From: Bacteroidota bacterium
GTDB taxonomy: Bacteria; Bacteroidota; Bacteroidia; B-17B0; Aurantibacillaceae
NCBI GenBank assembly: GCA_013297775.1
Contig: JAAFIL010000043.1
Span: forward strand, 1-32,262
Length of the DNA stretch: 32,262 nt
Direction of reading: 5' to 3'
In this document: piece by piece, positions 1 to 32,262 of the stretch
Position numbering within the stretch: the stretch's first letter is position 1
How the letters are laid out: each line of letters starts with the position of its first letter
Program-made: the position numbers and the translations under genes
The notes under the pieces: model-generated
Databases searched by the model: none
The model's input: only the letters and a program-made list of their open reading frames with translations
What the model was told of the DNA's origin: nothing

Positions 1-335
1 TAATTGAAACAACATTATTCGACACCTAAACAAATCAAGGGAGGTCACCGTTAAAAATTAATCACAAAGGCAATGACAATAAACACTTACAAACTCTTTA
101 ATTATTTAGTCGGTTGATAGTGATAAAATATAAATCCTTTTGTCCAATTTTTGAAAGGTTATTTTGAAAAATTTATAGTGATACCAACGTCGTTTCTAAA
201 AGATATGTTAATTTTGTCTCTTTCTTGAAATTTAGTATTATAAAATCGCTGCGAGTTAAAACCCTTTCGCAACAAAGGTTTCAGAAAGTTCAGTTTTTTT
301 TAACCCCAATAAAAATACCTTGAAGCAGTTTCATT
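1..335. other. Gene-free left edge
   Basis: No open reading frame, RNA gene or strong hairpin is visible in this AT-rich stretch. The octamer TAGTGATA occurs twice (near 117 and 177), which is weak at this base composition. Confidence 0.5.
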
Positions 336-342
336 ATCCGAG

Positions 343-495
343 ATTATGCAATAGGAATCGTAGTGAGAGGTGAAAGCCCAATAAAACAGGCACTTTTTCG
401 ACTGAGGCATAGTGCTGCTATGGTGAAGAAGAAAAAGTGACGAAGTTTACTGTTTTGAAGGGATTTCGGCTCGTAATAGATTTCTATTGCATAAT
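343..495. repeat. MITE-like nested palindrome, copy A
   Basis: The ends ATTATGCAATAGGAATC (343-359) and GATTTCTATTGCATAAT (479-495) are inverted repeats with one mismatch. Inside, further pairs nest in order: AAAACAG/CTGTTTT, CACTTTTTC/GAAAAAGTG and CATAG/CTATG, so the whole 153 bp can fold as one long hairpin. The inner borders (AATCGTAGTGA on the left, GTAATAGATTTC on the right) are shared with the element at 28031-28212, although the outer arms differ. It encodes nothing and resembles a miniature inverted-repeat element or a REP-like unit. Confidence 0.6.
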
Positions 496-540
496 TCCAT
501 CTAACTCATTTTTTAAGCGGTTCTTAATCTCTCTTTTCCC

Positions 541-674
541 CTCGTCCTTGTTTGAGCGTTAGCGGAAACGAGGACGTGCTAAACGGGCGTTTGTAACGCC
601 CACACCATCACTTTATCTGCGTTACAAACGCAGCTCTCAAACGTCCTCGTTACGCTTCGCTAAACAAGGACGAG
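541..674. repeat. Palindromic repeat with 13-bp perfect ends
   Basis: CTCGTCCTTGTTT (541-553) and AAACAAGGACGAG (662-674) are perfect inverted ends. The arms continue to match imperfectly inward (ACGAGGACGT / ACGTCCTCGT). Each arm also holds its own small hairpin: GGGCGTTTGTAACGCCC on the left and CTGCGTTACAAACGCAG on the right. The two-hairpin layout resembles paired REP (BIME-type) units. No tyrosine-transposase (RAYT) gene is visible in the window. Confidence 0.6.
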
Positions 675-696
675 ATAAGAGTTCAAGTATTTTTAT

Positions 697-727
697 AGAG
701 TTAGCTATTTTATTCTAAAGAACTTCT
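697..727. repeat. 31-nt repeat, copy 1
   Basis: This 31-nt stretch, starting AGAGTTAGCTATTTTATTC, is identical to 8804-8834. In both places it is followed within 2-3 nt by CTTAAAAT. It lies just inside the right end of its repeat cluster in both cases. Confidence 0.65.
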
Positions 728-774
728 CTTAAAATCTCGGATTATACTTTAGTACAGCAACAAACCACCACCAA

Positions 775-810
775 TAAAAAAACCTCTAAGAATAAACGTA
801 GAGGTTTTTT
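775..810 (-). terminator. Intrinsic terminator of the SiaBC-type operon
   Basis: AACCTCTA (781-788) pairs with TAGAGGTT (799-806) around a 10-nt loop. Read on the minus strand, the stem is followed by a run of T. It begins about 20 nt after the stop codon of the gene at 831-1211 and is the natural end of that operon. The flanking A and T runs would also let it work from the other side. Confidence 0.75.
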
Positions 811-830
811 GTTTAAAACGTAAATACAAA

Positions 831-1211
831 TTATTCGTTTACCATTACCATTTTAAAAGGTACGTTAATAATAGCTTGGTAATCTTCGCCAGCTTCTAAC
901 ATATCCTCATCGTCTTCTTCATAATGCCAATTAATAGTAACGGCACTTCCACTTTTTTGAATGGCTTCTAATTTTTTAAATACATCCAAAATACATTTAG
1001 AGGAGGAGGTATTAAAATATTCCAATTGAATATTAACATCAGTTACTGACTTAGAGGCACTTGAGTACTTATCTAAGGCATCTACTAATGGTTTATAAAA
1101 TTCAATGGAGTTTTCAGGAATTGAACGTCCTTTTATTTCTAATACTCCTTTTACCAAATCAAATTGAATGGTTGGTGTTTTTGGGGTGCCATCTATTGCG
1201 TACTTTTCCAT
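831..1211 (-). CDS. siaC: SiaC-like regulatory phosphoprotein (DUF1987)
   Basis: 126 residues, cytoplasmic, no signal peptide. The protein matches the SiaC/DUF1987 family, which has an anti-sigma-factor-antagonist-like fold and acts as the phospho-switch of the SiaABC system. The segment YFNTSSSK (residues 65-72) carries the expected phospho-acceptor. Thr68 falls at the same number as the phosphorylated threonine reported for Pseudomonas aeruginosa SiaC. It is the last gene of the operon, 36 nt after the SiaB-like gene, with a terminator just downstream. In Pseudomonas, unphosphorylated SiaC activates the diguanylate cyclase SiaD. No cyclase is present here, so the output partner is unknown. 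Family assignment is firm; the wiring is inferred. Confidence 0.85.
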   Translation of the reverse strand: MEKYAIDGTPKTPTIQFDLVKGVLEIKGRSIPENSIEFYKPLVDALDKYSSASKSVTDVNIQLEYFNTSSSKCILDVFKKLEAIQKSGSAVTINWHYEEDDEDMLEAGEDYQAIINVPFKMVMVNE

Positions 1212-1247
1212 GCTTTTTTTATTACTAGTGTAGTGTGTGCTTTATTT

Positions 1248-1829
1248 TTAAACGTATTGTTGAGTAACCTTAATATTTAGTGTAAAGAACGAAACTTTAT
1301 TGTCAATTTCCAAAAAATTATAATCTAATTTTTCACCTGTTTTTCGGGCAATATCAATCATCCCAAGTCCACCTCCACCTTTCATAGACATTTCGCCGTT
1401 GTTCAACACTTTTTTATAATGTTCTTTCAATTCTTCTTTACTTAATGCGTTAACCTCATCGAGGCGGCTTTTAAGCCCATAAATATTTTCGTTAGAAATA
1501 TAATTGCCTGTAAAAATGGTGTAAACGCTTTGTAGTTTTCCAATCATAAAGATAGCCGAACGATTCAAATCGGCATTGCTTTCAGATACATCGTCCATGT
1601 GGTGATACAGATTTTGTAAACACTCTACCAAAACATTGTAAACCTTTTTCTTCATTTTGGGCTCTTCCTGCATGTTGTCCATTTTATTCTCCATAATTTG
1701 AAGAATAGAAGTTAAGAGTTCGGAGGTTATATCTCCTTTAAATGAGAGCAAAATATTATTACGCTCCATTTTGTCATAGATATCAAATACATCCACCATA
1801 TCCTCTCGTCTCGGAGCTAACTGCTGCAT
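1248..1829 (-). CDS. siaB: SiaB-like protein kinase (DUF6272)
   Basis: 193 residues, soluble. The sequence has the marks of a degenerate GHKL ATPase: an N-box-like stretch VLVECLQNLYHH (residues 66-77) and a glycine-rich lid GGGGLGM (151-157) followed by IDIARKTGEKLDY. This is the pattern of SiaB-family kinases, which phosphorylate SiaC on threonine. The start ATG lies 6 nt after the lipoprotein stop codon, so translation is probably coupled. Opposing activity should come from the PP2C domain of the first gene in the operon. Kinase family is well supported; the substrate is inferred from the adjacent SiaC-like gene. Confidence 0.82.
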   Translation of the reverse strand: MQQLAPRREDMVDVFDIYDKMERNNILLSFKGDITSELLTSILQIMENKMDNMQEEPKMKKKVYNVLVECLQNLYHHMDDVSESNADLNRSAIFMIGKLQSVYTIFTGNYISNENIYGLKSRLDEVNALSKEELKEHYKKVLNNGEMSMKGGGGLGMIDIARKTGEKLDYNFLEIDNKVSFFTLNIKVTQQYV

Positions 1830-1835
1830 GAAGGT

Positions 1836-2714
1836 TTATCGTAATTTAAACGCTACCGTTTGACCATTAACGCTAAACGTAGCATCTTCATCGCAAACAT
1901 TTGGTCCGTAATCAACCGTGCGTTCTTTAAAGCCATCGGGTAATAATTTTAAAACACCACTTTGAATAAATTGACAATTAGTATGTTTAATTAGCGGAGT
2001 GTTGGCAGCAACAGTTACAGCAAATCTACGCCCCACACGGTTTGTACCGTTAGAAACTCCCCAAATTGAGGTAATATCGTTAGTGCGGTCGTTATCGCCT
2101 TGGTGCTCGTGGCGTATGCTACGGTCGGTTGAATACGTGATGTACCAGTTGCCATTATCGCATCGGCCATTAATAACCTTAACTTGAAACTCAGAGTAAG
2201 TAGGCGCCACAGTAACAGTTGTAATAACCAAACTATCACATTTATAATTAATACCTACGTTAGAGTTAAGCACTACATTGGTTTTGTAATTATTAAATTT
2301 AACGATGGCTTGCGCACCTGCTACTTTCATGCGTTTCGTAAACCTAACCGTAATCGAACCACTCCGATTTTTAGAGTCGGGCATTGGGTTGCAACTGGCA
2401 TTGTTTAAATTTAAGAGAAACGTTGGAGGATTAGCGAACACCCCTTGCGAATTAGCCGTCGTATCACCACTAATTCTAGTTAATGTATCGCAAGGTGCCA
2501 TCACCTTATTAAAACTAGCACCTGTGCCTTTTGTTTTAATGGCATTGTTATTAACCGTAGGCACAATAGACATAAATTCTTGCTCGCAAATGGCATTGTC
2601 AACTGCCGATTGGGTTTCATTGTCCACCTCTACTTTTTCCTCCTTTTTACAATTTGTAAAACAGTTCGCAATAAGCAAAAGTAAACCAGCTGTTAGTAAT
2701 TTATAATTTTTCAT
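1836..2714 (-). CDS. Hypothetical lipoprotein inside the Sia-type operon
   Basis: About 292 residues from the ATG at 2714. This start gives a clean lipoprotein signal, MKNYKLLTAGLLLLIANC, with a candidate lipidation cysteine at 18 or 22 (the second in FTNCKK). A TTG 54 nt further upstream would place 18 extra residues before the signal and is less likely. The mature part is rich in Asn and Thr, has scattered Cys, and looks like an all-beta exported domain. I recognise no family. It sits 43 nt after the receptor phosphatase and 6 nt before siaB, so it is co-transcribed with a signalling module. A role as ligand-binding or envelope sensor partner of the propeller receptor is plausible but unproven. 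Confidence 0.7.
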   Translation of the reverse strand: MKNYKLLTAGLLLLIANCFTNCKKEEKVEVDNETQSAVDNAICEQEFMSIVPTVNNNAIKTKGTGASFNKVMAPCDTLTRISGDTTANSQGVFANPPTFLLNLNNASCNPMPDSKNRSGSITVRFTKRMKVAGAQAIVKFNNYKTNVVLNSNVGINYKCDSLVITTVTVAPTYSEFQVKVINGRCDNGNWYITYSTDRSIRHEHQGDNDRTNDITSIWGVSNGTNRVGRRFAVTVAANTPLIKHTNCQFIQSGVLKLLPDGFKERTVDYGPNVCDEDATFSVNGQTVAFKLR

Positions 2715-2757
2715 GAAATAGTTTTTTAAACCTTTTAACAAATATAATAATTTGATT

Positions 2758-5700
2758 TTAAATTGCAATACCCACCACTAAAACATCATCTACCTGTTCG
2801 TGATTTCCTCGCCATTGTTCAAAACTTTTATCGAGTAATTGCCGTTGAGCCACCATGTCTTGTTTATGAATTTCTTGTAACAACTCGTGGAAACGCTTCA
2901 CCATGTATTTTTTACCTTTATCGCCTCCAAACTGATCGGCATAACCATCGCTAAACATATAAGCAATCATGGGTTCTTTAGCCGATAACGTGTGGCTGGT
3001 AAATAACCTATCCATATCGAGTTGCGCTCCGCCAACCGGAAATTTATTCCCTTCTATTTTAGTTAATTGCTCGTTTTGATTTATTAAAATTAAAGGTCGG
3101 TTAGCACCTGCCCATTTCACCAATTTTTCTTTATGATTAATGGCAATAATCGAAACATCCATGCCATCGTTAGTTTGAATTTCGTTGTGCCCTTGCCGCA
3201 ACGCCTCTTGAACGCCACGGTGCAAATGATTTAATATTTGTGCTGGATCAAGTGTACCTTTTTCTAATACAATTTGGTGCAGTAAATTATGGCCAATCAT
3301 ACTCATAAACGCACCTGGTACGCCATGCCCCGTGCAATCTACCACCGCAAAAATTTTATAACCCTCCTTTTCGGCAAACCAATAAAAATCGCCACTCACA
3401 ATATCTTTAGGTTTATACAAAATAAACGCATTTTTAAGTTTATCAAAAATATAATCGCGGGCGGGTAAAATGGCTTCTTGAATACGTTTGGCATATTCAA
3501 TACTGCTGGTTATATCTCTATTTTTCTCTTCTAATTCTTTGGTGCGTTCAGCTACTTTCGTTTCCAATAATTTGTTTTCCTTTTTTATGGCCTTGGTGCG
3601 GTATTGCGTAAAAGCATAAATGCCGCTTGCCCCAAATAAGATGAGTAAAATATAGAACCATTTTGTTTTCCAAAAGGGTGGCACAACTACTATCTTTAAT
3701 TCGAGTGGGGTTTCGTTCCATACCCCATCGTTATTAGAGGCTTTAATTTTAAGCGTATAATCGCCGCCAGGTAATTCGGTGTAAGAAATGTACCGCACCG
3801 CCGAAGGTTCAGACCATTCTTCGTCATACCCTTCCAATTTATAGGAATACAAATTTTTGGTAGGATCGGTATAATCTAATGCCGCCACTTCAAATTGAAA
3901 GTAATTTTCGCGCCAGCTTAATTTTAAATATTTTTTATAAGAGATAAGGGTATCGGTCTCCACATCTTTCCCGCCGCGCTTATAACTGGTTAGTTGAATG
4001 GTTGGAATGTGGTAATTGTCTTTTATTTGAGAGGGCGAAAAAATATTATAACCTAACACCCCACCAAATAACATTTTACCTTTTTTAGAAAATGAAAAAG
4101 CGTTTTGATTGTGTTCTCTATTAATAATCCCATCCTTCAAACTATAATTTTTAAATACGATGCGTTTTTCTTTGGCTTTGGGGTCAAATGTTGTGATGCC
4201 TCTGTTAGAACTCATCCAAAACTTGCCAGTACTATCTTTTAAAATAGAATACAAGTAACTGCTCACTAAACCATCCTTTTCATAATAATTAGAAAATTTA
4301 TTTTGGGTATCTAAACAGCTTAATCCAGACTCTGAAGCAAACCAAAAATTATTAGAATTATCTTCAGTAATGCAGTAAACGGTGTTGCTGCTTATTTGGT
4401 TGCTGCCATTTTCGTTTATATACTTTTTAATTAATTTTATTTTATTGTTTTTGAGTGACTCTAAATGATAAACCCCTTGTCGGTTTGTTCCCAACCAAAT
4501 GCTTTTATCTTTGGCTTCATAAATACTAAAGATGGTGCTGGCTTCAAAGCCATTGCCTGGGTAATACCGATCTAACTTTTGTGTTTTTAAATTGTATTTG
4601 AATAAGCCATCTTCAAACGTACCAATGATTAAATTATCGTAGCTATCGCGCGTTATACACATTACCGTTCCGCCCGCTGTTTTATCTAATAGTCGTGTTT
4701 TCGCTTTCGTACGCTTATCTACTTTAAACAAACCCAAACCATACGTTCCAATATAAAACGTGTTGTCGTCGGCATCATAAAACGACAAGGCATAATTATT
4801 TTCTAACACATCCGAATAATCTTTAATAGCACCCGTTTGTTCGTTAATGTAAAGCAATTTTTTTTCGCCACCAATCCAAATATTACCTTCTTTGTCTTGT
4901 TGTGTTAAATATAAATTCTGAAACTCTTCTTGGTGATAACGTGCCTCGTTCGGAAATTTTTGCGTTTGCGAAAAATAAATATTAACGCCTCCTAAAGAGG
5001 TTGCTACCCAAAGATTCTCTTCTTTATCGAGCCACAAATCATTAATTACATTATCGGTCAAATCATATTCGCGCGCACTATTTTCTTGTTTAATAATCAA
5101 TTTTGTTTCTTCGGTTAAGGTGTTATAAACCCCCAAACCACCTTTGGTTCCTGCATAAAGTACATTTTCGGCAATGGCCAAACTATTCACAAACGAGGCA
5201 TTGTTAGCTGGCTCGTTGGTAAATTTTATTACTTTATCTAATTCATAATTTTTGCTATCGGCTTTAATAACGCCGCCTCCGTGGCTGGCAATGTACAAGC
5301 TATTGCCATACACCTTCATATCAGACACACGATTTAAAATATTTATGTCCACATCGCTGAAATAAACATTTTTAAATTCGATGCGGCTTAATTTTTTATT
5401 TTTCAATTCCCATATTCCTTTCCCTTCGGTGCCCACTAAAACTGCACCATTTACAAAGGCAACACATTTAACTTCAACGGCTTCCGGAAATGGAAATGCA
5501 AATGCTTCAACACGTTTACTTTTTACATAAACCCTAAATAAACTGGCAGTAGTGGCTACTAATGCGGTGGAGTCGTTTTCTTTTACAATTCGATTAACCG
5601 AAACCAAATCTTTGGCTTTCGTAAGTGTAATGCGCTCAAAACTGGAGTTATAAGGATTCATGTAACTTAATCCTTCTTTCGTTCCTACTAAAAATAAATC

Positions 5701-5982
5701 GTTGGTCATTTCGCACAAGGCCGTTACATCCGAAGAAAAAAGACTTTTTGTATTTTCGGGATTGCGACGAAATATTTTTACACCATACCCATCGTATTTA
5801 TCTAAGCCATCTTGCGTGCCAAACCACATAAACCCTTTCGAGTCTTGCATAATGCAATTCACCAACGTAGTAGATAAACCATCGTCGCTCGTAATTTGCT
5901 TAAACTTTAGTTTTTGTGCATAACTTATCGAGTATTGAAATATCAATACAACACATAAATATTTTAGAATTTTTTTATTCAA
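2758..5982 (-). CDS. Propeller-domain receptor with cytoplasmic SpoIIE/PP2C phosphatase
   Basis: 1074 residues. A signal peptide (about 1-22, ending YAQ) is followed by a periplasmic two-component-regulator propeller with many W-x-G-T repeats (for example MWFGTQDGLDKYDG near 52), then a Y_Y_Y domain ending near 767. One membrane helix (about 774-793) leads into a coiled coil (KLLETKVAERTKELEEK) and a PP2C/SpoIIE phosphatase. Metal-binding signatures are present: GDFYWF (865), VVDCTGHG (Asp882), SDGYAD (Asp1012) and DD at 1065-1066. There is no histidine kinase or DNA-binding domain. The start is TTG; the only ATGs lie after the signal sequence. As first gene of the siaBC operon it should play the SiaA role, dephosphorylating the SiaC-like protein in response to a periplasmic cue. 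Confidence 0.88.
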   Translation of the reverse strand: MNKKILKYLCVVLIFQYSISYAQKLKFKQITSDDGLSTTLVNCIMQDSKGFMWFGTQDGLDKYDGYGVKIFRRNPENTKSLFSSDVTALCEMTNDLFLVGTKEGLSYMNPYNSSFERITLTKAKDLVSVNRIVKENDSTALVATTASLFRVYVKSKRVEAFAFPFPEAVEVKCVAFVNGAVLVGTEGKGIWELKNKKLSRIEFKNVYFSDVDINILNRVSDMKVYGNSLYIASHGGGVIKADSKNYELDKVIKFTNEPANNASFVNSLAIAENVLYAGTKGGLGVYNTLTEETKLIIKQENSAREYDLTDNVINDLWLDKEENLWVATSLGGVNIYFSQTQKFPNEARYHQEEFQNLYLTQQDKEGNIWIGGEKKLLYINEQTGAIKDYSDVLENNYALSFYDADDNTFYIGTYGLGLFKVDKRTKAKTRLLDKTAGGTVMCITRDSYDNLIIGTFEDGLFKYNLKTQKLDRYYPGNGFEASTIFSIYEAKDKSIWLGTNRQGVYHLESLKNNKIKLIKKYINENGSNQISSNTVYCITEDNSNNFWFASESGLSCLDTQNKFSNYYEKDGLVSSYLYSILKDSTGKFWMSSNRGITTFDPKAKEKRIVFKNYSLKDGIINREHNQNAFSFSKKGKMLFGGVLGYNIFSPSQIKDNYHIPTIQLTSYKRGGKDVETDTLISYKKYLKLSWRENYFQFEVAALDYTDPTKNLYSYKLEGYDEEWSEPSAVRYISYTELPGGDYTLKIKASNNDGVWNETPLELKIVVVPPFWKTKWFYILLILFGASGIYAFTQYRTKAIKKENKLLETKVAERTKELEEKNRDITSSIEYAKRIQEAILPARDYIFDKLKNAFILYKPKDIVSGDFYWFAEKEGYKIFAVVDCTGHGVPGAFMSMIGHNLLHQIVLEKGTLDPAQILNHLHRGVQEALRQGHNEIQTNDGMDVSIIAINHKEKLVKWAGANRPLILINQNEQLTKIEGNKFPVGGAQLDMDRLFTSHTLSAKEPMIAYMFSDGYADQFGGDKGKKYMVKRFHELLQEIHKQDMVAQRQLLDKSFEQWRGNHEQVDDVLVVGIAI

Positions 5983-6020
5983 TTTTATAGAATGCTAAGT
6001 TAATTTTTTATTTGGGGCTA

Positions 6021-6028
6021 CAAAGCTA
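6021..6028 (-). promoter_or_regulatory. Candidate -7 element for the receptor-phosphatase operon
   Basis: On the minus strand this reads TAGCTTTG, an exact match to the Bacteroidota -7 consensus TAnnTTTG, about 38 nt before the TTG start codon. No clear TTTG at -33 is visible. Confidence 0.4.
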
Positions 6029-6148
6029 AATTTTTTAGTTTTTATATATCATTTAGATGGTGTTAAATTAACCAATGCGCAACATAAAATTTTAACGTCT
6101 ATTTTTACCTTGGCAAAATAGGTTTCTTGTTTTCATTTAAACGATACG

Positions 6149-6176
6149 TTTGTTTAAAAAATTACCTGTTACTTTG
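6149..6176 (+). promoter_or_regulatory. Candidate promoter for the GT4 gene
   Basis: TTTG (6149-6152) and TTACTTTG (6169-6176) lie 16 nt apart and resemble the Bacteroidota TTTG/TAnnTTTG pair with one mismatch and slightly short spacing. The start codon follows 11 nt later. Confidence 0.35.
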
Positions 6177-6187
6177 CACTTGTAAAT

Positions 6188-7369
6188 ATGCCTAAAATTC
6201 TTCGCATTATTAACCGTTTTAATTTAGGAGGTCCAACCTATAACGTGGCCTATTTAACCCAGTATTTACCGTCGAATTACCAAACTACCTTGGTGGGCGG
6301 CCCACAAGAAGCCACCGAGGGCAGCTCGTTACACATTACCGAACAATTGCAAGTAAACCCATTAATTATACCGCACTTAAACCGCGAAATTCATTTAGTA
6401 AACGACTATAAAGCTTATAAAACGCTTAAACAATTAATTCGCGAATTAAAACCCGATATTGTGCATACCCACGCCAGCAAAGCCGGGGCCGTTGGTCGCT
6501 TGGCGGCTATTCATGCAGGAGTTCCCGTTATTGTACACACGTTTCACGGGCACGTCTTTCACAGTTATTTTGGCAAAGCAAAAACCGCTTTTTATAAATG
6601 GATTGAACGGTATTTGGCCAAACGCAGCACCGCTATTATTGCCATTAGCCCCATCCAAAAAAACGAATTAACGCAAGTCTATAAAATTTGTACGCCTCAA
6701 CAAACGCATGTTATTCCGTTGGGATTTAACCTAACCCGCTTTACTGAGCAACTCGATGAAAAGCGACAAGTATTTAGGCACTACTATAATTTGCAACCCC
6801 ACGAAATAGCCATTGGCATTATAGGACGTTTAGCCCCTGTAAAGAATCATCAACTGTTTATAGATGCCATCGCTTATGCTCAAAAAAAAACGTCTAAAAC
6901 CATTCGCGCCTTTATTATTGGCGATGGCGAATTGAAAGAAACCCTTTGCGCTTATTTAAGCCAACACCAATTGCCTTATTCTGAAAAAGAAAAACACATC
7001 CCTGCCCTATTTACCTTTACAGGTTGGGAAACCGAAGTGGATAAAGTGTTAGCGGGTTTAGATGTGGTGGCACTCAGCAGTAAAAACGAAGGCACACCCG
7101 TTAGTTTAATTGAAGCACAAGCCGCGGGCAAATATGTGATTAGTACCAATGTTGGTGGCGTTGCCGATATTTTAGATCCACAACATGGTAAAATAATTGA
7201 ACCCAACGACCCAATAGGGTATTGCCTAGCCCTATTAGATAGTATCGAAAATTTTGACACCTATTCTGCATCGGCCTTAAACGCGCGCCAATCCATTATT
7301 CAAAAATTTAGTTACCAACGTTTAGTAAACGACATGGATAAATTATACCAAGCCTTGCTAAAAAAATAA
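6188..7369 (+). CDS. GT4-family glycosyltransferase
   Basis: 393 residues with the GT-B double Rossmann fold of glycosyltransferase family 4. The N-terminal half shows the nucleotide-free acceptor side, with NLGGPTYNV (residues 12-20) and HTHASKAGAVGRLAA. The C-terminal half starts near IGIIGRLAPVKNH and contains the donor-binding E-x7-E region EGTPVSLIEAQAAG near residue 300. It should transfer a sugar from an activated donor to a surface polysaccharide or lipid carrier. Donor and acceptor cannot be read from the sequence. It stands alone with a tryptophan-catabolism gene 29 nt downstream rather than in a polysaccharide cluster. No signal peptide; likely cytoplasmic or membrane-peripheral. 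Confidence 0.85.
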   Translation: MPKILRIINRFNLGGPTYNVAYLTQYLPSNYQTTLVGGPQEATEGSSLHITEQLQVNPLIIPHLNREIHLVNDYKAYKTLKQLIRELKPDIVHTHASKAGAVGRLAAIHAGVPVIVHTFHGHVFHSYFGKAKTAFYKWIERYLAKRSTAIIAISPIQKNELTQVYKICTPQQTHVIPLGFNLTRFTEQLDEKRQVFRHYYNLQPHEIAIGIIGRLAPVKNHQLFIDAIAYAQKKTSKTIRAFIIGDGELKETLCAYLSQHQLPYSEKEKHIPALFTFTGWETEVDKVLAGLDVVALSSKNEGTPVSLIEAQAAGKYVISTNVGGVADILDPQHGKIIEPNDPIGYCLALLDSIENFDTYSASALNARQSIIQKFSYQRLVNDMDKLYQALLKK

Positions 7370-7398
7370 TACCTTCATACAGTGTAAAATTTTAAATA

Positions 7399-8394
7399 AT
7401 GGAACAAACGATTAGCGAAAAAATAAAATTACTCGAAGATAAATATGCGCAGATGGGGCAAGACCTGCCAAGCTATTTAGATGGTTTATTGTTATCGAAT
7501 TATTTAACCTATTGGGATTACGTGCAGGTAGATACCTTGCTAACCTTACAAAATCCCAAAACCGATTTTCCTGACGAACTCATTTTTATTATCTATCATC
7601 AAATTACTGAACTGTATTTTAAACTCTGCTTACACGAACTTAACCAAATAGCCAATAATGGCACTAAGATGGAAAGCAATGGTAAAAATGGGGGATGGAA
7701 CGAACAAATAAAAGTTGGTTTTCTTACCGAACGCATTAACCGCATCAATCGTTATTTTGAATCGTTAACCCACAGTTTCGAGATTATGGTAGATGGAATG
7801 GAACGGGAACAGTTTTTACGCTACCGCATGGCGTTGTTGCCCGCAAGTGGTTTTCAAAGCGCACAATACCGCAAAATAGAAATGGTATGTACCGATTTTA
7901 TTAACTTAGTGGACAAAGAGGTTCGTGCCAATTATATAAACACCTCGGCACCTGTGGAAGAGTTATTTCCATTTATTTATTGGAACAAAGGAGCTACCGA
8001 ATTAGCCACCGGAAAAAAAACACTCACGCTTCAACAGTTCGAGAAAAAATACGGAGCCGATTTTATTGCTTTAGCAAAAGCACATCAACACAGCAATGTG
8101 TGGCAAAAATATAAAAGTTTATCGCCAAGCGATCAACAAAATACAGCTTTAGTAAATGCTTTAAAACAATTGGATATAAACGTAAATATTAACTGGCCCT
8201 TAATGCACTACAAATCGGCGGTGCGTTATTTACAGCATGGATCGGGCGATGCCGCCGCAACAGGTGGAACTAATTGGCAAAAGTATTTACCACCACGTTT
8301 TCAAAAACGTATTTTCTATCCCGAAATTTGGACCGAACAAGAAATAGAAGATTGGGGCAAAGGTTGGGTCGAGACCCACGTGTTTAAATCGTAA
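7399..8394 (+). CDS. kynA: Tryptophan 2,3-dioxygenase family protein
   Basis: 331 residues, all-helical haem dioxygenase of the TDO family, which opens the indole ring of L-tryptophan to N-formylkynurenine. Recognisable landmarks are LTYWDYVQVDTLLTLQ (36-51), FIIYHQITELYFKL (63-76) with His67 at the substrate-binding position, and PASGFQS (148-154) preceded by Arg143. His270 in WPLMHYKSAVRYLQ aligns with the proximal haem ligand, and ATGGTNWQKYL (287-297) corresponds to the GTGG loop. It begins 29 nt after the glycosyltransferase stop and may be co-transcribed. No other kynurenine-pathway gene is in the window, so whether it feeds NAD synthesis or catabolism is open. Confidence 0.87.
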   Translation: MEQTISEKIKLLEDKYAQMGQDLPSYLDGLLLSNYLTYWDYVQVDTLLTLQNPKTDFPDELIFIIYHQITELYFKLCLHELNQIANNGTKMESNGKNGGWNEQIKVGFLTERINRINRYFESLTHSFEIMVDGMEREQFLRYRMALLPASGFQSAQYRKIEMVCTDFINLVDKEVRANYINTSAPVEELFPFIYWNKGATELATGKKTLTLQQFEKKYGADFIALAKAHQHSNVWQKYKSLSPSDQQNTALVNALKQLDINVNINWPLMHYKSAVRYLQHGSGDAAATGGTNWQKYLPPRFQKRIFYPEIWTEQEIEDWGKGWVETHVFKS

Positions 8395-8488
8395 AAAAAT
8401 TCGATCCAACCTTAAACCGTCAATAGACAGTTAAGCGTTCTATTCTAGATCATCCGATTTCTTGAAATGACGATTTATTAGAAATTTT

Positions 8489-8750
8489 TGGGCGTGTCCC
8501 CTATTAAGTTTTACTTAGCTTAGTGTAATAATTACACTATCAGTTTTAAGGTAACATTGGTTCTACTTTGGGGTCGGGTCATCCGCTTTAGCCCCTTGGG
8601 CGTTTTGCTATTTTGCTGCTGCCTCGCCGAGCCTGCCCAAGTCGCTGCGGGGTCTTCGTGCCTCAGCCGCCTCGCTCTGGCAAAATTAGCAAACGCCCTT
8701 CGGGGGCTGCCGCTTGTTTTATATTGAGCGAAGTCGAAATACCCCTCACG
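8489..8750 (+). repeat. GC-rich dispersed repeat, copy 1
   Basis: The element starts TGGGCGTGTCCCCT (8489-8502), has GGGGTCGGGTCATCCGCTTT at about 8574 followed by TAGCCCC, a GC-rich variable core, and ends near ACCCCTCACG (8741-8750). The same landmarks in the same order occur on the minus strand at 17825-18045, with a different core. Its GC content stands out sharply from the surrounding AT-rich DNA. No ORF of interest is inside. It looks like a structured dispersed repeat or a non-coding RNA family. Confidence 0.55.
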
Positions 8751-8803
8751 CAGTTGGGCTCTTCATAAATTTAGGTTACATAATGTGGGTTTAAGCGTTT
8801 TAC

Positions 8804-8834
8804 AGAGTTAGCTATTTTATTCTAAAGAACTTCT
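8804..8834. repeat. 31-nt repeat, copy 2
   Basis: Identical to 697-727 over 31 nt, again followed by CTTAAAAT. See that entry. Confidence 0.65.
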
Positions 8835-8893
8835 TTCTTAAAATTAAGGTTAAACCGTCAATAGATCCCTTTCATAAAACATAAGCTCATCAC

Positions 8894-8918
8894 ACCAAGG
8901 CGCAAGGTTCGCAAAGGA
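8894..8918. repeat. Single degenerate GCGCAAGG/CGCAAAGG repeat
   Basis: ACCAAGGCGCAAGGTTCGCAAAGG is a short relative of the tandem CGCAAAGG repeats at 13199-13387 and 26047-26123. Confidence 0.4.
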
Positions 8919-8940
8919 AGAAACGTGTTAGCAATTAGTG

Positions 8941-9972
8941 CTAAAACCCAAACCAAAACGACGAGGCATTAATGCCCGCTTTAAACGATTTTTTTAAACC
9001 ACCATTTGAGTCGTAAATATAAATGCTCGACTTTTGCACGTAATCGAGGGCATCGCTTACATACACATCGCCATTTTTTGGATTAACTGCCAAGCCGTAA
9101 AAGTTTTGCGTGCTACTTAAAAGTGTTGTGCGCAAAAAAGAAGTGGCCTCACATGCTAAACGTTGTAGGCCTTTGTTTAAAAATAATAGTTCATCTTTCC
9201 GTTCGTTTAAAACTAAATTACTCGGGGTTTCGGCTAATGGAAACGTAAAACTTTGTTCGAGTTGGTTGTTAAGCGGATTAATGCGACTAAGTTGAGCCGC
9301 CAAACCCTTCGTTTTATCGCCATTACTTAACACCCATAGTTTTTCGTATTTATCTATTACCAACGAATACGCATTAGCCCCCACTGCAATGCTATCGCTA
9401 ATGGCATCGTTAATGGTATTAATGACATACACATAATTGCGTTTCACATTACATACAAAAGCCTTACCATAACTGTACACCATTTGCTCGGTCCAACCTT
9501 TGCATTCAATTTCACCAGTTTTGGTATTGGTTGCTAAGTTAATAATGTGTATAACATTGGCATATAAATCGCTAACATAAGCCTTACTGTTGTTGATGGG
9601 CAACATATACCTTGGTGAATTTAATCCACTTATAGTTGCCGTGCGTTTATAAGACGCATCGCTAACAACTATCTTCCCCGAATTATTAACAACCGTATAA
9701 TAAAACCCATTGTGCCATATTAAACTTTGCGCAACATCGCCCAATTTTTGAGCATTTTGTGCTTGGTAATAATCGTCAATAACAACGCCACTCTCGGTAT
9801 CGTATAAGCTAACCGAAGCATTTCCATTTTGAAAATTACCTTCGTTAACTACCATAACTTTTTGAGCGTTACTCAATGCTACGGGTTGATTGGGTTTGCT
9901 TTCGGGCTTATCTTTAACACAAGCATAAAGCCCAAAAACACAAACACCAATTACTATTTTTTTATACAGCAT
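8941..9972 (-). CDS. Beta-propeller surface lipoprotein, BtuG-like (YncE/DUF5074 type)
   Basis: 343 residues. The N-terminus MLYKKIVIGVCVFGLYAC has a lipobox with the lipidated Cys at 18, so the mature protein is probably outer-membrane anchored. The rest consists of repeated beta-blades of the YncE/DUF5074 type (for example SPRYMLPINNSKAYVSDLY and YVYVINTINDAISDSI). In Bacteroides, BtuG proteins of this architecture bind cobalamin with very high affinity and pass it to BtuB. Here the gene is third in an operon whose first gene is a TonB receptor under a cobalamin riboswitch, 11 nt after a DUF4465 gene. Function is inferred from architecture plus context; binding residues cannot be judged by eye. 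Confidence 0.78.
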   Translation of the reverse strand: MLYKKIVIGVCVFGLYACVKDKPESKPNQPVALSNAQKVMVVNEGNFQNGNASVSLYDTESGVVIDDYYQAQNAQKLGDVAQSLIWHNGFYYTVVNNSGKIVVSDASYKRTATISGLNSPRYMLPINNSKAYVSDLYANVIHIINLATNTKTGEIECKGWTEQMVYSYGKAFVCNVKRNYVYVINTINDAISDSIAVGANAYSLVIDKYEKLWVLSNGDKTKGLAAQLSRINPLNNQLEQSFTFPLAETPSNLVLNERKDELLFLNKGLQRLACEATSFLRTTLLSSTQNFYGLAVNPKNGDVYVSDALDYVQKSSIYIYDSNGGLKKSFKAGINASSFWFGF

Positions 9973-9983
9973 GTTATCCCTTT

Positions 9984-10934
9984 TTAATCTTTAATAAATC
10001 GGGCAGCTCGTCTTCCTGCTTGGCTGGTTAACATCAAGTTATAAATACCTTGTGGCAACATACTAACATCTACACGGTGTTCGCCCTCTCGTAATACCTC
10101 TTCTTTCACCAAACGTCCGTCGGCGGCCAGTATTTGCAACGTTTCTACATTTGGTGTAGTTAACTCAATGTAATTGTGCGCAGGATTAGGATAAAGTTTA
10201 ATAGATGTGGATGTGTTAGCCCATTCGTTTAACCCAATGGCACTACTAACGGTTGTAAAATTATCTAAACAAAAAAAGCTAGGGGTATTCATCCCAAATT
10301 GACCCACATCGCTCGAATACAAAAAGAAGATGATGCTATCTACTTGGTTTAACGAACTGGTGTTAACCCATTGCCAATTATCTATGATATAATCTAAACT
10401 GTTATTACTGTTTCTAAAATCAGCCAAATAAAATTCAACACTGTCTGTTTTGATAACTCCATTTTTATAGCCTCTTACCGTTAACTTAAAAAAATCGGGA
10501 TCGTTGCCACTTACGCCTCCAAATTTTTTAGCAAATTGATCGCCGCTTTTCATGGATTTATAAGCGTAGGTGGAGTTGGTAATGTAAAAACCACTAACGC
10601 CATTAGCCGGACTTTTTAATTTAATGAATTCGTTAGGCTGCGCAGTTACGTAATAGTTAGAGTTATTAAATCCATTAAGAGCTTTACACCCATAAAGGTT
10701 AGAAAAACCAGCAGTACTCGAGTCTTTTTTATTGGTGTAAGCATATCCGCCCGACCAAAAGCCCGAGTAACTGTATCGAAACTCGGCATTTGCCGTTTGC
10801 CAATCGTTACCACTTGTGTTTAAATAAAAGGTGTTGGTAGGCAGCGTTAAATTTTCAAAATCGGCAACTACTGTTTGCGAGTTGAGGTGTAAACTGATGC
10901 TTAATAGTGTTAAAGATGTAATTAGTGTTTTCAT
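9984..10934 (-). CDS. DUF4465 protein with T9SS sorting tail, BtuH-like
   Basis: 316 residues: signal peptide (about 1-19, ending LNSQ), a DUF4465 beta-sandwich domain (about 22-230; typical blocks VADFENLTLP, YSGFWSGGYAYTN, SNYYVT), and a C-terminal type A sorting domain (about 240-316; KLYPNPAHNYIELT, LPQGIYNLML). DUF4465-type proteins include the BtuH cobalamin-binding proteins of gut Bacteroidetes. The sorting tail implies export through the type IX system and attachment to, or release from, the cell surface rather than lipid anchoring. Its ATG overlaps the btuB stop by 4 nt. Role in B12 capture is inferred from the riboswitch-led operon; alternative ligands are possible. Confidence 0.78.
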   Translation of the reverse strand: MKTLITSLTLLSISLHLNSQTVVADFENLTLPTNTFYLNTSGNDWQTANAEFRYSYSGFWSGGYAYTNKKDSSTAGFSNLYGCKALNGFNNSNYYVTAQPNEFIKLKSPANGVSGFYITNSTYAYKSMKSGDQFAKKFGGVSGNDPDFFKLTVRGYKNGVIKTDSVEFYLADFRNSNNSLDYIIDNWQWVNTSSLNQVDSIIFFLYSSDVGQFGMNTPSFFCLDNFTTVSSAIGLNEWANTSTSIKLYPNPAHNYIELTTPNVETLQILAADGRLVKEEVLREGEHRVDVSMLPQGIYNLMLTSQAGRRAARFIKD

Positions 10935-12874
10935 TGTTTCTGTTTTAAGGGTTTATTAAATTGTAAAATAAGGCCTATTTCGTAGTGCTGCAGCGGCATC
11001 GGAAAATTTTGTATCACTTGATAATTGGTGTTGAATACATTAAGAACGGCTGTATTTAATGTTAACGAAACGTGTTTAAGTAATTGGGTGTAGTTTAAGC
11101 GCACTTGGCTTAGGTGATAAGGTTTTAACCACGATGAATGGTCGCTGCTGCTAAATCGGTAGCCGGTGTAAGTGTGATTAATGACCAAGGCGCATTGCTT
11201 GTAGCCCAAGGTAAATGTACCATTGCCAGCGTAGCGAGGGGTGTAAATTAATTGTTTCCCTAACGAGGCATCGTCTCTTAAATAACTATCTTCTACGGTT
11301 GATAGAACGTAAGTGGTTTGCACATTGGCATACATATAAAATTTATTGTTGACGTATTTTAATTCGGTTTGTGTTTCGACGCCGCGGCTGCGAACTTTTA
11401 AAACGTTATCGGGGCTGGTGAAATTAGCTTTAGGTAACCATAAAATCCAGTTGTGGATGGTTTTATAAAATACCGAACCTGTTAGTTGTAAACTTACATT
11501 TTGAAAGGGCAAACTATAAATTAAACACGCATCGCTACTATAACCTTCTTCGGGTTTCAATCTAGGGTTTCCGCCAGGCGACCAATACCAATCGTTGAGT
11601 GTAGGTAAACGATATACCTTGGCACTACTTAATTTAACTTGCCATTGCGGCGTGGGTTTTACTTCTAAAGCAACTTGCCCAGTTAATGGTACGGGTAATA
11701 AAATGCTTTGCTCTTGACGTAATGTGGTGCTTAACACTATTTTTTTAGTGGTGTTATAAACTTGTAAGCCACTTACCAAAGCAGCTCGTGTGGCCGTTTG
11801 CGTTTGTTTATAATTAGAACTGTTAACGTTTTGATGGGTGTATTGAAAACCTATAAACCAAGTACTCCAGGTGTTGAGTGATGTGCTTAACTCAACTTCG
11901 GTAGTAGAAGTGAAACATTTACTTTTTGAAAAAATGGGTAGCAAGGAATCGGTATAATTTAATTCATCGCTGAACACACCTTGCCTAATGTTTAAGCGGT
12001 AACGTTCGCTAAAATTGGTCCAGTTAAAACTTGCTCTTATGTTTTCATCGAACTGCGATGCTTTTGAAACGGCGGTAAATGGATTGGGCAATTGTTTAGA
12101 AAATTGATTGTACCAAACCGATGCCTCTATTTTGTTGCGTGCATTAAGTAACACACTCATATCTTGCACAAAGCCCATGGTTTCAAAGGCATTACGCGAT
12201 TGACGCTGTGTGGTGTTGCTATCGGTAATAAACAAAAAATTATTGAGAGCGGTGTGCCTATAAAAACGGGTGCTGCTGTTAAAACGGTAAGTGCTGTAAG
12301 TAGCAAAAGCCCCTACTTTTTTGCTACTGAAACTCCCGCTGTTTAAGGCCACACCTGCTTTAATGGTGTTGGTGTATTTGGGTACATTGCTTAATTGTAT
12401 GCTTCCATTAATAACGCCGCTGCCGTGTAATGCTGATGAAGCTCCCATTTCGAGTTCAACTTTATCGAATAGGAAGGAAGGGAGTTGACTAAAATCGAGT
12501 TGCCCTAACATGGGGTGGTTAATGTTAAACCCATTCCACAACACCGCGGTTTGCGAGGCACTGCCACCTCTTAAACTGCTGCTGGCTAATGCACCGGGGC
12601 CATAGCTTTTAATGAAAACGGGCGATTGGGTACTTAACACATCGGATAGCGACTGAAATTGATTGTTCATTTTTAGTAAGGTGTCTATGCGCAGCACGCG
12701 CTTGCCTTGTTGGCTCCAATTTAAACGCCATGTGCTAACCTCAACGGTGGATAGGTTTTGAGTTGTAATAGAGTCGTGCGTTTGCGCCTGTACTTTTGCG
12801 CTCACTAAACAAAGTAAAAGCATTGGCAAAGCCAAGAACCATATTATTATTTTGCTTTTTCTTTTCAAACTCAT
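10931..12874 (-). CDS. btuB: BtuB-like TonB-dependent cobalamin receptor
   Basis: 647 residues. A signal peptide (about 1-30, ending VQAQ) precedes a short TonB-box-like segment (STVEVST), a plug domain (about 55-165, with SSLRGGSASQTAVLWNG) and a 22-strand-type barrel. The final residues LQFNKPLKQKQ run a little past the usual terminal aromatic. Generic TonB receptors cannot be assigned a substrate by sequence alone. Here the assignment to cobalamin (or another corrinoid) rests on the riboswitch directly upstream on the same strand and the BtuH- and BtuG-like genes downstream. About 100 nt separate the riboswitch from the ATG, enough for an expression platform. The inner-membrane BtuCDF importer is not in the window. 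Confidence 0.85.
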   Translation of the reverse strand: MSLKRKSKIIIWFLALPMLLLCLVSAKVQAQTHDSITTQNLSTVEVSTWRLNWSQQGKRVLRIDTLLKMNNQFQSLSDVLSTQSPVFIKSYGPGALASSSLRGGSASQTAVLWNGFNINHPMLGQLDFSQLPSFLFDKVELEMGASSALHGSGVINGSIQLSNVPKYTNTIKAGVALNSGSFSSKKVGAFATYSTYRFNSSTRFYRHTALNNFLFITDSNTTQRQSRNAFETMGFVQDMSVLLNARNKIEASVWYNQFSKQLPNPFTAVSKASQFDENIRASFNWTNFSERYRLNIRQGVFSDELNYTDSLLPIFSKSKCFTSTTEVELSTSLNTWSTWFIGFQYTHQNVNSSNYKQTQTATRAALVSGLQVYNTTKKIVLSTTLRQEQSILLPVPLTGQVALEVKPTPQWQVKLSSAKVYRLPTLNDWYWSPGGNPRLKPEEGYSSDACLIYSLPFQNVSLQLTGSVFYKTIHNWILWLPKANFTSPDNVLKVRSRGVETQTELKYVNNKFYMYANVQTTYVLSTVEDSYLRDDASLGKQLIYTPRYAGNGTFTLGYKQCALVINHTYTGYRFSSSDHSSWLKPYHLSQVRLNYTQLLKHVSLTLNTAVLNVFNTNYQVIQNFPMPLQHYEIGLILQFNKPLKQKQ

Positions 12875-12969
12875 ATTCGTTTACAGAACAGTAGTTTGCA
12901 CCAATAGGGGCTTACAAAAACATTTTACTGTATTTTGTTGGCTTTTCTTCCCGAAAGCTACAAACGTAT

Positions 12970-13120
12970 TTTGCAATGGCAGGTCTTCTGACTTTTCTCG
13001 TTTAACCGCCTTCCCGAACTATGTTTCAGTGGCAAAAGATGGGTTAAACCTTTATTGAGAATTACAGCAGCGGGAACTGTTGATGATTTACACACCATTC
13101 CCTTTTAATTCTTTACCATG
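12970..13120 (-). ncRNA. Cobalamin riboswitch
   Basis: On the minus strand the conserved blocks of the adenosylcobalamin riboswitch appear in order: AAAAGGGAATGGTG (about 13106-13093), CCCGCTGCTGTAA (about 13074-13062), GCCACTG (13033-13027), CGGGAAG (about 13016-13010) and the hallmark CAGAAGACCTGCC (12990-12978). CATGG near 13118 can pair with CCATTG to close the basal stem. It lies in the leader of the btuB-like operon and should switch that operon off when cobalamin is plentiful. No strong intrinsic terminator is obvious between it and btuB, so control of translation initiation is more likely. Confidence 0.93.
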
Positions 13121-13198
13121 AGGTAAGAAACCAAATGCGTTGTAAATATACTTATAATATTGAGGTGAGCAAGGTTAAAATATATTTTGAAGGTAAGC

Positions 13199-13387
13199 AC
13201 GCAAAGGGTTGAGGGAAAGGGGGGAACTGTTTTAGGATGGCACGCAAAGGGCGCAAAGGACGCAAAGGACGCAAAGGGTTGAGGGAAAGGGGGAACTATT
13301 TTATCGTTGCACGCAAAGGACGCAAAGGGAAATGTGGGAATTGTTTTAGGATGGCACGCAAAGGGCGCAAAGGACGCAAAGGGTTGA
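13199..13387. repeat. Tandem CGCAAAGG repeat array
   Basis: About four imperfect units, each combining one to four copies of the 9-mer CGCAAAGGA with a spacer such as GTTGAGGGAAAGGGG and AACTGTTTTAGGATGGC. The 9-nt period opens artificial reading frames coding Arg-Lys-Gly repeats. The same 9-mer type appears at 26047-26123 and, degenerate, at 8894-8918. The array lies between the riboswitch promoter region and the SGNH operon. Function unknown. Confidence 0.75.
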
Positions 13388-13467
13388 AAGAACCTGTTAA
13401 TAAACCCTGTCAACAACTCGGTTGAAGAACCCCAACAACGCAAAGGCTTTCGGCTTATTTTTGAAGG

Positions 13468-14898
13468 ATGATGAAGCCCTGGCATACACTTTTTTTTATA
13501 ATCGGTGTATTTTCGATTATTGGAGTAACGGCTTATTTTTCAAAAGATAATTATTTACTATCAGCTACACGTTCGGGCATTAAATTTCCGGCATTAGCAA
13601 ATATTTTAGAGGTACCAATTCCGAAAAAAAATATTGATGCCATTTTAGAATTAGCCAATACATTAGATACAGCGGGGATTTTAGCGGTAGATAGCGGCGC
13701 AACAATGATACCGATTGATTCGGTAAAACTTAACTTATCTATTCAATATAAAAATCAATCGTGTTTACAGGCGTTTTATGAGGCATTGGGTAATGTTTCA
13801 TCTTCATCGGTTAGGATATTGCATTATGGCGATAGTCAAATTGAGGCCGACCGTATTAGTGATTATTTACGTCAAAAATTACAACAGCAATTTGGAGGCA
13901 AGGGACCTGGCCTGATGAGTTTAATGCCGCTGGCCACAACGGTTAGTAATAAGTTGGTGAGCTCGGGTGCAGCGTGGGATAGGTACGCTACTTATACATC
14001 GCGCGATAAACGGGTAGCGCATCAAAACTTTGGTGTGTTGGCTAGTTTTTGTCGGTTTAAGCCCTATACGAAACCAAACGATACAATGGCTCTTGCATCT
14101 ACCGAAGGGGTATTACAGGTTAACACTTTAAAAAATGGTGGGGCTAATTTGACGGGTTACTCAAGCGTTAAATTATTTTATGGCGGCGCAACTGCTAAAA
14201 CGTGGTGCGAGTTTTATGACGGCGTGGCTTTAAATGGTGCTGATAGTTTAAATGCAGGTGGTAATTTTAATGTGCGAGAATACAGCGTGGTGCCAGGTAC
14301 CAATCAACATAAATTTATTTTTAGAGGTAAAGATAGTCCTGACTTTTATGCGCTTTCACTCGAAGGGCAAGGCGGTGTTATGCTCGATAATATTCCGTTG
14401 CGAGGTAGCTCTGGTACTTTTTTTCACGCCATTAATCCCACGCAACTTAAACAGTTTTATGACTATTTAAAAGTGAAATTTATTATTCTTCAATTTGGTG
14501 GAAACACAATGCCAGGTATTAAGGATGAAAAAATGGCTAAAAATTTTGGCGATTACATGCGTCGGCAAATTGCCATTGTTAAACAGTTAGCACCTCAGGC
14601 TAGTATTTTGGTAATTGGCCCAGCGGATATGAGTATTAAAAAAGAAACCGAGTATGTAACTTATCCGCTATTAGAGCCGTTGCGCGATGCCATTAAACAA
14701 GCGGCTTTGGAAAGTAACTGTGCTTTTTTTGATATGTATGATGGCATGGGTGGTGAAAATAGTATGGTAACTTGGGTAGAACAAAAACTAGCCGCATCGG
14801 ATTATATTCATTTTAGTCCGCAGGGCGCGCGTAAAATGGCTACACTTTTATATGCCGCTTTATTAAATGATTACAATGCTTATTTAAAAAAGAAATGA
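13468..14898 (+). CDS. Periplasmic SGNH hydrolase-type protein, MBOAT partner
   Basis: 476 residues with an N-terminal signal anchor (LFFIIGVFSIIGVTAYF, about 9-25). The SGNH fold is marked by block I ILHYGDSQIEAD (catalytic Ser123), block III LQFGGN near residue 340, and block V DYIH (Asp445, His448). A divergent region of about 150 residues lies between blocks I and III. Proteins of this type accompany MBOAT acyltransferases and move an acyl group (usually acetyl) onto an exported glycan, or remove it, as AlgJ/AlgX do for alginate. ATGATG at the start leaves 13471 as a possible alternative, with AAGGA just upstream. It overlaps the next gene by 4 nt (ATGA). Exact substrate unknown. Confidence 0.8.
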   Translation: MMKPWHTLFFIIGVFSIIGVTAYFSKDNYLLSATRSGIKFPALANILEVPIPKKNIDAILELANTLDTAGILAVDSGATMIPIDSVKLNLSIQYKNQSCLQAFYEALGNVSSSSVRILHYGDSQIEADRISDYLRQKLQQQFGGKGPGLMSLMPLATTVSNKLVSSGAAWDRYATYTSRDKRVAHQNFGVLASFCRFKPYTKPNDTMALASTEGVLQVNTLKNGGANLTGYSSVKLFYGGATAKTWCEFYDGVALNGADSLNAGGNFNVREYSVVPGTNQHKFIFRGKDSPDFYALSLEGQGGVMLDNIPLRGSSGTFFHAINPTQLKQFYDYLKVKFIILQFGGNTMPGIKDEKMAKNFGDYMRRQIAIVKQLAPQASILVIGPADMSIKKETEYVTYPLLEPLRDAIKQAALESNCAFFDMYDGMGGENSMVTWVEQKLAASDYIHFSPQGARKMATLLYAALLNDYNAYLKKK

Positions 14899-16109
14899 GG
14901 CGTTTGCTATACATAATTAGAGTTGTTGGTTTGGCACTGTTAGTGGGTGAACTAAGTGCGCAACAAAGCCCCGCTGTGTTAAGCGCCAATACGTTTCATT
15001 ATTTTAAGGATAGTAGCGAGTGGATGCAATTTTTTCAAAAGTGTACGCACCTTGCGGATAAGGATGCCAAGCCCTTAAACGTTATTCACATTGGTGGCTC
15101 GCATGTGCAAGCAGGCGTTTGGACCAATGAATTTTTAACGCTATTGCAACAACAGTTTAAAACCAAAGGTGGCGGGTACTTTGCGTTTCCTTACACCATT
15201 GCTAAAACAAATGGGCAACCTTATATTAATTTTGAGAGTACTGGCAGTTGGAAAAAATGCCGTGCGGTTTTAAAAGATTATTGTTTACCATTGGGGGTTA
15301 ATGGCATGTCGGCAAGTACCAGCGATAGTAGCGTTGTGATTACCATTAAACTTACCGATAAAAGCGTGTGCCAAAGTTTTAACCGTTTAAAGATGTATCA
15401 TAATTTTAACTCTTCGTTTACGTGGCGTGTGATTAAGCCGCTGGCTATGGAATTGGTGCTTAAAGATTATGCCGATAAAGGTTTTAGTTATTTTGGTTTT
15501 GAAAAATTTGTGGACTCTGTTCAGGTAGAAATTATGCGAAAAGATACCTTGCAAAAAGAGTTTACCTTATTTGGATTTAGCATTGAGAATACCGCACCTG
15601 GTTTCTACATGGGTGGATTGGGTGTTAACGGCGCATCGAGCACTAGTTTTTTAAAATGTAATTTTTTTGATGCGCAATTACAAAGCATTGCCCCCGATAT
15701 GGCTATTATTTCGTTGGGGGTAAACGATGTGCAAGCCAAAGCGTTTAGTAAAACTGAATTTAAAGCCAATTACGATACGTTGATTTTTAAATTGAAACAG
15801 GCCAATCCGAATATGGCTATTTTGTTAACGACAACTACCGATAATTATGTGAAACGCAAAACACCTAATAAACGCACGGTGTTGGCGCAAGAGGCGTTTT
15901 ACGAATTAGGACTTAAACATAAAGTAGCGGTGTGGGATATGTTTAAAGTAATGGGCGGTTACCGATCTATTAATAAGTGGATTAAAGTGGGCTTGGCTAA
16001 ACGCGATCGGGTACACTTTACTAACGCGGGTTACCAGCAAATGGGCCAACTGATGTACGCTGCTTTTTTACAAAGTTATAACCATCAACAAAAACTAAGT
16101 CATAAGTGA
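14895..16109 (+). CDS. Second SGNH hydrolase-type protein
   Basis: 404 residues with a cleavable signal peptide (about 1-22, LALLVGELSAQ). SGNH blocks: VIHIGGSHVQAG (Ser69, but Gly replaces the usual Asp of GDS), SLGVND near residue 273, and DRVH (Asp371, His374). Start and stop overlap and lie close to the flanking SGNH and MBOAT genes, making a three-gene unit. The two SGNH proteins are only distantly alike, which points to different steps (for example acyl transfer versus acyl-carrier or glycan binding). The catalytic triad is intact, so it is probably an active transferase or esterase in the periplasm. Substrate cannot be read from the sequence. Confidence 0.78.
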   Translation: MRRLLYIIRVVGLALLVGELSAQQSPAVLSANTFHYFKDSSEWMQFFQKCTHLADKDAKPLNVIHIGGSHVQAGVWTNEFLTLLQQQFKTKGGGYFAFPYTIAKTNGQPYINFESTGSWKKCRAVLKDYCLPLGVNGMSASTSDSSVVITIKLTDKSVCQSFNRLKMYHNFNSSFTWRVIKPLAMELVLKDYADKGFSYFGFEKFVDSVQVEIMRKDTLQKEFTLFGFSIENTAPGFYMGGLGVNGASSTSFLKCNFFDAQLQSIAPDMAIISLGVNDVQAKAFSKTEFKANYDTLIFKLKQANPNMAILLTTTTDNYVKRKTPNKRTVLAQEAFYELGLKHKVAVWDMFKVMGGYRSINKWIKVGLAKRDRVHFTNAGYQQMGQLMYAAFLQSYNHQQKLSHK

Positions 16110-16185
16110 TTTAAAACATATTTTTAGCTGGAGCACAGGTAAACCCCTTACGTTTACCGATTTATTTTTTTGGATATTTTTTGCT

Positions 16186-17754
16186 GTGGTTTTGCTTATT
16201 TATGGGCTAGTGTATAAAAAACAAGCCCTTCGGAATGGCTATTTATTTTTAGTAAGTTTATTTTTTTATTATAGAGCTGGCGGTGTTTTTATTAGTTTAT
16301 TGTTGTTTACTATTGCCTCCGATTATACGTGGGCGTTGTTAATGCACCGCAGCCGTTCGGAGCGTAACCGAAAATTGTATTTGGTGTGTAGTGTGTTGCT
16401 TAATTTGTTTTTGTTGGGGTATTTTAAATACGCGCTGTTTATTACCAACAGTGTTAATAGTCTGTTGGGTACATCGTTTCAATACCTCAATCATTTCGCC
16501 ATTTTTTCGAATGCTGTATTTGAAACTGGATTTAGAGTAGAGCAATTGTTATTACCAATTGGCATTTCGTTTTTCACTTTTCAATCGTTGTCTTATACGG
16601 TTGATGTGTATCGCCGCCGTGTTGAACCTGAAAAGAATATTTTAAACTATGGATTTTTTGTTTGTTTCTTTCCGCATTTGGTGGCTGGCCCCATTGTAAA
16701 AGCACACGAGTTCTTATACCAATTGCGTTTGCCTTATCAGTTGAGTCGTGCCGAGTTTGGGATGGCTATTTTTTGGATAGTGAATGGTTACCTAAAAAAA
16801 ATAATGGCCGATTATTTAGCGGTTAATTTAATTGATCGCATGTTTGATAATCCCAATTATTTTTCGGGTTTAGAATTAAGTTTGGGTATTTTTGGATACT
16901 CGCTTCAAATTTATATGGATTTTAGTGGCTATACTGATATGGCTATAGGTATCGCTTTACTATTAGGTTTCCGATTAAAAACAAATTTTAATAGCCCTTA
17001 CAAAGCGCAAAGTACAAGTGAGTTTTGGAAACGTTGGCATATTTCTTTATCGAGTTGGCTGCAAGATTATTTATACATTCCGCTTGGGGGTAATAAAAAA
17101 GGGACTTTAGGTTCATACTTGTGTTTAAGTATTATTGCTATTTTTTTAGTATTGCTTAGTGGACAATTGATTTTTTTGGTGGTGCTAGGCGCAGTAGCAT
17201 TGGGCTTAATGGTATTGATGCAAAAGGTTAACTCTGTAAAAAAATACATACACACCAACGTTAATATTATGGTAACCATGTTGCTTGGTGGTTTGTGGCA
17301 TGGCAGCAGTTGGTTGTTTATTATCTGGGGCGGTTTAAATGGTTTGGGCATTGTATTGCATAAACTGTGGTTAAGCATTTCGCCATTTAAAAAAGAAAAC
17401 CCTTGGCCATTAAAAATTGTGTTTGTTTTGTTAACGCTTACGTTTATTAGTTTTACCCGTGTATTTTTTAGAAGCAATAGTTTAGAAACGGTTACTACAA
17501 TTTTTGATCGCTTGGTGCATCAGTTTAATGTTGATTTATTTTTTAAGGTAATAGTAGGTTACAAACAAGGCGTATTGGTATTGGTAATAGGTTACCTCAT
17601 CCATTGGATACCTGAACTTTATAAACAGCAATATCGCCAACGCTTTAGTCAAGCGCATCCAGCGGTAATGGCACTTATTGTTATTATTTTATTTACGGTA
17701 GCGTATCAGTTTAAAAGCGGCGTTTTACAACCGTTTATTTATTTTCAATTTTAG
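16186..17754 (+). CDS. MBOAT O-acyltransferase (AlgI/DltB-like)
   Basis: 522 residues from a GTG, with about 10-12 membrane helices. MBOAT marks are visible: PIGISFFTFQSLSYTVDVYRR, the FWKRWHISLSSWLQDYLYIPLGG block with its conserved His, and GLWHGSSWLFIIWGGLNG with the catalytic His. It should carry an acyl group across the inner membrane for the two upstream SGNH proteins to place on a surface glycan. The start is doubtful. The frame is open back to 16099 and encodes TGKPLTFTDLFFWIFFAVVLL, which matches the usual N-terminus of this family, yet contains no ATG, GTG or TTG before 16186. The true start may be a rare codon (ATA 16102 or ATT 16120), or a base has been lost. Confidence 0.88.
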   Translation: MVLLIYGLVYKKQALRNGYLFLVSLFFYYRAGGVFISLLLFTIASDYTWALLMHRSRSERNRKLYLVCSVLLNLFLLGYFKYALFITNSVNSLLGTSFQYLNHFAIFSNAVFETGFRVEQLLLPIGISFFTFQSLSYTVDVYRRRVEPEKNILNYGFFVCFFPHLVAGPIVKAHEFLYQLRLPYQLSRAEFGMAIFWIVNGYLKKIMADYLAVNLIDRMFDNPNYFSGLELSLGIFGYSLQIYMDFSGYTDMAIGIALLLGFRLKTNFNSPYKAQSTSEFWKRWHISLSSWLQDYLYIPLGGNKKGTLGSYLCLSIIAIFLVLLSGQLIFLVVLGAVALGLMVLMQKVNSVKKYIHTNVNIMVTMLLGGLWHGSSWLFIIWGGLNGLGIVLHKLWLSISPFKKENPWPLKIVFVLLTLTFISFTRVFFRSNSLETVTTIFDRLVHQFNVDLFFKVIVGYKQGVLVLVIGYLIHWIPELYKQQYRQRFSQAHPAVMALIVIILFTVAYQFKSGVLQPFIYFQF

Positions 17755-17824
17755 AAAAAATGACTGGAAATAAGCAATTTTATTTGAAATAAGATGATCT
17801 TCAAATTTGGTAGGAACTCTTACC

Positions 17825-18045
17825 GTGAGGGATAGAGGCGATAGCCCAAGGCAGGCGTTGGCGTGGTTTTGTGCGAGCGAGGAGGCGACTTTAGGAGCCA
17901 CCGCAGCCGCAACAAAAGCCGCCAAAGCCGCATTGGCTAAAGCCGATAGCCCGACCCCGATTTTAAATTTTAAGGATACTATTTTAATAACACAGACTGT
18001 TACTACCTGCGTATAACCTCTCGCAATGGATAAGGGGGCACGCCC
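17825..18045 (-). repeat. GC-rich dispersed repeat, copy 2
   Basis: Read on the minus strand, it begins TGGGCGTGCCCCCT (about 18045-18032), continues to GGGGTCGGGCTATCGGCTTT with TAGCC, has an alanine-codon-like GC-rich core, and ends GGGCTATCGCC then TATCCCTCACGG (about 17835-17824). These landmarks match copy 1 at 8489-8750 in order. The core sequences differ, so the ends and the GGGGTCGGGC block are the conserved part. The ORFs that cross it are low-complexity Ala-rich and not credible. The rest of the 17755-18185 gap shows nothing. Confidence 0.55.
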
Positions 18046-18185
18046 AAAAAATAATTAGTAAATAGTATTAGAAACAATTACATTAACGTGTTGAGTCGTT
18101 TTTTTATGAACTACTCAGAAATAAGTTATTACTTTTTTAAGGAAATATTTTTGTAAAATTTAGTGTAAATACCAATTATTATATT

Positions 18186-19244
18186 TTAATCTTTTACGCG
18201 GTTTAAGCCCATTGCTTTTAACATCCAATTGGGTAGCGGCTTTTCGGGTGCGCGTTTGCGTAAATCTAAATACCAACCCCATTTTTTGAGGATGGGTATT
18301 TTTTTGGTTTCTACAAATTCGATTAGGCTACCATCGGGGTCTTCAATGTAAGTAAAGTGTCCTGCGGCTTCGCCCATTTCAAAACCTGCGCCCCCATCTA
18401 CGGTAAACGGATGCCCAGCTTTTTCGCAAGCGGCTTGTAGGCTACTCATGTTTTTAATATCGAAGCAGAGGTGAATAAACCCTAAATCGCCCCAAAAGCG
18501 ATTTTCGAAAATAGAACGTGGTGTATAATTAATGGCTTCTATCAATTCGATATAACTGTTTCCGAACAAGCGCGCAAAAGGCCCTACGCGTGGTTTACTG
18601 TGCGTTAATAGGGTTCGCTTGCAACGCACGCTGCCACCGGGTAATCCACTTAAATCGTTAAAACTATCTTCTTGCTCATACACCACTTTATCGTATCCTA
18701 AAATGGTAGCGTAAAAAGTTTTTGAGCGTTCGGTATTTTTTACGCCTATCATCATTCCAATGGGGCCACCTGTGTTTAAATATCCCTTCCCAAACCACGT
18801 ATCGTCTTCAATAATTTCAAATAAATTGCCAAACGGATCGCTCATAAAAAAATGCAATATGCCAACTGGATTTTTTTGCACCGCCGAGAGTAGGTTAACG
18901 CCCTTTGCTTTTAAAAACTGATACGAGGCGTTTACATCGTTTGACTTTATCTTCGCACAAAATAAACCTATATCGCCCAAGTGCGGCTGAAATGCGCATG
19001 GTTGTGGCGTGCGCGAGGTGTATTGCCAAATCTCGAAGCCGCCTCCGCCTTTTAGGTTTACCGCTAAAATGGCGTGGCGTTGGTGCGCTTGCCCACCAGT
19101 GTAGGGCAACATTAAATTAGCTTCGGCAGCCTCTTCAAAAACAGGTACATCCATCCCAAAATGTTGGCGGTACCACTTAAATCCTTCGTGAACATTGGCT
19201 ACTCCAATACCTATTTGTTGAATTCCTGATATAATATAAGTCAT
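18186..19244 (-). CDS. Two-domain VOC protein, 4-hydroxyphenylpyruvate-dioxygenase-like
   Basis: 352 residues made of two vicinal-oxygen-chelate (glyoxalase/dioxygenase) units, about 5-150 and 160-315. Landmarks are QQIGIGVANVHEGFKWYRQH, the domain-closing SDPFGNLFEIIED, then GPIGMMIGVKNTERSKTFY, GFIHLCFDI and DPDGSLIEFVET. The last two supply a His and a Glu of a likely metal site in the second domain. Length is close to that of HPPD, but the HPPD C-terminal signature is not evident, so I call it only a VOC-family dioxygenase or lyase. Substrate unknown. It is divergent from kbl across only 48 nt, so the two promoters nearly touch and joint control is possible. Confidence 0.78.
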   Translation of the reverse strand: MTYIISGIQQIGIGVANVHEGFKWYRQHFGMDVPVFEEAAEANLMLPYTGGQAHQRHAILAVNLKGGGGFEIWQYTSRTPQPCAFQPHLGDIGLFCAKIKSNDVNASYQFLKAKGVNLLSAVQKNPVGILHFFMSDPFGNLFEIIEDDTWFGKGYLNTGGPIGMMIGVKNTERSKTFYATILGYDKVVYEQEDSFNDLSGLPGGSVRCKRTLLTHSKPRVGPFARLFGNSYIELIEAINYTPRSIFENRFWGDLGFIHLCFDIKNMSSLQAACEKAGHPFTVDGGAGFEMGEAAGHFTYIEDPDGSLIEFVETKKIPILKKWGWYLDLRKRAPEKPLPNWMLKAMGLNRVKD

Positions 19245-19292
19245 AAAAATGAAAATAGTTTAGTAATTTAAGAGCCTAAATTTAAGAAAATT

Positions 19293-20480
19293 ATGTTCGG
19301 TCAATTGCAATCTCAACTGCAAAATACGCTTTCGGATATTGAAGCCAATGGTTTGTTTAAAAAAGAACGTATTATAACAACACCCATGGATGCGGTGGTT
19401 AACGTTAATGGCAAAGAAGTGCTTATTTTTTGCGCCAATAATTACTTGGGTTTATCGTCGCACCCAAAGGTAATTGAAGGTGCCAAACAAGCCTTAGACA
19501 CACACGGTTTTGGGATGAGTAGCGTGCGTTTTATTTGTGGTACACAAGATATTCATAAAACTCTTGAACAAAAAATTGCACAGTTTTTAGGAACAGAAGA
19601 TACGATTTTATATGCGGCTGCATTTGATGCAAATGGCGGGGTATTTGAGCCTTTGTTTGATGAAAACGATGCTATTATTAGCGATGAGTTAAACCACGCT
19701 TCTATTATTGATGGCGTGCGTTTATGCAAGGCGCAACGCTACCGCTATAAAAATTGCGACATGGCTGATTTGGAGGAGCAATTGAAAAAAGCACAAGCCC
19801 AACGCCACCGCATTATTGTTACCGATGGGGTATTTAGCATGGATGGTTTTGTTGCTCCCTTAGATAAAATTTGTGATTTAGCTGATAAGTATGAGGCTTT
19901 AGTGATGGTGGATGAATGCCATGCCTCGGGGTTTATAGGCCAAACAGGACGCGGTACGATTGAAGCAAAAAATGTAATAGGACGAGTAGATATAATTACG
20001 GGCACTTTAGGTAAAGCCCTGGGCGGTGCTATGGGTGGGTTTACTAGCGGTCGTAAAGAAATCATTGAATTGTTACGCCAACGTTCGCGCCCGTATTTAT
20101 TTAGTAACTCTTTAGCACCTAGTATTGTGGGGGCTAGCATTGCAGTATTCGATTTGTTGAGCGAAACTACCAGTTTGCGCGATACTTTAGAATGGAACGT
20201 GAATTATTTTAAAGCAGGTATTAAAGCTGCTGGCTTCGATATTAAAGAAGGCGATAGTGCTATTGTGCCTGTTATGCTTTACGATGCAAAATTAGCACAA
20301 GCCTTTGCTGACGAGCTATTGAACGAAGGCATTTATGTGATTGGCTTTTTTTACCCAGTAGTGCCGAAAGATAAAGCACGCATTAGGGTGCAATTGAGTG
20401 CTGCACACACGCAAACGCATATAGACCAAGCCATTGCGGCTTTTATAAAAGTGGGGAAAAAATTAAAAGTAATTGCTTAA
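19293..20480 (+). CDS. kbl: Glycine C-acetyltransferase (2-amino-3-ketobutyrate CoA ligase)
   Basis: 395 residues, cytoplasmic PLP enzyme of the alpha-oxoamine synthase family. It cleaves 2-amino-3-ketobutyrate with CoA to glycine and acetyl-CoA, the second step of threonine breakdown. Signatures: FCANNYLGLSSHP (46-58), SVRFICGTQDIHKTLE (77-92), DELNHASIIDGVR, VDECHASGF (206-214, Asp207 to the PLP ring) and TGTLGKALGGAMGG with the Schiff-base Lys241. Length and motifs fit KBL better than BioF or serine palmitoyltransferase. The partner threonine dehydrogenase is not adjacent. The next gene starts 38 nt downstream on the same strand. Confidence 0.92.
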   Translation: MFGQLQSQLQNTLSDIEANGLFKKERIITTPMDAVVNVNGKEVLIFCANNYLGLSSHPKVIEGAKQALDTHGFGMSSVRFICGTQDIHKTLEQKIAQFLGTEDTILYAAAFDANGGVFEPLFDENDAIISDELNHASIIDGVRLCKAQRYRYKNCDMADLEEQLKKAQAQRHRIIVTDGVFSMDGFVAPLDKICDLADKYEALVMVDECHASGFIGQTGRGTIEAKNVIGRVDIITGTLGKALGGAMGGFTSGRKEIIELLRQRSRPYLFSNSLAPSIVGASIAVFDLLSETTSLRDTLEWNVNYFKAGIKAAGFDIKEGDSAIVPVMLYDAKLAQAFADELLNEGIYVIGFFYPVVPKDKARIRVQLSAAHTQTHIDQAIAAFIKVGKKLKVIA

Positions 20481-20518
20481 CCTGATACTAATTTAAAATT
20501 ACCAACGTTATTTGATTT

Positions 20519-22096
20519 GTGTTTGGTGCCGAACGACATAAACTAATTTTTTACGTGGGTGTAGCATTACTCGGTTTAGGTATGATGCTTGGTACGGTGC
20601 CTACTAGCATTCCACAATTTATTTTATTGGGTAATTGGTTAATTGAGGGACGTTTTAAATCGAAATGGCAAGCCTTGCGAACAAATCCTTTAGTGTGGGT
20701 TTTGGGTTCTGTGTTTTTAATTCATGTGTTGGGTTTATTATATACTTCTGATTTAAAAGCGGGATGGGGCGATGTGCGAACTAAAATTCCGTTGTTACTG
20801 TTACCTCTTCTTTTTTTTTCATCGCCACCCATTACCCGTTCGGTTTTAAAATGGATTTTACTGGCTTTTATTATTGGATGTGTTATAAATGTAAGTTGGT
20901 GTTTAATTTATTATTACACTAAACTCGGCGATCAGCCCATTCGGCAGGCATCGCGTTACATGAGCCATATACGTTTAAGTCTTTTATTAACTATGGCTTT
21001 GGTTTCTATTGTATGGTGTTTTCGGGAGTGGAAACAGCGTATGTATAAATGGAGTTTAGTGTTAGCGAGTTTACTTATTTTATTTGCCATTTTTAAATTA
21101 GCGTTAATGACCGCCATTGTGCTGTTATTGCTATTACTGATGGGTTTGTGTATTTATACAATTATTAAATGGCCTTTACGTTTTAAATGGATCAGTTTTA
21201 CTCTACTTTGTATGGCTTTTCTTGGGGTTAGTAGGTACGTGTGGAAAAGCTATCAGGTATTTAATTACGTGAGTGATAGTCCAAAAAATAAACCCTTACG
21301 AACCACGCCATCGGGTCGGCTATATGAATTACCAGGCGAGTTTCCGCAATTAGAAAATGGTTTTTACGTGTATCGAAATATAGAAAGTAAAGAGGTGCAA
21401 TACGAATGGAATAGACGTTTCCCTCAGGATAGTTTTAATTTTACATTTCCACACCATAAGCACATTATTGGGCAAACGCTTATTCGTTACATGAGTAGCA
21501 AGGGCCTCACCAAAGATTCGTTAAGTGTGGCTGGTTTAACCGAAGAAGACCACCAATTGGTTGTAAAGGGGGTTAGCAATTATGCCTATCCCTCTTGGAA
21601 TCCTTTAAAAAAACGTTTAAACGAATTATTTTTTGAATGGCAAGAGTTTCAATCGGAGCGAGATGTTTCGGGACATTCGTTAAGCATGCGTTTGTATTAT
21701 TGGAAAACAGCGGTTTACATTATTCAGCACCATTTATTTTTTGGCGTAGGCACTGGCGACAGTCAAAAAAAATTTAATAAAACATACGCAAAGCTAAAAA
21801 TACCCTTGCAAAAAATTTGGTGGTTGCGGTCGCACAATCAATTTTTAGCCATAACTGTGGCTTTAGGGATGTTTGGTTTGTGTGTGTTCTTAGTTTCGTT
21901 AATTTATCCGTTCGTTTATTTAAAGTCTTATCTATCTAAATTATATGTCTTATTTTTTTTAATTGCCTTGTTTTCGTTTTTGTTGGAAGATACGTTAGAG
22001 TCTCAAACGGGACTTACGTTTTTCGCTTTTTTTAATACTTTATTTTTGAGTGTAGCCTTTTTTAAAAAGAGCGAGAAACAAGGTAATGTCAGCTAA
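20519..22096 (+). CDS. O-antigen ligase/polymerase family membrane protein
   Basis: 525 residues from GTG 20519; a stop codon in frame just before leaves no other start. About ten hydrophobic helices surround a large extracytoplasmic region (about 235-390). The end of that loop contains HLFFGVGTGDSQKKF and LRSHNQFLAITVALGMFG, typical of the Wzy_C/WaaL ligase fold, whose catalytic His lies in the outer loop. It should link or polymerise undecaprenyl-linked glycan at the outer face of the inner membrane. It overlaps the hydrolase gene downstream by 11 nt. The exact acceptor (lipid A, protein glycan or exopolysaccharide) is unknown. Confidence 0.8.
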   Translation: MFGAERHKLIFYVGVALLGLGMMLGTVPTSIPQFILLGNWLIEGRFKSKWQALRTNPLVWVLGSVFLIHVLGLLYTSDLKAGWGDVRTKIPLLLLPLLFFSSPPITRSVLKWILLAFIIGCVINVSWCLIYYYTKLGDQPIRQASRYMSHIRLSLLLTMALVSIVWCFREWKQRMYKWSLVLASLLILFAIFKLALMTAIVLLLLLLMGLCIYTIIKWPLRFKWISFTLLCMAFLGVSRYVWKSYQVFNYVSDSPKNKPLRTTPSGRLYELPGEFPQLENGFYVYRNIESKEVQYEWNRRFPQDSFNFTFPHHKHIIGQTLIRYMSSKGLTKDSLSVAGLTEEDHQLVVKGVSNYAYPSWNPLKKRLNELFFEWQEFQSERDVSGHSLSMRLYYWKTAVYIIQHHLFFGVGTGDSQKKFNKTYAKLKIPLQKIWWLRSHNQFLAITVALGMFGLCVFLVSLIYPFVYLKSYLSKLYVLFFLIALFSFLLEDTLESQTGLTFFAFFNTLFLSVAFFKKSEKQGNVS

Positions 22097-22745
22097 AAAA
22101 ATAATTTACGCTATTCCTGGTTTAGGCTGCACGGCTCATTTATTTTCACATATAAAAGTGGAAGGGTATGAAATTAAAGTTTTGGATTGGCCAGTTGTAA
22201 ACACAAGCTATTCGATGAAGGATTATGCGAAAACTTTTTTAGCACAACTCGATTTAGATGAACCTATCCATTTAATGGGCGTTTCGTTGGGCGGTATGTT
22301 GTGTGTAGAATTAAGTGAATTAATTTTAACTCAAAAAGTGGTGCTTATTTCTTCGTGCCAACACCGTAATGAATTGCCTTGGGTTATTCGTTTGTTGAAG
22401 TATTTGCCATTTTATAAATTATTGTCCCACTCTGTACTGTTACATCTGGGTTTGCTATTTAGAGAACGATTGGGCTTTTCAAAAACAGATGTGCCTATTT
22501 TAAAAGCCATGTTTAAATCTATGCCCATTGGTTATTTTCGTAAAACAATCGGATTTATTATTAATTGGGAGAGAATCGCTTTGCAAACCAACGTTACTCG
22601 CATTCATGGATTAAACGACAAAATATTATGGGTGAACTGCCTCACAAATGTTACCTTTGAAATTCCGAAAGGAGGACACGCCATCGTTTATACAGATTTT
22701 GAAAAGGTGAACGGTTGTTTAGAAAAAATTTTTAATGAAAGATAG
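22086..22745 (+). CDS. Alpha/beta hydrolase
   Basis: 219 residues, no signal peptide. The fold is marked by an oxyanion segment YAIPGLGCTAHLF (8-20), nucleophile elbow GVSLGG (Ser67), acid Asp178 in HGLNDKIL and His198 in PKGGHAIVY. All triad members are present, so it should be an active esterase, thioesterase or similar. The cap is short. It overlaps both neighbours by 11 nt (O-antigen ligase upstream, cysQ downstream), which suggests translational coupling. Substrate cannot be inferred from sequence. Confidence 0.8.
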   Translation: MSAKKIIYAIPGLGCTAHLFSHIKVEGYEIKVLDWPVVNTSYSMKDYAKTFLAQLDLDEPIHLMGVSLGGMLCVELSELILTQKVVLISSCQHRNELPWVIRLLKYLPFYKLLSHSVLLHLGLLFRERLGFSKTDVPILKAMFKSMPIGYFRKTIGFIINWERIALQTNVTRIHGLNDKILWVNCLTNVTFEIPKGGHAIVYTDFEKVNGCLEKIFNER

Positions 22746-23556
22746 ATACCTAGATTATTTACAAATGGCTATTGTTGCGGTGCTAGAAGCGGCAAAGGAG
22801 GTAATGGCTATTTATGAAACAAATTTTGAAGTAGAGTTAAAGGCCGATCAATCGCCAGTTACTTTAGCCGATAAACGAGCCAGTGCCTGCATTGAACGCC
22901 TCTTGCAGCCAAGTGCTATAAAAGTGGTTTGCGAAGAAGGCGAAGGACACGACTTCTCGAAGCGAGAGTTGCACGACACTATATGGCTAGTTGACCCTGT
23001 AGATGGCACTAAAGAATTTATAAAACGTAACGGTGAATTTAGTATAAACATTGCTTTAATTGAAGCAGGAGTGCCTGTTATTGGTGTTATCTATGCCCCT
23101 GCAACAAACGATTTATACTTTGCTATAAACCAATTAGGTGCTTGGAAAATGAAACCAGAAGTACTTGCCAAACAATTTATAATTTCGGAGAATACTTTTG
23201 ACAACGTTGCTTATCCTCTCCCATTACAAAGTTTACCCACTACCTACACTATTGTTGCATCGCGCTCTTATTTTAGCCGGCAACTTAGCGTGCGACTTCA
23301 ACAATTGGAAGCAGAATATAAAACCGTTAACACCATTCAAAAAGGTAGTAGTTTAAAATTTTGTTTATTGGCCGAAGGTAAGGCGCACGAGTATGCGCGG
23401 TATGGGCAAACAATGGAGTGGGATACCGCAGCAGGGCATTGCATTTTAAAAGAAAGTGGTGGAGAGGTTTATCATTTACAAACCAAAGGCACTCTAAATT
23501 ATAACAAACTCCATTTACTAAATCCAGAGTTTATTGCCCTTGCGAAAAAAAATTAG
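22735..23556 (+). CDS. cysQ: 3'(2'),5'-bisphosphate nucleotidase CysQ
   Basis: 273 residues, inositol-monophosphatase superfamily, Mg-dependent. Motifs: CEEGE (66-70, metal-binding Glu), WLVDPVDGT (84-92) and MEWDTAAGHCIL near residue 225. TKEFIKRNGEFSINIALIE after the DPVDGT motif is typical of CysQ rather than SuhB. It hydrolyses 3'-phosphoadenosine 5'-phosphate (PAP) to AMP, relieving inhibition of sulfotransferases and sulfate assimilation. It is the last gene of the overlapping set with the hydrolase and O-antigen ligase. Its stop codon overlaps that of the convergent response regulator by 4 nt. Confidence 0.9.
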   Translation: MKDRYLDYLQMAIVAVLEAAKEVMAIYETNFEVELKADQSPVTLADKRASACIERLLQPSAIKVVCEEGEGHDFSKRELHDTIWLVDPVDGTKEFIKRNGEFSINIALIEAGVPVIGVIYAPATNDLYFAINQLGAWKMKPEVLAKQFIISENTFDNVAYPLPLQSLPTTYTIVASRSYFSRQLSVRLQQLEAEYKTVNTIQKGSSLKFCLLAEGKAHEYARYGQTMEWDTAAGHCILKESGGEVYHLQTKGTLNYNKLHLLNPEFIALAKKN

Positions 23557-24227
23557 AGCAATACATAATTTTGTGTTAACGGTAATGTTCGGTTTAAAAT
23601 AAATACTTCAGTTTTAGAATACTTTGTTACTTGTTTTTTATTTACCATATACGATTTGTGGATGCGTATAAAATTAGTACTTAACTTTTGCTCCATATTT
23701 TTAAAGCTGTCTAAAATCATATAATTTTTTTCGCTTGTGTAAATTTTTAAATATTGTTTCATCCCTTCAATAAAATAGATCTCATCTTCAAAAATTTTAA
23801 TGGTTTTGTAATCGTGTTTTACTTCAATAAAAATACGTTCTTGTGCATCGGCTTCTAATTGTTCTAACTTAAATTGTTGCAAGGCTTTTTGTGTGGCTTC
23901 GTTAAATCGCTTTTCTGAAAAAGGTTTAAGCAAGTAATCTATTACCGATAAATTATAGGCTTCCAATGCAAATTGTGGATGCGAAGTGCTTAGTATAACT
24001 TTTAATGGCTGTGTTTGTTGTCTCAAAAACTCTACACCGGTTTGCCCAGCCATTTGAATATCTAAAAAGAAAAGTGTGTTCGGATTAATTACGGCGTGAG
24101 GAATATGACCCGTGTTGTGTGCAAAACCGCTTAATACCAATTCTGTATGCCTTTCAATAAAATAACTCAGCAATTCTACTGCGGGTTCTTCGTCATCTAC
24201 AATAAAACAGGGTACTTTTACTAGCAT
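23553..24227 (-). CDS. LytTR-family response regulator
   Basis: 224 residues: receiver domain (about 5-120) with acidic pocket DDEE (12-15), phospho-acceptor Asp in LFFLDIQMAGQTG near 55 and the switch Lys in YLLKPF near 105. This is followed by a LytTR DNA-binding domain (about 130-224; YFIEGMKQYLKIYTS, NFIRIHKSYMVNKKQV). The partner kinase lies immediately upstream on the same strand, 11 nt away. LytTR regulators bind short direct repeats in promoters; no target can be named. It is slightly short at the C-terminus for this family but ends cleanly at a convergent overlap with cysQ. Confidence 0.9.
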   Translation of the reverse strand: MLVKVPCFIVDDEEPAVELLSYFIERHTELVLSGFAHNTGHIPHAVINPNTLFFLDIQMAGQTGVEFLRQQTQPLKVILSTSHPQFALEAYNLSVIDYLLKPFSEKRFNEATQKALQQFKLEQLEADAQERIFIEVKHDYKTIKIFEDEIYFIEGMKQYLKIYTSEKNYMILDSFKNMEQKLSTNFIRIHKSYMVNKKQVTKYSKTEVFILNRTLPLTQNYVLL

Positions 24228-24238
24228 AATTTATCCAT

Positions 24239-25285
24239 TTAATTTACCAAAGGTAAAATTAATATCACCTCATAAATACCTGATTCTTTCTTAACCGAAT
24301 ACGTGTGTGTATGGGGGTAAGCCAAGGTTAAACGTTGCTTTAAATTATCGAGGCCAATACCAAGTTTTTCAGGGGCTTCATCTGTTCTGATGCTATTTTT
24401 CACTTGCAATATAAGTTGTTCTTTTAGTTGTATGGAAATGTCTATAAATCCATTAACTGCATCTAAATTACTATGTTTAAAAGCGTTCTCTACTAAGGTG
24501 AGTAAGCTGTGGGGCTCAATGGAATAATTATTTTCTAATAGTTGAGCATCTATATTACATTTTATTTTTGTGTGCCAACGTTTATTTACCTTATACAATT
24601 CGGTTAATTGCGCAATCACTTCAACTTCTTGGCGCGAGTTGCCCGTTTCGTTGGGTGTATTCGATGAAGATAAAAAGCGTAGTATGCCCGATAGTTTAAG
24701 TATCAACTCGGGTGTTTCGTCTTTCTTTTGCACAGCATAACTGTAAATATTATTTAGTGCATTAAATAAGAAATGAGGATTTATTTGCGCTCGTAAAAAG
24801 CGTAACTGACTCTCGTTTTGTGCTAATTGAAGTTGATTTTTTTGCTCTTGTTTTTCAATCAATACTAATACTAAACGCGCAATACTATATAGAGAAACAA
24901 AAGTAATGTTGATGAAAAAACGGCTCACTACATGCTCGTAACTCAATAACCACGGGATATGAAAGTGATTTAGAAAAACATAATCCAGTAAAGCGTGTAG
25001 ATATAAATTAAAATACAACAATGGTATTTGAAGTATTAAAAAAAGCCAAACGAAACGGCTTTCAAATAACCGTGGAACAACAACTAAAAAATTAAATAAT
25101 GGCCAAATAAGTAAGACAAGTAAATTAAGAATAGTATAGGAGATAACCTCAAACTTAGTGGCTTCGTAGTGTTGCGAAGTGCACCATTTTTGGTGATACC
25201 AATAACTGGCCACTCCGAAAAAAAGGGTTAACAATACTGGAAAAGACAGAACACCTATTTGCGTTTTATTTAATTTTCTCAACAC
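24239..25285 (-). CDS. LytS-type sensor histidine kinase
   Basis: 348 residues from GTG 25285. Four predicted membrane helices fill the first 150 residues (for example YTILNLLVLLIWPLFNF), with no extracytoplasmic domain of size. A short coiled linker leads to the His_kinase domain, with the phospho-accepting His in LRAQINPHFLFNALNN. The HATPase has N-box LTLVENAFKHSN and G-box LGIGLDNLKQRL. It sits 11 nt before its LytTR regulator. The catalytic half is strikingly like that of the kinase at 30181-32010. The signal is unknown; the integral-membrane sensor suggests an envelope or lipid cue. Confidence 0.88.
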   Translation of the reverse strand: MLRKLNKTQIGVLSFPVLLTLFFGVASYWYHQKWCTSQHYEATKFEVISYTILNLLVLLIWPLFNFLVVVPRLFESRFVWLFLILQIPLLYFNLYLHALLDYVFLNHFHIPWLLSYEHVVSRFFINITFVSLYSIARLVLVLIEKQEQKNQLQLAQNESQLRFLRAQINPHFLFNALNNIYSYAVQKKDETPELILKLSGILRFLSSSNTPNETGNSRQEVEVIAQLTELYKVNKRWHTKIKCNIDAQLLENNYSIEPHSLLTLVENAFKHSNLDAVNGFIDISIQLKEQLILQVKNSIRTDEAPEKLGIGLDNLKQRLTLAYPHTHTYSVKKESGIYEVILILPLVN

Positions 25286-25382
25286 GTTGTAAAGGTAAAT
25301 GAAAGTATGAGTTTATCGTTTAACTTGGTTCAGAAATAAAGACATTTGGTTCAATAGATAGATAATGTAACAGCAGAGTATT

Positions 25383-25390
25383 TATCTTTG
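25383..25390 (+). promoter_or_regulatory. Candidate -7 element for the interrupted lipoprotein gene
   Basis: TATCTTTG exactly matches TAnnTTTG and lies 34 nt before the ATG at 25425. A TTTG at 25345 is too far upstream to be its -33 partner. Confidence 0.35.
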
Positions 25391-25424
25391 GCTAAGTACT
25401 TATTATCTATTCTTTCGCTTTGTT

Positions 25425-26006
25425 ATGAAAAAACTAATTTATTTTCTTTTGGTGCTAATAGCAGCGTGTATGCCTAAACCTAAAAAGTATCCTTACCGCT
25501 CGGCTTCCGATTTGGTGAACGAAGCACAAGGGTAGAGTAAAAAATTAGAATGTTATATTTACGGCTGGTTAGCTGGACAAAACTCAGCCCAAGTACCCGA
25601 TAGTATTTTTCCACCGGGGTTTGATACAGCTTTAGACTGTAAAAATTTTTACCTCCAAAAATTTGAAGATATAAATCCAAAAACACAATGGGCTGTTCGG
25701 TTAAGCAGAAAAGTTAATGTGGACTCGGCCTACGGTGGCGTACCCGACCCACATGTAACTTATTTATTATTGGGGGCTTCGTATGTACCATTTGGCAGCA
25801 AATTAATTATTGAAGGCGAGTTTCCGTATTGCCGTTTTTTTAGCGTGCAAGTATCTCCTCCGTTTAATGGAAAAGAGTATTGCCCACTCAGAGGCATTGG
25901 TTATTCAGGCACACTCATTTTATTCAAATCGTTATTTATAAACACCACTTTAATGGCTAAGCTGAGATTACAACCGCAATTTCAAGAAAGAGGGTCTTTT
26001 GAATAA
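25425..26006 (+). pseudogene. Lipoprotein gene interrupted by an in-frame TAG
   Basis: From ATG 25425 the frame encodes MKKLIYFLLVLIAACMPK, a clear lipoprotein signal with Cys15. It continues to codon 36, meets TAG at 25533-25535 (codon 37), then stays open with protein-like composition for another 156 codons to TAA at 26004. A single base change (for example from CAG or GAG) would restore a 193-residue protein. The downstream part includes HVTYLLLGASYVPFGSK and EGEFPYCRFFSVQVSPP, reminiscent of DUF1254/DUF1214-type beta proteins. The C-terminus may also be shortened. A recent nonsense mutation is the simplest reading; sequencing error or readthrough are alternatives. Confidence 0.65.
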
Positions 26007-26046
26007 AGTTTATAACTCGATTAAATAATAGACTACATTAAAAGTA

Positions 26047-26123
26047 GCACTCAAAGACGTAGAGTTCGCAAAGGGAGGAATATCTAGAAAATAGCACGCA
26101 AAGACGCAGAGGGCGCAAAGGCG
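26047..26123. repeat. CGCAAAGG-type repeat
   Basis: Two degenerate units, GCACTCAAAGACGTAGAGTT with CGCAAAGGG, then GCACGCAAAGACGCAGAGGG with CGCAAAGGCGG. This is the same family as the array at 13199-13387. The remaining gap (26124-26322) shows no gene. Confidence 0.6.
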
Positions 26124-26322
26124 GAAATTAAATTTTGAAAAAGGATTTCAGAATAAATCATTGCCTTTATTAAATACTATAATTTAAGTTATATGGAAAT
26201 ATTCACTTAATAGGCTATCGTTTCAATCGGCGTTACAATAAATACATACCTTAACCAACTATTTTACGAAGTCAGTAATGAACTACGTTTTTTTATTTAG
26301 TTTAGCAGTTCTTTAAAACAGT

Positions 26323-27735
26323 ATGAACAAGTTAAACTATTTTTTGATTTGCCTTATCATTTGGTTATCGGGGCTACTTCCAAACTATGCACAAATTCAG
26401 GTAGAACTCCCTGAAACGTATGAACTCTCTAATATTATTTTAGCCATAACAGATTATGGGAAAGCGGATCAATGGGAAGTTCAAAAAAAAAGTACTTATT
26501 ACAAAGAAGTATTAAGCTATTTTGATTCAGTAAAAAATCATCCACTTTTAAAAGCCGTTAACTACTCGCGCGAAAAGTGGGAAGATTATTTAAGTTTTCG
26601 TACTGATGCTATTAGTTTTAACTGGAACGCTGAAGGAAAATTAATACGCACCAAGTCATTTTATGCTAACGAAGGGCATCATCCGTTTGATGATCAGTTA
26701 GCATTAGTAGAAGACTTTGTGAAGCAATCCAAATTCAGAATTTTTTACAAAAACCATAAGGCATTTTACGACTCTATTGTTGGTAATTACAGTTCGTATT
26801 ACATGCTCACCGAAATAAAGCGTTTCTTAGATTTAGAAACAGGTCATACACTAAATAAAGCCAATGCTTCGGTTTATAAAATAATTCTATCGCCTTTAGT
26901 TGGGCGCATGAATTGTCACCGAACTCTGGATAGTTTAACCGAAGCCGACTTCCCGAGCCTTTCTGCCGATTTAATTCAAAATTTTTCAAGAAGTTTATCC
27001 GATACCATTACGCGCATTACTGAGCTTCACACCCTTTTTACTGAAATGGATCACGCTTACGTTAATCCCTTATCCGAAAAATTTAAAGCCACTATTAAGT
27101 TAAGTTTTAATAATAAATATTGGGATCGCAAATCGGGTTATACTGGTGTGGATGTGTTTAATGAATACATGACTTGGGCCGTTTATGATTTATTCTTATA
27201 CGATTACTTTCCCCGTTATGCAGATAGCTTAGGCTTGCAATGGCATTATCAAAATGCAAGTCGAGGGTTTTATGCTTCTCATCTTTTTGCACAAAAATTA
27301 AAATCGCTTTATAAAAAACGTCCTACGGCACAAACCCTAAAAGATTTATATTTACCACTATTAAAATGGACGGCCTCTGTTCAAGCACTTCATAAACCCG
27401 TTAAATTAATTTTAAAACAAGACTCGGTTTATACCTTAAATGCAGCCCATCAAATTCTTTTAAATTTTTCGACACCCATGCAAACCAACGACTCTTTAAT
27501 TGGCGTTCAAGTGATGAAAATCGAAAATGGAAAAGGAACTAATACCAAGCAATGGCTGAGGATAGATGCAAAACAGTGGCAATGGCTCAATCCGAAACAA
27601 GCCTTAGTAACTATTACAAGTAGTTATCCGCAATTTGCATTAGTATTTAACTGGTGGGGCATTAACTATCCATTAAAAGCAAAAACGGGCATTTTATTGA
27701 GTCCATCTGAATATATACTGATAAAGCAAGATTAG
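26323..27735 (+). CDS. Secreted protein resembling DUF4932
   Basis: 470 residues with a signal peptide (about 1-23, LLPNYAQ). The body has the feel of Bacteroidota DUF4932 proteins: an opening VELPETYELSNIILAI and, mid-protein, LFTEMDHAYVNPLSEKF. The latter corresponds to the place where related proteins carry HExxH-x-(F/Y)-V-N-P. The first zinc-binding His is Thr here (TEMDH instead of HExxH), so peptidase activity is doubtful. The last 100 residues form a separate beta-rich region. No operon partners; a hairpin begins 8 nt after the stop. The family call is tentative and no function is claimed. Confidence 0.65.
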   Translation: MNKLNYFLICLIIWLSGLLPNYAQIQVELPETYELSNIILAITDYGKADQWEVQKKSTYYKEVLSYFDSVKNHPLLKAVNYSREKWEDYLSFRTDAISFNWNAEGKLIRTKSFYANEGHHPFDDQLALVEDFVKQSKFRIFYKNHKAFYDSIVGNYSSYYMLTEIKRFLDLETGHTLNKANASVYKIILSPLVGRMNCHRTLDSLTEADFPSLSADLIQNFSRSLSDTITRITELHTLFTEMDHAYVNPLSEKFKATIKLSFNNKYWDRKSGYTGVDVFNEYMTWAVYDLFLYDYFPRYADSLGLQWHYQNASRGFYASHLFAQKLKSLYKKRPTAQTLKDLYLPLLKWTASVQALHKPVKLILKQDSVYTLNAAHQILLNFSTPMQTNDSLIGVQVMKIENGKGTNTKQWLRIDAKQWQWLNPKQALVTITSSYPQFALVFNWWGINYPLKAKTGILLSPSEYILIKQD

Positions 27736-27743
27736 TAAATGAC

Positions 27744-27848
27744 AGCTCTTTTATAAAATAGGTGTAGTTTAGGGATTATGCCAAATGATTGCTGACTTGG
27801 TTAGATTTTCAGCAAAAGCATTTGTCATAATACCAAACAAAAAAGAGT
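27744..27848. repeat. Nested hairpin just after the DUF4932-like gene
   Basis: Outer arms CTCTTTT (27746-27752) and AAAAGAG (27841-27847) enclose TTTaGGgATTATG/CATAATaCCAAA, AAATG/CATTT and GCTGA/TCAGC. This gives one long imperfect hairpin of about 105 nt. It starts 8 nt after the stop codon and could be a transcript-end structure or another miniature palindromic element. Confidence 0.45.
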
Positions 27849-27901
27849 TGTACAAAGTCTAAGACGAGTAATAGCAACACTTTTTTTTAATTTTTTACAT
27901 G

Positions 27902-27942
27902 CAAAAAAAGTTTGGTAAAAATGGTTCACTAAACTTTTTTAA
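27902..27942 (+). terminator. Possible intrinsic terminator
   Basis: AAAAAAGTTT (27904-27913) pairs with AAACTTTTTT (27931-27940) and ends in a T run. The stem is GC-poor and lies about 170 nt after the stop of the gene at 26323-27735, so terminator function is uncertain. It is symmetric and could serve both strands. Confidence 0.35.
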
Positions 27943-28030
27943 AACCTAATACTATTAAGGAATAGAGCACTTTTTACCAACTATTTTTCAGTAATAGCGT
28001 ACAGCTTAATTAAACTATTTATTCACTTGA

Positions 28031-28212
28031 TTAACCGTAAATAGACAGTTGAAATCGTAGTGAAAGACAAAAGCTGCAAAGATATTAGGAAGCGCAGGTT
28101 CGAGGACTGTAAGAATAGCTAACGCTATTTTGAAGACCGCAGAACCGAGCATTTCTAATGGCTGTAGCAGATTTTGTTTTGTAATAGATTTCAACTGTCT
28201 ATTTACGGTTAA
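28031..28212. repeat. MITE-like element with perfect 26-bp inverted ends, copy B
   Basis: 28031-28056 (starting TTAACCGTAAATAGACAGTT) is the exact reverse complement of 28187-28212. Inside are nested pairs: ATTAGGAA/TTTCTAAT, GGTTC (28097)/GAACC (28142) and AATAGC (28114)/GCTATT (28124). The full 182 bp can fold as one hairpin. The borders AATCGTAGTGA and GTAATAGATTTC match the element at 343-495. It ends 2 nt from the stop codon of the S24 repressor gene, so it forms the 3' end of that transcript. No coding capacity. Confidence 0.75.
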
Positions 28213-28214
28213 TA

Positions 28215-28991
28215 TTAGTTCACTTGTTTCTTTTTGATGTGTTCAATTTCGACATGAAGGCTGCGTAACATATTCATAATGCTATCTAAGTTAAGCTCAC
28301 TTTGGTCGTATTCACTCATATTGAGGCTACATGTATATTCCCAAACTTCTAGTATATCGTTAAGGTTAACTTTATAAGGGGCATACATTTTATTATCGGA
28401 GTGGCATTCAATAGTTCCTTCTTTTTTATTGAGATTAAGCAAACGTTTATAAGACAACCCGTCATCTTTGGTTACGACAATATAGGTGTGGCCATTTTTA
28501 ATGTCTTCGAGGCGTTCGAGGTATTTAGCAATTACAAAAGACCCTTCGCGAATAGGAGGCATACTATCTCCTTTAATAGGAAAAGCTCGGTGCTTACCAG
28601 TTGGTAAAAACGGCAATTGCATTTTAGGAAGGCGTTCCATGTAATCGGGATCGGCATAACCTTTTAAGTAACCTGCACTGGCCTTCATTGGTACAAGTTC
28701 TACCATATCGTTGCCTTCACTATCCATCAAGATAGGAAACAAAATACGGTTTTTACCAATTTTCATTAAGCCTTCTAAATTAGTTTTGCGTAAATCGCCT
28801 TTAATAAGCGCATCAATGGCAATATGAAAAAACTCTGATAAACGAATAAGTAAATCAATGGGAGGTTCGTTGCGAGCTTCTTCGTAACCGCCAATGCGCG
28901 AGCGGGTAACGTGGAGTTCTTCGGCGAGTTGCTCTTGCGATAAACCTTTGAGTTGACGCAAATACTTGATATTTTGTGATATACGGCTCAT
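28215..28991 (-). CDS. XRE/S24 LexA-like transcriptional repressor
   Basis: 258 residues. An N-terminal XRE helix-turn-helix (about 5-60; LRQLKGLSQEQLAEELHVTRSRIG) joins a C-terminal S24 peptidase (about 100-215). FPIKGDSMPP carries Ser143 and GLSYKRL carries Lys182. A candidate self-cleavage bond Ala106-Gly107 (KASAGYL) lies 36 residues before the Ser, near the spacing in LexA. A 45-residue tail (YDQSELNLDSIMNMLRS) is predicted helical. It should bind DNA as a dimer and be inactivated by self-cleavage, perhaps under DNA damage. No phage genes flank it. An inverted repeat just upstream (29019-29037) is a likely autoregulatory site. Confidence 0.88.
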   Translation of the reverse strand: MSRISQNIKYLRQLKGLSQEQLAEELHVTRSRIGGYEEARNEPPIDLLIRLSEFFHIAIDALIKGDLRKTNLEGLMKIGKNRILFPILMDSEGNDMVELVPMKASAGYLKGYADPDYMERLPKMQLPFLPTGKHRAFPIKGDSMPPIREGSFVIAKYLERLEDIKNGHTYIVVTKDDGLSYKRLLNLNKKEGTIECHSDNKMYAPYKVNLNDILEVWEYTCSLNMSEYDQSELNLDSIMNMLRSLHVEIEHIKKKQVN

Positions 28992-29018
28992 ACTAATACT
29001 ATTATTTATAGCACTAAG

Positions 29019-29037
29019 TTACTACTTTTTATAGTAA
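29019..29037. promoter_or_regulatory. Candidate operator of the XRE/S24 repressor
   Basis: TTACTA-N7-TAGTAA is a perfect 6+6 inverted repeat, 28 nt upstream of the repressor ATG. Size and placement fit a dimeric XRE repressor's own operator. Binding is inferred. Confidence 0.45.
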
Positions 29038-29056
29038 TTTTCAATAAAATCACAAA

Positions 29057-29090
29057 AAAACGAGTTACTTTTACATAAATAACTCGTTTT
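29057..29090 (-). terminator. Intrinsic terminator of trxA
   Basis: AAAACGAGTTA (29057-29067) and TAACTCGTTTT (29080-29090) form an 11-bp stem with a 12-nt loop. On the minus strand a run of T follows. It starts 15 nt after the trxA stop codon. Confidence 0.8.
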
Positions 29091-29104
29091 CAACTAATTA
29101 AAAA

Positions 29105-29422
29105 TTACAAATGGGCGTCTAATTTGCCAGATAGAGCAGCTTTAGGTGCCACGCCAACTTGCTTATCTACGACTACCCCATTTTTAAAATACAATAAAGT
29201 GGGGATGTTCCGAATGCCGTACTTAGTACTAATATCGCTGTTCAAATCAACGTTTACCTTACCTACAACGGCTTTACCGTCATACTCTTTCGATAATTCT
29301 TCGACAACCGGACCAACCATTCGGCAAGGGCCGCACCACTCTGCCCAAAAATCAACTAATACAGGTTTGTCACTTTTTAAAACTAACTCCTCAAAGTTAG
29401 CGTCTGTTATTTCTAATGCCAT
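29105..29422 (-). CDS. trxA: Thioredoxin
   Basis: 105 residues, cytoplasmic, single thioredoxin fold with the classical active site WAEWCGPC (Cys30, Cys33), the cis-proline segment [12 protein letters not shown], and the buried Asp in VLVDFWAEW. It reduces protein disulfides and is recharged by thioredoxin reductase, which is not in the window. Length is typical of the TrxA class and there is no signal peptide, which separates it from the periplasmic thioredoxin-like proteins common in this phylum. It is monocistronic, with its own upstream -7 element and a strong terminator. Confidence 0.95.
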
Positions 29423-29462
29423 AATTTAATTTTATTAAAGTTAATCAACTATTATTCCTTAT

Positions 29463-29470
29463 CAAAATTA
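29463..29470 (-). promoter_or_regulatory. Candidate -7 element of trxA
   Basis: On the minus strand this reads TAATTTTG, an exact TAnnTTTG, 40 nt upstream of the trxA ATG. No clear -33 partner. Confidence 0.4.
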
Positions 29471-29635
29471 AAGCCTTTCTGTCAGACTTACTTAAAACAC
29501 CCCGACAAATTGTTAGCATTTAACTAACTTTTGCGTTAATCGTTTTTTAAAATAGTGGAATAACGCCAAAATATTAGCGGTTAGAAATGGCTTTTTAAAT
29601 CGAAATGCGTAATATTGGATATTAAAAACTAATAA

Positions 29636-30172
29636 ATGAGTAGCGTAAATAAAAATTTATCTATTGTAGAAGGAAGTGCAGTACCCATTGGTGGAAATCA
29701 CAGAATAGGTATTGTTTGGTCCGAATGGAATCATGAGATTACAGGTGCCTTATTAGACGGTGCCAAACGTTTGCTGTTAAAAAATGGCATCCTCGAAAAA
29801 AATATAATTATACACAGTGTACCCGGAAGCTTTGAACTAACATTGGGCGCACAGTATTTGGCTGAATATATAGAACCCGATGCCGTTATTTGTTTGGGTT
29901 GCGTTATACAAGGCGAAACACGACATTTTGAGTTTATATGTAATGCCGTAGCAAATGGCATTACCAAATTGAATATGGATTTTAGCTTACCCTTTATTTT
30001 TGGTGTTTTAACACCCGATACGCAACAACAGGCAATAGACAGAGCTGGCGGAAAACACGGCAACAAAGGCGAAGAGGCCGCTATAACAGCACTCAAAATG
30101 TTAGCCTTGCGCGATCGTATAGAGGATGAAATAGACTTTGACGATGATTTTTTTGACTTAGATGACGACTAA
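29636..30172 (+). CDS. ribH: 6,7-dimethyl-8-ribityllumazine synthase
   Basis: 178 residues. It condenses 5-amino-6-ribitylamino-uracil with 3,4-dihydroxybutanone 4-phosphate in riboflavin synthesis. Landmarks: GIVWSEWNHEITGALLDGA (Trp28 region stacks on the substrate), VPGSFELTLGAQ (62-72), CLGCVIQGETRHFEFI with catalytic His97, FGVLTPDTQQQAIDRAG and the KHGNKGEEAA phosphate-binding stretch. The C-terminal tail, about 18 residues of Asp, Glu and Phe (EDEIDFDDDFFDLDDD), goes beyond the usual end of the enzyme. It stands alone; other rib genes are absent. It ends 8 nt from the convergent kinase gene. Confidence 0.95.
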   Translation: MSSVNKNLSIVEGSAVPIGGNHRIGIVWSEWNHEITGALLDGAKRLLLKNGILEKNIIIHSVPGSFELTLGAQYLAEYIEPDAVICLGCVIQGETRHFEFICNAVANGITKLNMDFSLPFIFGVLTPDTQQQAIDRAGGKHGNKGEEAAITALKMLALRDRIEDEIDFDDDFFDLDDD

Positions 30173-30180
30173 TATCTATC

Positions 30181-32010
30181 TTACAATTTGGGTAAAAATA
30201 AATACACCTCGTAAAAGCCATGCTGTAAATTAAAAGTATAAGCATATAAATTACCGTAGGTCATTTGTAAACGTTTAGCTAAATTTTTTAAACCAATACC
30301 CGAAGAGGCGTGCGTTTTTACAACACTCACTTTATTCGTGATGCGAACTTCTATACCTTTGTTAAATGTCATTTTAATATGGATAGTTCCATCGGCTTCG
30401 TCTAAATTAGTGTGTTTAAACGCATTTTCAACTAAGGTTAAAATACTATGCGGTTCCATTTTAAAATCTTCTGTAAAAAGAAGTGGATCTATGTTGCATT
30501 GTATTTTGCCCTGCCATCGCTTGTTAATTTGATAAAGCTCAATTAACTTTTTTGTTATACTCACTTCTTTGAGCGAACTACCCGAAGTTTCATCCATCTT
30601 TTCGGAGAGAAAACGGAGAATATCTGACAACAACAAAATAAGTTCGGGCGTTTCCTCTTTTTTTTGAACGGCATAACTATAAATGTTGTTAAGCGAGTTA
30701 AATAAAAAATGTGGATTAATTTGCATGCGTAACACCCGAATTTCATTCTCGAATTGCGCCATTTGCAACTGATTTTTTTGCTCTTGCTTTTGTAAAACGA
30801 GTTTTTGCTCTAACTCTAAGTTTAAACGTTGTTTCATTACATAACGCTTATAAAGTAAAACTGCTAAAAATAAAGTGATAAACAAAAGCACAATCGAGAA
30901 TATTAAAATAGTGCCGCGTCGTGTGGCTTGTAAATCGGCCAACTCCTTTTCTTTTACAGTAGCTGCCACCTCTTTTTCAAGTTCATCTACTTCCATTTGT
31001 TGCGAAATACTATTTACCAACTTGGCATTATTCTGCTCATAAATTTTAGTGCGTGCCGCTGAAGCTATTTTTTCGTAACCATAAGCCAAACTTAAATAGT
31101 GAACCTGTTGCGTACTGGAATAGTACTTGTCATAAAACTGAGCCATACGGTCATACAACTGATTAATATGATTGTAATTCTGGCTATCTTTAGCTTCCAA
31201 CCTTGCTTTTTCGTAATATAACTTTGCCGAATCGTTTTGCGCCATATACGCATAAGCGGTTGCTTTAATCATATAAAAAAAATTAAAAGGCTTTTTACTT
31301 TTAGATTTACTCAAATAAATCAATCCCGTATCGGCATACTGAATAGCAAGCCTAGGACTTGGCGAATACTCATACAATTCTGCCAGAGCTGTATAAATAT
31401 CATTAATAAAGGTAACATTGTTTTTGGCGGCTGGTATAGATTTAACTAAATAATACTTAGCCGAATCTTCATTATGGAGTTCTTTATATAAAATACCCAA
31501 ATTAATTTCAACGCTTAATAAACCCAAAGTATGGTTGGCTTTTTGCGCATAAATTTTTGACTGATTGTAATAAAAAATAGCATTCTTATAATTGCCTTCT
31601 CGCTTATAAATAACACCCAGGTTATTAAGTGAACTAACTAAGCCTCTATAATCCTGAATCGCTTTTTTGAGTTCGTAACTTTGAAATAAATAATGAATGG
31701 CTTCCTTTGTTTTTCCAATGTAATCGTAAGTAGCTCCAATATTATTTAATGCTGCCGCCTCACCTTTTTTATAGTTTAAAGTTCGAGATAGTACCAAGGC
31801 TTCATTCCCAAATTGCAATGATTTTCTTGGATCGAGTTCTTTATATAAAAACGATAAACGGTAGAGATTTTGAACCCGTAACGTATCCAGTTCAGCCCGG
31901 CTGCTCACTAACTGTAATAGTGAATCTATTTGTTTGATTTGCGCTAATCCACTTAAAGAAATAAGAACAACTAAACTTAGTGTATAGCTTATAATTTTAC
32001 ACTTAAACAT
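30181..32010 (-). CDS. TPR-containing LytS-type sensor histidine kinase
   Basis: 609 residues: signal peptide (about 1-23), a periplasmic array of about six to eight TPR units (about 35-330; for example AAALNNIGATYDYIGKTKEAIHYLFQSYELKKA), a coiled coil, one membrane helix (about 364-386), and a LytS-type kinase. The kinase has VLRMQINPHFLFNSLNN (phospho-His), LTLVENAFKHTN and GIGLKNLAKRL. There is no response regulator next to it: the downstream neighbour ribH is convergent. The kinase half is strongly similar to that at 24239-25285, whose LytTR regulator is a candidate shared target. TPR repeats probably bind a periplasmic peptide or protein. Ligand unknown. Confidence 0.88.
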   Translation of the reverse strand: MFKCKIISYTLSLVVLISLSGLAQIKQIDSLLQLVSSRAELDTLRVQNLYRLSFLYKELDPRKSLQFGNEALVLSRTLNYKKGEAAALNNIGATYDYIGKTKEAIHYLFQSYELKKAIQDYRGLVSSLNNLGVIYKREGNYKNAIFYYNQSKIYAQKANHTLGLLSVEINLGILYKELHNEDSAKYYLVKSIPAAKNNVTFINDIYTALAELYEYSPSPRLAIQYADTGLIYLSKSKSKKPFNFFYMIKATAYAYMAQNDSAKLYYEKARLEAKDSQNYNHINQLYDRMAQFYDKYYSSTQQVHYLSLAYGYEKIASAARTKIYEQNNAKLVNSISQQMEVDELEKEVAATVKEKELADLQATRRGTILIFSIVLLFITLFLAVLLYKRYVMKQRLNLELEQKLVLQKQEQKNQLQMAQFENEIRVLRMQINPHFLFNSLNNIYSYAVQKKEETPELILLLSDILRFLSEKMDETSGSSLKEVSITKKLIELYQINKRWQGKIQCNIDPLLFTEDFKMEPHSILTLVENAFKHTNLDEADGTIHIKMTFNKGIEVRITNKVSVVKTHASSGIGLKNLAKRLQMTYGNLYAYTFNLQHGFYEVYLFLPKL

Positions 32011-32139
32011 TGTACTTCCAAAAGTATTATTAAAACAGATACGTTATGGCTTTAAAGTTCATAAAAAAAGGGCGCTGGTTCATTTAGGTTTTTAGTCATC
32101 AATTAAAATGGGGAGATAGAAATCGTCTTAACCTAAGAG

Positions 32140-32262
32140 GCTGTCTAGATTCTATTTATTTGGAATGTTATAGGGTATTTTTTTATCAGGCGAGGTGCGT
32201 TTTGCAGGCCATAGCAGAGCCGCTACGGTCAAAAAACGCAACGAAGCATGGTGAAAAAAGAC
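32140..32262. repeat. Hairpin repeat cut by the window edge
   Basis: A GC-richer stretch with nested pairs GCGTTTT (32197-32203)/AAAACGC (32233-32239) and TAGC (32212)/GCTA (32222). Outside them lie a T run near 32180 and GTGAAAAAA near 32251. The layout resembles the other hairpin elements in the window, but the sequence is different and its right end is not seen. Between 32011 and 32139 I see no gene. Confidence 0.4.

Follow-up and report, generated by a model that had tools for sequence, protein, structure and literature searches.

We analysed a 32,262-nucleotide stretch of contig JAAFIL010000043.1 from a Bacteroidota bacterium (hereafter, the window). At 831–5982 its minus strand carries four closely spaced genes, encoding SiaC, SiaB, a lipoprotein and a receptor, with gaps of 43 bp between receptor and lipoprotein, 6 bp between lipoprotein and SiaB and 36 bp between SiaB and SiaC. 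From the receptor end, the features are:

6021–6028, minus strand: TAGCTTTG, promoter-like motif 38 bp upstream of the receptor start, read from the sequence; not conserved
2758–5982, minus strand: receptor, 1,074 aa, with Reg_prop propeller, Y_Y_Y domain, one membrane helix and SiaA-like PP2C (Pfam/NCBIfam)
3685–3876, minus strand: Y_Y_Y domain, receptor residues 703–766 (PF07495, 1.2e-19)
3598–3666, minus strand: likely membrane helix, receptor residues ~773–795 (hydropathy scan)
2770–3594, minus strand: coiled segment and PP2C phosphatase domain, receptor residues 797–1071 (NF038263)
2739–2746, minus strand: TATATTTG, promoter-like TAnnTTTG motif immediately upstream of the lipoprotein gene (sequence and relatives)
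1836–2714, minus strand: lipoprotein, 292 aa, N-terminal helix and beta-rich domain (lipobox Cys22; AlphaFold2 pLDDT 84.4)
1248–1829, minus strand: SiaB-family kinase, 193 aa, with E69/N73 box and GGGGLG box (151–156) (NF038262, 6KKO_A)
831–1211, minus strand: SiaC, 126 aa, STAS-like phosphoprotein (PF09345, 1.1e-43); Thr68 codon at 1008–1010
777–810, minus strand: terminator-like hairpin followed by a T run, 3′ of SiaC (fold −13 kcal/mol, z −2.56)

The receptor combines Reg_prop, Y_Y_Y and SpoIIE/PP2C domains by Pfam; beyond the propeller, Y_Y_Y and SpoIIE-type parts, Pfam and NCBIfam detected no histidine kinase, receiver or DNA-binding domain in it. Its propeller resembles the solved hybrid two-component sensors 4A2L (7.5e-76) and 3V9F, in line with the original prediction of a large sensor of the type usual in hybrid histidine kinases. 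The cytoplasmic part matched the PP2C of SiaA (6K4E, 2e-37), and the SiaA model NF038263 aligned to residues 797–1071 at 1.2e-59, with 202.5 bits against an equivalog cut-off of 700. The metal-site residues D865, D882, D1012, G1013 and D1065/D1066 were kept in 54, 54, 57, 57 and 56 of 57 relatives, respectively, with a mismatch or gap in 3/57 at D865 and in 3/57 at D882. Judged by motif, they correspond to the set D457, D474, D600, G601 and D653 given for P. aeruginosa SiaA in PMC7647112. By these three lines (6K4E, NF038263 and the metal site), a membrane protein with a SiaA-type PP2C is present here. The same genome encodes a second propeller–PP2C receptor adjoining another SiaC, so that the receptor type is not unique to this locus.

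SiaB matched PF19788 (8.6e-41), the SiaB-family kinase model NF038262 (163.3 bits versus a cut-off of 85) and, by sequence, the solved P. aeruginosa SiaB (6KKO_A, 6.7e-14). Its E69, the putative catalytic glutamate of this GHKL-like kinase, aligns with the glutamate of the Pseudomonas QN-box, and E69 and N73 were each kept in 60/60 relatives. The structure model, in which residues 146–153 fall below pLDDT 50, retrieved 6KKO at 8.2e-9 and SpoIIAB/RsbW at E ~1e-3. SiaC aligned to the solved P. aeruginosa SiaC (6KKO_C, 3.2e-19) gaplessly, with Thr68 in register with NTSS; Thr68 was conserved in 58/58 relatives, and the protein is nearly frozen (mean column identity 92%). Profile matches and solved-structure relatives thus support the SiaABC-like identities originally assigned, including the positional conservation of Thr68; a kinase lacking an ATP site, the case named as counting against them, was not what we found, the ATP-site residues being kept and the model fitting both SiaB and SpoIIAB/RsbW. 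All three proteins nevertheless missed the NCBIfam equivalog cut-offs (SiaA as above; SiaB 91.2/225 and SiaC 95.1/150 bits) and are therefore not SiaABCD proper.

Next, we examined whether the gene order is conserved. Searching with the lipoprotein gave 65 pattern matches, 40 of which were confirmed. In these 40 relatives the gene after the lipoprotein is SiaB in 40/40, and the gene before it is the receptor in 38/40; a set assembled in this way says nothing about the frequency of Sia genes that lack the lipoprotein. Outside the family, 40 class-level lipoprotein loci were chosen by hand, with an eye to score and to the range of families, and divided post hoc into 22 linked and 18 unlinked; all four genes occur in 17 of the 40 (9 families), and 18 have no SiaB alongside. 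Scores of the two groups overlap at the border, L146 (8.7e-41) standing alone and L149 (3e-37) carrying the cassette. The carriers are largely uncultured Bacteroidota. Conserved order together with invariant active-site and phospho-site residues spans 13 families (labels f1–f71 transcribed by hand). The four genes are real, and because their order recurs widely, the tight cluster is more than chance; a gene order without conservation, another case named as refuting the original reading, is not what we saw. Frame breaks of the L039 type were seen in single MAGs (one lipoprotein with a stop in G039). The neighbours of 17 of the 18 stand-alone homologues, viewed by eye (L163 unresolved), included no recurrent partner, save for a similar 611–613 aa/347 aa gene pair downstream of the lipoprotein in L150 and L154.

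The output of the cassette had been called undefined, with no cyclase present. The latter holds genome-wide: a GGDEF profile gave 0 matches in the own genome and matched in 0/44 genomes, selected by a strong lipoprotein match and checked in part for the whole cassette, whereas 8/14 control genomes were positive. The output is therefore not a SiaD, and a diguanylate cyclase was rejected in that role. The former can be narrowed to a candidate, an ABC exporter with a TerB N-terminus (TerB by Pfam in 9/9). SiaC lies within ~3.5 kb of TerB–ABC exporter genes in 28/80 loci (17 families) compared with 0/40 control stretches (Fisher p 1.6e-6), counts that ignore shared ancestry; the controls were taken at manually selected offsets in some of the same genomes. 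Neighbours of Sia genes had served as seeds for the exporter alignment. Of 103 listed places, 80 loci were used, 10 of them with a flank <3 kb and the known positives L262, L268 and L286 among them; 16 partial matches, the operon of the own genome that holds the SiaC fusion and 6 places already known to adjoin the cassette were set aside. The other 52/80 loci had no SiaC within reach, and of the 28 that did, 16 were convergent rather than co-directional.

Closer arrangements were also found. Four loci (L278, L281, L286 and L287) encode PP2C, SiaB, SiaC and exporter in that order, all on the same strand. The own genome contains a gene fusing SiaC (C-terminus, PF09345 5e-26) to an exporter-like N-terminus, its first 250 aa matching exporter N-termini in 9 genomes (8.9e-11 to 6.8e-7); the SiaC part is a diverged paralogue, and the order SiaB–SiaC–fusion–exporter occurs in G000 and G030. 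The exporter gene adjoins this very cassette, convergently, in 8/22 class-level loci (7 families), and exporter-adjacent SiaCs include orthologues of the window's SiaC that are 64–75% identical and keep Cys73. A phospho-threonine-binding FHA domain was sought in the exporter N-terminus and rejected, Pfam giving none and a PDB profile search nothing credible.

On this basis, we suggest a SiaABC-type threonine phospho-switch whose input and output both differ from those of Pseudomonas, and consider it an even call that the arrangement is of this kind with the TerB–ABC exporter as likeliest SiaC target. The periplasmic propeller/Y_Y_Y half would sense a signal and one membrane helix would pass its state to the cytoplasmic PP2C; SiaB would place a phosphate on Thr68 of SiaC and the receptor PP2C would remove it. 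Free SiaC could then bind its target, for which the exporter, through its N-terminal TerB region, is the likeliest choice because no diguanylate cyclase was found in these genomes. The lipoprotein, probably periplasmic or in the outer membrane and expressed from its own promoter, may modulate the signal or form part of the response.

The same switch may act on another SiaC target, such as a transcription or sigma factor, an enzyme, or a T9SS or envelope part, with the exporter only a frequent neighbour, a reading that we regard as possible though doubtful. None of the 40 loci from the window's family has the exporter gene beside the cassette, and the closest exporter copy of the own genome is on a different contig, with no SiaB or SiaC within the fetched flanks (L233). 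SiaB and SiaC resemble anti-sigma kinase/antagonist pairs (SiaB model comparison), and a frozen SiaC would suit a highly conserved or multiple partner. A gene that we take from its sequence to be ECF-sigma-like lies two genes downstream of the cassette in 11/64 loci, but this linkage was judged incidental because two other genes intervene, and neighbour clusters contain no sigma factor gene recurring directly beside the cassette. The names GT4 glycosyltransferase, tryptophan 2,3-dioxygenase, fructose-bisphosphate aldolase and AccD were likewise presumed from gene sequences. The fusion of SiaC to an exporter-like N-terminus and the one-strand PP2C–SiaB–SiaC–exporter loci argue for the exporter instead.

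The most likely start of the lipoprotein is ATG 2714 rather than TTG 2768, and its lipobox Cys22 was kept in 62/62 relatives. It matched no Pfam family, and in Foldseek no PDB match to its model reached E 0.001 (the best was 0.11), which does not show a new fold. Structural similarities to the EspP barrel (VIA-align Z 10.8, rmsd 4.8, 192 aligned) and to OSBP-related lipid-binding domains and porins (Z ≤8.2) were too weak to assign a function. The surface-export signal (LES) described in PMC5080379, C-X-K-(D/E)2-X following the lipidated cysteine, is fitted by C-K-K-E-E-K in the window's protein; among relatives, Lys at +3 occurs in 61/62 and the full motif in 6/62. A TAnnTTTG motif precedes the lipoprotein gene in 54/62 relatives versus ~6.7 expected from mononucleotide shuffles, with start sites inferred from the profile. 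In class-level loci SiaB has its own conserved TAnnTTTG motif in 20/20, and the receptor's upstream motif was within 200 bp in 9/45 relatives. Since the lipoprotein, and SiaB in class-level loci, have their own conserved promoter motifs, the cassette, as far as motifs tell, is not simply one operon. The one-operon description hence did not stand, whereas the embedding of a lipoprotein gene, with SiaB directly behind, did. That the lipoprotein is instead what the switch regulates, or a separately promoted passenger that the receptor, SiaB and SiaC genes merely flank, would agree with these motifs and with the many stand-alone homologues, but we consider it unlikely: SiaB follows directly in every named locus, and the lipoprotein stays with SiaB–SiaC where the receptor is missing (L058, L090, L100 and L136).

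An overlooked cyclase, which would make this a c-di-GMP system and for which homology to SiaABCD is the one argument, is highly improbable given a GGDEF profile that was blank in 44/44 genomes with its controls working. A functionless, degenerate or chance cluster is scarcely credible: the few PP2C mismatches or gaps and the frame breaks in single MAGs are in its favour, but the active-site and phospho-site residues are invariant and the order is kept across 13 families.

In the literature searched, we found no SiaC output other than SiaD described and no paper on Sia-like threonine-phosphate signalling in Bacteroidota, where it appears little described; the authors of the SiaC–SiaD structure suggest that modulating adjacent proteins is common among DUF1987/SiaC proteins (PMC8457831). 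In the exporter, this locus and its relatives supply a second, concrete candidate output, and the fusion points at a contact surface, which would make the role of SiaC without c-di-GMP directly testable. If the phospho-switch reading is true, a threonine-phosphate switch has gained a lipoprotein and a large sensor in the periplasm. More broadly, and at slightly less than even chances, Bacteroidia, here without GGDEF, may have re-plumbed SiaABC so that, in place of a second-messenger enzyme, it directly controls a TerB–ABC exporter in a phospho-threonine-gated manner, with outer-membrane lipoproteins of at least two unrelated families repeatedly recruited to the same modules.

Compared with P. 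aeruginosa SiaABCD, as described in PMC7647112, PMC8457831 and PMC7278518, the cassette shares the PP2C, the SiaB kinase, the SiaB–SiaC fold with its active-site residues and SiaC Thr68 in register. It differs in the inserted lipoprotein, the exporter linkage, the lack of a detected SiaD/GGDEF and a propeller/Y_Y_Y receptor with one membrane helix, where those descriptions give SiaA two membrane spans and HAMP. The SpoIIE–SpoIIAB–SpoIIAA and RsbU–RsbW–RsbV partner switches likewise combine a PP2C, a GHKL kinase and a STAS-like target, but by sequence the cassette is closer to SiaB/SiaC, and its neighbour clusters place no sigma factor directly beside it. Rv1747, an FHA–ABC exporter with PknF, offers a parallel, being described as an ABC exporter beside a protein kinase gene with proposed threonine-phosphate control; the exporter here has a TerB-like N-terminus in which FHA was not detected, and the kinase is SiaB-type, not PknF. 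Finally, the receptor shares its periplasmic architecture with the Reg_prop/Y_Y_Y sensors of hybrid two-component systems (4A2L, 3V9F), in which a histidine kinase/receiver is fused to the propeller, and carries a PP2C as its cytoplasmic part instead.

The cassette on the minus strand at 831–5982 is transcribed in the order 1074-aa receptor, 292-aa lipoprotein, SiaB and SiaC. Domain matches and solved relatives bear out the original prediction of SiaABC-like parts with a propeller/Y_Y_Y–PP2C receptor: by sequence comparison, the outer half of the receptor is related to the two-component sensors 4A2L and 3V9F, its inner half is related to the SiaA phosphatase 6K4E, and SiaB and SiaC match the solved SiaB–SiaC complex 6KKO. 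One likely membrane helix lies at approximately residues 773–795 of the receptor. Against the NCBIfam equivalogs of Pseudomonas SiaA, SiaB and SiaC, the window proteins give matches that all fall under the cut-off, indicating that these are family members and not Pseudomonas orthologues. The lipoprotein has no Pfam or NCBIfam match, and its start, earlier placed at TTG 2768, should be ATG 2714.

Features of the cassette:
minus strand, 1074 aa: receptor, Reg_prop + Y_Y_Y + SpoIIE/PP2C (Pfam, NCBIfam)
minus strand: SiaB, PF19788; SiaB-family kinase model NF038262, above cut-off
minus strand: SiaC, PF09345
2746–2739, minus strand: TAnnTTTG instance TATATTTG, within the 43-bp gap before the lipoprotein gene

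Catalytic and phosphorylation sites were counted among relatives carrying the cassette. As predicted, Thr68 of SiaC takes the position of the NTSS phospho-site in a gap-free alignment with Pseudomonas SiaC, and it is present in 58/58 relatives. At the level of sequence and model, the kinase retains its ATP site: E69 and N73 are found in 60/60 relatives and the GGGGLG box in 59/60, the remaining sequence being cut, and the AlphaFold2 model (pLDDT 74.6; part of the glycine loop below 50) fits 6KKO_A (E 8.2e-9, TM 0.70), followed by SpoIIAB and RsbW. In the receptor PP2C domain, D865 and D882 are each kept in 54/57 relatives, D1012 in 57/57, and D1065 and D1066 in 56/57. Mean column identity is 92% for SiaC, 79% for SiaB and 45% for the lipoprotein, the least conserved part. 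On this analysis, the cassette very probably constitutes a working SiaABC-type switch.

The predicted gene order is conserved. The lipoprotein is present in 33/40 genomes of the genus, and at 29 other genus loci it is adjoined by SiaB in 29, SiaC in 28 (one contig end) and the PP2C receptor in 27; of the two loci without a visible receptor, one is a contig end, and in the other (L058) lipoprotein–SiaB–SiaC directly adjoins a divergent glycosyltransferase-like gene. Used as a query on named species genomes, the lipoprotein alignment yielded 40 loci, all labelled metagenome assemblies and overlapping in part with the genus loci. Here SiaB follows the lipoprotein in 40/40, SiaC is present in 38/40 (two contig ends) and the receptor precedes the lipoprotein in 38/40, being absent from L090 and L100 despite ~6.9 kb of upstream sequence. 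By eye, a ~1210-aa PKD-type, probably T9SS-sorted surface protein is encoded there before the lipoprotein gene (L090:3120-6785, L100:3193-6819). At class level, the lipoprotein has a homologue in 117/295 genomes (E ≤ 1e-20). Among 40 such loci, all four genes occur in 17 (9 families; receptor cut by a contig end in 3), a partial cassette in 5, and SiaB is not beside the lipoprotein in 18, one of which (L161) has adjoining PP2C genes. That locus (5003-10899) combines the lipoprotein with a tandem of two PP2C proteins and a divergent SiaB; one of the PP2C pair matches 7TMR weakly. Around the named loci (L061–L100), SiaC is followed by an aldolase-like gene in 35 of 64 loci examined and by an AccD-like gene in 32, and a glycosyltransferase-like gene lies divergently upstream in 23; these flanking genes are named from their sequences.

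A role for the lipoprotein purely as receptor accessory is disfavoured, because it is kept with SiaB–SiaC in L058, L090, L100 and L136, which lack the receptor. Its Cys22 is found in 62/62 relatives and a Lys at +3 in 61/62. C-K-K-E-E-K in the window lipoprotein agrees with C-X-K-(D/E)2-X, a signal for surface export defined in Capnocytophaga (PMC5080379); the same holds for only 6/62 relatives. The model (pLDDT 84.4) comprises an N-terminal helix and a beta-rich domain, with matches to solved folds too weak to name a function. The homologues form a new uncharacterised lipoprotein family lacking a Pfam model, and at class level many of them stand alone (L148, L150–L165), where by eye no neighbour generally recurs.

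The cassette had also been suggested to be one operon, which is not simply so. PMC7366714 gives TAnnTTTG as the −7 motif of Bacteroidota, with a description from B. fragilis and confirmation in F. johnsoniae. This motif occurs within 130 bp 5′ of the lipoprotein gene in 36/40 named loci, against 5.1 expected from shuffles, and in 18/22 class-level loci with cassette linkage (1.6 expected). Before SiaB it occurs in 5/40 named (2.5 expected) and 20/20 class-level loci (2.3 expected), and before SiaC in 0/38 and 2/20. With a 110-bp limit, the counts are 51/62 for the lipoprotein, 25/60 for SiaB and 2/58 for SiaC. A motif of this type is not conserved upstream of the receptor (9/45 within 200 bp). 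Taken together, these counts indicate that the lipoprotein gene probably has its own promoter; SiaB–SiaC may also be read from it.

The reported absence of a cyclase extends beyond the window: a GGDEF profile found no match in the source genome or in any of 44 genomes in which the lipoprotein matched strongly, and matched 8/14 control genomes. Neighbour clustering pointed to a different candidate output, a TerB–ABC exporter, convergent with the cassette SiaC and directly beside it or one ORF away in 8/22 class-level loci (7 families), and in 0/40 loci among the window's own relatives. A search for the exporter alone found it in 84/149 class genomes. SiaC lay within ~3.5 kb in 28 of 80 fetched exporter loci (17 families; 20 also with SiaB); 40 control stretches, similar in length and drawn from the same genome set, contained neither SiaC nor SiaB (Fisher p 1.6e-6 for SiaC). 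These 28 loci comprise 12 co-directional arrangements with SiaC upstream and 16 convergent ones. Some of the SiaC proteins encoded there are closely related to the window SiaC, with identity reaching 75% and Cys73 kept, and others are diverged. PP2C, one to three SiaB copies, SiaC and exporter share one strand in L278, L281, L286 and L287, and the L281 receptor is a propeller–PP2C protein as in the window. Three SiaB genes stand in a row at L281:7250-8952, flanked by the propeller–PP2C receptor on one side and by SiaC and exporter on the other, and two in L278 and on contig C52 of the source genome (L167:9132-10240). At a threshold of 1e-5, L230, L284 and L285 also carry a member of the window lipoprotein family beside SiaC and exporter; at 1e-8, only L230 does. 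A ~283-aa lipoprotein, with no sequence relation to that of the window, sits between SiaC and exporter in six co-directional loci (L259, L264, L265, L267, L268, L277) and is related (1e-27 to 1e-32) to one adjoining an exporter operon of the source genome (L166:2678-3589).

The cassette is one of several Sia modules in its genome, since this encodes 7 SiaB, 6 SiaC and 17 SpoIIE-type phosphatases. Another module, on C52 (L166:4048-9225), carries on one strand SiaB, SiaC, a 377-aa protein and a 1032-aa exporter (ABC_tran + ABC2_membrane). The 377-aa protein is a fusion with a C-terminal SiaC domain (residues 255–369; PF09345 5e-26), and its first 250 aa match exporter N-termini in nine genomes (8.9e-11 to 6.8e-7; profile 1.8e-10; hhalign E 5.7e-7), which are TerB-like (PF05099 in 9/9). 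Two genomes, G000 and G030, showed this fusion of SiaC to such an N-terminus, and G030 repeats the run SiaB, SiaC, SiaC fusion, TerB–ABC exporter. Elsewhere in the source genome (C1, L169:7081-11652), a further SiaC neighbours a second, 1330-aa propeller receptor with PAS and PP2C domains, and two 7TMR-DISM proteins come next.

In Pseudomonas, SiaB phosphorylates Thr68, SiaA removes the phosphate, and unphosphorylated SiaC binds and activates the cyclase SiaD (PMC7278518; PMC8457831). Carrying this logic over, a propeller signal would set the receptor PP2C, which would free SiaC to bind its target, the TerB-like N-terminus of the exporter by our inference; for the whole chain, from propeller signal through SiaC to exporter, we regard the case as evenly balanced. 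Searches of an open-access library turned up no paper that treats SiaABC in Bacteroidota or a link between SiaC and an exporter, which is not proof of absence. The parts and core logic of the cassette are already known; it is a new variant by virtue of its sensor, its embedded lipoprotein, the absence of any GGDEF cyclase and the link to an exporter.
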